Assembly (NCBI RefSeq): GCF_019263745.1
Contig: NZ_CP077107.1
Coordinates: 2,294,001-2,358,000, forward strand
Direction of reading: 5' to 3'
Origin: Methanospirillum hungatei
Lineage (GTDB): Archaea > Halobacteriota > Methanomicrobia > Methanomicrobiales > Methanospirillaceae
DNA: 64,000 nucleotides
Every line of letters starts with the position of its first letter. Position 1 is the first letter of the stretch. Below the pieces are notes generated by a model. The model was not told where the DNA came from and did not search any database. It saw nothing but the letters and a program-made list of their open reading frames with translations. Position numbers and translations under genes: made by a program. Positions 1 to 64,000 of this stretch are shown piece after piece.

Positions 1-689
1 ATAGGAGCATCAAATGGAATGATATGGCTCATATGAACAACACGGAAATCTCTGGCATTCAGAGTTTTCGCAAGATCCAATGCTTCCTCGTAATTGAGAT
101 GCTTTTCTACCTTTTTAAACGAATTTGGGAAGAGACCATCGATGAAAAGCAGATCTGCATCTTCAAGATGTTTTCTGGTTTCGGGTGGAATATGTTCGTT
201 TGTATCAGAGGTATATGCGATCCTGGTTTTGCCATCAGATATGACAACGCCCGTTGTGAACATATCAGGATGTGTTACCTTCACGAGAATTATCTCAAGC
301 CCGCAGGTATGAAATGGAGTGTAGATCTCAACAGGTCGTATTTCTTTGAGGAGAAAACCAAAGACGGGAGTGCATGAATTCAGGACTTCTGGTGCGCCAT
401 ATACTGGAGGAATCCTTTGCACCCGGTAAAAGTCTCCAAATCCCATGAAATGATCATAGTGCCCATGAGTCCAGATAACGGCATCAATTTTCGGGGATCC
501 GGCATCCAATAGCTGACGTCTGAGATCGGGGGTAGTATCAATGATCAGGTGTTGGTCATTGTTTTTGATGAGAATGGATGTTCGCAGACGCTCTATTCTG
601 TTGGTTCGTGCATGTGTGCAGTTTTTACATGAACAACCAACATGGGGTGTTCCAACTGCATCACCGGTCCCAAGAAGTGTAACTTCCAT
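1..689 (-). CDS. PhnP-like metallo-beta-lactamase-fold hydrolase, C-terminus beyond window
   Basis: The product begins MEVTLLGTGDAVGTPHVGC and is read to the window edge, so about 229 residues are visible and the C-terminus is missing. It carries the metal-binding motif THGHYDH (about residue 75) of the metallo-beta-lactamase fold, and the early GTGDAVGTP and CSCKNC segments are typical of the PhnP/RNase Z-like branch that cleaves phosphodiesters. The start ATG (687-689) overlaps the stop of the upstream AAA ATPase gene as TGATG, so the two are translationally coupled. The substrate cannot be told from sequence. Family is confident; specific function is not. Confidence 0.85.
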   Translation of the reverse strand, partial: MEVTLLGTGDAVGTPHVGCSCKNCTHARTNRIERLRTSILIKNNDQHLIIDTTPDLRRQLLDAGSPKIDAVIWTHGHYDHFMGFGDFYRVQRIPPVYGAPEVLNSCTPVFGFLLKEIRPVEIYTPFHTCGLEIILVKVTHPDMFTTGVVISDGKTRIAYTSDTNEHIPPETRKHLEDADLLFIDGLFPNSFKKVEKHLNYEEALDLAKTLNARDFRVVHMSHIIPFDAP

Positions 690-1966
690 CAGACCCAGTT
701 CCTGGCTTTATGCTCGTCCCGTGTTTTTATGAGAAGTTCACCCTTGATAATGTCTTCAACTGTGAGTTCCTGTCTGCCATCGGTTAATGCAGATAGGATT
801 GCTTCACGAACCAGCATCTTGAGGTCAGCCCCTGAAAATCCTTCAGTTTTCGATGCCACTTCAGATATGTCAACATCCGTTTCTGAATCTGCAAGCAGGC
901 GACGGAGGATAAGTTCACGGGTTGGGAGATCTGGCAGGTCAAAGGGAATAACCTCATCAAACCGACGCCACGCTGCCTCATCTAAGAGCTGCGGGTGGTT
1001 GGTTGCGCCGATGAGGAGCACCTTGTTCCTGATAAGGCTTATACGATCGATATTTTTGAGAAGTGCATTGACCGCACGTTTCATTGCGCCGTGGTCATCT
1101 CCGATACGACTCTTGGCTAGAAAATCAAACTCGTCGATGAAGAGAATACAGGGAGATAGCAGACGTGCAACATCAAAAATCCGGTCAATGTTCTTGGAGG
1201 TCTCCCCTAAGTACTGGGATGTGACCATTGAGAGCCTGACCTCAAGAATTGGCATGTGTAATACCCGTGTGAGTGCAAATGCCAGGGAAGTCTTACCTGT
1301 TCCTGGAGGACCGATAAAGAGAAGTTTCCCAATTTCATAAACCCGCCTGCTTTTTAGAAATTCAAGGTGTTCAAGAGCCACTTTAAGTTTGACAATCCGG
1401 CTAAGTTGGTCGGCAGAACAGATGATATCATCAATCGTCTGTTCCACTTCTTCCGGAGCACTGATGATGATGAGGTCAAGGCCGGACCTGAGTTTATCAT
1501 CCTCAGACAACATCCGGGAGATACGCCGGTCAAGATAAACCCTGCTGTCTTCAAACCGTGGATTTGAATCCTTGACTTCGTCGTATGATATGCCAATTGA
1601 GGGATCCTGATGATGAGCATACCAGGCGAGGGCCGGGTTTTTCTCTATCCTTGATTTACCACCATTTTTCAAAAACCAGGTGAGACCTGCAGGAAGAGCA
1701 GTAATCCTGAGACGATGACCAAACTCTTCATACAAGGTAAGCGGGTGTTTGTCCAGGCGAAGATGTGCATCCGGGATGCCAAGCACACGTTGTAGTGCAC
1801 TTTCAGCGACAACAACCGGGGCACGCTCACCTTCCAGTCCATGTATGCCAAAAACCTCACGGGCAACCGGTGTCAGGTCATTGACATTCAGGTGGGAATT
1901 CTGGTTGTATATCTCAGCAGTCAGGAGCAGTTCTATCAGGTCCAGGATCTCCTCATCACGGGTCAT
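689..1966 (-). CDS. AAA family ATPase
   Basis: This 425-residue protein has one AAA module in its C-terminal half: Walker A GPPGTGKT near residue 218, Walker B ILFIDEFDF near residue 275, a sensor-1 Asn in LLIGATNHP, an arginine-finger region AAWRRFDE, and a C-terminal helical lid with the GFSGADL motif. The first 190 residues match no domain I recognise and probably bind the substrate or partner. Overall it resembles the proteasome-ATPase/Cdc48/FtsH-type AAA clade, but it has no protease domain and no second AAA ring. It overlaps the downstream metallo-hydrolase gene by one base, which suggests a shared process. The role is unknown. Confidence 0.85.
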   Translation of the reverse strand: MTRDEEILDLIELLLTAEIYNQNSHLNVNDLTPVAREVFGIHGLEGERAPVVVAESALQRVLGIPDAHLRLDKHPLTLYEEFGHRLRITALPAGLTWFLKNGGKSRIEKNPALAWYAHHQDPSIGISYDEVKDSNPRFEDSRVYLDRRISRMLSEDDKLRSGLDLIIISAPEEVEQTIDDIICSADQLSRIVKLKVALEHLEFLKSRRVYEIGKLLFIGPPGTGKTSLAFALTRVLHMPILEVRLSMVTSQYLGETSKNIDRIFDVARLLSPCILFIDEFDFLAKSRIGDDHGAMKRAVNALLKNIDRISLIRNKVLLIGATNHPQLLDEAAWRRFDEVIPFDLPDLPTRELILRRLLADSETDVDISEVASKTEGFSGADLKMLVREAILSALTDGRQELTVEDIIKGELLIKTRDEHKARNWV

Positions 1967-2010
1967 TTCGATAATCCTTATACTACGTTTTCATCACAGA
2001 AGAATCGCTC

Positions 2011-2886
2011 TCATACGGTGGTTACAATACATCCGTCACTGGTCACGATCATGGTATGTTCAGCCTGCGAGACATAAGAGCCGGGAACGTCCGAAAGAAC
2101 TGGATATGTTCTGATTATTCCATCGTGAATGAGCCGGGAAAGAGCAAGGTCGGCTGATTTCACATGGATATGTCTTCTGGCAAATGGCATCCCGTTCCGT
2201 TCCTCAATCTCTTTGAGTATCTTTCGTGCTGCAGGAAGCCGAACCGGACGGCGCACAAGTTGTCCAAATATTTCCTCACGTTTTCCATCATGGACAAATC
2301 CGGTCCCGGTTGTTGCAAAGGGTTCGATGGCAAGCACCATCCCCTCCTCGAGAATTGCGCCGCCGGCTCCAGGAATATTGGGAACATTCGGACCTTTATG
2401 CAGACAGTACTGGTCAAGCCCATGACCGGTCAGATTAGCAATCGGTAAAAATCCCCTGCTCTTGATTTCATGAGCTACAACTCCTCCCAAGGTTCCTATT
2501 GCAACACCTGGCTTTACTGCGGCAATTGCTGCATCACGTGCTGCAATGGATGCTTCACAGAGGAGTGGCTGATCCCCGAGATCAACTGTACAGGCTGTAT
2601 CTGCAATATATCCATCCAGATGGACACCAATATCCAGTTTTACCATATCGCCGGCCGCGAAAATTCTGGTATCATCTGGTGAGGGGGTATCATGGGCAGC
2701 TGCTTCATTCAGGGAAATGTTAACTGGAAACGCTACTCCAAATCCCTCGTTCTGAATCATATCTTCTACAAATGTTGCAACTTCTATGAGGGTAATATCA
2801 GGTTTTATCAGGTCAGCTCCGCGAGACAGAATTTTTTTTGCTGCTGCACCCGCCTGTATGTACCGGTCAAATATTTCTTCTTTCAT
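2011..2886 (-). CDS. map: Methionine aminopeptidase, type II
   Basis: This 291-residue protein removes the initiator methionine from nascent proteins in the cytoplasm. It has the pita-bread fold signatures: VKLDIGVHLDGYIADTA with the two metal-binding Asp residues, NLTGHGLDQY with the metal His, LAIEPFATTGTG with a metal Glu, and a final EHTMIVT Glu. The insertion before the C-terminal motif and the lack of an N-terminal zinc finger fit archaeal type II enzymes, which are about 290 residues long. The start ATG overlaps the end of the upstream M24 peptidase gene by four bases (ATGA), so the two peptidases form one operon. Confidence 0.95.
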   Translation of the reverse strand: MKEEIFDRYIQAGAAAKKILSRGADLIKPDITLIEVATFVEDMIQNEGFGVAFPVNISLNEAAAHDTPSPDDTRIFAAGDMVKLDIGVHLDGYIADTACTVDLGDQPLLCEASIAARDAAIAAVKPGVAIGTLGGVVAHEIKSRGFLPIANLTGHGLDQYCLHKGPNVPNIPGAGGAILEEGMVLAIEPFATTGTGFVHDGKREEIFGQLVRRPVRLPAARKILKEIEERNGMPFARRHIHVKSADLALSRLIHDGIIRTYPVLSDVPGSYVSQAEHTMIVTSDGCIVTTV

Positions 2887-4013
2887 ACGATCATTTCCAA
2901 GGGATAATTCGTAATTTTTGAAAATCCGGTCTTTGTAACCACACCAAGGTTCTCAATCCGGACTCCTCCGATCTCCCGGTAATAAAGGCCTGGCTCAAGG
3001 GTGATGACATTCCCTATAGCAAGTTCTCCTCCAATACCTGAAAGAGAGGGATTTTCATGGATTTCAAGGCCCACTCCATGCCCGAGACTGTGAACAAATC
3101 CTTCTGTATCTGAGCGGTACCCGAGTTCTGCAAAGAAGTCCCTGACCGCGATATAGCATTCAGCCCCGGTCTTACCTTCCTGAACCATGGCTTCAGACAT
3201 CAAAAGGGCATCTTTTACGGTCAGATAGAGTTCTATTACCTTTCCTGATGGTTCCCCCCGGCTTACTGTCCGCGTCATATCTGCATGATATCCGGTTTTA
3301 TTATCACACGGGAAGACATCAATGACAATTGGTTCATGTGCCCTGAGTTCTCCATGTCCGGTGCAATGGGGCATTGCGGTTTCTTGCCCACAGGCGACAA
3401 TGGTGTCCTGAGCAGTGCAATCGTGTGCAAGCATGATCTTGTTCATCTCATATCTGACAAGATCTGAGGTAAGGGGGGTCTCGTCATGCCATAACACTCC
3501 GGACCGTATCTCCGCATTTTTAATCAGACTGACTGCAACGTCCATGGCAGCCTCTGCAGCCCGTTGTGCTCGTGTAATCCAGGAAATTTCTTCTGATGTT
3601 TTTTTTGCGCGGTGTGCCGAAAGATGGGAATCAGCATCAACAATAACTTTATTATATTGTTCGAGGGCCCGCGCAAGAGCGATTGGATAGTTCGGAGGGA
3701 CAAGGTAAGGGCCGTTTGAGAGACGGGATATCATCGCTGCCTGGATCTTCCAAGGATCTTTTTCGTGTTCAAATATCTCCAGGTATCCTGCCTGCTGCCG
3801 GGTGAGTATATGCGCAGGTGATTCCCTGGCAGCCCGGTCCGCTTCCATCTGAGGAACGATCATCACAGGGGAGCAGTCGATTTTTTTGATTATTGTGACC
3901 GGATCATGGGTTACAAATCGGCTCATGTGCCGCATATCTGCATTCTCTGATGATGCATACAAGCAATACGCGGCTGCGCCAGTACCTTGGATCAGGTCAT
4001 CCAGGCTATCCAT
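2883..4013 (-). CDS. M24 family peptidase, Xaa-Pro aminopeptidase-like
   Basis: The protein has 376 residues. The N-terminal creatinase-like domain spans about residues 1-135, followed by a catalytic M24 domain with metal-ligand motifs VIDVFPCDNKTGYHADMTR, HSLGHGVGLEIHENP and LEPGLYY, and a final IENLGVVT. This is the layout of PepQ/Xaa-Pro dipeptidases that cut before or after proline. It lies upstream of and overlaps map, so the operon holds two related metallopeptidases with complementary specificity. Its start at 4013 faces a divergent small membrane-protein gene 60 bases away. Exact specificity (dipeptidase or aminopeptidase) is not determinable here. Confidence 0.88.
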   Translation of the reverse strand: MDSLDDLIQGTGAAAYCLYASSENADMRHMSRFVTHDPVTIIKKIDCSPVMIVPQMEADRAARESPAHILTRQQAGYLEIFEHEKDPWKIQAAMISRLSNGPYLVPPNYPIALARALEQYNKVIVDADSHLSAHRAKKTSEEISWITRAQRAAEAAMDVAVSLIKNAEIRSGVLWHDETPLTSDLVRYEMNKIMLAHDCTAQDTIVACGQETAMPHCTGHGELRAHEPIVIDVFPCDNKTGYHADMTRTVSRGEPSGKVIELYLTVKDALLMSEAMVQEGKTGAECYIAVRDFFAELGYRSDTEGFVHSLGHGVGLEIHENPSLSGIGGELAIGNVITLEPGLYYREIGGVRIENLGVVTKTGFSKITNYPLEMIV

Positions 4014-4072
4014 CTCATACAGGTTTTGAGTAAGACCACAAGTACTTTTACGCGAAACGTGATGTATGAATA

Positions 4073-4300
4073 ATGGATGATGCTTCCAAAGAGCAGTTTC
4101 GGTGGAGATTCTGGCACCTTACAGTGATCCTGAACGGGGTGATCCTGTTTTTTGCACTAGTTCCGATTGCATTCTTTTTATTCCCTGATCCCTACAAAAC
4201 TCCGGGGGCAGTAATCAGTCTGATTCTTGGAATACTACTGACAGTGATTTTTACCAGGAACTATCATAAGACAAAAGCATGGCTTAATGAGCATGCCTGA
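4073..4300 (+). CDS. Small membrane protein, two transmembrane segments
   Basis: This 75-residue protein has a short basic/polar N-terminus, a hydrophobic segment at about residues 14-37 (VILNGVILFFALVPIAFFLF), a Pro-rich turn PDPYKTPGA and a second hydrophobic helix at about 47-62, then a basic tail. No family is recognised. It lies 20 bases before the HTH-protein gene on the same strand, so the two may be co-transcribed. Confidence 0.6.
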   Translation: MDDASKEQFRWRFWHLTVILNGVILFFALVPIAFFLFPDPYKTPGAVISLILGILLTVIFTRNYHKTKAWLNEHA

Positions 4301-4320
4301 GTGGATATGCGGAGGATTTG

Positions 4321-4605
4321 ATGCTTAAAAAAATTCAGGAAGACATCAGCCTCGCATCCCGCCATATTGAAGTACTCAGAGCAGTGGCAGGTCACCAGCC
4401 GATTGGCATAATCAAATTATCAGAACTTTTGAATGTGCCTCAGCACCGGATACGGTACTCGCTCCGGGTGCTTGAGGGGAGTGGATATATTCGCGCTTCA
4501 AGTGCCGGTGCCATGGTGACACCAAAAGCAGAAGAGATGTTTCTACGCCTGAATGGCGATATTGACGAAATTATACGCATTGTTAGCAGGATGAAACAGG
4601 TATGA
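4321..4605 (+). CDS. Winged-helix DNA-binding protein
   Basis: The protein has about 95 residues, with a helix-turn-helix region IGIIKLSELLNVPQHRIRYSLRVLEGSGYI that reads like the recognition half of a winged helix (MarR/ArsR-like length, alone in the protein). ATG 4321 is preferred over TTG 4318 because GGAGG at 4311-4315 sits five bases upstream. The ligand and targets are unknown. It follows the small membrane protein and is followed by a tRNA promoter, so it ends the unit. Confidence 0.75.
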   Translation: MLKKIQEDISLASRHIEVLRAVAGHQPIGIIKLSELLNVPQHRIRYSLRVLEGSGYIRASSAGAMVTPKAEEMFLRLNGDIDEIIRIVSRMKQV

Positions 4606-4630
4606 ATGATGGCCATGAGATCATCGTTAT

Positions 4631-4641
4631 CTTTATAACTA
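4631..4641 (+). promoter_or_regulatory. TATA box of the tRNA-Asn/tRNA-CAT pair
   Basis: The stretch CTTTATAACTA lies about 35-40 bases before the mature 5' end of tRNA-Asn, as expected for an archaeal TATA element serving a short-leader tRNA transcript. The second tRNA is only 11 bases further on and shows no separate TATA box. Confidence 0.5.
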
Positions 4642-4671
4642 ATTAATTCCAACTTATTAGAGCACACCTGA

Positions 4672-4744
4672 GCCGCCATAACTCAGTTGGTAGAGTGACT
4701 GGCTGTTAACCAGTTTGTCACAGGTTCGAGTCCTGTTGGCGGCG
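4672..4744 (+). tRNA. tRNA-Asn (anticodon GTT)
   Basis: The sequence folds as a cloverleaf with acceptor stem GCCGCCA/TGGCGGC, anticodon arm ACTGG-CTGTTAA-CCAGT giving GTT, and T arm ACAGG-TTCGAGT-CCTGT. The discriminator base is G and CCA is not encoded. Confidence 0.95.
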
Positions 4745-4755
4745 TCTCATTTTTT

Positions 4756-4828
4756 GGGCCTGTAGCTTAGCGGTGAGAGCGCCCGGCTCATAACCGGGCG
4801 GTCATGCGTTCGAATCGCATCAGGCCCA
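4756..4828 (+). tRNA. tRNA with CAT anticodon, probably tRNA-Ile2 (AUA) rather than Met
   Basis: Cloverleaf with acceptor stem GGGCCTG/CAGGCCC, anticodon arm CCCGG-CTCATAA-CCGGG, T arm ATGCG-TTCGAAT-CGCAT, discriminator A. The T arm is identical, and the anticodon stem and acceptor nearly identical, to the tRNA-Ile(GAT) at 18015-18088 of this window. In archaea the AUA codon is read by a CAU tRNA whose C34 is changed to agmatidine by TiaS, so isoleucine identity is the better guess; elongator Met is the alternative. It is not the initiator type, which normally begins AGC. Confidence 0.85.
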
Positions 4829-4869
4829 TGACCTGTATTTTTTATTGTACTGATTATCATCTTACTTCA

Positions 4870-5907
4870 ATGAAATGTGTCTGTTGTGGTGAGAATCATA
4901 TCATCTGCCCTGGAGATATCACATCAAGGCCATCAGAGCTTTTTGCTCCCTGTCCTTTATGTAATCCTCAAATCCGGTCAAAAGACTCCCCGGTATCTCC
5001 AGATGAGGTGGTGAATGGTCCCTGCCGGTGTAACAGACGATTCATTGATGACGTCATGGCAGATTTGTATCAGGTTCTGTTCCGGGAAGGGGCATTAAAA
5101 GGAACTGAGCCTCTTTCCTCACTTGGTACTCCTCTCATCTGTCCTGGTCTTTTCCTTCGAAGACCCCCCATGCTCCCTCCCCGCTCACTCCTTCTGATAT
5201 CAGATCTCATTCCGGTATCCGCTGCACAAGTAGCATATCGGGATGTTCCGGAGTTACTTGGAATTGTCTATCATTCCCATGAAATCCCCGGACCAGGGGA
5301 TGTAACATTTGGACGGGAACCTTCTATTCGCGAAGGGTATCTTTTGTGTGGCTGTGATGTCAGGGCAGATATTTTTCTCAGTGGCAAAGGGCCTGTCATT
5401 GTAATTAAAAAACAGGCTGATATGCATATTGAATTTCCCAAGGGGATTGATCCAAAAGTTGTCAGTGTTGAAGAACAGGTCCGCCATCGCCATCCTGATG
5501 TTTTTGTAGATGCGTGTGCAGGCCCGGGAACACTGGGTATGACTGCCGCAATATTCGGGGTTCCCCAGATTATCATGTGTGATGTCTGGCATGCATCAGT
5601 CTGGAGTGCAATACAGACCATACGGGTAAATCAGAAAAAACTGGGTATTACTGAAATACGGATATGCGAGGATATCGGTAGGCGACCATCTGTGTGGTCT
5701 GGAAAACCGGCTCTTATCTGTACAGCCTCAGGAAACGGAGTTCAGATTAAACTGTATAACGGATCATACGAATTCCTTGGTCCTGAGATTCCTTCCGGAA
5801 ATCGACTTACTGTATTCGATCCCTTTGATAAAGCCTCATTTCGTAAAAATGATCAGTTTCTGAACGAATGGGCTCAAAAGATCGGAGGGGAAGTTTTTAT
5901 TCCGTAG
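4870..5907 (+). CDS. Cys-rich protein with methyltransferase-like motif
   Basis: A longer reading frame begins inside the preceding tRNA; the first sensible start is ATG 4870 (MKCVCCGENH), giving about 345 residues. The N-terminal 55 residues hold paired cysteines (CVCC, CPLC, CRC) as in metal-binding ribbons. Near residue 215 is VFVDACAGPGTLGMTA, which matches motif I (SAM binding) of class I methyltransferases. It ends with a typical alpha/beta strand, NRLTVFDPFD. I do not recognise the family. Together the parts suggest a metal-binding SAM-dependent enzyme, but no substrate is evident. Confidence 0.7.
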   Translation: MKCVCCGENHIICPGDITSRPSELFAPCPLCNPQIRSKDSPVSPDEVVNGPCRCNRRFIDDVMADLYQVLFREGALKGTEPLSSLGTPLICPGLFLRRPPMLPPRSLLLISDLIPVSAAQVAYRDVPELLGIVYHSHEIPGPGDVTFGREPSIREGYLLCGCDVRADIFLSGKGPVIVIKKQADMHIEFPKGIDPKVVSVEEQVRHRHPDVFVDACAGPGTLGMTAAIFGVPQIIMCDVWHASVWSAIQTIRVNQKKLGITEIRICEDIGRRPSVWSGKPALICTASGNGVQIKLYNGSYEFLGPEIPSGNRLTVFDPFDKASFRKNDQFLNEWAQKIGGEVFIP

Positions 5908-5920
5908 CTGCAGCATTATA

Positions 5921-6233
5921 TTGGGGACTAGCCCGGGTGGATCGGCGTCACTTGTGACCTGAAATCGTCGGAATGCAGGGGGCGAAGTTTGAGGAAGGTC
6001 GGAACATACTGCCTGTATCTGTCGTGTTTCTGACGTAGAAACCCTGTCCTGTGAGGTCGGTGGCCAGGCATCACACCTTCGGAGGAGGGGACGACCTGTT
6101 GTCGCGGGGATCGGTTCAGGCCCGGAAGGGAGCAGACTTACCGTGAACATTCGGCGCCCATAGGGTTGCGGGGTGGAGAAGGAAACCCTTGGAAAGGGCG
6201 GTAATGACCGGTCGACCGATAACGTGTCCCCAA
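5921..6233 (+). ncRNA. ffs: Signal recognition particle 7S RNA
   Basis: The 313-base RNA is closed by TTGGGGAC at the 5' end pairing with GTCCCCAA at the 3' end. The Alu part CTAGCCCGGGTGG ... GTCACTTGTGACC lies at the 5' side as in archaeal 7S RNA. The S-domain helix 8 hallmark is present around 6113-6140: CAGG, a GGAA tetraloop at 6124-6127 and AGCAG on the return strand, which bind SRP54. The 3' end is only 13 bases before the malate dehydrogenase start. Confidence 0.95.
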
Positions 6234-6246
6234 TATTCTGATTCTT

Positions 6247-7200
6247 ATGGCAAAAGTTGCGATAGTTGGTGCAACCGGACGGGTTGGCCAGTATGCTGCA
6301 CTCACCATCTCGCGTATTCCCTATGTTCGTGAGGTTCAGCTGTACGGAAGGCCGGGTTCGGAAGATGTTCTAGATGGAGTTGCTCGTGATCTCATTGATT
6401 CATTTGCTGCTACCGGAACAGACAGCCATGTCAGCTGGAGTTGTAATCTTGAGGACCTGAAAGGATCTGACATCATCGTATTCACTGCTGGTGTTGCAAG
6501 AAAACCACAACAGACAAGAATTGATCTGGCCGTTGAGAACGCACGTATCGTTGCAGATTTTGCTCAGAAGATCGGGAAAATTGCTCCAGATTCATTTATC
6601 ATGATGGTTACAAATCCGGTCGACATCATGACCCATGTTGCATTGAGATATTCCGGGAAAAAACCAAACGAGGTTTTCGGACTAGGAACTCACCTTGATT
6701 CAATGCGACTGAAATCATCGATAGCATCATTCTTTCAAGTGCATGTCAGTGAAGTGCATACCCGTATCATCGGTGAGCATGGTGACAGCATGGTGCCACT
6801 CTGGTCAGCAACAACCATTGGAGGAATACAGATCTCAAACCTGCCCAGCTTTGCACATGTTCCAATTGAGGATATTATGCAGCAGGTCAGGTCGGCAGGT
6901 CAGAAGATCATCGCATCAAAAGGTGCAACGGTCTGGGGTCCTGGAGAAGCAATAGCAACACTTATACGAACAATTCTGGGTAATGAAAACCGTATTCTTA
7001 CCGTATCGGCATACATCAAAGCAGAGGTTCATAATATCGGTGATGTCTGTATTGGTGTTCCTGCCCGAATGAACCGGAGTGGTGTGTACCCGGTACCGAT
7101 AAGAATCGAACCTACAGAAGTTCGTAACTTTCAAAATTCAGTAGAAAAGATCCGTGGTGTAACTCAGGAGATCTTTACCATTCTTGAGAATGGGGAATAG
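6247..7200 (+). CDS. mdh: Malate dehydrogenase (LDH/MDH family)
   Basis: This 317-residue enzyme interconverts malate and oxaloacetate, feeding the incomplete citric acid cycle of methanogens. The Rossmann motif is GATGRVGQYA at residues 8-17; the substrate loop around ARKPQQTR and the catalytic His in RIIGEHGDSMVPLWS are present, with the NPVD motif. The Arg in ARKP and length fit malate rather than lactate use, though this clade contains both; the coenzyme (NAD or NADP) cannot be set from sequence by eye. It starts 13 bases after the SRP RNA, so it may share that transcript or have a promoter inside it. Confidence 0.9.
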   Translation: MAKVAIVGATGRVGQYAALTISRIPYVREVQLYGRPGSEDVLDGVARDLIDSFAATGTDSHVSWSCNLEDLKGSDIIVFTAGVARKPQQTRIDLAVENARIVADFAQKIGKIAPDSFIMMVTNPVDIMTHVALRYSGKKPNEVFGLGTHLDSMRLKSSIASFFQVHVSEVHTRIIGEHGDSMVPLWSATTIGGIQISNLPSFAHVPIEDIMQQVRSAGQKIIASKGATVWGPGEAIATLIRTILGNENRILTVSAYIKAEVHNIGDVCIGVPARMNRSGVYPVPIRIEPTEVRNFQNSVEKIRGVTQEIFTILENGE

Positions 7201-7243
7201 AAATCCCCTGGTATCCAGAGTTTTTAAAATCCCTGTGTAAGAT

Positions 7244-7501
7244 TTACACAAGGGTAGATTCAACGATTTCTGCGCGTTCAACACCTTCAATGGCATTGAG
7301 CGTGGTTTCAATAACCTCTGTCTGTCCTTCTGCATCCGGAACAACCAGGGCTATCTTAAGGGCAACCAGTCCAAAGCCAATAGGCTCTTCCCTGATGTCC
7401 TGAACACGGGGGAATTTCTCTTTGATGGATGCGACGATGGCGTCACGGTTGATCTCCGGAGATTCCGGCATCACCTTGATAATAAGCGCTACGTCTCCCA
7501 T
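7244..7501 (-). CDS. ef1b: Translation elongation factor aEF-1 beta
   Basis: This is the 85-residue nucleotide-exchange factor for aEF-1 alpha. ATG 7501 (MGDVALIIKVMPESP) is the start; a longer frame begins upstream but runs back over the neighbouring gene. The protein is the ferredoxin-like exchange domain alone, with the conserved EEPIGFGL and the C-terminal acidic/hydrophobic segment, as usual in archaea. It begins four bases after the zinc-ribbon gene ends, and this pairing is a recurring archaeal arrangement. Confidence 0.93.
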   Translation of the reverse strand: MGDVALIIKVMPESPEINRDAIVASIKEKFPRVQDIREEPIGFGLVALKIALVVPDAEGQTEVIETTLNAIEGVERAEIVESTLV

Positions 7502-7505
7502 GATC

Positions 7506-7667
7506 TCAGGGTCCCCGAAGGCCGCAGGTCGGGCAGATGTATTCAACACTCTGTTCTCTGCACCGGTAACACCGGCGGATTCTGGCCCCGCATGCTGGGC
7601 AGCCGAACTCTACAGAGCCCTCTTCTGCCATCGGGCCATTACATGACGTGCAGTTTGTTCCACTCAT
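7506..7667 (-). CDS. Small zinc-ribbon protein (HVO_2753-like)
   Basis: A 53-residue protein starting MSGTNCTSCNGPMAEE. It has four CxxC pairs (CTSC, CPAC, CYRC, CPTC), enough for two zinc ribbons, and ends CGLRGP. This is the small archaeal zinc-finger family found directly upstream of aEF-1 beta, sometimes annotated as an RNA-binding protein. The stop is four bases from the aEF-1 beta start, so they are co-translated. The function is unknown; a translation role is inferred only from the partner. Confidence 0.8.
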   Translation of the reverse strand: MSGTNCTSCNGPMAEEGSVEFGCPACGARIRRCYRCREQSVEYICPTCGLRGP

Positions 7668-7713
7668 ATTCAAACTTCCAAAAAGCTGCTTATCTGGTTT
7701 ATTCATCAACACC

Positions 7714-8313
7714 TTAAATGGTACCGCCAAAGATCGTTCCAGGTACCTGCTTACCCCTTAGTAGATCAGCAAGTCTCGCATTATCTGATCCTCGGATTAT
7801 GTGCCCACTGATGTGGTTATCAAAAACATACGGGATGAATGCCGGGTCAAGGTCATGGGTGACCATTCCTGGAAAAAGGTTTGTTACCTGCCTTTCCTGT
7901 GTCTGGATATAGTCGAGAGATTTTAAGAGGATGAGTGAGACCGATAAGAGATGTGCAAAATATGCACTGATGGTATCAGACGTGATATCCCAGGAATGCG
8001 GGAGTGGATCAACCTGCAACATATGGTCATATGGAAGGAGGATCCTGGGTCCTGTTCCAAATGCCGGCGTTATCGTAACTGGAATGCCATAGGTTGAAAG
8101 AAGCCACCCGTACTGGTCCATTGCTGCAATTGCCATGAAATGCGCTGCTGTACCAATGACGCCCTGTTCCCGGATTTCATCTGCAAACACTCCCCCGCCC
8201 GGAATGATGAGAATATCTCTCTGGCTGTCTTTAATTGTCCTGATAATGTCTGGAGCATGTTTGATCAAACTCCCTCCGATCTTCAGAACAATGGCCTGCG
8301 TACCATGCATCAC
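7714..8313 (-). CDS. mfnE: Amino acid kinase family protein, probable MfnE
   Basis: This 199-residue protein has the amino-acid-kinase fold signatures: VLKIGGSLI for phosphate binding at residues 9-17, IIPGGGVFAD, and the methanogen-specific stretch AAHFMAIAAMDQYGWLL. The size and these motifs fit MfnE, which phosphorylates the aminomethyl-furan phosphate intermediate in methanofuran synthesis, in line with the methanogenic life style here. It is upstream of the zinc-ribbon/aEF-1 beta pair with a 46-base gap. A different small-molecule kinase of the same fold is possible. Confidence 0.75.
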   Translation of the reverse strand: MMHGTQAIVLKIGGSLIKHAPDIIRTIKDSQRDILIIPGGGVFADEIREQGVIGTAAHFMAIAAMDQYGWLLSTYGIPVTITPAFGTGPRILLPYDHMLQVDPLPHSWDITSDTISAYFAHLLSVSLILLKSLDYIQTQERQVTNLFPGMVTHDLDPAFIPYVFDNHISGHIIRGSDNARLADLLRGKQVPGTIFGGTI

Positions 8314-8358
8314 AATTCAGTACCTTCATGTACCGGTGATCAATAAACCCTGATCCCC

Positions 8359-10047
8359 ATGTATCGTCCTTTCCTTACCTTTGTATTGTGTGCGTTCTGT
8401 GTGGTTTCTGCATCTGCTGGTATCTCAATTCTTGAGGTATATCCTGATACATGGATAAAAGGGGATGAAGATGAGTATGTGACCATTGGATGGGGTAGTG
8501 TACCTGCACAATGTGAATTATCTGATGGTGAAGGAACGATTTCATTCGTCCCTGCTGATAATGCTGTGAAAAGGTGTACTATCGCGCACAATGGCGAGAG
8601 TTACAAACAAGTCTGGGGCCATTACCCGGACTTTGAGATCATCGATGCCACTCCCGCTGTCTCTCAGGTGTCATTACTGGGGAAATTTCAATTAGCCAAC
8701 AAAAAGGATGAATTAACCCTAACCTCACAGGGTGTTATCCATGATTCAGTCTCATGGCCCGGGACATTCAAACCCAGGAAAGGGCAGATACATGTCTGTT
8801 CATCGGATGGGAGATGGGATGAACGGGTGCTTATGGCAGGAGGAAGCAGGATCGTCCCACAGACATTCCACAATATCTCCGGGGTTGCTTTTGTCTCACC
8901 TGATTGTTCACGAAAAGTCCTGGAAGAGTCTATTCACCACGCAAATGAGACTATTCTCCTCAATATCTATGAATTCACAGACCCAGGTCTTGCGAAACTT
9001 CTCTGTGATGCACAGCACCGGGGTGTATCTGTAACGGTTCTTCTTGAAGGAGGGCCGGTTGGTGGTATACCTCCAGAAGAATTTCCCATCATCCATGATC
9101 TGATACAAGCCGGTGCAGATGTCAGAATTATGGAAGGGGACGGAGAGGATCATGCCCCATACCGGTATGATCATGCCAAGTACCTCGTGATAGACTCCTC
9201 CCGGATTTTTGTAACAACTGAGAATTTTAAAGAACATTCATTCCCCCATGCAGGATATGCAGGGAATCGGGGGTGGGGTGTACTCCTGACTTCACCAGAT
9301 TTAGCAGAATATTTCGCACAGGTTTTTCACGATGACTCTGATGGTCCAGGAGTGAATACTGCTGAAGGTCGCCCTGGTCCAACAGATAAACCGGTTGTTG
9401 ACCCTTACAGTCCGATATTTACTCCACAGGAATTTTCAGATGCTCAAATTACTCCTGTTTTTTCACCGGATACAAGCATCCTGATTGCAGATATGATAAA
9501 CCAGAGCAATCGCAGGGTGTGGATTGAGCAGGCATATATTACTGATTATCCCGGTAACGAGACAAATCCGTTCCTTACAGCAGCAGTTCAGGCTGCACGA
9601 CGCGGAGTAGATGTCAGGATTCTCCTGGACGGGTATTACTACAATGTTGAAGATGAGAATGACAATGATGAGATGGTAACCAGTCTACAAACCCTTGCTG
9701 CACGAGAGAATCTCTCCCTTCAGGCTAAGATACTCTATCCAGAACGAACAGGTCTACTCAAAGTTCACACAAAAGGAGTTATCGCTGATGATCACGTGCT
9801 GGTATCTAGTATGAACTGGAATGAAAACTCTGCCTGTTTTAATCGTGAAGCCGGAGTTATTATCCAAAGCACAGAAGCAGCCTCATATTTTGCATCGGTA
9901 TTTCTCATTGACTGGTCAGGGAAAAGAGCATCCGGACAGGCGGGTGATTCTTCGTCTGCTATGAATAATACCGGAGTGATTCAGATGATGGCTCTTGTAG
10001 GTGTGATGATCTTTTTAATAATCCTGTATCGCCGGCATCATCGGTAA
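8359..10047 (+). CDS. Exported phospholipase D-like protein with C-terminal anchor
   Basis: The 562-residue protein has a signal peptide (MYRPFLTFVLCAFCVVSASAG), an N-terminal beta-rich segment that resembles a lamin-tail-like domain, and two PLD modules. The HxK catalytic signatures are YDHAKYLVID near residue 271 and VHTKGVIADD near residue 470; the second is followed by SSMNWNENS, typical of PLD enzymes. The C-terminus has one hydrophobic helix and a basic tail RRHHR. It is therefore an outside-facing phosphodiesterase or phosphatidyl transferase held in the membrane. Its end almost meets the convergent CcdA gene (10049). Confidence 0.85.
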   Translation: MYRPFLTFVLCAFCVVSASAGISILEVYPDTWIKGDEDEYVTIGWGSVPAQCELSDGEGTISFVPADNAVKRCTIAHNGESYKQVWGHYPDFEIIDATPAVSQVSLLGKFQLANKKDELTLTSQGVIHDSVSWPGTFKPRKGQIHVCSSDGRWDERVLMAGGSRIVPQTFHNISGVAFVSPDCSRKVLEESIHHANETILLNIYEFTDPGLAKLLCDAQHRGVSVTVLLEGGPVGGIPPEEFPIIHDLIQAGADVRIMEGDGEDHAPYRYDHAKYLVIDSSRIFVTTENFKEHSFPHAGYAGNRGWGVLLTSPDLAEYFAQVFHDDSDGPGVNTAEGRPGPTDKPVVDPYSPIFTPQEFSDAQITPVFSPDTSILIADMINQSNRRVWIEQAYITDYPGNETNPFLTAAVQAARRGVDVRILLDGYYYNVEDENDNDEMVTSLQTLAARENLSLQAKILYPERTGLLKVHTKGVIADDHVLVSSMNWNENSACFNREAGVIIQSTEAASYFASVFLIDWSGKRASGQAGDSSSAMNNTGVIQMMALVGVMIFLIILYRRHHR

Positions 10048-10048
10048 A

Positions 10049-10723
10049 TCAGATGTGTTCCAGAAGGAACACAAATATCAGGTAATACAGGGCAACTGTC
10101 AGCATCAATACTCCTGCAATGCGGTTGATACTCATGTGATGGTGAGTAAAGAAGCTGATAAAAGTCCTGCTTTTTTCCATAGACAGGAATGAAAGCAAAA
10201 GGAGCGGGCTTGCCATTCCAAATCCAAAAAGAACAAAGTTGATGAAATTTGCAATAAAGTCTGCTGTGGTTGCAGAAATTGCAAACAACAATATAATCGA
10301 TCCTGGATTGCATGGTAATGCGACAAGACCGAAAAATGCTCCAAACAAGGTTGCTGTAATGTAGGGTGTTCTTCCCACCGGTGTTGATATCATGGGAAAA
10401 AACCTGCCAATATCAAATCCTGCGATCATTGCAACGCTCATGATGGCAAGGATCAGGTATATGGCAGGTCCCAGGATTTCCAGTACATCTCCTGTTGAAA
10501 CTTTTAAAATTGAAACAAAAAGTAGTCCAAAGGAGAACATTGCCAGGAGTACACCTCCGGTTACAGCAACACCGAGGGTGAGGGTAGAACTCCCTCCTGC
10601 TTTCGTTCTTCCTGCCAAAAATGCTAGGTATCCGGGGTAAAGCGGTAGAACACACATAGCCCCCAGTGGTGTGTATAGTCCGGCAAGAAAAGAGATAATC
10701 CAGGTTTCAGGTGTGATATCCAT
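10049..10723 (-). CDS. ccdA: CcdA-type thiol-disulfide membrane transporter
   Basis: This 224-residue integral membrane protein has about six hydrophobic helices. The start region SFLAGLYTPLGAMCVLPLYP and the central VALPCNPGSI hold the two conserved Pro-flanked cysteines of CcdA/DsbD-like proteins that pass reducing power from cytoplasmic thioredoxin across the membrane. It lies six bases downstream of a thioredoxin-like lipoprotein, its natural outside partner. Confidence 0.9.
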   Translation of the reverse strand: MDITPETWIISFLAGLYTPLGAMCVLPLYPGYLAFLAGRTKAGGSSTLTLGVAVTGGVLLAMFSFGLLFVSILKVSTGDVLEILGPAIYLILAIMSVAMIAGFDIGRFFPMISTPVGRTPYITATLFGAFFGLVALPCNPGSIILLFAISATTADFIANFINFVLFGFGMASPLLLLSFLSMEKSRTFISFFTHHHMSINRIAGVLMLTVALYYLIFVFLLEHI

Positions 10724-10729
10724 GGATTT

Positions 10730-11296
10730 TTATGAACACAACTCATCAGCAGCACGTTTCAGGGTATCTGCACTGAATACGCCATCTTCAAGATAGGTGG
10801 CAGTCTTGCCGCAAATGATAATGGTCTGAGGTATTGACTGTATAAAACCCGGTCCATAGGCATTAATCAGACTTCTCGTTGCATCAGTCGGGGTGGCAGC
10901 GAAAATGCCTTTAAATTTATTTGATTCCTGGTGGCGTTTTACCTTATCCAAGTTGTCATTAGGATCAACATCCAGGGCAATCACGGTGTATGAGTCCGGG
11001 TATGCTGTCTGAAGTTTTGTTGACTCCAAAAGTTGCATGGAACATCCTGGACACCAGATGGCAAAACTATGGATGATGACCGGCTTTCCCAACTCTACAA
11101 GATCTTTTATGGTAAACCGTTCTCCGGTTGCAACATTGGTCATGGAGGTTGTGATCCACGCAAGTTCAGGAGATGCTGTTTCGGAGTTGGCAACCTGTGG
11201 TACGACTGGCTCCTCACTTGCCAGGCACCCTGTACAAAGGAGGGCTCCAATGAGGATCCCAATAATGACCGGGAGTATTGTCCGGTTATGATGCAT
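10730..11296 (-). CDS. TlpA/thioredoxin-like lipoprotein
   Basis: A 188-residue protein with a signal peptide ending in a lipobox-like LLCTGC (Cys24) and then a thioredoxin fold with the redox site WCPGC at residues 81-85 and the cis-Pro segment SIPQTIII. It is predicted to be lipid-anchored outside the membrane and to be kept reduced by the adjacent CcdA protein. The likely job is reduction or repair of disulfides in surface proteins. Confidence 0.88.
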   Translation of the reverse strand: MHHNRTILPVIIGILIGALLCTGCLASEEPVVPQVANSETASPELAWITTSMTNVATGERFTIKDLVELGKPVIIHSFAIWCPGCSMQLLESTKLQTAYPDSYTVIALDVDPNDNLDKVKRHQESNKFKGIFAATPTDATRSLINAYGPGFIQSIPQTIIICGKTATYLEDGVFSADTLKRAADELCS

Positions 11297-11359
11297 AAAG
11301 AAACTTCTGAGGTTTCTGGTTCATATACTTCAAGGAGAAATGAAAAAAATGTGTGTTCT

Positions 11360-12619
11360 TTATCTGACCGGCATTAAAAATTGGATGAGAAGAGCGATGA
11401 CGTATGTTGCACACCCAAAGATAATTTGAGGCACCGTATATCTCTTAAAGACCGTTTTAACGTCATCACCCGTAGTTCTGTGTAAGAGCCAGAAATAGGG
11501 ATCTGTTACAAAACAGATAAGTCCCGCTCCTCCGATGATCATTAAAAAAAGAGCCAGCGGATTTAACATGGATGGAATTACTGTTGTTGCAAGTACCTGG
11601 GCAGTCAGGTACGATGTCACAATGCGTGATCCTTGGGCTGTCTGAATAAGGGCTGCAAGGACAAAGGGGAACAGGAATATCGGGAGTGAAGATGCGAGCA
11701 GAATGGATGCATCCGCTGGAAAACTGCTCTGCTGAATAATGAATCCAAGTGCTCCGGCACCACAGATATCAAAGATGACCACACCACCATGCTTTGCTCC
11801 AAGCACCCACCCGGTCCATCGGATATCAGGCTTTGCAGTAGCAACAGCGGTAGCCATTCCGGCAAGCATGATAAATTGAAGAAGTCCTGCATGAGTGAGC
11901 CCGAGAAGCATATAACCTACTGGAATTGCGAGCAGGATCACTAGGAACGGGGCCCATGCCCGAAGGTGAAGTGTTCCCTCCTCTCTTTTATATCCTATCT
12001 GTTCGCTTGTTATGTCAGCAAAATTACACTGTCTTCTGACATACCAGATCATACTACCGATAAAAGCGAGTGAGAGTGGTATTGCAACGAGGTTATAGAT
12101 TAGGGGTGAAAAATCCGGAGCAAATGCATCAAAAAGCGTGTATGTTACAGGAGTCGGATATACATATGCCACTCCAAGGACTGATCCAATCGCAACAAGG
12201 TAGATAAGGAGTGAACGTTTTCGTTCATCTGATGTGAAAAACTCGATCACCGGAGTCAGGATGATAAACGCAGTTATCGGACAGGTTGAAGGAACAGCAA
12301 TCAGGTATCCTGCTATACCAGACAGAGTCGGTGGTCTTTTTAATAATGTCCGAAGGTCAGATACAATCTGCTGAATAAGCCCTTGTTCAGACAGGTATTT
12401 AGCAATAACTGAACCAGCGAGGATTGGTATACCAAGGCTGTTAAAGATGCTGCCACATCCCATTGCAACCTGCTGGAAGACCGTGTCCGGGGCAGTCCCG
12501 ATCATGAGACCAAAAGCAACCGCCCCACCAACGAGGGTAAAAAATGGTGGAAGTCTGAACCGGAATCCAATTACAGATATTGCCACCATCACGATGATGA
12601 AAATCAGGATGGTATTCAT
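11360..12619 (-). CDS. GntP-like permease
   Basis: This 419-residue polytopic membrane protein has about 11-12 hydrophobic helices, the opening VAISVIGFRFRLPPFFTLVGG and the GSIFNSLGIPILAGSVIAKYL stretch of gluconate/H+ symporter (GntP/CitM-like) permeases. It probably takes up an organic acid; the substrate cannot be read from the sequence. It stands alone on the minus strand after the thioredoxin/CcdA pair. Confidence 0.75.
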   Translation of the reverse strand: MNTILIFIIVMVAISVIGFRFRLPPFFTLVGGAVAFGLMIGTAPDTVFQQVAMGCGSIFNSLGIPILAGSVIAKYLSEQGLIQQIVSDLRTLLKRPPTLSGIAGYLIAVPSTCPITAFIILTPVIEFFTSDERKRSLLIYLVAIGSVLGVAYVYPTPVTYTLFDAFAPDFSPLIYNLVAIPLSLAFIGSMIWYVRRQCNFADITSEQIGYKREEGTLHLRAWAPFLVILLAIPVGYMLLGLTHAGLLQFIMLAGMATAVATAKPDIRWTGWVLGAKHGGVVIFDICGAGALGFIIQQSSFPADASILLASSLPIFLFPFVLAALIQTAQGSRIVTSYLTAQVLATTVIPSMLNPLALFLMIIGGAGLICFVTDPYFWLLHRTTGDDVKTVFKRYTVPQIIFGCATYVIALLIQFLMPVR

Positions 12620-12711
12620 TCCTTATTCTATCTGCAGGTGATCATATCAAAGCCTCTTGGTCAACACCTGAAAACCAGCTCTCATACGCAAGAAAGGGTA
12701 ACCAACTGGGG

Positions 12712-13080
12712 ATGCTGGTGTTTCAAAGTCAGGAGAAACTTGCTGTTGCCGTCCTGCTTCTGGTAATAGTGGTCTGTCTGGCAGGAACTGTCCTGCTTGA
12801 TGGTATGGGGAAAGAACAATATTCAAAAGAATATACACCAGGAATGGCAGATGGAACCCTTGTCCGGTTTGAGGGGGTAATCGGTTCAGTATATCATGCC
12901 GCTGGGGGAAGCCAGATCCTCGATGTCTCTGGTGTCAGTATATTCATTCCAGCTTCTGTAGGAGAGATCCCTGATATCCAGGAAGGGAACCGGATTAAAA
13001 TAATCGGGGCAATCCAGCACTGGAAAGGAAAAGAAGAGATCCTTGTCGAAGAGGCTGATGACATCACGCTTGTTTCATGA
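12712..13080 (+). CDS. Membrane-anchored OB-fold-like protein
   Basis: The 122-residue product has one N-terminal transmembrane helix (VAVLLLVIVVCLAGTVLL, about residues 13-30) followed by a small beta-rich domain. The pattern GTLVRFEGVIGSVYHAAGG ... IFIPASVGEIPDIQEGNRIKIIGAIQHWKGKEEILVE-type alternation suggests an OB fold facing outside, as in archaeal DNA- or ligand-binding OB proteins. No close family is recognised. Its last 17 bases overlap the convergent nadC gene. Confidence 0.65.
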   Translation: MLVFQSQEKLAVAVLLLVIVVCLAGTVLLDGMGKEQYSKEYTPGMADGTLVRFEGVIGSVYHAAGGSQILDVSGVSIFIPASVGEIPDIQEGNRIKIIGAIQHWKGKEEILVEEADDITLVS

Positions 13081-13912
13081 TATCAAGAGAGAAATCTGCG
13101 TTGGTGATGGAATGTGTAAGTGATCCCATAGAAATCCTGTCAATCGCGAGGGGAGCATAGGAAGCAAGATTCTCTCCGGTGATCCCTCCGGATACCTCAA
13201 TCACGACCTTATCGCGAACTCCTTTTTCTTTCAGAAGAACAAGGGTCTGTTCAACCTCAGCAGGAGCCATATTGTCAAGAAGGATGATGTCCGCACCCGC
13301 TTCTGCTATCATGAGAGCATCATCAATGGTATCAGCTTCAGCTTCAATCCGGTGATATGCTCCCGCAGCCCTGGCTCGTCTGACTGCTTCATCCACCCTG
13401 ACAAGTACCCGGTGATTATCTTTGATCAGGATTGCATCAGAAAGTGAGAACCGGTGTGGATCAGCTCCGCCAATCATGGCTGCCTTTTTGTCCATCAGGC
13501 GAAGTCCGGGTGCTGTTTTTCTGGTTGCAGTAATCTTACACTTTGGATTGATTGATCTGACCACGTCCTGCAAGGTTCTGGTCTGTGTTGCAATTCCGCT
13601 CATCCTTCCCAGGATGTTTAGCAATGTCCGCTCAAGGAGCAGGATGGTATGTGCAGATCCATATATCTCCAGAATAACATCACCAGCCATATATGGTGTT
13701 CCATCAGCACCCGATTTTTTAATGCATAGCCCATACCATTCTGACAATCTGACACACTCTGCAATGCCTGCGAGAACCACGTGTTGTCTGGCTGATACCA
13801 CTGCAGTACATGATTGTGGTTCAATAACTGCATTTGATGTAATATCTCCAAACTGGCTGTCCTCTTCGACAAATGAGATAAGTTTTGAGAGGGGAATGTC
13901 CGGAAATATCAT
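13064..13912 (-). CDS. nadC: Nicotinate-nucleotide pyrophosphorylase (carboxylating)
   Basis: This 282-residue enzyme turns quinolinate and PRPP into nicotinate mononucleotide. The key segments TRKTAPGLRLMDKKA, the His-rich loop GGADPHRFSLSDAILIKDNH and the barrel motif IEVSGGITGENL are all present. It overlaps nadA by four bases and is the last gene of the nadX-nadA-nadC unit for de novo NAD synthesis. Confidence 0.95.
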   Translation of the reverse strand: MIFPDIPLSKLISFVEEDSQFGDITSNAVIEPQSCTAVVSARQHVVLAGIAECVRLSEWYGLCIKKSGADGTPYMAGDVILEIYGSAHTILLLERTLLNILGRMSGIATQTRTLQDVVRSINPKCKITATRKTAPGLRLMDKKAAMIGGADPHRFSLSDAILIKDNHRVLVRVDEAVRRARAAGAYHRIEAEADTIDDALMIAEAGADIILLDNMAPAEVEQTLVLLKEKGVRDKVVIEVSGGITGENLASYAPLAIDRISMGSLTHSITNADFSLDIMKQA

Positions 13913-14811
13913 GGAACCTGCAACATGTATTCAAGAGATTTTCTGGCACCTTCCATGATCTCCTGGGGTACCTGCACCTGTCCGGTGAGGTCACGCAGGC
14001 AGACAACAAGTTCCTGAAGTGTGGTTTTTTTCATGTCTGCACATAATGCATTTTCATTCCCCACAAATGTCTGATCCGGACAAAGTTCGCCGAGCCGGTC
14101 CAACATACCAACCTCGGTGCAGATATACCAGGATGATCCAGTCTTTGCTATTTCAGCCATTTTTCCGGTGGAAGCGATATGATCCGCATGTGCCCGGATT
14201 TGTGGCGGGCATTCAGGGTGAGCGATGATTTGAATCCCGGAGGATTTCACCTCTGTAAGATCTGCAGGATCAAACTGCATGTGCACATAGCAATGTCCCC
14301 CTTCAGGGATGGGAATGATCTCCTTATCCGGAAGAACAGATTGAACATACGACGCGAGGTTTGTATCAGGCCCGAATATTATCTGCCGGTGTGGTAGTGA
14401 CTTGACAATCCGCACAGCATTTCCTGATGTACAAACAGAATCTGCAACAGCCTTGCATGCAGCTGTACTGTTGATATACACGACCACTGCAGCATCCGGG
14501 TACTGTGCTTTTGTGCTCAGTATAACATCAGGGGTTAAAAAGTCTGCGAGCGGGCATCCTGCATCAGGCTCAGGCATCAGGACCATCCGGTCAGGATTGA
14601 GGATGAGAGCTGTTTCTGCCATGAACCTCACACCGCAGAGAACAAGGATTGGTTCAGTTGCTTTTTGTGCTGCAAGAGCAAGTTCAAGGCTGTCGCCAAT
14701 GACATCTGCAACCGCATGAACTTCAGGAAGTTGATAGTTATGAGCCAGTATGAGTGCCTTTCGCTCAGCTTTCAGGCGAAGAGCGTCTGCTATCAGGTTA
14801 CGCTTTGTCAC
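13909..14811 (-). CDS. nadA: Quinolinate synthase
   Basis: A 300-residue enzyme that condenses iminoaspartate with dihydroxyacetone phosphate to quinolinate, using a 4Fe-4S cluster. Three cysteines at expected positions are seen: LVLCGVRFMAE, DSVCTSGNA-type context, and HPECPP, and the repeat layout with LAHNYQLPEVH at the start is typical of NadA. It overlaps nadC and nadX by four bases each. Confidence 0.95.
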   Translation of the reverse strand: MTKRNLIADALRLKAERKALILAHNYQLPEVHAVADVIGDSLELALAAQKATEPILVLCGVRFMAETALILNPDRMVLMPEPDAGCPLADFLTPDVILSTKAQYPDAAVVVYINSTAACKAVADSVCTSGNAVRIVKSLPHRQIIFGPDTNLASYVQSVLPDKEIIPIPEGGHCYVHMQFDPADLTEVKSSGIQIIAHPECPPQIRAHADHIASTGKMAEIAKTGSSWYICTEVGMLDRLGELCPDQTFVGNENALCADMKKTTLQELVVCLRDLTGQVQVPQEIMEGARKSLEYMLQVP

Positions 14812-15566
14812 GATCCAATCACCAGGGGACTGTCAAGATTTTTTAAAAGTGAAAGCACTGAAAGTGCTGCGAGGTAGCTGGTTGCAGGATTATCAGGACT
14901 TGGATGATTGACGATCCGAATATTCGCCTCTCCAAATTCACCAGTTACCTGGATGTCGTGAATATTACGATCTACATCCGGGTCTGCCCAGAGTTCTACA
15001 TCTACATCATGATCTGCCGCAAGTGCCAGAGCAACTGAAACATTGATGTTCTTTGGAAACTGCTTGACACATTCATTTGCTTTTCCCCGGAAAACAAGAG
15101 TCTTTGAAGAAATCGAAAGTCCAAGACTTTCCGGACTCTTTGTCGTTCTGAGAAGCACTGATTCGATCCTGCTTATCTGACCAACCTTGAGGTTGTCAAG
15201 ACCCATGATAGCCCCGCTAGGAATGTGGATCTTCTTATTATGGTCCCGTGCTTTTTGAAGTAATACTTTTCTAAAATATGAATCTGATAAGGCACCAACT
15301 GAAAGAATCAGGATATTTTTTCTATTCTCCAGTACCTTTGGTGCATATTCCCTGACCGCCAGAACTGATGCAGCCTCTACGCAGATATCAAAATCCTGGG
15401 ATATAAACTCCTGAAAATCTGAGAAAGCTGGGGCGCCACATATCCGGGCCAGTTCCTCTGCATGGTCCGGGAGGCGGTCAAAGAGTGCCTCTACCGTAAA
15501 TCCATCCTGGTGGGTTGCTATAATTTTCCCAACATTGCCACACCCGAGGAGCCCGATTCTGACCAT
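14808..15566 (-). CDS. nadX: L-aspartate dehydrogenase
   Basis: This 252-residue enzyme oxidises aspartate to iminoaspartate and replaces NadB, the first step of NAD synthesis in many archaea. The Rossmann start is GLLGCGNVGK, the core has the VGALSDSYF and HIPSGAIMGLDNLK stretches, and the C-terminal half carries the His and Asp of ADHDVDVELWADP. It is the first gene of the nad operon. Confidence 0.92.
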   Translation of the reverse strand: MVRIGLLGCGNVGKIIATHQDGFTVEALFDRLPDHAEELARICGAPAFSDFQEFISQDFDICVEAASVLAVREYAPKVLENRKNILILSVGALSDSYFRKVLLQKARDHNKKIHIPSGAIMGLDNLKVGQISRIESVLLRTTKSPESLGLSISSKTLVFRGKANECVKQFPKNINVSVALALAADHDVDVELWADPDVDRNIHDIQVTGEFGEANIRIVNHPSPDNPATSYLAALSVLSLLKNLDSPLVIGS

Positions 15567-15630
15567 TGCCTACATATATGCAGAATATCTTTTAAGCCGT
15601 TTGGTTCCTGAATGATGAGTGCAACTGTCC

Positions 15631-16917
15631 ATGAATAATTCTGACCATTTTTCCGGGGGGTCTGAAGACGCACGACCTTTGTCAGATGACCATTGGAAAG
15701 AGAGATTATCCGGCCGTTTCGTCCATATTCGTACCTTTGGGTGTTGCTATAATGCCGGTGATTCAGATATTTTGTCAACAGTTTTGGAAGATCTGGGTTC
15801 CCGGATTGTAACTGACCCTGAAAGTGCTGATGCTATTGTCCTGAACACATGCATTGTCATTGGTACAACTGAACGGAAGATGATCAGGGAGATGGGTTCA
15901 TATCCAGGCAAAGATGTGTATGTTACCGGATGTCTTCCCCTGGCACGTCCGGAAATCCTTGCTCAGTTCCCTGAAGTCAGGGTAATCATGCCAGATTCAA
16001 TTCATCACGCCGCAGTGTACATCCCCTATATACGAAAAGGATCCGTACAGGTTGTTCAGGTTGGACCTGGTTGTATGGGTTCTTGCAGGTATTGTATTAC
16101 CCGTCGTGCCCGTGGAAAGATCCAGAGTGTTCCCCCTGAAGAGATCATTTCACAGGTTGTTGCATGTGCAGAGGGAGGAGCGGTTGAGATCCGTCTTGCC
16201 GGGCAGGATCTTTCTGCATATGGGTGTGACACCCATGAGATGTCACTTGCATCCCTCCTCGAACAATTCCCATCATCCCTTGGCAGATGTAAGGTGCGAC
16301 TTGGTATGATGAATCCGGCAACCCTTCTTCCGATAGCAGGAAATGTTGCCCGGGCGATGAAACATGGCCCGTTTTTTTCATTCCTTCACCTTCCAATCCA
16401 GTCAGGTTCAGATCAGGTGTTGGATCTGATGGAGAGAGGGTATCATCGTAAGGATATTTTGCACATCCTAGAAACATTCCGGTCAGAAATCCCAGACATC
16501 ACGATTGCAACCGACATAATCACGGGATTCCCAGGAGAAACGGAAGAGGACCATGTAAAAACCTTAGATCTTCTTCGCCTTATGAAACCGGGTATGGTCA
16601 ATGTCACACGTTATTCCTGGAGGCCTGGAATCGGGATGAGCAGGATAGGAGAACTTCCAGATCGGATTCGAAAAGATCGGTCGCGTGCAGTAATTCAAGA
16701 AGCCTATGCTGCCCTCCTGATAGATAACACAAAAAAAATTGGTAGAGTTCTGCAGGTTGTTGTCACTGAGCAATTAAAACCCGGTTCTGTAATGGCACGT
16801 TCTTCTTTGTATGAAGGAGTGGTTATCAGGGAGGAAGTGGTTTTAGGGACTGTCTGTCAGGTAACCATTACCGGATGTACACCTCATTATCTTATCGGTA
16901 AATTGGTCAGGGACTGA
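15631..16917 (+). CDS. tRNA threonylcarbamoyladenosine (t6A37) methylthiotransferase
   Basis: This radical-SAM enzyme of about 428 residues adds a methylthio group to t6A37 in ANN-decoding tRNAs (archaeal MtaB/e-MtaB, CDKAL1-like). The N-terminal UPF0004 domain carries Cys residues in FGCCYNAGDSD, LNTCIV and VTGCLP; the radical-SAM motif is CMGSCRYC near residue 148; a TRAM-like domain ends the protein. ATG 15631 is preferred over GTG 15619. The second cysteine-ligand segment reads as in methylthiotransferases, so both clusters should form. It is divergent from nadX. Confidence 0.9.
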   Translation: MNNSDHFSGGSEDARPLSDDHWKERLSGRFVHIRTFGCCYNAGDSDILSTVLEDLGSRIVTDPESADAIVLNTCIVIGTTERKMIREMGSYPGKDVYVTGCLPLARPEILAQFPEVRVIMPDSIHHAAVYIPYIRKGSVQVVQVGPGCMGSCRYCITRRARGKIQSVPPEEIISQVVACAEGGAVEIRLAGQDLSAYGCDTHEMSLASLLEQFPSSLGRCKVRLGMMNPATLLPIAGNVARAMKHGPFFSFLHLPIQSGSDQVLDLMERGYHRKDILHILETFRSEIPDITIATDIITGFPGETEEDHVKTLDLLRLMKPGMVNVTRYSWRPGIGMSRIGELPDRIRKDRSRAVIQEAYAALLIDNTKKIGRVLQVVVTEQLKPGSVMARSSLYEGVVIREEVVLGTVCQVTITGCTPHYLIGKLVRD

Positions 16918-16964
16918 TCAGACGGTTCTTTGCCTGTCCGGATGACGTATAGGTATTGATTGCA

Positions 16965-17504
16965 ATGGAAGAAGTCATTGAACTAGGATTTAACCGGCTG
17001 GTTGAAATCATCAACCTGCATGATACGTCAATTGATGCGTATTCAGAAGAAATCAGAAATCTTGATGCATTATTACTTGGAAAGATGGCATCCCAGATTA
17101 CTCAGGTCATCTCAAAAACCGGAATTGAACTTCTCGAAAAAGGGAAAAAAGATAATCAGGGAGAAATTTATGATCCACGACACTATCCTCTGAAGATGAT
17201 AATTTTGGGTAAAAGTGCTGAACCGGTACTTTATCGCCCTGATAATATGTCTCGTTCTGTCCAGGATCAATTTTGTCTTCTTGGTGAGGATGGTAAATTT
17301 TACGAGATAATGTATAGCGCCGATGAGCTCATCATCGACTCATATCTTGCAGAAATAACCCCCCGCCAGGTCATTGATCTGTATGGGTATGAGGCAATGT
17401 TCATGCTCTATAAAGCAATGCAACAATATCTCTCGAATCAGGAAGAATTGCTTTTTGCACTTGAAAAAACGATTGCCTTTATCAGATCCAAAGAAACGAT
17501 CTGA
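16965..17504 (+). CDS. Conserved protein of unknown function
   Basis: A soluble, acidic protein of about 179 residues, starting MEEVIELGFNRLVEII (ATG 16965; an earlier TTG-type start at 16956 adds three residues). It has a mixed alpha/beta look with a C-terminal helical part (AMFMLYKAMQQYLSNQEELLFALEKTIAF). No motif or family is recognised. It follows the methylthiotransferase gene by about 48 bases on the same strand and may be co-transcribed. Confidence 0.6.
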   Translation: MEEVIELGFNRLVEIINLHDTSIDAYSEEIRNLDALLLGKMASQITQVISKTGIELLEKGKKDNQGEIYDPRHYPLKMIILGKSAEPVLYRPDNMSRSVQDQFCLLGEDGKFYEIMYSADELIIDSYLAEITPRQVIDLYGYEAMFMLYKAMQQYLSNQEELLFALEKTIAFIRSKETI

Positions 17505-17509
17505 TTTTT

Positions 17510-18004
17510 TTATTCTTTTCCTTTCCAGCCAAATATCGGGAAGACCGGTTTGAAAATATCCTGTTCTTGTTCCTGCTTTCCAAGACTGAAGGCTTTACTT
17601 TTCCTGGCGCCATCCTGAGCCTGGTACGTCACTTCCACGATAAGGGAGGTGACCATCGTAGGAAGAGCAAGTTTTGTTGTTTCATCTGGCTGTAAAATAT
17701 CAACATGCCATGGATTTTCTATCCCTGCTGCAGTAACAACTATCTTCTCTGCTGCTTTTGTTCCTGCATTTTCAAGAATTATTTCACGATGATTTGCTGA
17801 AAGATTTGCAAGCATAAGGGGGCGTGCATGTTTTGCCGCATCTGCCGAGATCATCGTTCCTAGAAGAAGCGTTCCGAATAAAATGATCGCGACGCCGGCT
17901 AGTATCTCCTGGTTGATGAGATACAATAATGCAGTGAGCCCTAATCCAATTCCTGCTATAAGGATGATTCGATAATTGCCAGAAATTCTTTTTGAAGCTG
18001 ACAT
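17510..18004 (-). CDS. Membrane protein with soluble C-terminal domain
   Basis: The 164-residue protein has two adjacent transmembrane helices (residues about 12-30 and 33-50) and a beta-rich C-terminal domain of roughly 110 residues, probably extracytoplasmic or cytoplasmic in a fixed orientation not decidable here. No family is recognised. It is convergent with the preceding unknown gene, with only a five-base gap. Confidence 0.6.
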   Translation of the reverse strand: MSASKRISGNYRIILIAGIGLGLTALLYLINQEILAGVAIILFGTLLLGTMISADAAKHARPLMLANLSANHREIILENAGTKAAEKIVVTAAGIENPWHVDILQPDETTKLALPTMVTSLIVEVTYQAQDGARKSKAFSLGKQEQEQDIFKPVFPIFGWKGKE

Positions 18005-18014
18005 AAAACAGAAA

Positions 18015-18088
18015 TGGGCCCGATGCGATTCGAACGCATGACCTCCCGGTTATCAGCCGGGTGCACCACCTGGCTATGCTACGGGCCC
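18015..18088 (-). tRNA. tRNA-Ile (anticodon GAT)
   Basis: On the minus strand the acceptor is GGGCCCG/CGGGCCC, the anticodon arm is CCCGG-CTGATAA-CCGGG giving GAT, the T arm is ATGCG-TTCGAAT-CGCAT, and the discriminator is A. It closely matches the CAT tRNA at 4756-4828. Confidence 0.95.
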
Positions 18089-18221
18089 GAGGCTCTTATC
18101 AGGTGGTACTCACTCCTTATTAATACTTGCGTATTGATCTTCCTGGTTCTGGAGAACATAACAGATCATGACTCATACCAGAACAGGCAACATAATTAGA
18201 GAATCTCGTCCGGGTTTGAAT

Positions 18222-19991
18222 ATGGTAGTTCACTATCTCCTTGGAAATGAGGCGATTGCGCATGGATGCCTTGAAGCAGCCGTTGATGTCGCCTGTGGAT
18301 ATCCGGGTACACCCTCATCTGAGGTCATTGATACCCTGCGGATGGACCCTGACCGCGCCTGTAAGGTTGAATGGTCAGTAAATGAGAAAGTTGCCTTCGA
18401 ACAAGCACTTGCAGTCTCATGGTGTGGCATGAGAGCCATATGCACGATGAAACATGTGGGTCTCAATGTTGCTGCAGATCCACTGATGACATCCGCATAT
18501 ACCGGTACAAAAGGCGGATTTGTAATTTTGAGTGCAGATGATCCATATGCTCATTCATCACAAAATGAACAGGATAGCCGGTGTTATGCAAGTTTCGCCC
18601 GGATTCCCTGTCTTGATCCATCAACACTCCAGGAGGCTCATGATATGGTACGGGATGCATTTGCCTTATCTGAAGAGTTTTCTCTTCCGGTTTTATTCCG
18701 TCCAACCACCCGTATCTGTCATTCGAAAAGTGATGTTGATATGGGGGAGATCAAAAGCTCTCATCGGACTGCTTTGTTTGAAAAAGATCCCCGTCAATAT
18801 GTGGTCATTCCCGCGCATACGAGAATTCTTCATCAGAAACTCAATCAGAAACAACCGGCATTAAAGAAAAGGCTCATCGAATTAGGATATAATCGATATG
18901 AACTCAAAGGAAAAACCGGAGTTATCTGTGGTGGTGTTGGCTCATCATATGTCCGTGAGGTTATCGGTCCGGATGTATCTCTTGCCATAATTGGTGCATA
19001 CCCGATTGATGAAGACTGGTTTAGAGAATTTATCCGCAAACATGAGAAGATTCTGGTTGTTGAAGAACTTTCACCGGTCATTGAAGAGGTAGCGAGGCAG
19101 GTCTGTGGAAATATTCCGGTATATGGTAAAAAAACCGGACATGTCCCGTACGAAGGAGAACTTGCCCCTGAAAGAGTTGCAGGGTACATGCATTCCGCTG
19201 GATTTGACACGTCTGTCACCTATCTGTCTGCATCATCTCCTGCGGCACTTCCCGTGCGTCCTCCGATCCTGTGTGCGGGTTGTATGCACCGGACAGCAAT
19301 GTTTGCCATGAAAAAGGTCTTTCGTGATGCAATATTTCCAAGTGACATCGGTTGTTACACACTTGGACTCCAACTGGGAACGGTTGATACAACAATTTGT
19401 ATGGGTGCATCTATCACGATTGCTTCTGGTATGTCTCTTGCTGGAGAGCCCCGGGATATTGTCTGTACGATTGGTGACTCCACTTTCCTCCATACGGGTA
19501 TCCAGGGACTGGTTAACGCAGTCTATAATGGGGCAAATATCACGGTTGTGATACTTGATAATCGCATTACTGCTATGACTGGTCATCAGCCAAACCCGAC
19601 AACCGGAGTAACTGCATGCGGGGTATCAACTCCTTCCGTATCAATAGAAGCTATTTGTCGTGCAAGTGGTGCAACATTTGTAGAGACCGTCAGTCCGAAT
19701 GATTTAACGACCTTTATTAATGTCTTAAAGGAGGCAAAAGCACGTCAGGGTGTAAAGGTTGTCATTGCCCGCCAGCCCTGTGTAATCTCTGAGAAACGGG
19801 CAAAGATTAACCGCGGTCGTTACATGGTCCATAAGGATCTCTGTATCGGGTGCAAAGCGTGTATTAAGTTCGGATGTCCTGCAATAGAACTCAATGGAGG
19901 TCTTGCTTCGATAACCGATCTCTGTTCCGGCTGTGGCGTATGTGTCCAGATATGTCCGGTCGGTGCTATCGGTAGGGAGGTAAAGGAATGA
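18222..19991 (+). CDS. iorA: Indolepyruvate:ferredoxin oxidoreductase, alpha subunit
   Basis: This large subunit of about 589 residues binds thiamine diphosphate and converts aryl pyruvates (from aromatic amino acids) to acyl-CoA, reducing ferredoxin, or runs in reverse to make aromatic amino acids. The N-terminal pyrimidine-binding part ends in the CGYPGTPSSEV segment, the TPP site is GDSTFLHTGIQGL ... N in the middle, and two 4Fe-4S clusters at the C-terminus are held by CIGCKACIKFGCP and CSGCGVCVQICP. ATG 18222 (MVVHYLLGNEA) is preferred to the longer frame from 18168. It overlaps iorB by four bases (ATGA). Confidence 0.95.
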   Translation: MVVHYLLGNEAIAHGCLEAAVDVACGYPGTPSSEVIDTLRMDPDRACKVEWSVNEKVAFEQALAVSWCGMRAICTMKHVGLNVAADPLMTSAYTGTKGGFVILSADDPYAHSSQNEQDSRCYASFARIPCLDPSTLQEAHDMVRDAFALSEEFSLPVLFRPTTRICHSKSDVDMGEIKSSHRTALFEKDPRQYVVIPAHTRILHQKLNQKQPALKKRLIELGYNRYELKGKTGVICGGVGSSYVREVIGPDVSLAIIGAYPIDEDWFREFIRKHEKILVVEELSPVIEEVARQVCGNIPVYGKKTGHVPYEGELAPERVAGYMHSAGFDTSVTYLSASSPAALPVRPPILCAGCMHRTAMFAMKKVFRDAIFPSDIGCYTLGLQLGTVDTTICMGASITIASGMSLAGEPRDIVCTIGDSTFLHTGIQGLVNAVYNGANITVVILDNRITAMTGHQPNPTTGVTACGVSTPSVSIEAICRASGATFVETVSPNDLTTFINVLKEAKARQGVKVVIARQPCVISEKRAKINRGRYMVHKDLCIGCKACIKFGCPAIELNGGLASITDLCSGCGVCVQICPVGAIGREVKE

Positions 19992-20563
19992 GTTTTGATG
20001 TCATGATTGTTGGAATCGGGGGTCAGGGCACTATCCTCACTTCTAATATTCTGGGAAGAGCTTGTGTGTTAGAGGGAATCCCGGTAAGAGGAGCAGAAAC
20101 TCATGGTATGGCACAGAGGGGCGGTTCTGTTGAGTCACAGATCAGGATAGGGCAACAATTTGGTCCGCTTATTTCACCGGGAAATGCCGATCTCCTGCTT
20201 TCATTTGATCTCATTGAAACAGTCCGTGCAGCACACTGGCTTAAACCGGATGGCTCAATATTTACCAGCAGAGATTTTGTAGTCCCAACATCAGTGTTTA
20301 TGCAGGATTACCCGGCACCAACTGAAAATATGCTTCTAGAAATGTTGGGAGATAAGACATACTCGATAATAGATACCCGACGCATAGCAGAAGAAGCAGG
20401 TAACATCCTTACTCAAAATATCGTGCTCCTTGGTGCAGCATCTCCTGCATTGCCTTTAAAGAAAGAGTCTTTACAGGATGCTATCAAAAAAACCGTACCA
20501 CCAAAGACGGTGGATCTGAATCTAAAAGCTTTTGATATGGGTATAGAAGCAGGAAAATTGTGA
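19988..20563 (+). CDS. iorB: Indolepyruvate:ferredoxin oxidoreductase, beta subunit
   Basis: A 191-residue gamma-type subunit of 2-oxoacid oxidoreductase. It starts MSFDVMIVGIGGQGTILTSN, the usual glycine-rich opening, and contains the GAETHGMAQRGGSVESQIRIG segment. It is co-translated with iorA and completes the heterodimer. Confidence 0.95.
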   Translation: MSFDVMIVGIGGQGTILTSNILGRACVLEGIPVRGAETHGMAQRGGSVESQIRIGQQFGPLISPGNADLLLSFDLIETVRAAHWLKPDGSIFTSRDFVVPTSVFMQDYPAPTENMLLEMLGDKTYSIIDTRRIAEEAGNILTQNIVLLGAASPALPLKKESLQDAIKKTVPPKTVDLNLKAFDMGIEAGKL

Positions 20564-20663
20564 ATTATTCCCCGCCTTATTTTTAATTCTAATACCTGCC
20601 TGGCATCTATTCAGATGTAAGTAGACCAGAAAACCTCTTCTTAAAACGGAACGATATACTGAT

Positions 20664-21160
20664 ATGAATATGAATATTTTTTTAATAATCACAATCTTTT
20701 TTTGGCGATTCCTGGTGTAGTGCATGCCTTTTCTGTAGATCATGTTGATATCTCAATCGATGAAATGGGTAATGCTGCAGTGCAGATGAATTACCAGGCA
20801 AATCATATTGAGGTTGGTGCATACTCTCTGGCAACTGTCGTGATGGATGTAAAGAATGTTGCCAAAGAGCGGCTTGAAGCAGTATTTCAAAAAACTGTGT
20901 CGGTTCAAGAAATCAGTCCTTCATCAACGCGGTTTGTGGTACAGGATTTTGCCCAGGTGGAAAATGAGACTATTATCAGCCCGTCATTTGAGTATTTGGA
21001 TGCTGAAATGCTCTTTGATGAGAGATTAAAATGGATAAAAGATGCGTTGTCCCTGGATTTTACTCCGAAAATAACAAAAATTCAGTTTCTTGATGGATAT
21101 TATGAGTCATTTGAAAACCTTGATGCCATTCCGGAAATTATACACACCCTCATGAAATAG
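20664..21160 (+). CDS. Exported protein, unknown function, apparent frameshift in signal peptide
   Basis: The downstream frame from 20702 (MAIPGVVHAFSVDHVDISID) lacks a credible start. A frame opened by ATG 20664 gives MNMNIFLIITIFFW and then stops at a TAG near 20715; one extra T in the seven-T run at 20697-20703 would join the two as MNMNIFLIITIFF-LAIPGVVHA-FSVDH, a perfect signal peptide cut after HA. The mature part of about 140 residues is soluble and of unknown family. It could be an error in the sequence, a real disruption, or slippage on the run. It lies 100 bases after iorB and about 170 before leuA. Confidence 0.6.
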
Positions 21161-21302
21161 ATCCGTATTTCTACCTGTGTTATTCTTTCTAATCTGGTAG
21201 ATGCACCAACTGATGTCTTTTCCATACACAATTCGCATCATGCCCAGTTATGATTTCACTCGAATGGTGTAGATGGGGATCCAATGACCGCACCAGCGAT
21301 CA

Positions 21303-21313
21303 AAAATATTATA
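21303..21313 (+). promoter_or_regulatory. TATA box of the leuA-leuC-leuD-leuB operon
   Basis: AAAATATTATA lies about 25-30 bases before the ATG at 21334, so the transcript would begin near 21330 and be nearly leaderless. This supports 21334/21340 as the true translation start. Confidence 0.5.
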
Positions 21314-21333
21314 AGTCAAAACCTACTACCTGT

Positions 21334-22915
21334 ATGATCATGTCTCAAAACGTAACCGGGACAGGGAACGTCGTATCATCTGGTACGGCAGGTCGCTTTC
21401 TCCAGCGATAAGCATTGTACACGAAAAATTACTGTTTTCGATACGACACTCCGTGACGGGGAACAAACTCCGGGTGTGTCTTTCTCGCCTTCAGATAAGA
21501 TAGAAATCGCCCATCAGTTATCTGATATCGGTGTTCACATCATTGAGGCGGGTTTTCCAGCATCTTCAGCCGATGAGTATTCAACAGTGAAGGCCATTGT
21601 AGCAGAAAACCTGAATTCTATCGTTTGTGGTCTGGCCAGATCGGTAAAACAGGATGTAGACCGGTGCATCGACGCTGGTGTGGAGATGGTGCATGTTTTC
21701 ATACCGACATCTGAGGTCCAACGAATACACACCATCCGCAAGAGCCACGAAGAAGTAGTCGCCATTACTGGTGAAATTGTCAGGTATGCTCGGGATCATG
21801 CAGATAAGGTGCTGTTTTCTGCCATGGATGCTACACGGACCAGCATTCCCGAGCTGATAGAGGTCTATACTACCGCGGTTGAGGCCGGAGCTACAGCAAT
21901 AAATGTGCCGGATACTGTCGGTGTTGCGACGCCAACCTCAATGAGAGCCATGATTGATGCATTACGTCCGAAAATCCCCGTAACCATCGATGTCCATTGT
22001 CACAACGACTTTGGAATGGCAACAGCAAATACCATTTCGGCGGTAGAAGCTGGTGCAGATCAGGTCCAGGTGACGGTGAACGGGATTGGTGAAAGGGCAG
22101 GAAATGCAGATTTAGCATGTACGGTCATGGTTATCGAGTCCATCTTCGGATGTGACACCGGGATCCAAACCGAGCGACTGGTTGAAACCTCACGAATGAT
22201 ATCACGGTTTTCCGGGATCATGGTCCCTCCGACATACCCCGTGACTGGTGAGTTTGCCTTTTCTCATGAAAGTGGTATTCACTCGCAGGGAGTCATTGAA
22301 AATTCCAGTACTTTTGAGCCAGGAATCATGACCCCGGAAATGGTTGGTCACCGGCGTCGGCTGAAACTGGGGAAACATGTCGGAAGACACGCAATCCGGG
22401 AGATGTTAAACCAGGTGCATATTTCACCGGATGATACCCAGATGGATGATATCATCAGCAGAATTAAGCAGATCTCCTCAAAGGGAAAGAAAGTCACTGA
22501 GCATGACCTGTATGAGATTGCAGAGACCGTAACAGGTGCATCTGCAGGTGGCCGGTATGTAGAGCTGGTTGATATTGCTATTATGACCGGTAACCACATG
22601 ATCCCAACCGCAACAGTTCGGGCCCGGGTGAATGGTGTGGAAGAGGTCTGTTGCAGGACTGGCAATGGTGCAGTCGATGCCGCCATTAAGGCACTGATCG
22701 GCACCGTTCCAAAACCAGCAGTATTAAAAGAGTTTAACATCTCTGCGATATCTGAAGGGAGTGATGCAATCGGACATGTCACCCTGGTTGTTGAAGATGA
22801 GAAAGGCAGGCTGTTTGATGCCGCCGCATCAGGTGATGACGTGGTGTTAGCGTCAACGGAGGCGATGATTAACGCAATAAATATGGTGTACCGGAATGGC
22901 AGGAACAATCACTGA
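21334..22915 (+). CDS. leuA: 2-isopropylmalate synthase family protein, apparent +1 frameshift near start
   Basis: The enzyme condenses acetyl-CoA with 2-oxoisovalerate (or, in a paralogue, with pyruvate as citramalate synthase). The HMGL-like barrel with VFDTTLRDGEQTPG, NVPDTVGVATP, DVHCHNDFGMATAN and GERAGNADL is all present, followed by a C-terminal allosteric LeuA domain. The catalytic motif DTTLRDGEQ is upstream of the first usual start in its frame (GTG 21476), so that start is wrong. A short frame from ATG 21334/21340 (MSQNVTGTGNVVSSGTAGRFLQR) stops at TAA 21409-21411; a +1 shift there would read on into KHCTRKITVFDTTLRDGEQ. The leuC start overlaps its end. Confidence 0.85.
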
Positions 22916-24149
22916 AAAAATATTCAGAGCCCGGTGTGGGCGGGACGTAACGGCAGGCGAAGTGGTCATGGCTCCAATAAGCGGAGCAATGATTCATGAT
23001 ATTACCGGACCGCTTGCTATTGAGAAATTTTATGAAATGGGTGGCAAGCAAGTCTTTGATCCGGAAAAGATCATTATGCTTTTTGACCACCAGGTACCAG
23101 CCGACTCCCTGAATGCTGCAGAGATCCAAAAGAATATGCGAATTTTTGCAAAGGAGCAAGGTATTCACAACTATGACATCAAAGAAGGAGTCTGTCACCA
23201 GGTGACTCTGGAAAAGGGTCGTGTCTGCCCAGGTGATATTGTCATCGGGAGTGATTCACATACCTGCATGTATGGTGCAGTCGGAGCTTTCGCAACCGGA
23301 GTCGGGTCAACTGACATGGGATTTGCCCTTCGGTACGGCTGCCTGTACTTCAGAATTCCTGAGAGTATCAGGGCCGATGTCACCGGAGAGTTTCAGAAAA
23401 GGGTTGGTGCAAAAGACCTTATCCTCAATATTATCAAGGATATTACCGTGGATGGGGCAACCTACAAAGCAGTAGAGTTTACCGGTGATACCATTGGTTC
23501 AATGAATATGGCTGGTCGGATGACCTGTTGTAACATGGCGATTGAGATGGGTGGAAAAGCAGGCATTGTTCCTCCTGATCAGGTGACAAAGGAGTACCTC
23601 TCAGGCAGATGTACTTGCAGGGATGAAGACCTTGTGAGTGATCCGGATGCTGTATACGCATCATGGCGTGACTATGATGTTTCTGATCTTGTTCCACAGG
23701 TTGCAACCCCCCATAATGTTGATCAGGTTGTCGATGTGACCGAGATTGCTGGAACTCATGTTGACCAGGTCTTTATTGGTTCCTGTACAAATGGACGATT
23801 TGAAGATCTACAAGAGGCTGCTGAAGTCCTTGGGGATAAAAAATTCTCTGATGATGTCAGGGTTTTAGTGATACCTGCATCAAAGGCTGAGTATCTGAAA
23901 GCACTTAGAGCCGGACTTATTGAACAGTTTGTCGAGGCCGGGGCACTTGTCGAAGCACCCTGTTGTGGCCCATGTATGGGAGGATCCTTTGGCCTTATCG
24001 CATCTGGTGAGGTTTCATTCTCAACATCCAACCGGAACTTCCGGGGACGACAGGGGTCGGCAGAAGGTAAAGTTTACCTTGGATCTGCGGCCACCGCTGC
24101 AGCAACAGCCATTCATGGAGAAATAACTGATCCACGGGAGGTGCGATGA
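22896..24149 (+). CDS. leuC: 3-isopropylmalate/homoaconitate dehydratase, large subunit
   Basis: The 417-residue subunit carries the 4Fe-4S cluster that isomerises 2- to 3-isopropylmalate. The three cluster cysteines are visible in FIGSCTNGRFED and APCCGPCMGG, and substrate motifs GSDSHTCMYG and GSTDMGF are present. The archaeal subunits can also act in homoaconitate or citraconate reactions. It starts inside the end of leuA (20 bases) and shares its stop with the leuD start. Confidence 0.93.
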   Translation: MAGTITEKIFRARCGRDVTAGEVVMAPISGAMIHDITGPLAIEKFYEMGGKQVFDPEKIIMLFDHQVPADSLNAAEIQKNMRIFAKEQGIHNYDIKEGVCHQVTLEKGRVCPGDIVIGSDSHTCMYGAVGAFATGVGSTDMGFALRYGCLYFRIPESIRADVTGEFQKRVGAKDLILNIIKDITVDGATYKAVEFTGDTIGSMNMAGRMTCCNMAIEMGGKAGIVPPDQVTKEYLSGRCTCRDEDLVSDPDAVYASWRDYDVSDLVPQVATPHNVDQVVDVTEIAGTHVDQVFIGSCTNGRFEDLQEAAEVLGDKKFSDDVRVLVIPASKAEYLKALRAGLIEQFVEAGALVEAPCCGPCMGGSFGLIASGEVSFSTSNRNFRGRQGSAEGKVYLGSAATAAATAIHGEITDPREVR

Positions 24150-24637
24150 TGAAGGTGTGGAGATTTGGAGATAACATCGATACTGATGCTATTATTCCAG
24201 GCCGGTTCCTGACTATCAATGATCCTACCGAGCTGGCAACACATGCATTTGAGGGAATCAGGGACGAATTCTCCAAAGAAGCAAAACAAGGGGATATCAT
24301 CGTTTCCGGCAGAAATTTCGGATGTGGTTCATCCCGGGAACATGCACCATTAGCTCTGACCGGTGCCGGTATTCAGATGGTGATCGCTGAATCATTTGCC
24401 CGGATATTCTACCGGAACAGCATCAATGTTGGTCTGTTACCGGTAATATGCCCCCGTGCATCAGAAATTAATGAAACTGATAATGTCGTCCCCCATCTTG
24501 ATGAGGGATACCTTGATGTTTCTGGCAAAAAACTGCCTACCGAACCGGTTCCGGATTTCCTTAGACGGATTATTGATGCCGGAGGGCTTGTTGCATATGC
24601 AAAAACAATACGAGGTGAAGACCTGTGCACAAAGTAG
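24146..24637 (+). CDS. leuD: 3-isopropylmalate/homoaconitate dehydratase, small subunit
   Basis: This 163-residue small subunit has the swivelling domain motif [14 protein letters not shown] that closes over the substrate and the [10 protein letters not shown] segment. Two ATG codons, 24146 and 24149, are in frame and either could start; both overlap the leuC stop. Substrate choice in this family lies in a short loop before the GCGSSREHA motif and cannot be fixed by eye. Confidence 0.93.
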
Positions 24638-25740
24638 CAGTAATCGGAGGGGATGGCATTGGTCCTGAGATTATTGATTCTGGGAAAATTGTCCTCGAAG
24701 CAGCAGGTGAAAAGTTTGGTTTTGATATCGAATGGACTGGTTTTGATATCGGGGCAGACCGGTACCTTGCCACCGGAGAACTTCTTACCGAGGATGACCT
24801 GAAGGAACTTGAAAAATTTCAGGCAATATATTTTGGCGCCATTGGTGACGACCGGGTAAAACCAGGTATCCTGGAGAAGGGAATTCTCCTCAATCTTCGG
24901 TTTTACTTTGACCAGTACATAAACCTTCGTCCAATCCGTATGCTTGCCGGAGTAGAGACACCACTTGCAAACAAGAGACCGGAAGATATCGACTTTGTAG
25001 TGGTCAGGGAAAATACTGAGGATTTTTACGTCGGGATAGGATCCAGGCTAAAGGGTCATGAGAAAAAGATGCTTGAGGTTAACCGGGATCTGTACTCAGT
25101 GAAATTCGGACTAGATGTCGAGACCGATTCAGACGAACTTGCCTACCAGATTGGTGTCATCAGCCGGGAAGGTGCCAGCCGGGTAATTTCCTATGCTTTT
25201 GACATGGCACAGGACAGAAAGAAGAAGGTTACCTCGGTGGACAAGGCCAATGTTCTGTCTGACGTGTATGGTCTCTGGCGGGATGTATTCCTCGAGACCG
25301 CAGAGAAGTATCCGGGGACCAGCCATGAGTTCACCTTTGTTGATGCTATCACCATGTGGTTTGTCAAAAATCCGGAATGGTTCGATGTCGTTGTGACGCC
25401 GAATATGTTCGGAGACATCATCACTGATCTTGGCGCTATGATTCAGGGAGGACTTGGTCTTGCTCCAGGCGGTAATATTAACCCTGAAGGAACCAGTATG
25501 TTTGAACCTATTCATGGATCTGCACCGAAATACAAAGGTCAGAACGTTGCAAATCCTCTTGCAACAATCTGGGCCGGATCAATGCTTCTTGAACACCTTG
25601 GAGAGAAAGAGGCTGCTGACCGGGTTTTGCAGGGTATTGAAGCTTCTATCCGTGAAAAAATTGTGACAAAGGATATGGGTGGATCGGCCAGCACAAGTGG
25701 TGTAGGCGACTGGATAGCAAGATGGATATCAGATTCTTAG
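24625..25740 (+). CDS. leuB: 3-isopropylmalate dehydrogenase
   Basis: A 371-residue NAD-dependent decarboxylating dehydrogenase of the isocitrate/isopropylmalate family. It starts at GTG 24625 ([15 protein letters not shown]) inside the end of leuD. The substrate site [14 protein letters not shown], catalytic Lys in TSVDKANVL, the Asp pair in [15 protein letters not shown], and the nucleotide-binding [12 protein letters not shown] are seen. It closes the leucine operon and is convergent with the Na/Pi transporter. Confidence 0.92.
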
Positions 25741-25745
25741 ATCTT

Positions 25746-27341
25746 TTACCCCTCTTTTTTTAACAGGATTGTTTTTCTGATCTCCCGTATAGTGGCTGAA
25801 ATTTGTTCCATTGTAGATAATATCCCATACATAATACTGCCAAATTCGTCTTCCTGGTTTGCCATCCTTTTTATGTGCAGCCCATATTGATGGTTTACCG
25901 TGTCACGAAGGAGCGAATCATTATTTCTCATTGCTTCATCACTGGATTTGGAAAGAGATGGGAATGATCTGCAGAGCAGATGAAGGTTTTCCATAACCGG
26001 AGATGTGACCAATGAAAAATCTTTGTAAAACCCGTTTGAAACTAATTTCTGCCTATTTTCCACTAATTGAAGTTTTTCTGTGAGATATTGAATCTGATCT
26101 GCAAGCTGATGACTGAGATCATTCACCCGGATAAGGATTGCAATATTTCCTGCATCCTTTGAAGAGATTTCACTTTTTGAGACTGAAAATACAGCCTCCT
26201 GTATCTCTTTGGCTAGGAATAGGATATATCCATGAAGATGTGATATTGTTTTCTTGATGTGTTTATCATGCAAATCCTTACGAATGGTCTCTTTCAACAT
26301 TTTCTTATTGAGTTTTATCAGATGATGAATCTCCTGTTCTATCTGGTTTAATGCCTCATTTGTTTCAGATGGAAGGGGATATGTGAGGTGTAATGGCCGG
26401 TACACAATTTCGCTCTCATTACCGGGAACCAGTTTTTTCACCAGTGTTGCAAATGGGCCGAGGAGGAAAAGGAAGAGGATGGCACATGATACATTGAAGA
26501 TGAGATGGGCATTTGCTATCTGTTGAGCAGGAGTACCACCCAAACCAGTCACGAAAGTGCCGAATGGTGTCATAATTGGTATGAAAAGGATCACTCCTAT
26601 CAGGTTGAAAAGAAATTGTGCGACTGCTGTTCGTTTCGCAGCTGTATTCATCCGGAGAGATACCAGGAGGGCTGTGGTGGGTGTTCCGAGATTAGCCCCG
26701 AGGGCAATTGGTATTCCTTCGGCAGGAGTTATGATTCCGGTCATTGCCATGATGACAATAAGACCTACGGTAACAGAACTAGACTGGAAGATTGACGTGA
26801 TGATAAATCCTGCTAGAACTTCGAGAATGACATTATCCAATGATGCTATGATTCCTACCAACATCGGATCGTTTTGATATGGCGCAAGTATTGATGAAAC
26901 AAGGTTTAAACTGAAAAAAACCAGTCCAAAATAAAATATTGGTTTACCAAATGCCCTCCAGCGACCACCAATGATGCTTATCAAAAATCCTATTACGATA
27001 AAAACCGGAGCAAAGGATGTTAGTTTGAATGCAACCAGTTGTGCTGTAATAGTTGTGCCGATGTTTGCCCCAAAAATTATTCCCAGAGATCCGATGAATG
27101 AAAGTGTGCCAGCATTAACAAGCCCAACGGTAATCACCGTGGTTGCTGTACTTGACTGGATAAATGCAGTTATCAGCGTTCCTAATATAGTTCCGTGAAT
27201 TCGTGTCCGGGTATAACGCTGGAGGGTATTTCTGAACCGTTTTCCCGCGACATGTTGAATTTCTCCTGAAAATTGTTCTATCCCATAGAGAAAAAGGATG
27301 ATTCCTGAAAAAAGTGCAAAGATAAACTGCCAGTCCATCAT
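25746..27341 (-). CDS. Na+/phosphate cotransporter family protein with PhoU-like domain
   Basis: The 531-residue protein has an N-terminal membrane domain of two inverted repeats with the GANIGTTITAQLVAF and GANLGTPTTALLVSL signatures and QSSTATTVI/QSSSVTVGL pairs of the NptA/PiT-II (SLC34-like) family, then a helical C-terminal PhoU-like part from about residue 330. It probably imports phosphate with sodium, with the soluble part regulating flux. It starts at 27341 and its stop lies five bases past leuB. Confidence 0.9.
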   Translation of the reverse strand: MMDWQFIFALFSGIILFLYGIEQFSGEIQHVAGKRFRNTLQRYTRTRIHGTILGTLITAFIQSSTATTVITVGLVNAGTLSFIGSLGIIFGANIGTTITAQLVAFKLTSFAPVFIVIGFLISIIGGRWRAFGKPIFYFGLVFFSLNLVSSILAPYQNDPMLVGIIASLDNVILEVLAGFIITSIFQSSSVTVGLIVIMAMTGIITPAEGIPIALGANLGTPTTALLVSLRMNTAAKRTAVAQFLFNLIGVILFIPIMTPFGTFVTGLGGTPAQQIANAHLIFNVSCAILFLFLLGPFATLVKKLVPGNESEIVYRPLHLTYPLPSETNEALNQIEQEIHHLIKLNKKMLKETIRKDLHDKHIKKTISHLHGYILFLAKEIQEAVFSVSKSEISSKDAGNIAILIRVNDLSHQLADQIQYLTEKLQLVENRQKLVSNGFYKDFSLVTSPVMENLHLLCRSFPSLSKSSDEAMRNNDSLLRDTVNHQYGLHIKRMANQEDEFGSIMYGILSTMEQISATIREIRKTILLKKEG

Positions 27342-27530
27342 CCCCTCACCTAAGGCCTGGATTCTGAATCACTGTTCTTTCTATCATATTATCAAATATT
27401 GTGTATCGTTCGTCTGTACCCCGATATAATCAGTGTTTAGATGAATAAAAAAACCATTTGACTTAGTCTATGCGATCTCATAAACTCCATGTTGCTATAC
27501 ATTTGTGTTTAATAAAATTACATTTCATAG

Positions 27531-27666
27531 GGATGTTTCTGCTGAATGGGAGACCGGGATCTATATTGGCCTTATTCAGGCCATTCCAAATGGGTTTGAA
27601 AAAGCAGCAAAATCATGTCATTTCAAAGAAATACTACTGAACAATAGAAAAAAACCAGAACGCTAA
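27531..27666 (+). pseudogene. Possible gene remnant
   Basis: A run of about 45 codons reads WETGIYIGLIQAIPNGFEKA ... KPER and stops at TAA 27664-27666. The composition looks protein-like rather than random, but no ATG, GTG or TTG precedes it in frame close by, and it matches no family I know. It may be a decayed gene end. It lies in a 320-base non-coding stretch (27342-27660); the rest of that stretch shows only AT-rich sequence and a possible TATA box for the transporter. Confidence 0.3.
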
Positions 27667-27744
27667 GGGGGAGATTTGAACTCCCGAGGGATTGCTCCCA
27701 CAAGATTTCCAATCTTGCGCCTTCCCAGACTAGACTACCTCAGC
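27661..27744 (-). tRNA. tRNA-Ser (anticodon GGA)
   Basis: On the minus strand the acceptor is GCTGAGG/CCTTAGC with one G-T pair, the anticodon arm is GCAAGA-TTGGAAA-TCTTGT giving GGA, and there is a long variable arm (GGGAGCAATCCCT) as in serine tRNAs, then T arm GGGAG-TTCAAAT-CTCCC. The discriminator is G. Confidence 0.93.
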
Positions 27745-27766
27745 AATTATGAGATGCCTATATACA

Positions 27767-28714
27767 TTAGCAGTCAGTTCTTTTAAGGCTTTTCTCTCTA
27801 GGGGTATGAGTCTTCCATACTGCAGGGTAAATTCCGGTGTCCTGCAGCACCAGGCGGGGAGCGACAACGAGTCCCTTTTCTCCGGGAACAATACGTGAAC
27901 TTGTCATAAGTGCCTCTCCAATTCCGATAAGATCCTCTCCTGCCATCATAACCACAAGATCCTCCATCTGGAACTTATCAAAACTCATTATCCCTCGTGA
28001 TGATAGTCGTGCCCCATGACAGATGGCATCCGCTGCTGACTCTTTCATGTATATTCGTGGCATTCCTTCAAGAGCCTCAAGAGGTGATCGAATGATTTGT
28101 GCAAGGGCAGTCTCATCACCCGTACGTGCCTGTTCAACAGCATCTCGCAGGGCATGCAATGTTACACAATCTTTTTCATAAAATGGACCTGACCGCGTCC
28201 TTCTGAGCTCAACCATATGTCCGCCAACTCCACAGGCTAGGCCAATGTGATGGCATAATGATCTAATGTATGTACCCGAATCACACTTTACCCTGAGAAG
28301 GACCAGGCGGTCATTTCGGTCAAGCATCTCGAGCTCATGGATTTCCCGAATACGCAGAGCCCGCTTAACTGCACTTCTCTTCGGAGGTCGTTGGTATATC
28401 CTGCCGGTAAAATGCAGAATGACCTCTTTGAGATCATTATCTGACACGTCTCCCTGAAGACGGAGGAGGGCAATATACTCCTTGTCATCCTGGTGGAGAA
28501 TACTTGTTAGTCTGACCGCTCTTCCAAGTAAAATTACCAAAACACCTGATACCGGCGGATCAAGAGTGCCGGTATGACCAACTGATGACACGCCGGTAAT
28601 CTCCCTGACCCATGCGGCAACCTGGTGGCTGGATGGTCCTCGAGGCTTGTCGATCAGGATGATAGATCCCTGGTGGGCTGCTATGTTTCCCAGGGTATGT
28701 TGTTGTTGGTTCAT
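27767..28714 (-). CDS. truB: tRNA/rRNA pseudouridine synthase, TruB/Cbf5 family
   Basis: A 315-residue enzyme whose catalytic Asp lies in VGHTGTLDP. The C-terminal third has a PUA-type RNA-binding domain with GARLSSRGIMSFDKFQMEDLV and VAPRLVL segments. In archaea this protein is usually Cbf5, which acts with Nop10/Gar1/L7Ae in H/ACA-guided rRNA modification and can also modify U55 of tRNA alone. It overlaps hemD as TAATG. Confidence 0.92.
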   Translation of the reverse strand: MNQQQHTLGNIAAHQGSIILIDKPRGPSSHQVAAWVREITGVSSVGHTGTLDPPVSGVLVILLGRAVRLTSILHQDDKEYIALLRLQGDVSDNDLKEVILHFTGRIYQRPPKRSAVKRALRIREIHELEMLDRNDRLVLLRVKCDSGTYIRSLCHHIGLACGVGGHMVELRRTRSGPFYEKDCVTLHALRDAVEQARTGDETALAQIIRSPLEALEGMPRIYMKESAADAICHGARLSSRGIMSFDKFQMEDLVVMMAGEDLIGIGEALMTSSRIVPGEKGLVVAPRLVLQDTGIYPAVWKTHTPREKSLKRTDC

Positions 28715-29409
28715 TATCCACCTGGATTCATGAGTAAAAAGAGATTTAATTCATCAAGCGTGCCTTCAAGAGATCCATCACCAATTACATCAGGGATAAG
28801 TCCTGCTTCTTCCATAGCTTCAGCAGTTACTTCGCCGATTGCGATAAGGACCAGATCCTCTCTTCGTTTCCACAGGGCAGATTTGAATGATAAGGCACTC
28901 GTAAACAAAATTCCCTCTGCTGTGCCTAGACTCAGGAGTTCATAGGTAGGAATCAGGGAGTATATCTGATATTCAAATGGGAATCCCCCTGCATCCCGGA
29001 TGCCATTGAAAAGTTTTTCATTCGGTGCATCTGATCGGGGAATTCCAATTTTTTTCCCAACAATCCATTCACCCAGGAATGGAACAAATGCCCGGGAATA
29101 AAATTCATGGAGAACTTCACACATGATGCCAAATTCCCGCAGAGCTTTTGCAGTCTGCGGCCCGATTGCGATTACACGTGGGAGGGGCAGATCCTGAAGG
29201 CACGGCCCTATCTGATGGGCTGGAAGAGCACTTGTAAAGAAAATACAATCAAATTTTCGATCCTTCACATCCTGAATGAATAGATCTATCTGATCACTAT
29301 TCATTTCCCCGACAAGTGGGGAAACAGTGAAACAATCGTGGCCTCTTCGTGCGCACCGTGCCTGGTCATCCCCATCTTTCCCTTTCAATCGTGTAATTGC
29401 AATCCGCAT
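28714..29409 (-). CDS. hemD: Uroporphyrinogen-III synthase
   Basis: This protein of about 231 residues (start MRIAITRLKGKDGD at 29409; an upstream ATG adds six residues) has the two-lobed hemD look: IFFTSALPAHQIGPCL, AIGPQTAKALREFGI and LIAIGEVTAEAMEEAG in sequence. It closes and inverts the tetrapyrrole ring for siroheme, heme and coenzyme F430 precursors. It is followed without gap by truB. The family is divergent, so the assignment rests on these repeats. Confidence 0.85.
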   Translation of the reverse strand: MRIAITRLKGKDGDDQARCARRGHDCFTVSPLVGEMNSDQIDLFIQDVKDRKFDCIFFTSALPAHQIGPCLQDLPLPRVIAIGPQTAKALREFGIMCEVLHEFYSRAFVPFLGEWIVGKKIGIPRSDAPNEKLFNGIRDAGGFPFEYQIYSLIPTYELLSLGTAEGILFTSALSFKSALWKRREDLVLIAIGEVTAEAMEEAGLIPDVIGDGSLEGTLDELNLFLLMNPGG

Positions 29410-29487
29410 ATCATCCCCCGGCCCCATGTATTCAGAACGGATGCGGATATTTTATGCGTTCTATACACTTAAATCCATGAGAACCAG

Positions 29488-30699
29488 ATGATTCCTGTTT
29501 TGACCGGTATTATAGGTGGTATGGTATGTGGGACAATAAGTGGTTTAACGCCAGGAATTCACGCAAATATGATTGCAGCGTTTTTGCTTGGATTTTCTCC
29601 AATCATTCTACCTTATCTTGGTCCGGAAGGAATGGCTGCAATCCTCATTGCCACGCTTATCACTCACTCATTTCTAGAAATAATTCCCGCTACATTTCTT
29701 GGAGTCCCGGATGATGGCACGGCTCTCTCTGTATTACCTGCTCATTCACTTACTATGGATGGGAAAGGTGAAGAGGCAGTCCGGATATCAGCTCTTGGCT
29801 GTCTGTGGGGTGTGATCTTTGCAATTCCCCTTGCATTAGGTGCATTATGGTTTATTCCCTTACTGCAGACTCCGATAGATATTCTGACAGGTTCACTTCT
29901 GATACTCATTATGGGGATAGTTATCGTTCGCAGCGAATCTACCGGCTGGCTTTGTGCCCTGTTTCTGGTATCCGGACTTCTTGGGATGTTTGCATTTCGG
30001 TTTGATTATCTTTCATGGAATACCCTGGGTGCAGGAAACATTCTCATGCCTCTCCTCACCGGACTCTTTGGTCTTCCCTTTCTACTGACAGCATCTGAAG
30101 GAAGAATTCCTCGTCAACACTATTCCGGGATGGAGATAAGTACTCACACTATTATACGGTCAACACTTCCTGGAACCTTTGCAGGTCTGGTAGTGGGGTG
30201 GCTTCCAGGGCTTTCTACGGCATCGGCAAATACTCTGGTATCTGGATTCATTCCCTATGATGAGGGGAGAAGAAATTATCTGACGGCAATGGGTGCCTCC
30301 ACACTTGCAAATGCAATCATCGGCATTGCAGTATTCATTGCAATAGGACGTATGAGAAACGGGGTAATGACAGCTTTTTCAGGATTTGATACCCCCCCGG
30401 TTTTATTTCTTTTAACTATTGCTGCCATTGTTGCCCTGGGGGCATATGGGATTACCCTCGGATGTGCCGGGTTGGCTCAATCACTATCAGGACTGAATAG
30501 TTCACACCTGAATACCGGAGTTGCTGTGAGTCTGATAATCATCTGTGGGATCCTCACCGGTCCCTTTGGGCTCATTATTCTCATACTGGCAACAGCGATT
30601 GGAATGATCCCCGAATTGCTTGTCATTTCAAGAGTTCCATGTATGGGTGTGGTTACGATACCAGTGATCCTCTATTCTTTTGGAATCCGGGTAATCTAA
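29488..30699 (+). CDS. TctA-like/DUF112 integral membrane protein
   Basis: A 403-residue polytopic protein with about ten helices and the repeated glycine/proline-rich signature of tripartite tricarboxylate transporter TctA: GGMVCGTISGLTPGIHANM at the start and TFAGLVVGWLPGLSTASA in the second half. No periplasmic TctC or small TctB partner is adjacent, so it may carry its own substrate. It is followed one base later by nop5, a co-expression not expected by function. Confidence 0.78.
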   Translation: MIPVLTGIIGGMVCGTISGLTPGIHANMIAAFLLGFSPIILPYLGPEGMAAILIATLITHSFLEIIPATFLGVPDDGTALSVLPAHSLTMDGKGEEAVRISALGCLWGVIFAIPLALGALWFIPLLQTPIDILTGSLLILIMGIVIVRSESTGWLCALFLVSGLLGMFAFRFDYLSWNTLGAGNILMPLLTGLFGLPFLLTASEGRIPRQHYSGMEISTHTIIRSTLPGTFAGLVVGWLPGLSTASANTLVSGFIPYDEGRRNYLTAMGASTLANAIIGIAVFIAIGRMRNGVMTAFSGFDTPPVLFLLTIAAIVALGAYGITLGCAGLAQSLSGLNSSHLNTGVAVSLIIICGILTGPFGLIILILATAIGMIPELLVISRVPCMGVVTIPVILYSFGIRVI

Positions 30700-30700
30700 C

Positions 30701-31588
30701 ATGAATAAAGGAAAAGAAACGAAAGAGAATCCTGATTGGTTCACATTTTGCACAAACAAATTTGAAGAAATCCTCTCTCCCTCTTCATTAGCCTGGATGG
30801 ATTCGCTAAATGTCATACGAGAACTAAGGGATTCTGGAGGTCTACATGGTCTGCCAGACTGGCAGGATGCGGTTTCCCGGAGTATTGTTACAGACAGGTC
30901 TGCCTATCTGTCACTGTTACGGGATGTCTCAATTGGTCTTCTTGTTTATGATCTTGAGGATTCATGTAATAAGGATGAAATGGCCCTCATTCATCTGGTG
31001 AGAATCCTGGATGAGATTGATAGAGCTTTATCACGGCTCTATGAAAAAATTGAAGATTATTATATTGCAATGCATCCTTCAGAACTTGCCGGGTATGAGA
31101 AAAATATCCGAGAACTTGTTGATTCTTTTGCAAAGAAAGAGACTCATCCCTTACGTCACCTAGCAAAAAATCTCATAAATCTTCAGGAATCAAGATCGAA
31201 CATCGCACTTCATGTTCGTGAATATGCTGAAAAGGTAATACCAAATATGTCAGCTCTCTGTGGGCCTCTTGTAGCGGCCCGTTTGCTGGAACACGCTGGC
31301 AGCATTGACCGATTGGCCCGTATGCCAGGATCATCTCTTCAGGTGCTCGGAGCTGGTCCGTCACTATTTAAACACCTGACAATAGGATCAAATCCTCCCA
31401 AACACGGGATCATATACCAATACAAAGGAATTCATCATGCAAAACGCAAATCCCGGGGAAAGGTCAGTAGGGTTGTCGCTTGTCAGCTTGGTATAGCAGC
31501 TAGAATAGATCGGTACCGGGGATCTCGTGATGAGGTATTTATAGAAAAAGCAGGTGAGCGGATATGCAGGGCAGGCAAACGACTTTAA
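30701..31588 (+). CDS. nop5: Nop5/Nop56-58 protein of C/D box sRNP
   Basis: This 295-residue protein bridges L7Ae and fibrillarin in the 2'-O-methylation sRNP. The coiled-coil and Nop domain are clear: LSRLYEKIEDYYIAMHPSE, NMSALCGPLVAARLLEHAG and the GAGPSLFKHLT ... PKHGIIYQY segment. The N-terminal fibrillarin-binding domain is short, as in Archaeoglobus Nop5 of about 270 residues. It starts directly after the TctA-like gene and overlaps flpA by 25 bases. Confidence 0.93.
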   Translation: MNKGKETKENPDWFTFCTNKFEEILSPSSLAWMDSLNVIRELRDSGGLHGLPDWQDAVSRSIVTDRSAYLSLLRDVSIGLLVYDLEDSCNKDEMALIHLVRILDEIDRALSRLYEKIEDYYIAMHPSELAGYEKNIRELVDSFAKKETHPLRHLAKNLINLQESRSNIALHVREYAEKVIPNMSALCGPLVAARLLEHAGSIDRLARMPGSSLQVLGAGPSLFKHLTIGSNPPKHGIIYQYKGIHHAKRKSRGKVSRVVACQLGIAARIDRYRGSRDEVFIEKAGERICRAGKRL

Positions 31589-32190
31589 TTTGGCAGGATG
31601 GAATTCTGCTTTCACCTGGAAAAATTTTGCCAGGTGATCGGGTTCATAATGGAATGAGGATCTGGCTTCCGGAAAAGAGCAAAGTTGCTGCTCTTTGTCA
31701 TCTTAACGGAGAGCCTCTGATTAGAGACGCTAGAATATTATATTTGGGAGCTGCGTCCGGAACCACGGTTTCATTCCTTTCAGATTATGCAGAAGTGATA
31801 TATGCAGTTGAATTTTCTCCCAGACCTGTCCGGAGCCTTGTACGTCTTGCTCGTCAGCGTTCCAATATTATTCCTTTCTTCATGGATGCCCGGATCCCTG
31901 AACGATATCTGCCGTTTGTTGAACCGGTTGATATCCTCATACAGGACATTGCACAACGGGATCAGGTAGAGATAGTAGTAAAAAACCTCTGTATGCTGAA
32001 AAAAGGAGGAAATCTTATTCTATTTTTAAAAATGCTCTCGATGGGTGTATTAAAGGAATATGAAGAAATTATTGATCTGAGTATCATCCTTTTAAAAAAG
32101 GCAGGAATAACGAATATGCAGGTTATTCAATTAGAAAAATATCACGCTGGCCATGTTGCAATAACTGGGGTATATTACCCTAAGCAATGA
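31564..32190 (+). CDS. flpA: Fibrillarin-like rRNA/tRNA 2'-O-methyltransferase
   Basis: A 208-residue SAM-dependent methyltransferase guided by C/D box sRNAs. The SAM site is ILYLGAASGTTVSFL, with the KxD-E catalytic pattern spread through VEFSPRPVRSL and DILIQDIAQ, and ILFLKMLS near the end. It overlaps nop5, its obligate partner, at the start, which couples their translation. Confidence 0.95.
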   Translation: MQGRQTTLIWQDGILLSPGKILPGDRVHNGMRIWLPEKSKVAALCHLNGEPLIRDARILYLGAASGTTVSFLSDYAEVIYAVEFSPRPVRSLVRLARQRSNIIPFFMDARIPERYLPFVEPVDILIQDIAQRDQVEIVVKNLCMLKKGGNLILFLKMLSMGVLKEYEEIIDLSIILLKKAGITNMQVIQLEKYHAGHVAITGVYYPKQ

Positions 32191-32202
32191 AAAGAAAGAT
32201 TA

Positions 32203-32275
32203 TAGCCCGAAGCAGATTCGAACTGCTGTCACAAGGTCCAGAGCCTTGTATGATTGACCTCTACACTATCGGGCT
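32203..32275 (-). tRNA. tRNA-Gln (anticodon CTG)
   Basis: On the minus strand the acceptor is AGCCCGA/TCGGGCT, anticodon arm CAAGG-CTCTGGA-CCTTG giving CTG, and T arm GCAG-TTCGAAT-CTGC, discriminator A. Confidence 0.92.
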
Positions 32276-32500
32276 GAGAGCCTCTATATGTTAGGGGCAA
32301 TGGTACTTAAATTTATCTCTGACTCTTCTGGATGCTGGTGGCTTCACAGGTGATGCGCGAAATTCATAAAATAACCCCATGAATATAACATCTCTCTTCG
32401 TTATGCTAATCAGGTGGATCTGTAATTCTCATAATATTCAGGGGATATGAAAAATCGCAGTCACATTTTTACACTTTTGGATGGTTCAATACCAAAAAGG

Positions 32501-32508
32501 ATATAAAA
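32501..32508 (+). promoter_or_regulatory. Strong TATA box of the S-layer-type gene
   Basis: ATATAAAA is preceded by the purine-rich AAAAAGG, a good BRE plus TATA pair. Transcription would start near 32530, leaving a leader of about 108 bases before ATG 32638. The remaining sequence between 32276 and 32490 shows no coding or clear regulatory structure. Confidence 0.65.
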
Positions 32509-32532
32509 GGCATTTCACAAATATCTAGTCAT

Positions 32533-32630
32533 ACTTCGATTTCTCGGAGTATATGCATACATCCGGTGAACAGTCACCAATAACAATGGCTGATCGGCGG
32601 ATGAATGCGAAACGAACGTTTGTTCGGAGG
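32533..32630 (+). promoter_or_regulatory. Structured 5' leader of the S-layer-type mRNA
   Basis: Three hairpins follow each other: ACTTCG (32533-32538) with CGGAGT (32545-32550); GGTGA (32565-32569) with TCACC (32574-32578); and CGAAC (32613-32617) with GTTCG (32622-32626). The last ends one base into the Shine-Dalgarno GGAGG (32626-32630), six bases before ATG 32638 when counted with its final A. This arrangement can stabilise the mRNA or modulate ribosome access. Confidence 0.5.
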
Positions 32631-32637
32631 ACATGTA

Positions 32638-35226
32638 ATGAACGCAAAATATGCAGTTGTCATGATGGTGCTTGTTGCACTTGCACTTGTGGCACTTCCT
32701 GCTTCTGCAGCAATCAACAAGATTCCAGCCGGGGGAGAAATCTTCCTTGGTGAAAAGGGACTTGATGTTTCTGCAGCAGTAGGCGGGGCAAGCCAGATTG
32801 CATGGTGGCAGCCAGGTACCAACACCGAGACTGAGCAGCCTGCAGATATCCAGCAGGTTACCAACGCACAGTCATTTTATGTTTCCCCTGATATCTTCGT
32901 CGGAAAGACCGGCAACTGGTATCAGTGGAATGGCAGCGTAAAAGGACCGCTCTCATTTAACATCAAAGAACCATCACTCAACCTGAAGGTCTGGGATGGA
33001 TCTGTTGATGAAGATGTAACCGGCAAGGCAATTCCGGTAGGTAACTACGGAAACTTTGTCGTTGAGACCAACATGCAGAGCATCATCACCCGTCCAGGGT
33101 TCCAGCCTGCAGATGCACCTTTCAAGATCAAAGTAAAGAGTGCAGATGGTGGTGTCTACACCAACCTTGTTGGAAACAACGGTAAAGAAATTTCGCTGAC
33201 CAATCTTGCTGTTAATCAGCAGCTGTGGTACTGGGTAAGCCCAGACAACAAGCACACTGAGCCAGCACCAAATGACGGATGGAACACTGCAGCTGAGGAC
33301 CAGTACGGTAACCGCATGTACAAGGCAGGTACCTACACAGTCTGGGCAGAGTGTAACGCCAATGGTATGAAGGATCAGTATACTGCACCTGACGGTTCAG
33401 ATTATACCGGGAAGACTATCTCTGCTGTAAAGAGTGTTCAGATCGCCACCGACCAGGTGAAGATCGAAGCCAACAAGGACACAGTAGTCCGTGGCAACCC
33501 ATTCTCTGTCACCATCACTGGTGTACCAAATGCTGAGTACTATGTCTGGGCAAAGGGAACCGGCTCAATGACCGGTCAGCCTGATGACCAGCCACCGATG
33601 ATCCTGTCCTCACAGGCTGATGTCAAGCAGGACGCAGCTGCAGGACCATACGAAATCGGTAAGTACCAGTATGAAGGTGGTGCAGGGAAGAGCATCAAGC
33701 AAGATGTCCCCGACGATCCCGAATTCCACGGAACCAAGTTCTACGCACTTGTAAAACTCAACTCCAGTGGAACCAGAACCGTTGAGTGGAAGTCTTCCAA
33801 AGACACAAAGGACAAGAAGTACACTATCCGTGTAGAACGCAAATCCGGAAGCCAGTACAAGTCTGATGAAGTCGATGTCAAGGTAGAGAAGGGTGATGTA
33901 ACCATCGTCGCATCTGGTGACCAGAGTTACTACCTTGGTGAGGAAGTCAAACTCTCCGGTACCAACTCCGAGACTGACGTTACTTATCTGTTTATAACCG
34001 GTCCAAACCTCCCGACACGGGGTGGTATGCTGAAATCTCCACGTAAGGAAGTCAACAATGACCAGCCTGCATCCTTTGATCAGGCAGACGTTCAGGATGA
34101 CGACACCTACGAGTTCAAGTGGCAGACCGCCAACCTTGAGATTGACGCAGGAACCTATACTGTATATGCTGTAAGCGCTCCACGTGACAAGGATCACCTG
34201 AGCGATGCACAGTACGACACTGTTTCACTCGTTATCAAGAAACCATACATCCAGGCAACCGCATCTGCAAGTGTTGTTGCAAAGGGTGACAAGATGTACC
34301 TCCGTGGTACTGCAGAAGGCGACCCGTCCAAGGGTGTTGCAATCTGGATTCTTGGAAAGAATAAGGCTCTCTACGCAACTGAATCCGTGAACGATGACAT
34401 GTCATTCGAGCACGAAATCAAGAGCGCAACAACTGAGTCTCTCTATGCTGGACAGTACTTCGTTGTTATCCAGCACCCGATGTACAACAACGAGTTCGAT
34501 GTCTACCCAGACAACCCGATCGAGCCACAGTACGTCTATGGTTCCTACCCAACCCGGAACTCCCAGATCTTCAAACTGGGTGGCTCTGGAGCACTTCAGG
34601 GAACTGATGCAGCAGAAGCACTTGTGCAGGCAATCAACTCCGCAATGGTAGACGATACCTACACCAAGCTTCAGTTCCTCGTTGAGGAAGCCAAGGTCAC
34701 TATCAATCCGATCGGTGAGCAGGCTGTAGGTTCCAAGTTTGAGATCACCGGTACCACCAACCTCATGTATGACGACAACGATCTCCTTGTTGAGGTAACT
34801 TCTTCCTCATTCAAGCCGACCGACAAGTCACAGAGTGGTGAGTTCAGCGGTGCAACCGGAACTGTCAAAGTCCAGCAGGGCACTGACGGTCTGAACAAGT
34901 GGACATTCAATGTTGATGCAAGCACCTTCAAGCCGGATGAGTACATCGTCCGTGTCTCTGGTGTTACCACCGACACCGTCGAAACTGCACTCTTTAACGT
35001 AGTTGAAGCAGGTGCAATTCCGACCGCAGCTCCAACTGTTGCACCAACCGAAGCTCCGGTAGTTAACGAAACTCCAACTCCGGAACCAACCACCGTTCCA
35101 CCAACCCCTGAGCCAACCACTGTTCCACCAACCCCTGAGCCGACCCAGCAGTCCCCAGGATTTGGTGCACTGATTGCTCTTGCAGGTCTTGGTGCTGTCG
35201 CATTCCTTGTAATGCGCCGGAACTAA
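32638..35226 (+). CDS. S-layer-type surface protein with PGF-CTERM-like tail
   Basis: The 862-residue protein has a signal peptide MNAKYAVVMMVLVALALVAL ending before AINKIP, a DUF3821-like N-terminal domain (AGGEIFLGEKGLDVS ... IAWWQPG), repeated beta-sandwich modules, a threonine/proline stalk rich in TPEPTTVPP repeats, and a tail SPGFGALIALAGLGAVAFLV with a basic end, as in PGF-CTERM substrates of archaeosortase. It is acidic and has few cysteines. Codon use is more restricted than in its neighbours, as in very highly expressed genes. It is probably a main cell-surface layer protein; the sheath protein is another possibility. Confidence 0.85.
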   Translation: MNAKYAVVMMVLVALALVALPASAAINKIPAGGEIFLGEKGLDVSAAVGGASQIAWWQPGTNTETEQPADIQQVTNAQSFYVSPDIFVGKTGNWYQWNGSVKGPLSFNIKEPSLNLKVWDGSVDEDVTGKAIPVGNYGNFVVETNMQSIITRPGFQPADAPFKIKVKSADGGVYTNLVGNNGKEISLTNLAVNQQLWYWVSPDNKHTEPAPNDGWNTAAEDQYGNRMYKAGTYTVWAECNANGMKDQYTAPDGSDYTGKTISAVKSVQIATDQVKIEANKDTVVRGNPFSVTITGVPNAEYYVWAKGTGSMTGQPDDQPPMILSSQADVKQDAAAGPYEIGKYQYEGGAGKSIKQDVPDDPEFHGTKFYALVKLNSSGTRTVEWKSSKDTKDKKYTIRVERKSGSQYKSDEVDVKVEKGDVTIVASGDQSYYLGEEVKLSGTNSETDVTYLFITGPNLPTRGGMLKSPRKEVNNDQPASFDQADVQDDDTYEFKWQTANLEIDAGTYTVYAVSAPRDKDHLSDAQYDTVSLVIKKPYIQATASASVVAKGDKMYLRGTAEGDPSKGVAIWILGKNKALYATESVNDDMSFEHEIKSATTESLYAGQYFVVIQHPMYNNEFDVYPDNPIEPQYVYGSYPTRNSQIFKLGGSGALQGTDAAEALVQAINSAMVDDTYTKLQFLVEEAKVTINPIGEQAVGSKFEITGTTNLMYDDNDLLVEVTSSSFKPTDKSQSGEFSGATGTVKVQQGTDGLNKWTFNVDASTFKPDEYIVRVSGVTTDTVETALFNVVEAGAIPTAAPTVAPTEAPVVNETPTPEPTTVPPTPEPTTVPPTPEPTQQSPGFGALIALAGLGAVAFLVMRRN

Positions 35227-35236
35227 ACGGAAACCC

Positions 35237-35247
35237 TTTCTTTTTTT
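35237..35247 (+). terminator. T-rich terminator after the S-layer-type gene
   Basis: A tract of Ts broken by one C (TTTC followed by seven T) starts about 11 bases past the stop codon, fitting the oligo-T terminators used by archaeal RNA polymerase. Confidence 0.45.
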
Positions 35248-35315
35248 AGTCTATCGATCTCTTCCCCTCGTATTATCAGAGGACCATAAATAGGATCAGA
35301 CAGCATATACCGGGT

Positions 35316-36866
35316 ATGCGACTTACCGTTCGACTCGTGGATATTGCTGCACGGGGAATTCTCTTACATTTCAATGATGCAAAATCACTTGGGGTTCTGA
35401 CTGGCGACAGAGTTGTTATCTCATCTCCGTCATCCGGAAAAGTAACTGCCGATTACGTGGAAACCACTACCACCCTCATTGAACAGGGTCGTATCGGTGT
35501 CTACCATCACACAAACGAATTGCTCGAACTAACAGAAGGTGGTGTTGTTGATGTCAGCGTAGCAGACCGTCCGGTCTCCCTTGATTACATCAAAAAGAAG
35601 ATGGAGGGAGAAAAACTCAACCGTGAAGATATCAGAACAATTGTAACGGATATCGTGCAGGATAGACTTTCTCCAAGTGAGATTACTGCTTTTGTTGTCA
35701 GTTCATATATCAACCAACTGGATATGGACGAGATTGAATCTCTTACTCGTGCTATGGTTGAAACCGGAGATCAGATTGAATTTCATTCCGGACCTATTGT
35801 TGATAAACATTCCATCGGTGGAGTGCCAGGGAATAAGATCTCTCTAATAGTAGTTCCGATTATTGCTGCAAGTGGACTGTTAATCCCAAAAACAAGTTCA
35901 AGAGCTATTACTGGAGCCGGAGGCACTGCTGACCTAATGGAGGTTCTGGCTCCGGTTGAGTTTAGTGCATCAGAAGTCCAGGAAATGACTATAAAGACTG
36001 GAGGTGTGATAGTCTGGGGTGGTGCTACAAATATTGCACCTGCAGATGATAAGATCATCATTCAGGAATATCCATTTAAAATTGATCAGATTGGACAGAT
36101 GATTGCCAGTGTAATGGCAAAGAAATTTGCAGTAGGTGCTGACGTTGTTGCTATTGATATCCCGGTTGGAAAATATTGCAAGGTTCATTCAATAGAAGAA
36201 GGACGAAAACTCGCAAGACAATTTATTGAGTTAGGTGAACGTCTGAACATGCGTGTTGAATGTGCCCTTACCTACGGTGATGCACCTGTTGGACGTGCTA
36301 TTGGGCCGAAACTAGAAATTAAAGAGGCACTTAGTGTTCTTGAAGGAAGTGATTCTCCCCGCTCCTTAATACAGAAGAGTTGTGTTATTGCAGGAATTGC
36401 CCTTGAACTTGCCGGAAAAGCAAATCGTGGAGAAGGAGCAAATGTTGCACTGGAAATATTGCAGTCCGGGAAAGCATTACAAAAATTCCAGGAGATAATT
36501 AAAGTGCAGGGAGGAAAACCTGACATAGCCTCTGCACAGATTACTGCAGGGGAGCATTTTTACACCGTTCGTGCAGATAGCAATGGGTATGTTATTGATC
36601 TAAACAATCATTCACTGATAACCATAGCTCGGACGGCTGGTGCGCCTGCAGACCACGGAGCAGGATTATATCTTCATGCAAAACATGGAACAAGTCTTTC
36701 CAGAGGAGATCCTATTTTTACTATCTATGCAGACAGAAAATGGCGCCTGGAAAAAGCAATTGAGATAGCCAGACGATTACGTCCTGTTATTGTAGAAGGT
36801 ATGCTCATTGACCGGGTTCCAAATGTCAGGGAATGGTTACCCGGAAGATCACGTAACCATGACTAA
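35316..36866 (+). CDS. deoA: AMP phosphorylase
   Basis: A 516-residue member of the pyrimidine-nucleoside phosphorylase family with the extra N-terminal domain of about 80 residues ([20 protein letters not shown]) typical of archaeal AMP phosphorylase, then the core [11 protein letters not shown] phosphate loop and [18 protein letters not shown]. It releases ribose-1,5-bisphosphate from AMP, feeding the archaeal pentose-bisphosphate pathway with e2b2-like isomerase and type III RuBisCO, neither in this window. Confidence 0.92.
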
Positions 36867-36914
36867 AAAATACCTATCCTTTTTTGATAGAACCGCTAAC
36901 ACACTATATCAGGT

Positions 36915-38342
36915 ATGCATATTCCTGCCGCTGGTATCGTTAGTATCTGTCTCATCCTGTCGATGTGTCTTGTGTCAGGATCATCAGTTATGGTTATTGT
37001 CTTTGAGCAGTCAGACCGGACTGCTTTGATACCTGAAGCCATCATTTACGCTGATGGAAAAATTGCCGGAAAAACAGATCTCAACGGTGCATTCAACCTG
37101 AGTTTTGAAGGATATCATCCGAATATACGGGTTGCGAAAGGAGGATATACGGATTGGACCGGTACTTTTGCAGAAAATGATACTGCAATTCTGGTACCAC
37201 TCCAGGTACGCAATAGTACGCTCTTTGTAGAAGTTTTTGATGCAGATACTCTCATTCCTGTTCAGAATGCTCACATTATAGCCACAAGTGAGGATGGAAG
37301 CAGGGAAGATGGTTACACAGGTCCTGAAGGGAAAATACAACTGGCTTTACGGTCAGATAAGGTATATAATCTCGAAATCACCGCACAAAATTTTCAGGTT
37401 GTCCATGATACCGTAGTCACCAGTGGAGATAGCTCAACGGTTCAATACTCACTTGTCAGAAATGATAGAATCTCGATTCGGGTATTAGATTCATTAAGTG
37501 GCTATCCTGTTACTTCTGCTCATGTACAGATAGATGGAATAAAAGCAGGTATAACTAATGATCGTGGTGTTCTGATTTCTAATACCAGTAGAAATGTTGA
37601 ACATATTTTTGATATTTCTGCTGAAGGATATGAATCCACCCATCTTGCTCGATCAATTTCTTTTGAAGATCAGGTTGTAGACATCCCTCTTGTGAAGGCA
37701 AAAACTACCATTTTTGTGTCAGTGTACAACAAGGATCAGATGCCACTTTCAAAATCCCGAGTAAAAATGGATGGTTCATTACAGGGTGTAACAAATGAAT
37801 TTGGCCGGATTATGATCCCATCACTTGAGATGAAATCATATGAGTTCACGGTTACTCGTGATGGATATAAAGAGAACATGGTATCATTCACTCCTGGAAA
37901 TGAGACAAGTGATCTTATTATAGTTCTTGAAAGTGAATTTGTTGATTTGGAAGTGCTTGCTCTGAACAGCAATGGTAATCCATTAAGCAATGTATCAGTA
38001 TACCTTCTTGGAGAAAGCCAGGAACCTCTCAACACAAATGAAACTGGCTTTGATGGCATTTGTGTTCTCCCGGCAATAGAGGAGAAGTCCTACCGGATTA
38101 AAGCCGAAAAAGGGGGGTATTATCCGAACACAACCACAGCTAGTACAAAAACGAATCCAAATCATATTATCCTCCATACTCCAGATACGATACAAAGCGT
38201 TTCTTCATCTGGTGAAATACCCTGGTTTTATGGTATCGGGGTTGTGGTCCTTATTGTAGCAGGAGTAGGAGTCTATCTCATTCTTTCAAAGAGAAACAGA
38301 CCTTACAGAAGGGGTCGCAGCAATCGAAGAAGATCGTTGTAA
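36915..38342 (+). CDS. Surface protein with repeated carboxypeptidase-regulatory-like domains
   Basis: The 475-residue protein has a signal peptide (MHIPAAGIVSICLILSMCLV), four or five beta-sandwich repeats of about 80-90 residues, each with the pattern G..AGxTDxxG...L (GKIAGKTDLNGAFNL, GSREDGYTGPEGKIQL, DGIKAGITNDRGVLI, DGSLQGVTNEFGRIM, TNETGFDGICVL), then a membrane helix (FYGIGVVVLIVAGVGVYLIL) and a very basic tail RRGRSNRRRS. Repeats of this kind (CarboxypepD_reg/PEGA-like) mediate adhesion or build surface stalks. No enzyme domain is present. Confidence 0.8.
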   Translation: MHIPAAGIVSICLILSMCLVSGSSVMVIVFEQSDRTALIPEAIIYADGKIAGKTDLNGAFNLSFEGYHPNIRVAKGGYTDWTGTFAENDTAILVPLQVRNSTLFVEVFDADTLIPVQNAHIIATSEDGSREDGYTGPEGKIQLALRSDKVYNLEITAQNFQVVHDTVVTSGDSSTVQYSLVRNDRISIRVLDSLSGYPVTSAHVQIDGIKAGITNDRGVLISNTSRNVEHIFDISAEGYESTHLARSISFEDQVVDIPLVKAKTTIFVSVYNKDQMPLSKSRVKMDGSLQGVTNEFGRIMIPSLEMKSYEFTVTRDGYKENMVSFTPGNETSDLIIVLESEFVDLEVLALNSNGNPLSNVSVYLLGESQEPLNTNETGFDGICVLPAIEEKSYRIKAEKGGYYPNTTTASTKTNPNHIILHTPDTIQSVSSSGEIPWFYGIGVVVLIVAGVGVYLILSKRNRPYRRGRSNRRRSL

Positions 38343-38348
38343 AAGAGA

Positions 38349-38420
38349 CGGATCCAGTGGGAATCGAACCCACGTCTCCGGGTCCGAAGCCCGGTAGGAT
38401 ATCCGCTACCCTATGGATCC
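38349..38420 (-). tRNA. tRNA-Arg (anticodon TCG)
   Basis: On the minus strand the acceptor is GGATCCA/TGGATCC, anticodon arm CCGGG-CTTCGGA-CCCGG giving TCG, T arm GTGGG-TTCGATT-CCCAC, discriminator G. Confidence 0.93.
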
Positions 38421-38472
38421 CCTCAGTATTTCAATCCATAGACTGATAATCTTTATTCTCCCACCTTAGGAT

Positions 38473-38910
38473 ATGATCCTGTCATCACAGTCTATTCGCT
38501 CCCGGATTGACCGGCCTGTAACAGAAGGAGGCTTAATTCTGGATCCTTATGCCGAAGAAAGCCAACAACCGGCCTCATATGATTTACGCGCCTCTGAACC
38601 GGTTATGATCAGACGTAATATGATGACTCTCCTGGCAAGTAAAGAATGGATTGAACTCCCCGTTGATATCGCAGCTACCTTGAGGTGTCGTTCTTCTTAC
38701 GCAAGGCGCGGAGTATTTATCAGTGGAGGGTTCGTTGATCCTGGTTTTCGGGGACACTTAACTCTGTGTTTGTATAATTGTGGAACAGAAGATGTATCTG
38801 TCCAGGAAGGTGACAGAATAGTGCAGATGGTCTTTCAGGAAGTAGATACTCCAACAGATGGGTACTCAGGTAGATATCAGGACAGCCATGGGGTGGTTAC
38901 AGCACGATGA
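38473..38910 (+). CDS. dUTPase/dCTP-deaminase family protein lacking the deaminase Glu
   Basis: This 145-residue protein of the dUTPase/Dcd fold starts MILSSQSIRSRI and holds PASYDLRAS, CRSSYARRGVF, SGGFVDPGFRGHLTLCLYN and GDRIVQMVF. The Asp in FVDPGFRG matches the dUTPase catalytic Asp, but the Glu of Dcd enzymes (LEF/LEI after the Gly-x-Ile strand) is Cys here (LTLCLYN). It is about 35 residues shorter than typical Dcd and closer in length to dUTPase. I would call it dUTPase-like rather than dCTP deaminase. The last four bases overlap nrpR. Confidence 0.75.
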   Translation: MILSSQSIRSRIDRPVTEGGLILDPYAEESQQPASYDLRASEPVMIRRNMMTLLASKEWIELPVDIAATLRCRSSYARRGVFISGGFVDPGFRGHLTLCLYNCGTEDVSVQEGDRIVQMVFQEVDTPTDGYSGRYQDSHGVVTAR

Positions 38911-39854
38911 TAAAGACCGAACATAAATACATCGAAATTCTTCGCATTCTTAAGGATTATCAGGAACCCATGGGCGCTAAACGCTTATCTGAGTTACTGG
39001 CAGAGCGGGGATATGTGATGACCGACCGTGCAGTCCAATATTATCTCCGGTACCTTGACACTCGGGGATTTACCGAAAAAGTTGGAAACCAGGGGAGAAT
39101 TCTCACACCGTCTGGAATAATGGAGACCGATCGGGCTCTTGTTGATGATCGAATCGGTTTTGTCATCTCGAAACTTGAGCGTCTTGCATTCCGAAGCACT
39201 TTTGATCCCTCTACTGCAACAGGTGATGTTGCATACAACCTGACCATTGTCCCAGATGAGATTATTGAACCGGTATCTCATATGTTTGATATGGTACGAG
39301 ATGCCGGCTGTAGTTTTTTCTCCGGGTATTCTGTTCTTGACCGTGATCAAAGGATTCCTCCCGGACATACCGGCATTCTGACTGTATGCAGTATCACAAT
39401 GGATGGGGTCTTTCAGCATAATGGAATACCGGTTAAAGTAGCATATGGTGGAACCATTCAGATTGAAGAGAAAAATCCTGTCAGGTTTATGAACATTATC
39501 GGGTATCAGGGCTCCACGGTTGATCCATTACAGCTTTTCATTGGAGCTGGGTTAACTTCAATCACTCAATATATAAACTCGGGATCGGGTCTATTACTTG
39601 CTAACGTAAGACAAATCCCTGGAGCTGCAGAAGAGCGCGGATTGTCGCTTATCAGCCAGATGCAGGATTGTGGTTTCAGATTCCCCCTCACCATGGGAAA
39701 AGGCAGGATTTTTAATCTTCTAACTGATCCTCACCGTATATCGCTGGTCTCTTTTTCGGGGATGAACTCTATTGGATGTGCCGCTGAAGCAGGATATAAA
39801 GTGAGAACAGAAATAGGTGCAGGGACGATTCCCTTCTCAAAAGTAATTGATTGA
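38907..39854 (+). CDS. nrpR: NrpR, nitrogen-responsive repressor
   Basis: A 315-residue protein: a winged-helix DNA-binding domain in the first 70 residues (MGAKRLSELLAERGYVMTDR) and one NrpR (DUF128) effector domain with PPGHTGILTVCSITMDGVF and IGAGLTSITQYINSG. It represses nitrogen-fixation and assimilation genes through GGAA-N6-TTCC-type operators and is released by 2-oxoglutarate. It is a single-effector-domain version and follows the dUTPase-like gene with an ATGA overlap. Target operators were not seen in this window. Confidence 0.9.
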   Translation: MIKTEHKYIEILRILKDYQEPMGAKRLSELLAERGYVMTDRAVQYYLRYLDTRGFTEKVGNQGRILTPSGIMETDRALVDDRIGFVISKLERLAFRSTFDPSTATGDVAYNLTIVPDEIIEPVSHMFDMVRDAGCSFFSGYSVLDRDQRIPPGHTGILTVCSITMDGVFQHNGIPVKVAYGGTIQIEEKNPVRFMNIIGYQGSTVDPLQLFIGAGLTSITQYINSGSGLLLANVRQIPGAAEERGLSLISQMQDCGFRFPLTMGKGRIFNLLTDPHRISLVSFSGMNSIGCAAEAGYKVRTEIGAGTIPFSKVID

Positions 39855-39857
39855 ATA

Positions 39858-40997
39858 TTATCGTGTATTTTCTTTTTGGCCGAACCGTTCATAGAGATCC
39901 TGAACTCTGGTAACTGTTCGAAGACCCGAAAATACAATGAGGACTGATACACGATTTGCATCTCGGGGTGACACCGGAATATCCCCTGATCTCATTTCAA
40001 AACCATCGATGCTTTCATCTATCCATTTTCGGACAGCCATATATCCTTTCATGGAGAGTTCATCTTCAGGACCGGATAAGAGAATAAGTGCTTTTTTTGC
40101 AGTGGAAAAATCGCAATATGCTGATATTTCACGGAAAACCGCTCTTTCAGCTAGTTTGACAATCCGTGCAGCCCGTTCATGTCTGCCTACCCGAGTATCA
40201 TTTCTTTGTTTCAGAAGTCCCATCCGACCCATATCAGGGAGTTCTTCTTCAGCAAGACCAATCGTGATGAATGACATTCCGGTGATTGTGTTGAGAATCT
40301 CACGGGTATCCAGAACGGTCTGTGGCACTCCTCGTTGTACCTCCCCAGCGTTAATCAGTAATCGGATTCTTCGCGCAATATGCCGGTTTACGAGGTCATA
40401 TGGTTCGACACTTTCCTTTTCTGAAGTACCGGGAAGCCAGAACTTATCTGAGATTCCTGTTCCTCTCTGCATGGTTGTGTCAGTAAGTTCTCCACGAGCT
40501 TTATCGAGCCAGAGCTGGTTATCAAAAATAATGACCCCATCTACGAGAGACCGAATCATTTGCAGATTTTTCATGGCCCTGATAAGGCGTGTTTCCCCTT
40601 CTTCTTCGGCGGGGATAGTTACTAGGGCAAAAACCGGTTCAAACATAGTCTCACGGATGATTGCAACCAGATGGGGCACGAGACTTATCAGCCCACCCCC
40701 AAGACCTGCGCAGACCAGGATGGCTTCATGTGTTCCCACATCAAAGCTTTTTAGTTTTGCTTTCACCTCATCGATGGTAAACCGTGTTGTGAGGAGTTCA
40801 GGAGCTTCAATGTCATCCTTTGGAAAATAGAATTTTGCTTCTTCTTCAATATGATGCAGGTGTTCGAGAACATCGGGATCATTATCAACTGCTATTGCAT
40901 GAAGATCTGAACACCTGGCAGAGCTTCCGGATGGCCTGATTATTGCATCTGCGATTTTACTCCCTGCAGTTCCAAGGCCGAGCATCAGCAATCTCAT
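39858..40997 (-). CDS. Divergent tubulin/FtsZ-family GTPase (CetZ/FtsZ-like)
   Basis: This 379-residue protein opens MRLLMLGLGTAGSKIADAII, the usual nucleotide-binding start of FtsZ/CetZ, and continues with VCAGLGGGLISLVPHL (residues 95-110) in the place of the GGGTGxG tubulin signature; the Thr of that loop is missing. The N-terminal GTPase half is followed by an activation-like C-terminal half. CetZ proteins shape archaeal cells; a relative with altered nucleotide binding could be a cytoskeletal partner or regulator. It is convergent with nrpR. Confidence 0.82.
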   Translation of the reverse strand: MRLLMLGLGTAGSKIADAIIRPSGSSARCSDLHAIAVDNDPDVLEHLHHIEEEAKFYFPKDDIEAPELLTTRFTIDEVKAKLKSFDVGTHEAILVCAGLGGGLISLVPHLVAIIRETMFEPVFALVTIPAEEEGETRLIRAMKNLQMIRSLVDGVIIFDNQLWLDKARGELTDTTMQRGTGISDKFWLPGTSEKESVEPYDLVNRHIARRIRLLINAGEVQRGVPQTVLDTREILNTITGMSFITIGLAEEELPDMGRMGLLKQRNDTRVGRHERAARIVKLAERAVFREISAYCDFSTAKKALILLSGPEDELSMKGYMAVRKWIDESIDGFEMRSGDIPVSPRDANRVSVLIVFSGLRTVTRVQDLYERFGQKENTR

Positions 40998-41234
40998 ATT
41001 GTTACATCACTACCATATTTGCTCAAAGAGGATCCTGATTACTATGTATTCTGTTCATCTGATACAAGTGTTCCTGATTTTTTGATATTGAGATATCGAC
41101 ATAATGTGCGGTTATCAAAGAGAAACCGATGCGTCATCCTCAATCTCTTATGATTTTTTTTTCCGATACGTTCATATTTTTGGAATTCTGTTTTTGGATG
41201 CAAAAAAACCCAAAAAACCCCAATATCAAATGAT

Positions 41235-41244
41235 AATATTTTTA
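41235..41244 (+). promoter_or_regulatory. TATA box of mer
   Basis: AATATTTTTA lies about 38-47 bases before the TTG start of mer, giving a short leader that carries the ribosome site GAGGTG (41270-41275). The 284-base stretch from 40998 to 41281 otherwise has no coding signal. Confidence 0.5.
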
Positions 41245-41281
41245 CCGGAAAGGGTGTTAATAAAGAATTGAGGTGTAGACC

Positions 41282-42268
41282 TTGAGTTATGGAATAGAAT
41301 TCGTTCCGGGAAATATTTCCGTCAAACAAGTAGTTAATTATTGTAAACTCGCAGAATCAAAAGACATCGATTTTGCCTGGATTACAAATCACTACAACAA
41401 CCGTCACTGCTACCCGACACTTGCCGCAATTGCACAGGCAACCACAACCCTGAAGATGGGACCGGGTATCATGAACGCTTTCACTGATACACCTGCTGCA
41501 ATGGCCTCATTTGCATGTACTCTAAATGAGATCTCCGATGGCCGTGCTGTCATGGGAATTGGACCTGGTGATCTTTCAACTCTCCCAAAGCTTGCAATCA
41601 GCCCTGATAAGCCGGTTGGTCGTCTGGAAGAAGCAGTTGTCCAGATGCGCAAACTCTGGGGTGGCGAAGAAGTCAAAAAGAGCGGCATGAAGTTCTTTGA
41701 CTACGATGGTGCCAAGCTGACCGGTGTCCAACTTCCAGGAAAGAAGGGAATTCCGGTTTACATTGGAGCACAGGGTCCAAAAGTCCTTGAACTTGCAGGG
41801 ACTATCGGAGATGGTGCTCTCATTAATGCATCAAACCCGAAGGACTTCGATGTAGCCATTCCAATCATCAAAGCAGCCTGTGAAAAGGTAGGGAAGAAAG
41901 GATTTGATATTGGTGCATACACTGCAATGTCCATTGACATGAACGAGAAGAAGGCACGGAATGCAGCAAAGATTGTTGCAGCATTTATCGCCGCAGGATC
42001 TCCAGAACCACTCCTTCAGCGTCATGGACTCGATCTCGCCAAGGTAGCCAACATCAAAGCAGCACTTGCAAAGTTTGATTTCAAGACTGCAGGTGAGAAT
42101 GTTGACGACGCAACCATTGATGCCTTTACCATCGCAGGAAGCCCTGACACTGTAAAGCAGAAATGTGAGGACCTTCTGAAATCTGGTGTTACTCAAATTA
42201 TTTTCGGTTCACCACTTGGTCCGGATATGGTCAACTCTATCCGTCTGCTCGGCAAATACGTCGTGTAA
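41282..42268 (+). CDS. mer: F420-dependent methylenetetrahydromethanopterin reductase
   Basis: This 328-residue cytoplasmic enzyme reduces methylene-H4MPT to methyl-H4MPT with reduced F420, a step of CO2 reduction to methane. It is a bacterial-luciferase-like TIM barrel with SYGIEFVPGNISVKQVVNYC, AWITNHYNNRHCYPTLAAIA and PGIMNAFTDTPAAMASFAC. The start is TTG 41282 with GAGGTG at 41270-41275, six bases upstream. It is a single-gene unit ending in a T-rich tract. Confidence 0.96.
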   Translation: MSYGIEFVPGNISVKQVVNYCKLAESKDIDFAWITNHYNNRHCYPTLAAIAQATTTLKMGPGIMNAFTDTPAAMASFACTLNEISDGRAVMGIGPGDLSTLPKLAISPDKPVGRLEEAVVQMRKLWGGEEVKKSGMKFFDYDGAKLTGVQLPGKKGIPVYIGAQGPKVLELAGTIGDGALINASNPKDFDVAIPIIKAACEKVGKKGFDIGAYTAMSIDMNEKKARNAAKIVAAFIAAGSPEPLLQRHGLDLAKVANIKAALAKFDFKTAGENVDDATIDAFTIAGSPDTVKQKCEDLLKSGVTQIIFGSPLGPDMVNSIRLLGKYVV

Positions 42269-42282
42269 ATTTAATACCTTAA

Positions 42283-42296
42283 TTTTTATTTTTTTC
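42283..42296 (+). terminator. T-rich terminator after mer
   Basis: Two T tracts (TTTTTATTTTTTT) lie about 14 bases past the mer stop, a likely oligo-T terminator. Confidence 0.45.
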
Positions 42297-42345
42297 ACAA
42301 TAATCTGCTTTCTTTGGAAACACAGATATACTCTTTAGGAGTTAT

Positions 42346-43290
42346 TTGAAGATTGAGATGTTTCAGAGCAGAAGATTAGAACATGCCAATGGCTTTATTG
42401 AGTTCAGGACAGAATCTCTCACTGGTTTGAAAACCCGGATATGTCCGGAACGATTGAAACGTGGTATAGGAATTCCTGATATCCCGGAATATTCATCTGA
42501 AGGTTGTCCTTTTTGTTCAGACCTTGTTACATCGGTCACTCCGGTATTTCCTGATGGTTCACGTCTTATTATCGGTGAGAGTATTACCTTTCCCAACCTC
42601 TATCCATTTGCATCATATCATACAGTTACCGTCATTTCTCGTGATCACATGGTCCGGACTTTCACACACCGGCAGATCCATGATGCGCTTACTGCGCAAA
42701 TTGAGAGTCTGGAAGAACAATCTGGATACGTTTCAATCAATTGGAATTTTCTACCTTCTGCAGGTGCATCACTCCCGCATCCTCATCTTCAGGGTCTTGC
42801 CGATCCAGTTCCTGATACCCTGCCCATGAAATATCTTCATGGTTCAGAGGAGTTTTTTCATCGTCATGATTATTCATGGTGGAAGGTTCTATGTGACCAT
42901 GAATCTGATTCTGACCGATTTTTGAATGGATTGAACCTTTTTTGGTATGCCCATCCTGTGCCGATTGGTGAAAAAGAGATCAGATGTGTTCTGCCTGGTA
43001 CAACACTCACCGATTTTGGTTGTGTTGTTCGTGATTTTGCCGAAGACCTCGTTCGAATTCTTGATTTCTATCAAGATATGGGAAATGGTGCCTGGAATTT
43101 ATCTATCTTTTTCGGAAAAGAATCAGAGCGTCGCTATTTTAATTCTTTTGCAACGATAGTGGCACGTATTAATCCAAATCCTCTTTCAACATCGGATACA
43201 GCTTTTATGGAAAAGCTCCATCTGGAACCGGTAATATTGACCTTGCCTGAAGATATTGGGATGTTGTGGCGAACAAATAATAAATCTTAA
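42346..43290 (+). CDS. Galactose-1-phosphate uridylyltransferase-like (HIT superfamily)
   Basis: A 314-residue GalT-like nucleotidyl transferase. The N-terminal zinc site CPFC appears in EGCPFCSDLV, and the active-site signature LPHPHLQGL with the nucleophilic His is near residue 147. TTG 42346 has AGGAG at 42337-42341; ATG 42358 is the alternative. It could transfer a nucleotide to a sugar phosphate in surface-glycan synthesis, but no sugar genes are adjacent. Confidence 0.8.
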   Translation: MKIEMFQSRRLEHANGFIEFRTESLTGLKTRICPERLKRGIGIPDIPEYSSEGCPFCSDLVTSVTPVFPDGSRLIIGESITFPNLYPFASYHTVTVISRDHMVRTFTHRQIHDALTAQIESLEEQSGYVSINWNFLPSAGASLPHPHLQGLADPVPDTLPMKYLHGSEEFFHRHDYSWWKVLCDHESDSDRFLNGLNLFWYAHPVPIGEKEIRCVLPGTTLTDFGCVVRDFAEDLVRILDFYQDMGNGAWNLSIFFGKESERRYFNSFATIVARINPNPLSTSDTAFMEKLHLEPVILTLPEDIGMLWRTNNKS

Positions 43291-43323
43291 TACTCACTCA
43301 AAAAAAGGAACCCGTTTTTGGGT

Positions 43324-44166
43324 TTACTCTGGCTTGCTGATGAGGGTCTTCTTTGCAACCCGGGTACCGTCATTCTTGTGTGGTTTCCGGATCACTGCAT
43401 CAGTTGCCTTTTCCATCTCACGTGCTTCATCACAGAGGAGCGTTGCCTGGCGCATCATCTCATGTGCGGATGCAACAATCGGAGTATAATTTTCAAACCC
43501 TTTGGTCATGAAACAACCCTTAACATTGACTCCGGCAACTGCCTGTGCAATTTCATATGCTGCGCGTGCTTTTGCATATGCGTAGGGGTTGCTGAATTCT
43601 CCTTCAACGGCCTTGTCTGAAGACATGACAATCTTCGGGAGAGCAAGGTCTTTGCCCTTCTTTCCAGCTTTTACCTGGTCGATTACTTCATCGAGTGCAA
43701 CCTGGAGTTTGCGGAAAGCGCCGGTAATGGAGAGCACTTTGATAAGGTTACCGTTGTAGTCTGCCATTTCGATGGGGTCAAGGAATTCACGGCGTGCACC
43801 AATCATGGAGTCACCCTTCATGATGATGTATCCAAATTCGCTTGCCTTGAGTGCTTCCCACTCTTCTTTCTTGGTGGTGATATCGTCAGTGATGACGACA
43901 CAGGGAATGCCTGCTGCTCCAAGTGCTTCACGTGCTCCCTTTGGTCCTGGAAGAACTCCATTTGGAGAGACAACGATACAGAAGTCCGGGCCCCATGCTT
44001 TCATGTTTGTGACAACACGGTCGATATCTTCTGGCTGAAGTTTGGTTCCGGATGTTGCCATGAATGTCTGCATATCTTCACGGTCTGCACGCTCATCCAG
44101 GAGAAGTTCTGCCATTACACCGCTGGCAATATTTCCGAGTTTTGCAATTCCTACTTTTACAACCAT
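43324..44166 (-). CDS. mtd: F420-dependent methylenetetrahydromethanopterin dehydrogenase
   Basis: This 280-residue enzyme reduces methenyl-H4MPT to methylene-H4MPT with F420, the step before mer. It starts [17 protein letters not shown] at ATG 44166 (the longer frame from 44187 is not used: the ribosome site GAGGTG is at 44171-44176, four bases upstream). Conserved segments [36 protein letters not shown] and [14 protein letters not shown] are present. Its promoter region is flanked by an inverted repeat described separately. Confidence 0.96.
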
Positions 44167-44193
44167 ACTACACCTCTGTGTGTTCAACGATAC

Positions 44194-44240
44194 TTTGACA
44201 AAATATCATAATAAATATTGTGAAATCGTTTTTTGTCAAA
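44194..44240. promoter_or_regulatory. Perfect 10-base inverted repeat bracketing the mtd TATA box
   Basis: TTTGACAAAA at 44194-44203 and its exact complement TTTTGTCAAA at 44231-44240 flank the AT-rich element ATAAATATT (44211-44219), which on the minus strand reads as an mtd TATA box about 45 bases before ATG 44166. One arm would cover the transcription start region and the other the upstream side. This is an operator geometry for a dimeric regulator that may loop or bend the DNA. Confidence 0.5.
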
Positions 44241-44316
44241 AAACCTGAAATGGCGCGGATAGTAATTTTTTTTAAACAGATAGGATATTTTCCATTAACC
44301 TTTCTGTTTTATTGAC

Positions 44317-44333
44317 CAGGTTAACGAAACCTG
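44317..44333. promoter_or_regulatory. Palindrome upstream of the tfx-like gene
   Basis: CAGGTT-AACGA-AACCTG is a perfect six-base-arm palindrome of 17 bases, placed directly before a TATA-like TTAATTTATATG (about 44336-44346) of the tfx-like gene. A related TTAACC at 44296-44301 lies upstream. It could be the site of Tfx autoregulation or of control of the divergent mtd. Confidence 0.45.
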
Positions 44334-44362
44334 TTTTAATTTATATGTTCATAGGTGAGTGT

Positions 44363-44767
44363 ATGAAAGAAGGGTTACTCACTGATAGACAAAAGGAGGT
44401 TCTCAGGTATCGGAAAGCAGGGCTTACCCAGCAGCAGATTGCGGATATAATTCGAACATCTAAGGCAAATATCTGTACAATAGAAAAATCTGCCATGGAA
44501 AATATCAAACGAGCGCGTGAGACTCTGGATTTTTTTTATAGTCTTGATGCTCGTCATCTTTGCACAATTGATAAGGGATCAGACCTTTTTGAAGCAGCAA
44601 AGAAGATTTTTGACGAAGCAGAAAAAGCAGGCATTAAAGTCAGATATGATAGTATTCAATTAATGAACCGGATTCGTGAAGAAATACCTGAAAAAAACAA
44701 ATCTCGGCTGGTTCGGGAAAAAATTGAAGTATATCTCAAGGATGATGGCGACCTCTATTTTGAGTAA
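44363..44767 (+). CDS. tfx: Tfx-family transcriptional regulator
   Basis: A protein of about 134 residues starting MKEGLLTDRQKEVLRYRKAG (ATG 44363; a longer frame from 44312 runs through the palindrome). The helix-turn-helix is LTQQQIADIIRTSKANICTIEKSAMENI, and the C-terminal acidic part VRYDSIQLMN ... EIYL-like matches the Tfx family, first known as a binder of the fmdECB (molybdenum formylmethanofuran dehydrogenase) promoter. It is divergent from mtd, a gene of the same pathway, so mtd is a plausible target. The TATA box is so close that the mRNA would be nearly leaderless. Confidence 0.85.
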   Translation: MKEGLLTDRQKEVLRYRKAGLTQQQIADIIRTSKANICTIEKSAMENIKRARETLDFFYSLDARHLCTIDKGSDLFEAAKKIFDEAEKAGIKVRYDSIQLMNRIREEIPEKNKSRLVREKIEVYLKDDGDLYFE

Positions 44768-44779
44768 ACCGAAGCCAAA

Positions 44780-44788
44780 TATTTATAC
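44780..44788 (+). promoter_or_regulatory. TATA box of the RNA leader ahead of rpl3
   Basis: TATTTATAC lies just past the tfx stop, 25 bases before AGGG at 44807-44810, which would be the transcript start. It is the only good TATA box between tfx and rpl3. Confidence 0.5.
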
Positions 44789-44807
44789 CTTATTTTGATG
44801 AATATTA

Positions 44808-45246
44808 GGGAAGCCTCGATAGTAAGGATTTCATCTCCTCACTATCTAATTGAACCTAATCTGACTTTTTTCGGTCAAGACGCGGTCATAAATTGCTTTA
44901 ATTGCAATGGGCTGAAAGAGTGGGATGTGATGTCGGCAAGGGTGGACGATGCGGCCCGAGTCCTGGTAACAGGATAAGCCGAAAGATCACGCATCTTACG
45001 AGAGACCGGTAGCCGCAAGATAAAGGCAAGATCTGTCTACACGCGAGAGTGTTCATTCTAGCAGGATTCCCTGCATATCCGAAAAGGGACTCCGTGTTGT
45101 AGGGAGAGATCTGGTCATGTCTTCTGGCAAGTAGCAGTTATGGCGAAAGCGCATATACAGCTCATGTCCCGTGTCTCTTTCCTGCATCGAAGCACTACCG
45201 GAAATCGGGGTGTTCCCAGATACAGTAAAGAAGGACTGATTGATAC
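44808..45246 (+). ncRNA. Long structured RNA or leader before the ribosomal operon (unassigned)
   Basis: From a good TATA box to the rpl3 start lie about 440 bases with no credible protein but many perfect short stems: GATAGT/ACTATC (44818/44841), ATTGC/GCAAT (44892/44904), GATGCG/CGCATC (44948/44990) enclosing GGC/GCC and TCCTG-GTAA-CAGGA (44961-44974, GNRA loop), ACAC/GTGT (45039/45049), GCAGG/CCTGC (45061/45070), CTCC/GGAG (45090/45103). The order AGGGTGG, a CTGGTAACAG hairpin, then GCCGCAAGATAAAG recalls the specificity part of RNase P RNA, but the essential GAGGAAAGTCC and ACAGAAA were not found. The part after 45110 has weaker structure. It may be a separate RNA or a regulatory leader. 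Confidence 0.45.
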
Positions 45247-46260
45247 ATGCCAACTATTCACAGACCTCGCATGGGTTCCCTGGCATATAGCCCAAGGAAG
45301 AGAGCGAAAAGCCCTGTTCCAAAATATCATGCGTGGCCCGCGTACCAGGGAGAACCTGCACTCCAGGGCTTTGCAGGATACAAAGTGGGAATGACCCATA
45401 TCATCATGGTTGATGATCATGCCCACAGTCCGAATGAAGGAAAGGATATCATGGTACCGGTTACGGTCATTGAAGTGCCAGATATGCGGGTTGCCGCTAT
45501 CAGGGTTTACCGACATGATACCTACGGAAACCATGTCCTGACAGAGATCTGGGCTGACAACTTTGACAAAGAACTTGGCCGGAGATTGAACCTTCCAAAG
45601 AACTATATGCGTGACGAGGCTGAAAAGAAGATTCGCGAAGCACTTGATGCAGATAAAATCGTCGATATCTTCGCTCTTACATACACACGTCCCTCTGTTC
45701 TTACCGGTGTTCCAAAGAAAGTTCCTGACCTCATGGAAACCCGTATTGATGGTGGTTCAATGACAGAACGGTTTGAATATGGTCTTACCATGCTGGGGAA
45801 GGATTTCGATATCCAGTCTCTCTTCAAGGTAGGTCAATATACAGACATTACTGCCATCACGAAAGGTAAGGGGACTCAGGGTCCGGTAAAACGGTGGGGT
45901 GTCCACCTTCGGAAGAGAAAACACTCCCGTGGAGGAAAAGAACGTCATGTCGGAACTCTCGGACCATGGACTCCTCACCATGTCAGATGGCAGGTTCCTA
46001 TGATGGGTCAGATGGGATACCATCAGAGAACTGAGTTTAACAAACGCCTTCTCAAAATCGGAGAAGATGGTGCAGAAATTACACCGGAAGGCGGCTTTAT
46101 CAATTATGGAGAGGTACGGGCACGTTACGTCCTCATTAAAGGTTCAGTTCCAGGGCCTTCAAAGCGTCTTGTTCGTATCAGACACTCTATGCGCCAGGGA
46201 GAACACAAGATTCGTGAACCCACAATCGGGTTTGTGAGCCTGGAGAGCAAGCAGGGGTGA
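45247..46260 (+). CDS. rpl3: Ribosomal protein uL3
   Basis: The 337-residue large-subunit protein starts [20 protein letters not shown], with the central [15 protein letters not shown]-like loop ([21 protein letters not shown]) and peptidyl-transferase-facing [16 protein letters not shown]. It is the first gene of the S10-spc-like operon, five bases before uL4. No methyltransferase gene precedes it; the structured RNA above lies in its place. Confidence 0.97.
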
Positions 46261-46265
46261 AGTAA

Positions 46266-47015
46266 ATGAAAGCACAGGTATTGACACTTACTGGAACTGT
46301 TGCCCACGAGATAGAACTTCCTCCGGTCTTCAGCTCAGAATATCGCCCTGATCTTATCAAGAAAGCGGTTATCGCTCAGCAAAGCCGGCGATATCAGCCA
46401 CATGGAGCATATGTATACGCAGGAATTACTGCATCAGCCGTTGGTTGGGGTAGTGGTCGTGGTGTTTCACATGTTCCACGTCTGAAAAACAGTTCTCGCG
46501 CAGCTAAAGTTCCACAGGCAAAAGGCGGGCGTGAAGCACACCCACCAAAAGTAGAGAAAATACTGGTCAGGGATATCAACCAGAAAGAGAAACGCAAAGC
46601 ACTTCGCTCAGCAATTGCTGCGACCCTCTCTTCTGAACTTGTCCGATCACGTGGCCATGTGTTTACCGGTTCACTTCCATTTGTTCTTTCAGGAGAATTT
46701 GAGTCTCTGAAGAAGACAAAAGAGGTCATTGCTGCACTCCGTGCAATCGGAGTATATGGTGATGTAGAGCGGGCAGAACGTTCACGGAAGATTCGTGCTG
46801 GTCGTGGAAAACTTCGTGGACGCCGGTATAAACAGCGAAAGAGTATTCTTATCGTAACTGGAAATGAGCGGCTCCGTGCTGCGAGAAACCTTGCCGGTGT
46901 AGATGTGTGTCTTGTTGACAATCTGAACGTCGAACTTCTGGCACCAGGAACTCAGGCAGCTCGTCTTACGCTCTGGACCGAAGATGCTGTCCGTAAACTC
47001 GGAGGCGAGCAGTAA
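46266..47015 (+). CDS. rpl4: Ribosomal protein uL4
   Basis: A 249-residue tunnel-lining protein with the long basic loop ([20 protein letters not shown]) and [19 protein letters not shown]. Its stop overlaps the start of uL23 (TAATG), as usual in this operon. Confidence 0.97.
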
Positions 47016-47263
47016 TGATTCTGAAATATCCATACGCAACTGAAAAGGCAAGCATGATTGTTGAGCGAGACGGTCAGCTGCAGTTCATTGTTGACCGGAA
47101 AGCATCCAAGGATCAGATCAAACTCGCAATTGAAAAGATGTTTGATCAGCCTGTTATTGCAGTTCGGACCCTGATGACAAACCGGGGAGAAAAGAAAGCA
47201 ATGGTGAGTTTTTCAAATCCGAAAGCTGCTGAAGAAATCCTCAGCCGACTCGGAATCATGTGA
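47015..47263 (+). CDS. rpl23: Ribosomal protein uL23
   Basis: An 82-residue protein near the exit tunnel (ILKYPYATEKASMIVERDGQ), a docking place for SRP and the translocon. The start overlaps the uL4 stop. Confidence 0.97.
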   Translation: MILKYPYATEKASMIVERDGQLQFIVDRKASKDQIKLAIEKMFDQPVIAVRTLMTNRGEKKAMVSFSNPKAAEEILSRLGIM

Positions 47264-47272
47264 GGTGCCAGC

Positions 47273-47983
47273 ATGGGACATAGAATTACAACTCAAAGTC
47301 GTGGACATGGAAGCCCGACATATCGTGCACCATCACACCGGTATAAGGCAGCACTGAAACATCTTGGTCGAGCTGGCGAAACCCTTAGCTACAAGATTGT
47401 TGATATTGAACACGATCCGGCCCGTCACACTCCAATCGCACTTGTCGATGTTCCAGGTGGGGAGAAAACCTACGTTCTGGTTACAGAAGGAATGGGTATT
47501 GGAGATGTGCTGACCTGGGGTGCTGAAGCAGAGATAAAGAATGGCAACACTCTTCCACTTCAGGCAATTCCAACCGGGTCTTCGGTCTGCAATATTGAAG
47601 CATATCCAAATGACGGTGGCAAGTTTGTCCGTGCAAGTGGTGTGCAGGCAACTGTTACTGATAAGCTGGAAGGCCGTGTTGCTGTCCGGATGCCAAGTGG
47701 TTCCACAAAGTGGTTCAACGGACAGTGTCGTGCAACAATTGGTATTGTTGCTGGTGGAGGACGAAGTGAAAAACCATTCGTGAAAGCCGGTAAGAAATAC
47801 CATAAGATGAAAAATACCGCAAGTACCTGGCCGCGTGTCAGAGGTATTGCCATGAATGTTATCGATCACCCATTTGGTGGCGGTGGTCATCAGCATCCGG
47901 GTAGACCGAAGACGGTAAGCCGTGGAACTTCTCCGGGTAGAAAGGTAGGACATATCGCAGCCCGGCGGACAGGACGGAGGTGA
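47273..47983 (+). CDS. rpl2: Ribosomal protein uL2
   Basis: A 236-residue protein needed for subunit joining; the conserved catalytic-region His segment [16 protein letters not shown] and [14 protein letters not shown] are present. It overlaps uS19 only if the longer uS19 start is used. Confidence 0.97.
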
Positions 47984-47988
47984 ACGGA

Positions 47989-48402
47989 ATGGCAAAGAAA
48001 GTACAGAAGAAACTGCCACGACGGAAGGAGGAATTTACCTACCATGGCTATAAGATTGACGAACTCCGTGAAATGAGTCTGCAGGATCTGCTTCCGGTCA
48101 TGCCGTCCTATGCCCGGAGAAAAGTAAACCGTGGTTGGACGATTGGAGAGGAAAAACTCCTTTCAGATATCCGCAGTGGAGGTTCACGAATCAGAACTCA
48201 TCAGCGTGACATGATCATTCTTCCAGAGATGATTGGTCGCGAAATTGAGATCTACAATGGTAAGGAATTTATCCGTGTAGAACTCCAGCCGGAATCTGTA
48301 TTCCACTACCTTGGAGAGTTTGCATTAACCAGAAGGCGGGTTACCCACGGTTCAGCCGGTATTGGTGCAACCAGGTCGAGTAAATTCGTTCCGCTGAAGT
48401 GA
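47989..48402 (+). CDS. rps19: Ribosomal protein uS19
   Basis: A 137-residue small-subunit head protein ([20 protein letters not shown]), with [26 protein letters not shown] 47989 is chosen; an in-frame start three codons earlier would overlap uL2. Confidence 0.95.
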
Positions 48403-48407
48403 TGAAT

Positions 48408-48872
48408 ATGGCCAGATTTGATTATTCAAACCAGGTAACCGGGAAGGACATCGCCCGGGGACGCGTGAACGAGGCTCCGATATCACCAAAGCATGCAATT
48501 GAGATTGCCAGCTTTATCAGAGGTATGAAGCTTGACGACGCAGCAGAGTATCTGCAGAGTGTCGTTGCTCTTCAAAAACCGATCCCGTTCAAACGGTTCA
48601 ACCGTGATGTCCCTCATCGGAAGGGACTTGTCGGCTGGGATGCCGGCCGGTACCCACAGAAAGCAAGCCGCGTATATCTCCGGCTGCTTAATAATGTCCG
48701 GAAAAATGCTGAATACAATGGTCTTGAAGGAGAACAACTCCGGATTGTTCATGTTTCAGCAAACCGGGGTATCAGAAGACGGAGTTTCATGCCTCGTGCA
48801 ATGGGACGGGCAACTCCGAAAGACCGTCAGACCGTAAACATTGAGCTGGTCGTCCGTGAGCAGGAGGCCTGA
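48408..48872 (+). CDS. rpl22: Ribosomal protein uL22
   Basis: A protein of about 154 residues ([20 protein letters not shown]), with the exit-tunnel loop region [23 protein letters not shown] 48408 gives the conserved MAR start; ATG 48402 overlapping the uS19 stop is the alternative. Confidence 0.95.
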
Positions 48873-48876
48873 TATT

Positions 48877-49590
48877 GTGGCAGTAGAACGAAAATTTGTT
48901 GCAGACGGGGTCAGAAAAGTCCGCGTAGAAAGACATCTTGGTCACGAACTGAAACGTGCAGGATACGGAGGGATGGATCTTATCAGGACTCCCCTTGGCA
49001 CCCAGGTGACAATCTTTGCTGAAAAGCCAGGTATTGTCATAGGAAAGGGTGGTAAGGTTGTCAGATCTCTGACGCAGGATCTTGCAACTACGTATGGCGT
49101 TGAATCTCCGCAGATTGAGGTCCAGCAGGTTGACAATCCAAACCTGAATGCCCAGATTATGGCTGAGCGACTTGCAAGTGCTCTTGAACGTGGTTGGTAT
49201 TTCAGAAAAGCGGGTTCTTCAACCCTCAGACGGATTATGGACTCTGGTGCACTTGGATGTGAGGTTGTCATCTCCGGTAAGCTTACCGGGGCCCGTGGTC
49301 GTGTCCAGAAATTCACTGAAGGATATATCAAACACTCTGGTGATCCAGTCAACACCCTCGTTGACAAGGGATATGCCGTTGCAATCAAGAAACTGGGTGT
49401 TATTGGTGTCCAAGTTCGCCTCATTCCGCCAGGTGCATTACTTCCTGATCATTTCGAGGTTACTGCAGAAGTAACCAAGAAACAGAGAAATATGGCTCAC
49501 ATCACTCGTATCTCAAATGATTATGAAGAGGAAGAGTTAGATCTTGATGCAATCGTGGATGAGCCAGATGAGTTCATGGAGGAAGAATAA
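48877..49590 (+). CDS. rps3: Ribosomal protein uS3
   Basis: A 237-residue protein with a KH domain ([18 protein letters not shown]) at the mRNA entry site and an acidic C-terminal tail. The start is GTG 48877 ([14 protein letters not shown]) because AGGAGG at 48862-48867 precedes it by nine bases; frames opening at 48841 read back into uL22. Confidence 0.93.
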
Positions 49591-49794
49591 ATGGCAATCT
49601 TCCGTGCACGGGATGTTTCACAGCTCTCAGATGTAGAACTTGTTGAACAGGTTGACAAACTCCGGATGGAACTGATCCAGTACCATGGAAAAGTCAGCGC
49701 CGGAGGATCCACCGAAAACGCTGGTCGGATTCGTGAAATCCGCCGGACCATCGCCCGGATGAAAACCGAGCAGAACCGCAGAATGCATGCATGA
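49591..49794 (+). CDS. rpl29: Ribosomal protein uL29
   Basis: A 67-residue two-helix protein (MAIFRARDVSQLSDVELVEQ). Its stop overlaps the next gene by four bases. Confidence 0.95.
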   Translation: MAIFRARDVSQLSDVELVEQVDKLRMELIQYHGKVSAGGSTENAGRIREIRRTIARMKTEQNRRMHA

Positions 49795-50066
49795 TCACCC
49801 CGCAGAACATACTCCGGCATGAATTTACCGGGCTGGATGTCAGGGTGGAACAAGCACAAAACCAGTACCTGAATGGAATATCTGGTCTGGTTGCGATGGA
49901 GACACGAAATATGATCTTCATCAAAACCGAGACCGAAGTCAAAAAAGTGGCAAAAAAGGGTGTAATCTTTCGATTCACCCTTCCTTCAGGAAAACGTGTT
50001 GATGTAACCGGTACGGTGCTCATCATGGCACCAGAGAAACGCATCAGCATGCGAATCAAGAGATAG
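49791..50066 (+). CDS. rnp1: RNase P protein component 1 (Rpp29/Pop4)
   Basis: A 91-residue Sm-like beta-barrel subunit of RNase P (MITPQNILRHEFTGLDVRVE), with GLVAMETRNMIFIKTE and KRVDVTGTVL. Its place between uL29 and uS17 is conserved in archaea. Its presence says the RNase P RNA exists somewhere; it was not identified with certainty in this window. Confidence 0.92.
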   Translation: MITPQNILRHEFTGLDVRVEQAQNQYLNGISGLVAMETRNMIFIKTETEVKKVAKKGVIFRFTLPSGKRVDVTGTVLIMAPEKRISMRIKR

Positions 50067-50075
50067 AGGCTCATA

Positions 50076-50402
50076 ATGGCAAGAGATATCGGATTAAACG
50101 TCCCAGTCCCAGAAAAGGATTGCAGTGACGTAAACTGCCCGTTTCACGGCACCTTGCCGGTGCGCGGCCAGGTGATCACCGGCAAGGTCGTGAGCGATAA
50201 AATGACAGGATCGATTGTAGTTCAGCGGGACTACCTTCATTTTGTCAGAAAATATCAGCGATACGAGAAACGGAGTTCAAAAATCCATGCACACAATCCC
50301 CCATGCCTGCATGCACGGGTTGGTGACATGGTTAGTATAGCAGAGTGCAGGCCACTCTCCAAAACAAAAACCTATGTTGTGGTTGAGGTGAACCGGTCAT
50401 GA
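50076..50402 (+). CDS. rps17: Ribosomal protein uS17
   Basis: A 108-residue OB-fold protein ([20 protein letters not shown]), with [20 protein letters not shown]. It overlaps uL14 by four bases. Confidence 0.95.
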
Positions 50403-50797
50403 AGGGTCTTGGGATAAAAGTCCCACGTGCAGTAAGTACCGGAACCAAACTGACCTGTGCAGATAACACGGGAGCACGTGTTGTTCAGGTCGTTTCGGTT
50501 TTTGGATACCACGGTGTCCGCCGTCGTCAGCCAAAGCTTGGACTTGCAGATATTGCAACAGTGTCAGTAAAGAAAGGAACCCCTGATATGCGGAGAAAAC
50601 TTGTCCGTGCTGTTGTTATCCGTCAGAAAAAGGAGATCCGCCGACCAAGTGGTCTTCGTCTCAGTTTCGAGGATAATGCAGTTGTCGTTGTCGATGACAA
50701 GAATGAACCAAGGGGAACAGAGATTAAAGGTCCGGTAGCCCGTGAAGTCGCAATCCGGTATCCCCGTATCGGCTCTATGGCCACCATCATTGTGTGA
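50399..50797 (+). CDS. rpl14: Ribosomal protein uL14
   Basis: A 132-residue protein ([20 protein letters not shown]) at the subunit interface and factor-binding region, with [20 protein letters not shown]. Confidence 0.96.
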
Positions 50798-50807
50798 GGA
50801 CAGGTGC

Positions 50808-51170
50808 ATGGTACGAGTAATTAGCAGTCAGCCAAGAAAACAGAGAAAGGCCCGGTACAATGCTCCGCATCATATGCGTGGCTCACTTCTTCATGCTGCT
50901 CTTTCAAAAGAACTACAGGGGAAGTACAAACGCCGGAGCATTCGTGTTATCAAAGGCGATACGGTGAAGGTTCTCCGTGGAGATCATGCCGGAACCGAAG
51001 GATTAGTTGATTTTGTCATCACCAAGGATGCACGGATTGTCGTTGACGGTGTCTCAGTAAAGAAGGCAGATGGAACTGAAGTTCCCCGTCCGGTTGATCC
51101 ATCCAATGTGATGATCACCGAGCTGAACCTTGAGGACAAGCGACGTGAACAGAAACTGAGTGGTGAGTAA
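50808..51170 (+). CDS. rpl24: Ribosomal protein uL24
   Basis: A 120-residue protein starting [20 protein letters not shown] (ATG 50808; an upstream frame from 50742 overlaps uL14 and is rejected). The KOW motif [19 protein letters not shown] is clear. Confidence 0.95.
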
Positions 51171-51172
51171 AG

Positions 51173-51898
51173 ATGGGACATCACCTCAAGCGGGTTGTAT
51201 CACCAAAATCATGGGGAATTGCACGCAAGTCGGAAAAGTTCGTTACCAAGACTTCTCCAGGCCCGCACAACAAAAATGCACTTCCGATCGTTGTCTGGGC
51301 ACGTGACCAGATGGGCATCGTCCGGAACATGAAGGAAGCAAAACACGTTCTCCGTGAGCGTGAGATTATTGTCAATGGCAGACCGGTCCGTCGCACGGAT
51401 ATGGGAATTGGTATCTTTGATATTGTTTCAATTCCGAAAAGCGGAAAGCACTACCGAATCCTTCGTGACAAAAAGGGACGTCATGTTACTATTCCGATCG
51501 ATGAAGAAGCAGCATCTTCACGTCTCGTGAAAATCACCAACAAGACCATTGTTAAAGGTGGCAAAGTTCAGCTCAACCTTCGTGATGGTTCAAATGTTCT
51601 TACTGACAAGCAGTATAAACCTGGTGATTCAATTGTTCTTTCCTTAAAAGAAGGACAAAAAAATGAAATAATTGATTACTTCCCGTATCAGACCGGTAAT
51701 ATGGCAATGATTATCGGAGGAAAACATTCTGGTGTTGTTGCCAGAATTACTGAATGTATTTCAGTTCCGGGAAGTCTTCCAAACCGGGTCATTCTGACAG
51801 ATGAGCGTTCTGGTGAGACTTTTGAGACCATTGAAGATTATGTTGTCATGGTTGGTAAAGAGTCACCTGCAATTGATCGCTGGGGGATTGAGGAATGA
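51173..51898 (+). CDS. rps4e: Ribosomal protein eS4
   Basis: A 241-residue archaeal/eukaryotic small-subunit protein with an S4-like RNA-binding domain (NMKEAKHVLREREIIVNGRP) and a C-terminal KOW-like GNMAMIIGGKHSGVVARI. It overlaps uL5 by four bases. Confidence 0.96.
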   Translation: MGHHLKRVVSPKSWGIARKSEKFVTKTSPGPHNKNALPIVVWARDQMGIVRNMKEAKHVLREREIIVNGRPVRRTDMGIGIFDIVSIPKSGKHYRILRDKKGRHVTIPIDEEAASSRLVKITNKTIVKGGKVQLNLRDGSNVLTDKQYKPGDSIVLSLKEGQKNEIIDYFPYQTGNMAMIIGGKHSGVVARITECISVPGSLPNRVILTDERSGETFETIEDYVVMVGKESPAIDRWGIEE

Positions 51899-52401
51899 AC
51901 CCAAATCGTTCAGTGGCTGTTGATAAGGTAGTTGTTCACATGGGTGTTGGAGAAGCTGGTGACAAACTGGTGAATGCCGAGCGAATCATCTCCGAGATTA
52001 CCGGAAATACTCCGGTTCGGAGTGTTGCAAAGCAGACTCTCCCAGCATTTGGTATCCGGAAGGGTGCCCCCATGAGCTGCCGTGTCACTCTTCGGGGTGA
52101 AACCGCTGAAAAGTTCCTTGAAACCTCAATTCGTATCGTTGAGAATAAAATAAATTCCCGCGCATTTGATAAACAGGGGAACTTTTCCTTTGGAATTGAA
52201 GAACATACTGATTACCCGGGCCAGAGTTACGATCCAAAAGTTGGTATTTTTGGTCTTGATGTGACAGTTGTTCTCAGAAGAAATGGTGTCCGGATTGCAA
52301 GACGGCACATCCAACAGAAAAAACTGCCACTTAAACAGCTGGTAACTGTTGATGATGCGAAACTCTTCCTTAAGGACCACTTTAACGTGGAGGTACAGTA
52401 A
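51895..52401 (+). CDS. rpl5: Ribosomal protein uL5
   Basis: A 168-residue protein that contacts 5S rRNA and the P-site tRNA ([20 protein letters not shown]), with [20 protein letters not shown]. Its stop overlaps the uS14 start (TAATG). Confidence 0.96.
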
Positions 52402-52571
52402 TGGCCAATAATAAAGCTGGGAAAGAACGGACCAAAATTTTTGGACGTGGATCTCACGAATGCTTACTTTGTGGCCGGAAACAGGGACTTGTCCGCAGAT
52501 ACAATATTTTCTTCTGTCGACAGTGTTTCCGCGAATGGGCACCGAAAATGGGCTTTAAAAAACTGAACTGA
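52401..52571 (+). CDS. rps14: Ribosomal protein uS14, zinc-binding type
   Basis: A 56-residue protein ([20 protein letters not shown]) too short for most ORF cut-offs. The zinc site is formed by CLLC and CRQC around [13 protein letters not shown]. It starts at the uL5 stop and ends 10 bases before uS8. Confidence 0.95.
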
Positions 52572-52581
52572 GGGGAGTTTC

Positions 52582-52974
52582 ATGGCAAGACTGAATACAG
52601 TGGCGGATGCTATGAGCACGCTTAAGAATGCCTCTGATACCGGCCGGGCAGAATGCATTGTCCAGCCAGCAGGGAGGCTGATTGGTGAGCTCCTCCGCAT
52701 TATGAAAGAAGCCGGATATATAAAGGAATATACCCGGATTGAGGACGGTCGTGGTGGCCAGTTTCATGTGATCATGTCTGGTTTGATCAATAAGTGTGGT
52801 TGTATTTCACCCCGGTATTCTGTCTCTTTAGATGAGATGGAATATTGGGAACAGCTGTACCTTCCGTCCAAAAGTATCGGAATGCTTATGATTTCCACAT
52901 CAAAGGGAGTCATGGGTCATCATGATGCCCGCCGGAACGGAGTCGGCGGTGAATTGCTTGGATATGTCTACTGA
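52582..52974 (+). CDS. rps8: Ribosomal protein uS8
   Basis: A 130-residue protein that binds 16S rRNA helix 21 and, in this operon, its own mRNA in other organisms ([20 protein letters not shown]); C-terminal [20 protein letters not shown] is conserved. Confidence 0.96.
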
Positions 52975-52983
52975 GGGAAAATA

Positions 52984-53514
52984 ATGGCCGTAGAGAGAGT
53001 AGTGTCCATTCCTTCAGGGGTATCAATTTCCATCGATGGTTCAGTTCTGAATGTGAAGGGGCCGAAAGGTAATCTTCAGCGAGACATGTGGCATCCGGGA
53101 ATTGAGATCATCGTCGGTTCTGATGATGTCCGGTTCACAACAGAATCACAAAAGAAAGCAGTAACTTCAATGGTTGGTACCCTTGCAAGTCACTGTTCAA
53201 ACATGTGTACTGGAGTTACCAAGGGATATTTATACACAATGAAAGTTGTATATGCCCATTTTCCGATTCAGTTAAAGGTTCAGGGAGATCGCCTGGAAAT
53301 TGTAAATTTTATTGGTGAAAAGTATCCCCGTACCGCACGAATTCTTCCCGGAACTACCGTGAAGGTTGGGAGTGATGAAGTAACCGTTACCGGAATAGAT
53401 AAGGAAGTTGTAGGTTCGACTGCAGCAAACATCGAACGTGCAACCCGTATCCGGGACCGGGATCCCCGTGTATTCCAGGATGGTATATACATTGTTTCAC
53501 GGAGTGAGCAGTAA
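52984..53514 (+). CDS. rpl6: Ribosomal protein uL6
   Basis: A 176-residue two-domain protein (VSIPSGVSISIDGSVLNVKG) near the sarcin-ricin loop. Its stop overlaps the eL32 start. Confidence 0.96.
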   Translation: MAVERVVSIPSGVSISIDGSVLNVKGPKGNLQRDMWHPGIEIIVGSDDVRFTTESQKKAVTSMVGTLASHCSNMCTGVTKGYLYTMKVVYAHFPIQLKVQGDRLEIVNFIGEKYPRTARILPGTTVKVGSDEVTVTGIDKEVVGSTAANIERATRIRDRDPRVFQDGIYIVSRSEQ

Positions 53515-53963
53515 TGGCAGATGAAATCCGCCGGCTTCTGAAGGTCCGGAAATCAAAAGAGGCACGCTTCAAACGTGAAGGTGTAGACAAGAAGAAGACC
53601 ATCCGCGATTCATGGAGACGTCCCCGTGGTCTGCACAGCAAACAAAGGAAACAGCGTAAAGCAAAAGGTCCACATCCGACCCCTGGATATGGAAGTCCGC
53701 TTGCAGTCAGAGGAATGCACCCGTGCGGTCTGAAAGAAGTTCGAGTCTTTAACTTAAACGATCTTGAGGGTGTCGATCCATCTGTCCAGGCAATCAGAAT
53801 TGCTGCAACCGTCGGGCGTAAGAAACGCGAACTGGTGCAGAATAAGGCAACTGAACTGAAGATTCGTATTCTGAACTGGAAAGACGCAAGTCATCCGGCA
53901 CTGAAAAACGCATCTTCAGAGAAGGACAAGGCTGCCGGGGTAACTAACGAGGAGGAAGAGTAA
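53514..53963 (+). CDS. rpl32e: Ribosomal protein eL32
   Basis: A 149-residue archaeal/eukaryotic protein (KKKTIRDSWRRPRGLHSKQR), with GYGSPLAVRGMHPCGLKEVR and an acidic C-terminal tail. Start and stop both overlap neighbours (TAATG). Confidence 0.95.
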   Translation: MADEIRRLLKVRKSKEARFKREGVDKKKTIRDSWRRPRGLHSKQRKQRKAKGPHPTPGYGSPLAVRGMHPCGLKEVRVFNLNDLEGVDPSVQAIRIAATVGRKKRELVQNKATELKIRILNWKDASHPALKNASSEKDKAAGVTNEEEE

Positions 53964-54409
53964 TGAGTCAGATTTCTGGTCAGAGACGCCTCGCTGCAGA
54001 TGTTCTCGGGTGTGGAGTGAACCGGGTATGGTTCAACCCTGAGAAGATCTCTGAAGTTCAGCAGGCCATCTCACGAGAAGATATCAGAAACCTGATCCAG
54101 GAGGGCATTATAGGAGCCCACCAGAAGCGGGGAAATTCCCGTGGCAGAGCCCGTGCAAAAATGGCCAAACGTAGTTATGGTCACTGTAAGGGTCCGGGTC
54201 GCAGGAAAGGAGCCGCAGGATCACGTACGAACAGTAAAGATCGTTGGATTCAGCGGATCCGTGCACAACGTCGTGTACTTCGAGAACTAAGAGAATCCGG
54301 AGAAATTGAACGGTCTGTGTACCGGAAATTTTACCGCCGTGCAGCTGGAGGACAGTTCAGAACTGTGTCTCACATGAAAGCACAGATTGAGATGGGGAGG
54401 AACCAATAA
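53963..54409 (+). CDS. rpl19e: Ribosomal protein eL19
   Basis: A 148-residue helical, very basic protein ([20 protein letters not shown]), with [20 protein letters not shown]. It overlaps both neighbours. Confidence 0.96.
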
Positions 54410-54936
54410 TGGCAACCGGCCCACGGTACTTTGTGGCCTTCCGTCGACGACGTGAAGGAAGAACTAACTATCATGCCCGGACCAAAATGGTCGTTGCCAC
54501 CAGGCCTCGCATGGTAGTACGGAAAACCAACCGGCATATCATTTGTCAGATTATTACTGCACATATGGAAGGCGACAGGACTCATGTTGCAGTCAATTCA
54601 TCTGAATTAAGAAAATTTGGGTATGAAGGTTCCCTCAATAACACTCCGGCAGCATACCTGACCGGAATGCTTCTGGCAGTCCGAGCCCTTAAGGCAGGTC
54701 AGGAAGGAGCAGTTCTTGATATTGGTCTGCATCGTGCAACTCGTGGTGCACGAGTATTTGCTGCTTTGAAAGGAGCAGTAGAGGCTGGTTTTGATATCCC
54801 TCATAATGAGGAGATTCTTCCGGCAGATGAACGGTGCAAAGGAGAACACATTGCGGCATATGCTCCGGACAGAGCGGCCAATCTTCCTGCAAATGTTGCA
54901 GCGACGGTTGACGCAATCATGGGGGAGCTGAACTGA
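54409..54936 (+). CDS. rpl18: Ribosomal protein uL18
   Basis: A 175-residue 5S rRNA-binding protein ([20 protein letters not shown]), with [20 protein letters not shown]. It follows eL19 with overlap. Confidence 0.96.
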
Positions 54937-54937
54937 T

Positions 54938-55555
54938 ATGGCATTTGACAAGTCAGAATGGGTACCCCTGACCGGTCTTGGACGTATGGTCCAGGCTGGT
55001 GAAATAAAGAGTATTGACGAGATACTCACCAGTGGGAAACCCATCAAGGAACCTGAGATCGTTGATGCATTCCTTCCAGACCTCGTCGATGAGGTGCTCG
55101 ACATCAATATGGTACAACGGATGACCGATTCTGGTCGCCGGGTAAAATTCAGAGCAGTTGTGGTTGTCGGAAACCGCGACGGGTACATCGGATTTGGACA
55201 GGGAAAAGACGCTCAGGTCGGTGAAGCCATTAAGAAGGCCATCGTGAGTGCCAAGATTAACCTAATTAAAGTCCGCCGTGGCTGTGGTTCATGGGAATGT
55301 GGATGCAGTAATCCGCACTCAATTCCAATGCTGGTTACTGGTAACGCAGGAAGTGTCCGTGTTACCCTTCGTCCAGCTCCACAGGGAATCGGTCTTGTAA
55401 CCGGAGATATTGGTAAGAAAGTGCTTGAACTTGCAGGTATCCGTGACGTCTGGGCACAAACCCAGGGACAGACCCGGACCACCATCAACTATGCAAAGGC
55501 AACCTTCAATGCACTTAAGGCAACCAACATGATTCGTCTTGGAGGAATGGAGTAA
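54938..55555 (+). CDS. rps5: Ribosomal protein uS5
   Basis: A 205-residue protein of translational fidelity; the double-stranded RNA-binding part is [20 protein letters not shown] and the C-terminal domain [29 protein letters not shown] cysteine loop in the middle is usual for archaeal S5. Confidence 0.96.
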
Positions 55556-56016
55556 TGTATGCGGTTGTACAGGTCCGCGGTACGGTTAAAACCCGTCGTG
55601 AGATCAAAGACACCCTTAAGATGCTCCGTTTGCACCATATCAACCACTGTGTTCTGATCCCGGACACTCCGGCATATGCTGGTATGATCCGGAAAGTCAA
55701 GGATTTCATTGCATATGGTGAAGTGGATGCATCTACTCTGGAGGAGTTGCTTGCAAACCGTGGCAGACTTGTTGGTGATATGCATCTCACCGATGAGTAT
55801 GTTAAGGAAAATTCTCAGTATGGTGGAATTTCAGAGTTTGCAGCAGCACTCGCTGGTGGACAGGCACGTCTGACAGATGTTCCTGGACTCAAGCCGGTAC
55901 TTCGTCTCCACCCGCCACGAAAGGGGTATAAGACTACGAAGAGGACTGTCCAGCAGGGTGGTTCCCTGGGCTATCACGGGGAGAACATCAATGATCTCCT
56001 CTATAAAATGAGGTAA
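55555..56016 (+). CDS. rpl30: Ribosomal protein uL30
   Basis: A 153-residue archaeal form ([20 protein letters not shown]), longer than the bacterial one, with [20 protein letters not shown]. It overlaps uS5. Confidence 0.95.
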
Positions 56017-56021
56017 TTGCA

Positions 56022-56453
56022 ATGCCAGTAAATAAGCGTTCCAAGTACCGGGGTTCCAGAACCTGTGGTGGCGGAACCCATAAAAACCGCCGTGGAGCAG
56101 GGAACCGTGGTGGCCGTGGAAGAGGAGGAAGCAGAGATCACAAGTTTGTACGTGGGGTTGTCCATGCAAACTGGACCTATGGTACCTGTGGTTTCAAACA
56201 CCACCACCGGACTGCTATGACCGGCAATGTTCTTGATATCGGCCAGATTGATCAGATTATTCCATCACTCCTTAAGGAAGGGACAGCAACCCAGGATGGA
56301 GATATGATCGTTCTCAATGCAGCTGATATTGGAATTGAGAAGGTTCTTGGTGGTGGACAGGTCACCTGCAAGATGAATATTACTGCAGAGGCGTTCTCCC
56401 AGTCTGCGATCCAGAAGATCGAGGCAAAGGGCGGGCACGCCCTGCTCTCCTGA
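56022..56453 (+). CDS. rpl15: Ribosomal protein uL15
   Basis: A 143-residue protein with the glycine/arginine-rich N-terminus (RGAGNRGGRGRGGSRDHKFV) and the C-terminal KIEAKGGHALLS. It is followed by secY. Confidence 0.95.
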   Translation: MPVNKRSKYRGSRTCGGGTHKNRRGAGNRGGRGRGGSRDHKFVRGVVHANWTYGTCGFKHHHRTAMTGNVLDIGQIDQIIPSLLKEGTATQDGDMIVLNAADIGIEKVLGGGQVTCKMNITAEAFSQSAIQKIEAKGGHALLS

Positions 56454-56475
56454 TTTGATACCTGGGAGGTTCTGA

Positions 56476-57915
56476 ATGGGTGAGATACTCGACCGGATGG
56501 AGCCAATTCTGGCTAAAATGCCGGCAGTCAAAACGCCAGAAGGCCATGTTCATTTTAAGAACAAACTTGCCTGGACCGCTGCAATTTTAATTTTATACTT
56601 TGCTCTCACGAATATTCCTGTTTTCGGGCTTTCCCCTGAATCACAGGATATGTTCCAGTACTTCCGTGCTCTTCTTGCTGGTTCAAGTGGTTCAATTGTC
56701 CATTTAGGAATTGGTCCAATTGTTACTGCTTCTATCGTTCTTCAGCTCCTCAAAGGTGCTGACCTTATTCACATTGATACCTCTGAATTAAAAGGACAGA
56801 TCCAGTACATGGGTCTTCAGAAACTCATGATCTTCATCATGATCGTGGTTGAAGCCCTGCCGATGATCGTTGGAGGATTTTTAAAGCCTGACCCGGCTAT
56901 TGCTTCAGCATTATTCGGAGGTAACAGTGGTGTCCTGGCAATACTAATCTTTATCCAGATTTGTATCGGTGGAGTACTCATCTTCCTGATGGATGAGGTG
57001 GTGACAAAATGGGGTATTGGTTCTGGTGTTGGTCTCTTCATTATCGCCGGTATCTCTGAAGCAATTATCAATGGTTTCATTAACTGGGCTCCTGTTAATG
57101 ATATGTATCCGGTCGGATTCTTCCCCCGTCTCTTCTCTGTAGTGCTTGACGGGGCGAATTTTATCCAGTACTTTGGAACTGACCTCATTGCATTCATTAC
57201 CACTATAGCAATCTTCATACTGATTGTGTATGTTGAATCTACCAGGGTTGAAATCCCTCTGGCACATACTCAGGTTCGTGGTGCCAGAGCACGGTTCCCG
57301 GTCAAACTCATTTACGCCAGTGTGCTTCCGATGATTCTTGTCCGTGTACTGCAGGCAAACGTCCAGATGATTGGATTGTTCCTGAATAACGTGGGTATTA
57401 CATTCTTTGGAACTTTTGAAGGACAGACACCGACCAGCGGTCTCATGTGGTACCTGGCTCCGATTAATAGTCCATCTGACTGGATGTGGTGGATGCCCAA
57501 TTATATTGGAGGCCATGCACCATGGGAAGTCCTGATACGATTGGGTATCGATTCCGTTGTGATGATTGTCGGAGGCGCAATATTCGCTCTGTTCTGGGTG
57601 AAGACAGCCGGCCTTGATTCAAAGGCAGTAGCCCGTCAGATTCAACTCTCTGGAATGTCAATACCTGGATACCGTAGAAACCCGGCCGTTCTGGAGAAGG
57701 TTCTGGATCGGTATATTCCCCGTGTCACTGTCATTGGTGGGGTTTTCATCGGTATTATGTCGGTAGTAGCAAACCTCTTTGGTGTGATTGGTGCTGTATC
57801 CGGTACTGGTCTGCTGCTTACCGTTTCAATTACCTATCGACTCTATGAACAGATCGCCAGTGAACAGATCATGGAAATGTATCCGTTCATGCGAACATTC
57901 TTTGGTAAGGAATAA
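56476..57915 (+). CDS. secY: Preprotein translocase subunit SecY
   Basis: This 479-residue channel of the Sec translocon has ten transmembrane helices. The plug/second-helix region LAGSSGSIVHLGIGPIVTAS, the C5-loop basic segment STRVEIPLAHTQVRGARARF and the C-terminal loop ALFWVKTAGLDSKAVARQI are visible. It exports the signal-peptide proteins in this window and is co-transcribed with the ribosomal genes. Confidence 0.97.
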   Translation: MGEILDRMEPILAKMPAVKTPEGHVHFKNKLAWTAAILILYFALTNIPVFGLSPESQDMFQYFRALLAGSSGSIVHLGIGPIVTASIVLQLLKGADLIHIDTSELKGQIQYMGLQKLMIFIMIVVEALPMIVGGFLKPDPAIASALFGGNSGVLAILIFIQICIGGVLIFLMDEVVTKWGIGSGVGLFIIAGISEAIINGFINWAPVNDMYPVGFFPRLFSVVLDGANFIQYFGTDLIAFITTIAIFILIVYVESTRVEIPLAHTQVRGARARFPVKLIYASVLPMILVRVLQANVQMIGLFLNNVGITFFGTFEGQTPTSGLMWYLAPINSPSDWMWWMPNYIGGHAPWEVLIRLGIDSVVMIVGGAIFALFWVKTAGLDSKAVARQIQLSGMSIPGYRRNPAVLEKVLDRYIPRVTVIGGVFIGIMSVVANLFGVIGAVSGTGLLLTVSITYRLYEQIASEQIMEMYPFMRTFFGKE

Positions 57916-57928
57916 AAGAGAAACCAAT

Positions 57929-58501
57929 ATGACCGGGAAGAAAGTCATTATTACCGGAGTGCCCGGGGTCGGCAAGACCTCGGTCATTACCGAGTCAATC
58001 AGACGGCTTGAAGAAGAAGGGGTGCCATATCAGAGCATTAATTTTGGTACCTTTATGTTTGAAGTTGCACAAAAAGAGAATATTGTCAAAGACCGCGACG
58101 AAATGCGGAAACTTGATAAAAATACTCAAAAAAGGCTTCAGCAACTGGCTTCACAAGCGATCGCCCGGATCGATGGTAATATTATCATCGATACTCATGC
58201 TTCAGTAAAAACTCCGGCTGGATTCCTGGCAGGTTTGCCGGAATGGGTTTTAAAAGAGTTAAAACCTGATTTGATCATCCTTGTCGAGACTGATTCAGAC
58301 CAGATATTAAAACGCAGATTATCTGATGCATCGCGTATCAGAGATATTGAAGGATATAAAGATATTCAGGACCACCAGGATTTCAACCGTGCTGTTTCAG
58401 CAGCGTATGCAATGTTTACCGGTTGTACGATACGATATATTAAAAATCCGGATTTCCTGCTTGAAAAAGCAGTTGAAGAGATGGTACAGGTCCTCAGGTA
58501 A
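57929..58501 (+). CDS. adkA: Archaeal adenylate kinase
   Basis: A 190-residue archaeal AdkA-type enzyme, shorter than bacterial Adk, starting MTGKKVIITGVPGVGKTSVI with Walker A GVPGVGKT. IIIDTHASVKTPAGFLAGLP and RRLSDASRIRDIE hold substrate and Arg residues. A frame that opens earlier at 57788 overlaps secY and is rejected. It makes ADP from AMP and ATP and lies in its usual place after secY. Confidence 0.94.
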   Translation: MTGKKVIITGVPGVGKTSVITESIRRLEEEGVPYQSINFGTFMFEVAQKENIVKDRDEMRKLDKNTQKRLQQLASQAIARIDGNIIIDTHASVKTPAGFLAGLPEWVLKELKPDLIILVETDSDQILKRRLSDASRIRDIEGYKDIQDHQDFNRAVSAAYAMFTGCTIRYIKNPDFLLEKAVEEMVQVLR

Positions 58502-58507
58502 TAACTC

Positions 58508-59113
58508 ATGGCAGGTTCAAAATCCGCAACAATGAGCATGATGCCCCTGATTCTGGCAATGGGGCTGTTGTTTGTAGCCAGTATTGAAGCAGTCCGCAAT
58601 ACTCTTGGGACTTCATTAAATGTAGTCCTTGGGCCCCTTGTGGATACATTTCATATTCCCTTTTACATCGTTATCATCATCCTCTCTGCAATGACAGGTT
58701 TTTATTCATCGATTATTCAGAAATATACCATTGATTATAAGAAGATGAAAGAAACGCAGAACAAGATGAAAGAATTCCAAAAAGAATATCGTGAAGCGAT
58801 GCTTTCAAAGGATGAAAAGAGGATAAAAAAACTCGAATCCAAACGAACACATATGATGCAGGATCAAATGGAGATGAGCCAGGCTCAGTTCAAACCAATG
58901 GGGTATATTATGGTAATTACACTCCCCATTTTTTTCTGGCTGATATTCCGTCTCAATCATTTTGATGCCATGATCAACATGCCATTCTTCGGACTGGTTC
59001 ATCTTACTGATCTCATTCTTGGACCTGCACCTGCCTGGATTATTTGGTATATGCTTTGTTCTATAACCCTTTCACAGGTAATCAGAAAAGCTCTTGATAT
59101 CGGGGGTTTGTAA
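58508..59113 (+). CDS. EMC3/TMCO1-like membrane protein insertase (DUF106)
   Basis: A 201-residue protein with three transmembrane segments (about 9-27, 50-68, 135-155 plus a C-terminal one) and a long charged coiled coil (KETQNKMKEFQKEYREAMLS ... MMQDQMEMSQAQFKPMGYIM) between the second and third. This is the archaeal member of the Oxa1/YidC/EMC3 insertase superfamily, placed between adk and cmk. It probably works with SecY nearby. Confidence 0.9.
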   Translation: MAGSKSATMSMMPLILAMGLLFVASIEAVRNTLGTSLNVVLGPLVDTFHIPFYIVIIILSAMTGFYSSIIQKYTIDYKKMKETQNKMKEFQKEYREAMLSKDEKRIKKLESKRTHMMQDQMEMSQAQFKPMGYIMVITLPIFFWLIFRLNHFDAMINMPFFGLVHLTDLILGPAPAWIIWYMLCSITLSQVIRKALDIGGL

Positions 59114-59649
59114 TGCGGATTACGATCAGTGGTTTACCGGGAAGTGGAACAACTTCTCTTACTTACCATCTTGCTGAAATACACCGATATGATGTTATTT
59201 CTGCTGGTGAAGTGTTCAGACAGATGGCAAAAGAACGCGGGTTATCATTAGGGGAGTTTGGAGCGTTCTGTGAGGAAGATCCATCGGTAGACAAACTGAT
59301 CGATGAACGACAGCGTGAAATTGCATTATCAAATACTCATATTATTGCTGAAGGGCGATTGTCCGGTTGGATGATACCTGAAGCAGATCTGAAAATCTGG
59401 TTGAAAGCATCATTAGAATGCAGGGTCAAAAGAATATTTGATAGAGATCAGTTTGCAGATCTTGATGCTGCTATGCAGGCAACACAGGAACGGGAAGCAA
59501 GTGAGGCTCTCCGGTACCAACAGTATTATGACATTGATATCAACTCACAAAATCCGTATCATCTTGTCCTTGATACTGAAATGTGGACAGTTGAACAACT
59601 TGGTATAATTGTCTCATCTGCAATAAAGACTTTGCAAAAAACCGAATAA
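59113..59649 (+). CDS. cmk: Cytidylate kinase, archaeal type
   Basis: A 178-residue P-loop kinase (RITISGLPGSGTTSLTYHLA) with IIAEGRLSGWM. It phosphorylates CMP/dCMP and closes the ribosomal-secY unit. The usual following genes rpl34e, rpl14e and truB are absent here; truB is at 27767-28714. Confidence 0.93.
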   Translation: MRITISGLPGSGTTSLTYHLAEIHRYDVISAGEVFRQMAKERGLSLGEFGAFCEEDPSVDKLIDERQREIALSNTHIIAEGRLSGWMIPEADLKIWLKASLECRVKRIFDRDQFADLDAAMQATQEREASEALRYQQYYDIDINSQNPYHLVLDTEMWTVEQLGIIVSSAIKTLQKTE

Positions 59650-59665
59650 TTTTTATTTACCATCC

Positions 59666-61018
59666 TCATCTTCTATCCATCAATCTTTTCGGCCTTCCTC
59701 TGATATGGTGAAGCTCCAGACCCCCAGGTCCGGTGATGTGAACCAGAATTTGGAATATTCCATCGTCATAACTCCCAATAAGTTCTGGTTTTTGCTTCAG
59801 AATTGTCTCGGTGATCACATCGGTTATATCATGAATACTGCATGAATCCTTGTCTTCTGCTTCAACTGATATACGAAGTGTTATCTCATTTTCTTCTTCA
59901 CCATATACAAATGCTTCATATTCCCCAGTAAGCGAAGGCAAATTTGATGATTGAAAAACAGCACGTTCGATGTCAATACGGTTAATTGGAACCTCAAAAA
60001 TATGAATTGTCTCTGATTCACGCCAGGGATTCTGAATTCTCATGTGGGTCCTCCCACATTGGCACCTGCTTCTGCTGATAACCTTTGTTGTGTCATCGGT
60101 ATCATAATTTATGAGAAGTGATCCACATCGTTCACCCGGTTTTAGTAATGTTGTAAGAACAATGTGCCCCTCTTCTCCGTCTGGTAAAAACCGTTGATGT
60201 CTTGGATCATGAATGTCAAGATGGACAATATCTTCAGGGACATGGAGTCCTGCAATTGCCTGGCATTCTCCACACATCGTGCCTTCAGTACTACCATAAC
60301 TATTGTATACATCACAGTCAAAAAGTTCCTGAACATATTTTCTGGATTCTTCAGCAAAACTCTCCCCACCAACTACAAGTCTCTGAATACTGGAATCTGC
60401 GGGTTTCATTCCCTCTGCCTGCATTCTTCTCGCCAATCGTAAAAATTTAAAGACACTTCCTACAATCCCGGTTGGTTGATACGATTGAATGAGACGGATT
60501 GGAAATGTACATTTCCCAGTTGGTATAATACTCATTCCAACTTCCCGTGCTGCAAGTGTCATGGTATTTGCTCCCACATTCATTCCATAACTTGCACAGA
60601 TGATCATCTTGTCTTCTGCAGTGAATCCTTGTGAGACAAATATTCGGGCATATTTTTCTGCGTATCTCTTCCAATCGTCCCAGGAAAGGAAAAAACTCTT
60701 TGGAGTTCCGCTTGTTCCACTTGTCTCATGAATGGTGTAGATATCATTCCAATCAAGGCTTTTAAACATAAAGTCCTGCGTGACTGGAGGCTGGTTTTCT
60801 CTAATGATATGACCATTTATGACTGGTAGTTCAAGTAAATCCTCATGACTTTTTATTTCATAAGGGCTGATGTTATGTTCCCTGAAAAAATTTTTATAAA
60901 ATGGTGAGTGCTCTGCAGCATATTGAATGGTATACTGAATCCTTTCATCAATGAGAGCTTCAAGGTCAGGATACTTCATGGTTTCAATATCAGATCGAAG
61001 ATACTGTGATGGATGCAT
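59666..61018 (-). CDS. Phenylacetate-CoA ligase-like AMP-forming enzyme
   Basis: A protein of about 450 residues of the ANL adenylate-forming family. The P-loop-like motif IHETSGTSGTPKSFF (about residue 95-109), the glutamate-bearing NSYGSTEGTMCGE, and a C-terminal lid domain with the hinge LINYDTDDTTKVI and an end RGRPKRLMDRR are seen. A CXC-X-C-like CRCGRTHMRIQ segment matches the zinc site of PaaK-type ligases. The start ATG 61018 (MHPSQYLRSDIE) is preferred; an upstream frame extends through the divergent gene's promoter. It activates an aryl or acyl acid; the substrate is unknown. Confidence 0.85.
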   Translation of the reverse strand: MHPSQYLRSDIETMKYPDLEALIDERIQYTIQYAAEHSPFYKNFFREHNISPYEIKSHEDLLELPVINGHIIRENQPPVTQDFMFKSLDWNDIYTIHETSGTSGTPKSFFLSWDDWKRYAEKYARIFVSQGFTAEDKMIICASYGMNVGANTMTLAAREVGMSIIPTGKCTFPIRLIQSYQPTGIVGSVFKFLRLARRMQAEGMKPADSSIQRLVVGGESFAEESRKYVQELFDCDVYNSYGSTEGTMCGECQAIAGLHVPEDIVHLDIHDPRHQRFLPDGEEGHIVLTTLLKPGERCGSLLINYDTDDTTKVISRSRCQCGRTHMRIQNPWRESETIHIFEVPINRIDIERAVFQSSNLPSLTGEYEAFVYGEEENEITLRISVEAEDKDSCSIHDITDVITETILKQKPELIGSYDDGIFQILVHITGPGGLELHHIRGRPKRLMDRR

Positions 61019-61042
61019 TTTTGAATCATAGGTGAAAGAATT

Positions 61043-61052
61043 GTTTATACAT
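61043..61052. promoter_or_regulatory. Shared TATA region between the ligase-like and receptor genes
   Basis: GTTTATACAT reads as a TATA element in both directions (TGTATAAAC on the minus strand). It lies about 30 bases before the plus-strand ATG 61083 and about 25 before the minus-strand ATG 61018, so one site may serve both divergent genes. Confidence 0.4.
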
Positions 61053-61082
61053 TTCTTACAAGATTGTTTAGTAGGTAAACAC

Positions 61083-63140
61083 ATGAGAGAGAACAAACAA
61101 TTTAGAAGATATTATTTTTCCATACTGGTTCTTGTTCTCTTAAGTCTCCTTAATTTCTCGTACTATGTTTCTGGAGCAGATGATCCATACACCTCTGGGG
61201 GGACTTCAGGTGTGGGATATTATATGGGTGAGTATGTTTCAGATACAATCCCGTCTTCACTTGAAGCTGGTTCATCATATCCGGTAGTCATTACCTTTCG
61301 GAATAATGGGATGGTATCCTGGGAATGGGGAGTTGAAAAATTTGGTCTCCTCTATCAGGGTTTACAATCTTCTATATCTGTTGACCCGGTTTTCTCTCCT
61401 ATTCCGGAAGGAATGAAAGTTGCAACACAAGAAGTATCCTCTTTTCCTTTTACCCTCACTCCTCCTGATAAACCTGGTGAATATGAGCTGAGTTTCTCAA
61501 TGTCTACCAGAAAAGGTGAAGACAGATACACGCCGTTTCCTAACGGCTTCTCAAAAAAGATAACCGTTATTCCTAAAGAAGGCGTTTCATCAGGATCTGT
61601 TGGTTCAATTATAATTCAATCAACTCCATCCGGAGCACTTGTGAGAATGGGTAATGAAGATAAAGGATTTACCCCTCTTACCCTGCCTGATCTCAATCCT
61701 GCTCAGTATGAGATTTCTGTTTCTCACCCAGATTATTCATCTAAATGGACACAGGTTATGGTCGAGCCTGGAGCTGTCAGCAGGGTTCAGATTGATCTGA
61801 CCTCTCAAGAAAAACCTTCAGTTTCTACAGAACATCTTTTGAAATATACGACTCTTGGTTGGATTTTGGATAACCTTCCTCTCATTATTATCAGTGCTGT
61901 TATTATTTTCCTGGGTTTTCAGGTGATTATGATGGATACCCAAAGAATTCCTGAACAACACCCGATCAGGCGGTATACACGTCCCCTCATTATGTTTGCT
62001 CCTTCAGCGGATGGTAAAAACAGGTTCCAAAGAGGGGTGGGTGATAGAGGAAAAGGAAATCAGGCAGGGGAGAACGAATCTGTATCCGGAAAATCTGATG
62101 CCGGCTGGAATAAAAAGGGTGGAAAAACATCTGGTTCTGGAATTGGTGGTCAAAAAGTAATCATGGATCGTTCTATACGACGGGGAGGATCAGATTCTGA
62201 TAAAAAACCGATTGAGACAGAAAATTCAATTCCTGACATCCAGGTAGAAGATCCTGAGCAGGAGAGTAAAGAGATTGAGGGGATGTGGGGTTTTCCTCAT
62301 TCTCTTCGTGATCGGTATGAGCCCCTAGGAGTGGCAGGAGATGATTCATACGCACGGGTATACAAAGTCCGCAAAAAAGAGAGTGGTGCTTTAAGGGCAT
62401 TAAAAGTAGGTCATTTAAAGCAACCCGGAAGTGAAATCCTTCAGAAAGAGACGGCTGTCTGGCGATCACTGCGGCATCCAAATATCGTTCATCTGTTCCG
62501 TTCTGAGTTTCTTGATGACATGACATTTTTAGAGAATGAATACCTGGAAGGATTATCGTACAAGGGCTCTCTCCATACCTCCCTCTCCGGCCTTCCAAAA
62601 CCTATCCGGGAACAATATGCCGTATCTCTCGTTCGGGATATTGCCGAAGGACTTCGTTATGCTCATGAAATAGGAGTTCGTCATTATCATCTTCAGACAG
62701 GTGATATTCTTATTACTCCTAAACTCCGTGCAAAAATTTCTGGTTTTGCGAGGGGGAGAAATGAATTTGGATTCTCAATAAAGGATTCAGATGTCCGGAA
62801 TGCTACTGCAGCATATATTACACCTGAACAAAAGAATGAAACAATATACGGAAACCCAGGAAGAAGAACTGATATCTATCAGCTTGGGGTTATTTTTTAT
62901 GAACTTCTGACTGGTTTTCTCCCTTATAGTCCGGAAGCATTTAAGAAGTCAGGTCGTGAAGGATTGTATGAGGAATATAAAGATGAACTTATTTTACCCT
63001 CAGAAATAAGAAAAAACCTGGTAAAATATGATCCTATTCTTTTACGGATGTTATCCCGGAAAAAATCAGGGCGATATGATTACATGGATGAGTTCATCGC
63101 AGATCTAGATGCGTTGAGCAGGCCTAAACCGGTAGAATAA
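61083..63140 (+). CDS. Membrane receptor with degenerate protein kinase domain (predicted pseudokinase)
   Basis: This 685-residue protein has a signal peptide (RRYYFSILVLVLLSLLNF), an NBR1-like Ig domain of about 120 residues (YVSDTIPSSLEAGSSYPVVI with conserved Trp), a PEGA domain (IIIQSTPSGALVRMGNEDKG), a membrane helix near residues 264-285, a basic linker, and a eukaryote-like kinase domain from about residue 415. The ATP-site Lys is present (ALKV, Lys441), but the catalytic HRD is HYH (residues 534-536) and the Mg-binding DFG is GFA (residues 554-556). TPEQ and TDIYQLGVIFYELLTG are conserved. It is likely a signalling receptor without usual phosphotransfer. ATG 61083 is chosen over 61032 for the signal peptide and promoter. 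Confidence 0.88.
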   Translation: MRENKQFRRYYFSILVLVLLSLLNFSYYVSGADDPYTSGGTSGVGYYMGEYVSDTIPSSLEAGSSYPVVITFRNNGMVSWEWGVEKFGLLYQGLQSSISVDPVFSPIPEGMKVATQEVSSFPFTLTPPDKPGEYELSFSMSTRKGEDRYTPFPNGFSKKITVIPKEGVSSGSVGSIIIQSTPSGALVRMGNEDKGFTPLTLPDLNPAQYEISVSHPDYSSKWTQVMVEPGAVSRVQIDLTSQEKPSVSTEHLLKYTTLGWILDNLPLIIISAVIIFLGFQVIMMDTQRIPEQHPIRRYTRPLIMFAPSADGKNRFQRGVGDRGKGNQAGENESVSGKSDAGWNKKGGKTSGSGIGGQKVIMDRSIRRGGSDSDKKPIETENSIPDIQVEDPEQESKEIEGMWGFPHSLRDRYEPLGVAGDDSYARVYKVRKKESGALRALKVGHLKQPGSEILQKETAVWRSLRHPNIVHLFRSEFLDDMTFLENEYLEGLSYKGSLHTSLSGLPKPIREQYAVSLVRDIAEGLRYAHEIGVRHYHLQTGDILITPKLRAKISGFARGRNEFGFSIKDSDVRNATAAYITPEQKNETIYGNPGRRTDIYQLGVIFYELLTGFLPYSPEAFKKSGREGLYEEYKDELILPSEIRKNLVKYDPILLRMLSRKKSGRYDYMDEFIADLDALSRPKPVE

Positions 63141-63181
63141 ATAGGCTGTACGTACATCTCATTCTTTACAGGTACAGTCGG

Positions 63182-64000
63182 ATGGTTCCTATCATCGTAG
63201 TAGTATTACTCGTAATATTAGCCATTGTTGTACCTGTAAATGCTGCTGAAGAATGGGTTAACCCTCCAGGGTTTGGTCCTGCATATGTTAGTGATACAAT
63301 TCCAGATCAATTGCTCCCTGGTCACGCTTATCCGGTTTTCATAACGTTTCGCAATAATGGTCTTGTCAGCTGGCAGGATGAAATGAGAAGAATCGGTCTT
63401 TTGTATGAAGGAGATTTAACTGATGTGACAGCCATCCCCACATTTGTTGAACTCTCAAAAGATCTCAATATTACTCCAGGAAAGACCGCAAGTTTTGGCC
63501 TTACTCTTCTTCCAGTTGGTGTTCCTGGATCGTATAATCTTTCTTTTTCCGTTGTCATGCGTTCTGCTATCGGAGATCAAAAGATTACAGAGAGTTATGT
63601 AAAACACATAAAAATTGTCCCAACTGATGGTATCTCATCACCGGTAAATGGATCTATTTATGTTGAAAGTCCTCTGCCAGATTTGAAAATTTTTCAAAAC
63701 TCGGTGTATGTGGGGAATATTCCTGCAATAATTGCAGATGTAAAACCTGGTCGATATGAGATCAAAGCAATGAATGGGACATTTGAGCGTTTTTTTTCAG
63801 TAGATGTAGATCGGGGAACAATGACCCGGATCATGGTCCTGGATCAAAGAGATCCTCCAGTAATCACAAAGAAAAAAGTGGGTCCTGTCTCTGATGGAAC
63901 ACTGATAGGATATATTGAAGCAAATATTCCTCTTATCCTCATAATTCTCCTGATAATTATAGTATGTATTGGATTAGTGATTCATGGGTTGCGAAAAAGA
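63182..64000 (+). CDS. Paralogue of the receptor's outer domain, truncated by window edge
   Basis: The open frame from ATG 63182 runs past the window end; about 273 residues are visible. It has a signal peptide (MVPIIVVVLLVILAIVVPVN), an NBR1-like Ig domain with YVSDTIP, YPVFITFRNNGLVSW and GLLYEG matching the receptor before it almost word for word, a PEGA-like module (SIYVESPLPDLKIFQNSVYV), a membrane helix (IPLILIILLIIIVCIGLVI) and the basic turn GLRKR, after which the sequence stops. It follows the pseudokinase by 41 bases on the same strand. Whether it continues into a kinase domain is unknown. Confidence 0.82.
   Translation, partial: MVPIIVVVLLVILAIVVPVNAAEEWVNPPGFGPAYVSDTIPDQLLPGHAYPVFITFRNNGLVSWQDEMRRIGLLYEGDLTDVTAIPTFVELSKDLNITPGKTASFGLTLLPVGVPGSYNLSFSVVMRSAIGDQKITESYVKHIKIVPTDGISSPVNGSIYVESPLPDLKIFQNSVYVGNIPAIIADVKPGRYEIKAMNGTFERFFSVDVDRGTMTRIMVLDQRDPPVITKKKVGPVSDGTLIGYIEANIPLILIILLIIIVCIGLVIHGLRKR

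Follow-up and report, generated by a model that had tools for sequence, protein, structure and literature searches.

Few archaeal leaders have been described, and little is known of how archaea keep ribosomal proteins in balance with rRNA. The closest described system is the L4-Archaeoglobi leader (RF03135), a motif reported before rplC, rplD, rplW and rplB in Archaeoglobi only and rated borderline, as is its covariation there, with L4 as the ligand being a guess from the equivalent bacterial operon that its authors called uncertain (Eckert and Weinberg 2020, PMC7247131). In E. coli, L4 autoregulates the S10 operon via a long structured leader, at both transcription and translation (PMC10931766). 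Other archaeal ribosomal leaders, those of L1 and of S15/eL15, for which autogenous control is likewise presumed or shown, belong to other operons and have other folds. In a transcript-start study of Haloferax volcanii, leaders measured 6–250 nt, and structured leaders were inferred to be atypical of haloarchaea (PMC4983044).

The locus analysed here lies in a 64 kb window (the whole stretch of DNA under analysis) from a Methanospirillum genome of 3.39 Mb, and occupies 44808..45246 of the + strand, from the presumed first transcribed base up to the last base ahead of the rpl3 ATG. In our judgement this stretch is likely to be transcribed as a structured 5′ leader to the rpl3 operon, with a core homologous to RF03135, which would exert autogenous control, probably by L4 and mainly of translation. 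The leader represents an already predicted kind of ribosomal leader in a diverged, enlarged form, and not a new class of molecule. That it might regulate the largest ribosomal operon had been suggested by the first-pass annotation, and this suggestion is supported; its presence before rpl3 in 115 of 115 regions, its covariation and the RF03135 matches of its relatives all speak for such a leader. Like the E. coli S10-operon leader, it is a long and structured 5′-UTR before the equivalent operon, which also encodes L4; no homology of sequence or structure between the two is claimed.

Genomic setting and identity of the leader

The leader is flanked by a tfx-type regulator gene (44363-44764) and by rpl3, the first gene of the operon (45247..46260, +; PF00297, E 8.6e-90), with mtd (43324-44187) further upstream and divergent to tfx. 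Downstream, the gene order is rpl3, rpl4, rpl23, rpl2, rps19, rpl22 and rps3, where rpl4 (46266..47015, +; PF00573, E 5.3e-39), the second gene, most likely encodes the putative ligand. Besides tfx, mtd and rpl3, no gene was detected around 44808-45246; the absence of a credible protein claimed earlier holds, as the conserved blocks are split by frame-breaking indels. The methyltransferase gene that had been noted as missing before rpl3 (PF02598) is in fact absent from the whole genome and not merely from the rpl3 neighbourhood. This putative RNA methyltransferase is present in Haloferax and Sulfolobus. The order tfx-leader-rpl3 is kept across the order Methanomicrobiales: in nearly every genome inspected, tfx comes before the rpl3 leader. 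An archaeal signal recognition particle RNA gene was also located, at 5921-6233 (181 bits).

Searched by itself, the window copy yielded no match to RF03135 at E 10 (44300-45400) and none genome-wide at E 1, and its Rfam search returned only chance matches (E 3-10). The identity emerged only via its relatives, without which the window copy would stay unassigned: at the same locus, 9 of 13 Methanomicrobiales loci scored above the RF03135 gathering score of 34.5 bits (best, 58.8 bits), and loci of other families of the phylum reached 75.9 bits. The window leader is therefore of a known kind. Furthermore, a covariance model (R2) that was built without Methanospirillaceae sequences, avoiding circularity, had as its sole match in the window 44874-45012 on the + strand (45.5 bits, E 2.1e-10, the E-values of this model being rough). 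Because the relatives match RF03135 and R2 matches the window copy, the latter is homologous to the RF03135 element and diverged beyond its model. The earlier proposal of a new RNA had been tied to covariation in relatives and to the lack of a clear Rfam hit; the covariation proved strong and the window copy indeed has no hit, while the relatives do hit RF03135.

The two elements share their position just before rplC, rplD, rplW and rplB, which RF03135 requires, as well as a three-way junction formed by a CUGA/UCAG-type closing helix, a GGGY...GCCC arm and a second hairpin, all three parts being recognizable in the window copy in the R2 alignment. They differ in the closing helix, which in the window copy is GUGA/UCAC with a two-base bulge; in the inner helix of the GGGY...GCCC arm, present in RF03135 and lost in the window copy; and in size, as the RF03135 model spans 85 nt, whereas the leader of ~440 nt has two extra 5′ hairpins, a hairpin P1 and a 3′ domain.

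By DNA search, the stretch recurs between tfx and rpl3 within Methanospirillum, in 11 genomes including that of the window, and two other genera gave short matches ahead of rpl3. A profile search of 115 upstream regions of rpl3, sampled across six families of the order, recovered the core in every one, always before rpl3. Two-sided changes were seen at 26 of 37 pairs in an alignment of 46 sequences (A1) and at 27 of 37 in one of 47 sequences without Methanospirillaceae (A3), so that the covariation sought in related genomes is strong. The covariation score was 0.259, versus 0.159 +/- 0.008 for shuffles and 0.09–0.14 when the partners were slid.

Fold of the leader

The + strand folds better than its dinucleotide shuffles (z -3.55; 0 of 100 shuffles as good), and the fold of the − strand is weaker (z -2.29). 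The strong structure noticed at first is thus real; this statistic is modest by itself, and the comparative evidence is decisive.

From the 5′ end, the leader starts with hairpin P0 (44817..44846, +; GATAGTAAGGA/CTCCTCACTATC), 6 of whose 11 pairs show compensatory changes within Methanospirillum, and a second hairpin, P0b (44851..44888, +), with 14 pairs, 6 of them compensatory within the genus. The R2 match sets the extent of the conserved core at 44874..45012 (+), which corresponds by homology to the L4-Archaeoglobi leader region and its flanks. Within it, hairpin P1 (44892..44908, +) has two-sided changes across the order at all 7 pairs, reading GTTGTGA/TCACAAC in most relatives versus ATTGC/GCAAT in the window copy, and is followed by a GGGCTGA linker (44909..44915, +) that is conserved nearly without change. 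Helix P2 (44922..44996, +) closes the three-way junction by pairing GGATGTGAT (44923-44931) with ATCACGCATCT (44986-44996); it is paired in 93–95% of cells, with CTGA/TCAG of the relatives becoming GTGA/TCAC in the window copy, or in full GGAU-CUGA/UCAG-G-AUCU in most genera and GGAU-GUGA/UCAC-GC-AUCU in Methanospirillum. Inside P2, helix P3 (44933..44982, +) joins TCGGC (44933-44937) to GCCGA (44978-44982), as supported by the R2 alignment and alifold. The P4 arm (44940..44957, +) keeps its two central GC pairs in all sequences; its inner helix, found in RF03135 and in other genera, is lost from the window copy, where GGGTGGACGATGCGGCCC leaves at most 2 pairs, as it does in all Methanospirillum copies. 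Hairpin P6 (44960..44975, +; GTCCTG-GTAA-CAGGAT), with a GNRA loop, is supported by compensatory changes.

A long stem GATGCG/CGCATC around this GNRA-loop hairpin had been proposed in the first-pass annotation. Both strands exist (44948-44953 and 44990-44995), as does the intervening hairpin with its GUAA loop, but the long stem itself is not supported: comparative evidence pairs the CGCATC strand with the upstream GGATGTGAT of P2, and the stem, which uses the 3′ strand of P2, is a competitor confined to Methanospirillum and without comparative support.

The 3′ domain, made of long irregular arms, is enclosed by the long-range helix P7 (45000..45177, +), in which GAGAGACCGG (45000-45009) pairs with CCGTGTCTC (45169-45177) in an alifold of 7 Methanospirillum sequences, the closing strands reading GAGAGACCGG/CCGUGUCUC. 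P7 shows little covariation because its sequence is nearly invariant within Methanospirillum. The domain includes a long irregular arm (45030..45111, +), whose helices, outer and inner, show compensatory changes at 4 pairs in the genus, and a hairpin (45134..45161, +) with a GCGAAAGC loop, which is drawn from the sequence and folds consistently in the genus.

Elsewhere in the order, a complementarity between CCGAGA and UCUCGG that would enclose the core recurs at similar places in many genera (at about -396 and -63 relative to rpl3 in Methanoregula-like leaders); another group of genera has GAUGUCGA/UCGAUAUC instead. It likely forms a long-range helix; within individual genomes it does not exceed shuffled sequences, and it is absent from Methanospirillum.

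Promoter, ribosome-binding site and proposed control

The good TATA box of the earlier description was confirmed, as the putative promoter element of the leader and the rpl3 operon (44781..44789, +; TATA-like ATTTATACC), since its spacing to the 5′ element of the leader is kept among relatives. A TATA-like box lies 20–32 nt before the GA(A)(G)CC element in 99 of the 115 related upstream regions, with a spacing of exactly 28–29 nt in 92, whereas TTTATA or TATATA occurs within the last 300 nt before rpl3 in only 7. Given this spacing and the scarcity of late TATA boxes, the transcript very probably starts at GGGAAGCC (44808), ~26–28 nt past the TATA box, and runs on into rpl3, with no second promoter predicted. 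Scans of 44700-45300 for sigma-70 promoters and terminators found nothing; such scans mean little in archaea.

At the other end, the rpl3 ribosome-binding site AAGGACTGAT (45231..45240, +) takes the form AGGAYTGAT, AGGGTTGAT or AGGATTGAA in 96 of the 115 regions, unlike the GGAGG/GGTG-type sites at other genes of the operon, and may be under a second constraint such as pairing inside the leader. No pairing that hides the site is supported across genera. In one candidate the site (AGGAUUGAU) mimics GGAUCUGAU, the 5′ strand of P2, so that the two would compete for one partner; this candidate was rejected, as covariation does not maintain it in Methanospirillum.

In the mechanism that we propose, the leader folds in modules (the two 5′ hairpins, P1, the three-way-junction core and the 3′ domain, whose closing long-range helix ends ~70 nt before the rpl3 start), and a ribosomal protein made from the operon, most likely L4, would bind the core once it exceeds its sites on rRNA. 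The fold stabilized by the protein would lower translation initiation at the conserved ribosome-binding site of rpl3, and the rest of the operon would be lowered too via coupling. Co-transcription, binding of an operon protein and the effect on translation are what we infer from these features. Because both the inner P4 helix and the match to RF03135 are lost in the window copy, this copy may recognize its ligand in another way or more weakly.

As to the ligand, L4 is somewhat favoured, by analogy with the bacterial operon. The same leader could instead respond to L3, to another protein of the operon or to a non-ribosomal factor, for example L7Ae on a kink-turn, a reading that we regard as possible but hold tentatively. 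It would suit the fact that rpl3 is the nearest gene, as well as a report that L7Ae regulates archaeal leaders (PMC5539422). It would also suit the fact that no clear mimicry of the L4 site was seen: the longest exact matches between the leader and its own 23S rRNA are 9 bases (E 3.8; a comparison of sequence only), no more than expected by chance, in contrast to the L1 leader, which mimics its rRNA site, and the S15/eL15 leaders, which are thought to. Yet the ligand of a bacterial multi-gene operon is usually some protein other than the product of the nearest gene (PMC7247131), and L4 is established for the equivalent bacterial operon (PMC7247131, PMC10931766). A GGGUGACAGUCCC hairpin in 23S rRNA slightly resembles the P4 arm and is too short to count.

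The leader could control transcription, by premature termination or pausing, instead of translation. The action of E. coli L4 on both steps (PMC10931766) and the time that long leaders allow for termination or pausing would fit such control, but we consider it unlikely. The E. coli leader acts partly by NusA-aided termination, whereas no such site was seen in the window leader; and as no intrinsic terminator was found there, translational control is favoured over simple attenuation, though the lack of a terminator-like site in 44700-45300 is a weak argument, since scans capture archaeal termination signals poorly.

The first-pass annotation had also proposed a new stand-alone RNA, that is, a discrete and stable non-coding RNA that shares the operon promoter, is cut from the primary transcript and acts in trans. 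For a simple leader, it is indeed unusual to be ~440–600 nt long and to have many helices and a core that hardly varies. However, the element always lies before rpl3 on the same strand with one clear copy per genome, no terminator-like site separates it from rpl3, its conservation extends into the ribosome-binding site of rpl3, and its homologous family has been described solely as a leader, all of which make a separate RNA improbable.

That the locus holds an RNase P RNA, intact or degenerate, an idea stemming solely from a vague resemblance to the specificity domain remarked on earlier, is wrong beyond reasonable doubt: archaeal RNase P RNA (RF00373) is a large structured archaeal RNA too, but it has no covariance match in the window, 44808-45246 included, and its complete gene, the only match in the genome, lies elsewhere (genome positions 140338-140636, 203 bits). 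Chance structure in an ordinary intergenic region, in which short perfect stems are common over 440 nt, is refuted by the order-wide conservation, the covariation and the independent covariance match.

Spread across the phylum

The core of the leader was also sought across the phylum, inferred to be Halobacteriota. A model R1 found it in 156 of 296 genomes of the phylum, with exactly one match in each genome listed; R2 added 6 of 20 genomes that R1 had missed, one of which (G260) has a second, weak match. In all 60 genomes compared outside the order, the core lies 326–485 nt before rpl3 on the same strand. Among the controls, RF03135 rang in three, Caulobacter, Thermus and Haloferax, one of them above the cut-off; Haloferax volcanii is the likeliest of the three to be that one, and what is said here of haloarchaea rests on this control and on score patterns. 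No core match was found in Methanosarcina sp. Ant1, at the Fermentimicrarchaeum locus or at the Aenigmatarchaeota locus, and one family of the phylum has at best a weak match.

On balance, we lean slightly towards a single ancestral leader RNA of the L4 type that has controlled the main ribosomal operon in most lineages of the phylum, haloarchaea included, and that grew in Methanomicrobiales into a multi-domain regulator of 440–600 nt, with its periphery rewired and its presumed ligand arm cut down in Methanospirillum. If so, it would be among the largest and oldest archaeal ribosomal-leader RNAs. Our search of the literature found none on leaders in Methanomicrobiales, and a leader of about 400–600 nt before the largest ribosomal operon falls outside the range of 6–250 nt seen in Haloferax. 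The comparison turns a borderline prediction from a single lineage into a well-supported and widely testable element, present order-wide and, in the same position, in many other families, and Haloferax volcanii, which rings for RF03135, offers a genetically tractable host. What makes the element valuable is its strong covariation, how widely it is spread, how large it is and how far the Methanospirillum form has diverged.

In three genomes from other families of the phylum (G348, G444 and G240), rpl3 itself gave a match in two pieces with a gap at about residues 95-136, which suggests a lineage-specific change in L3.
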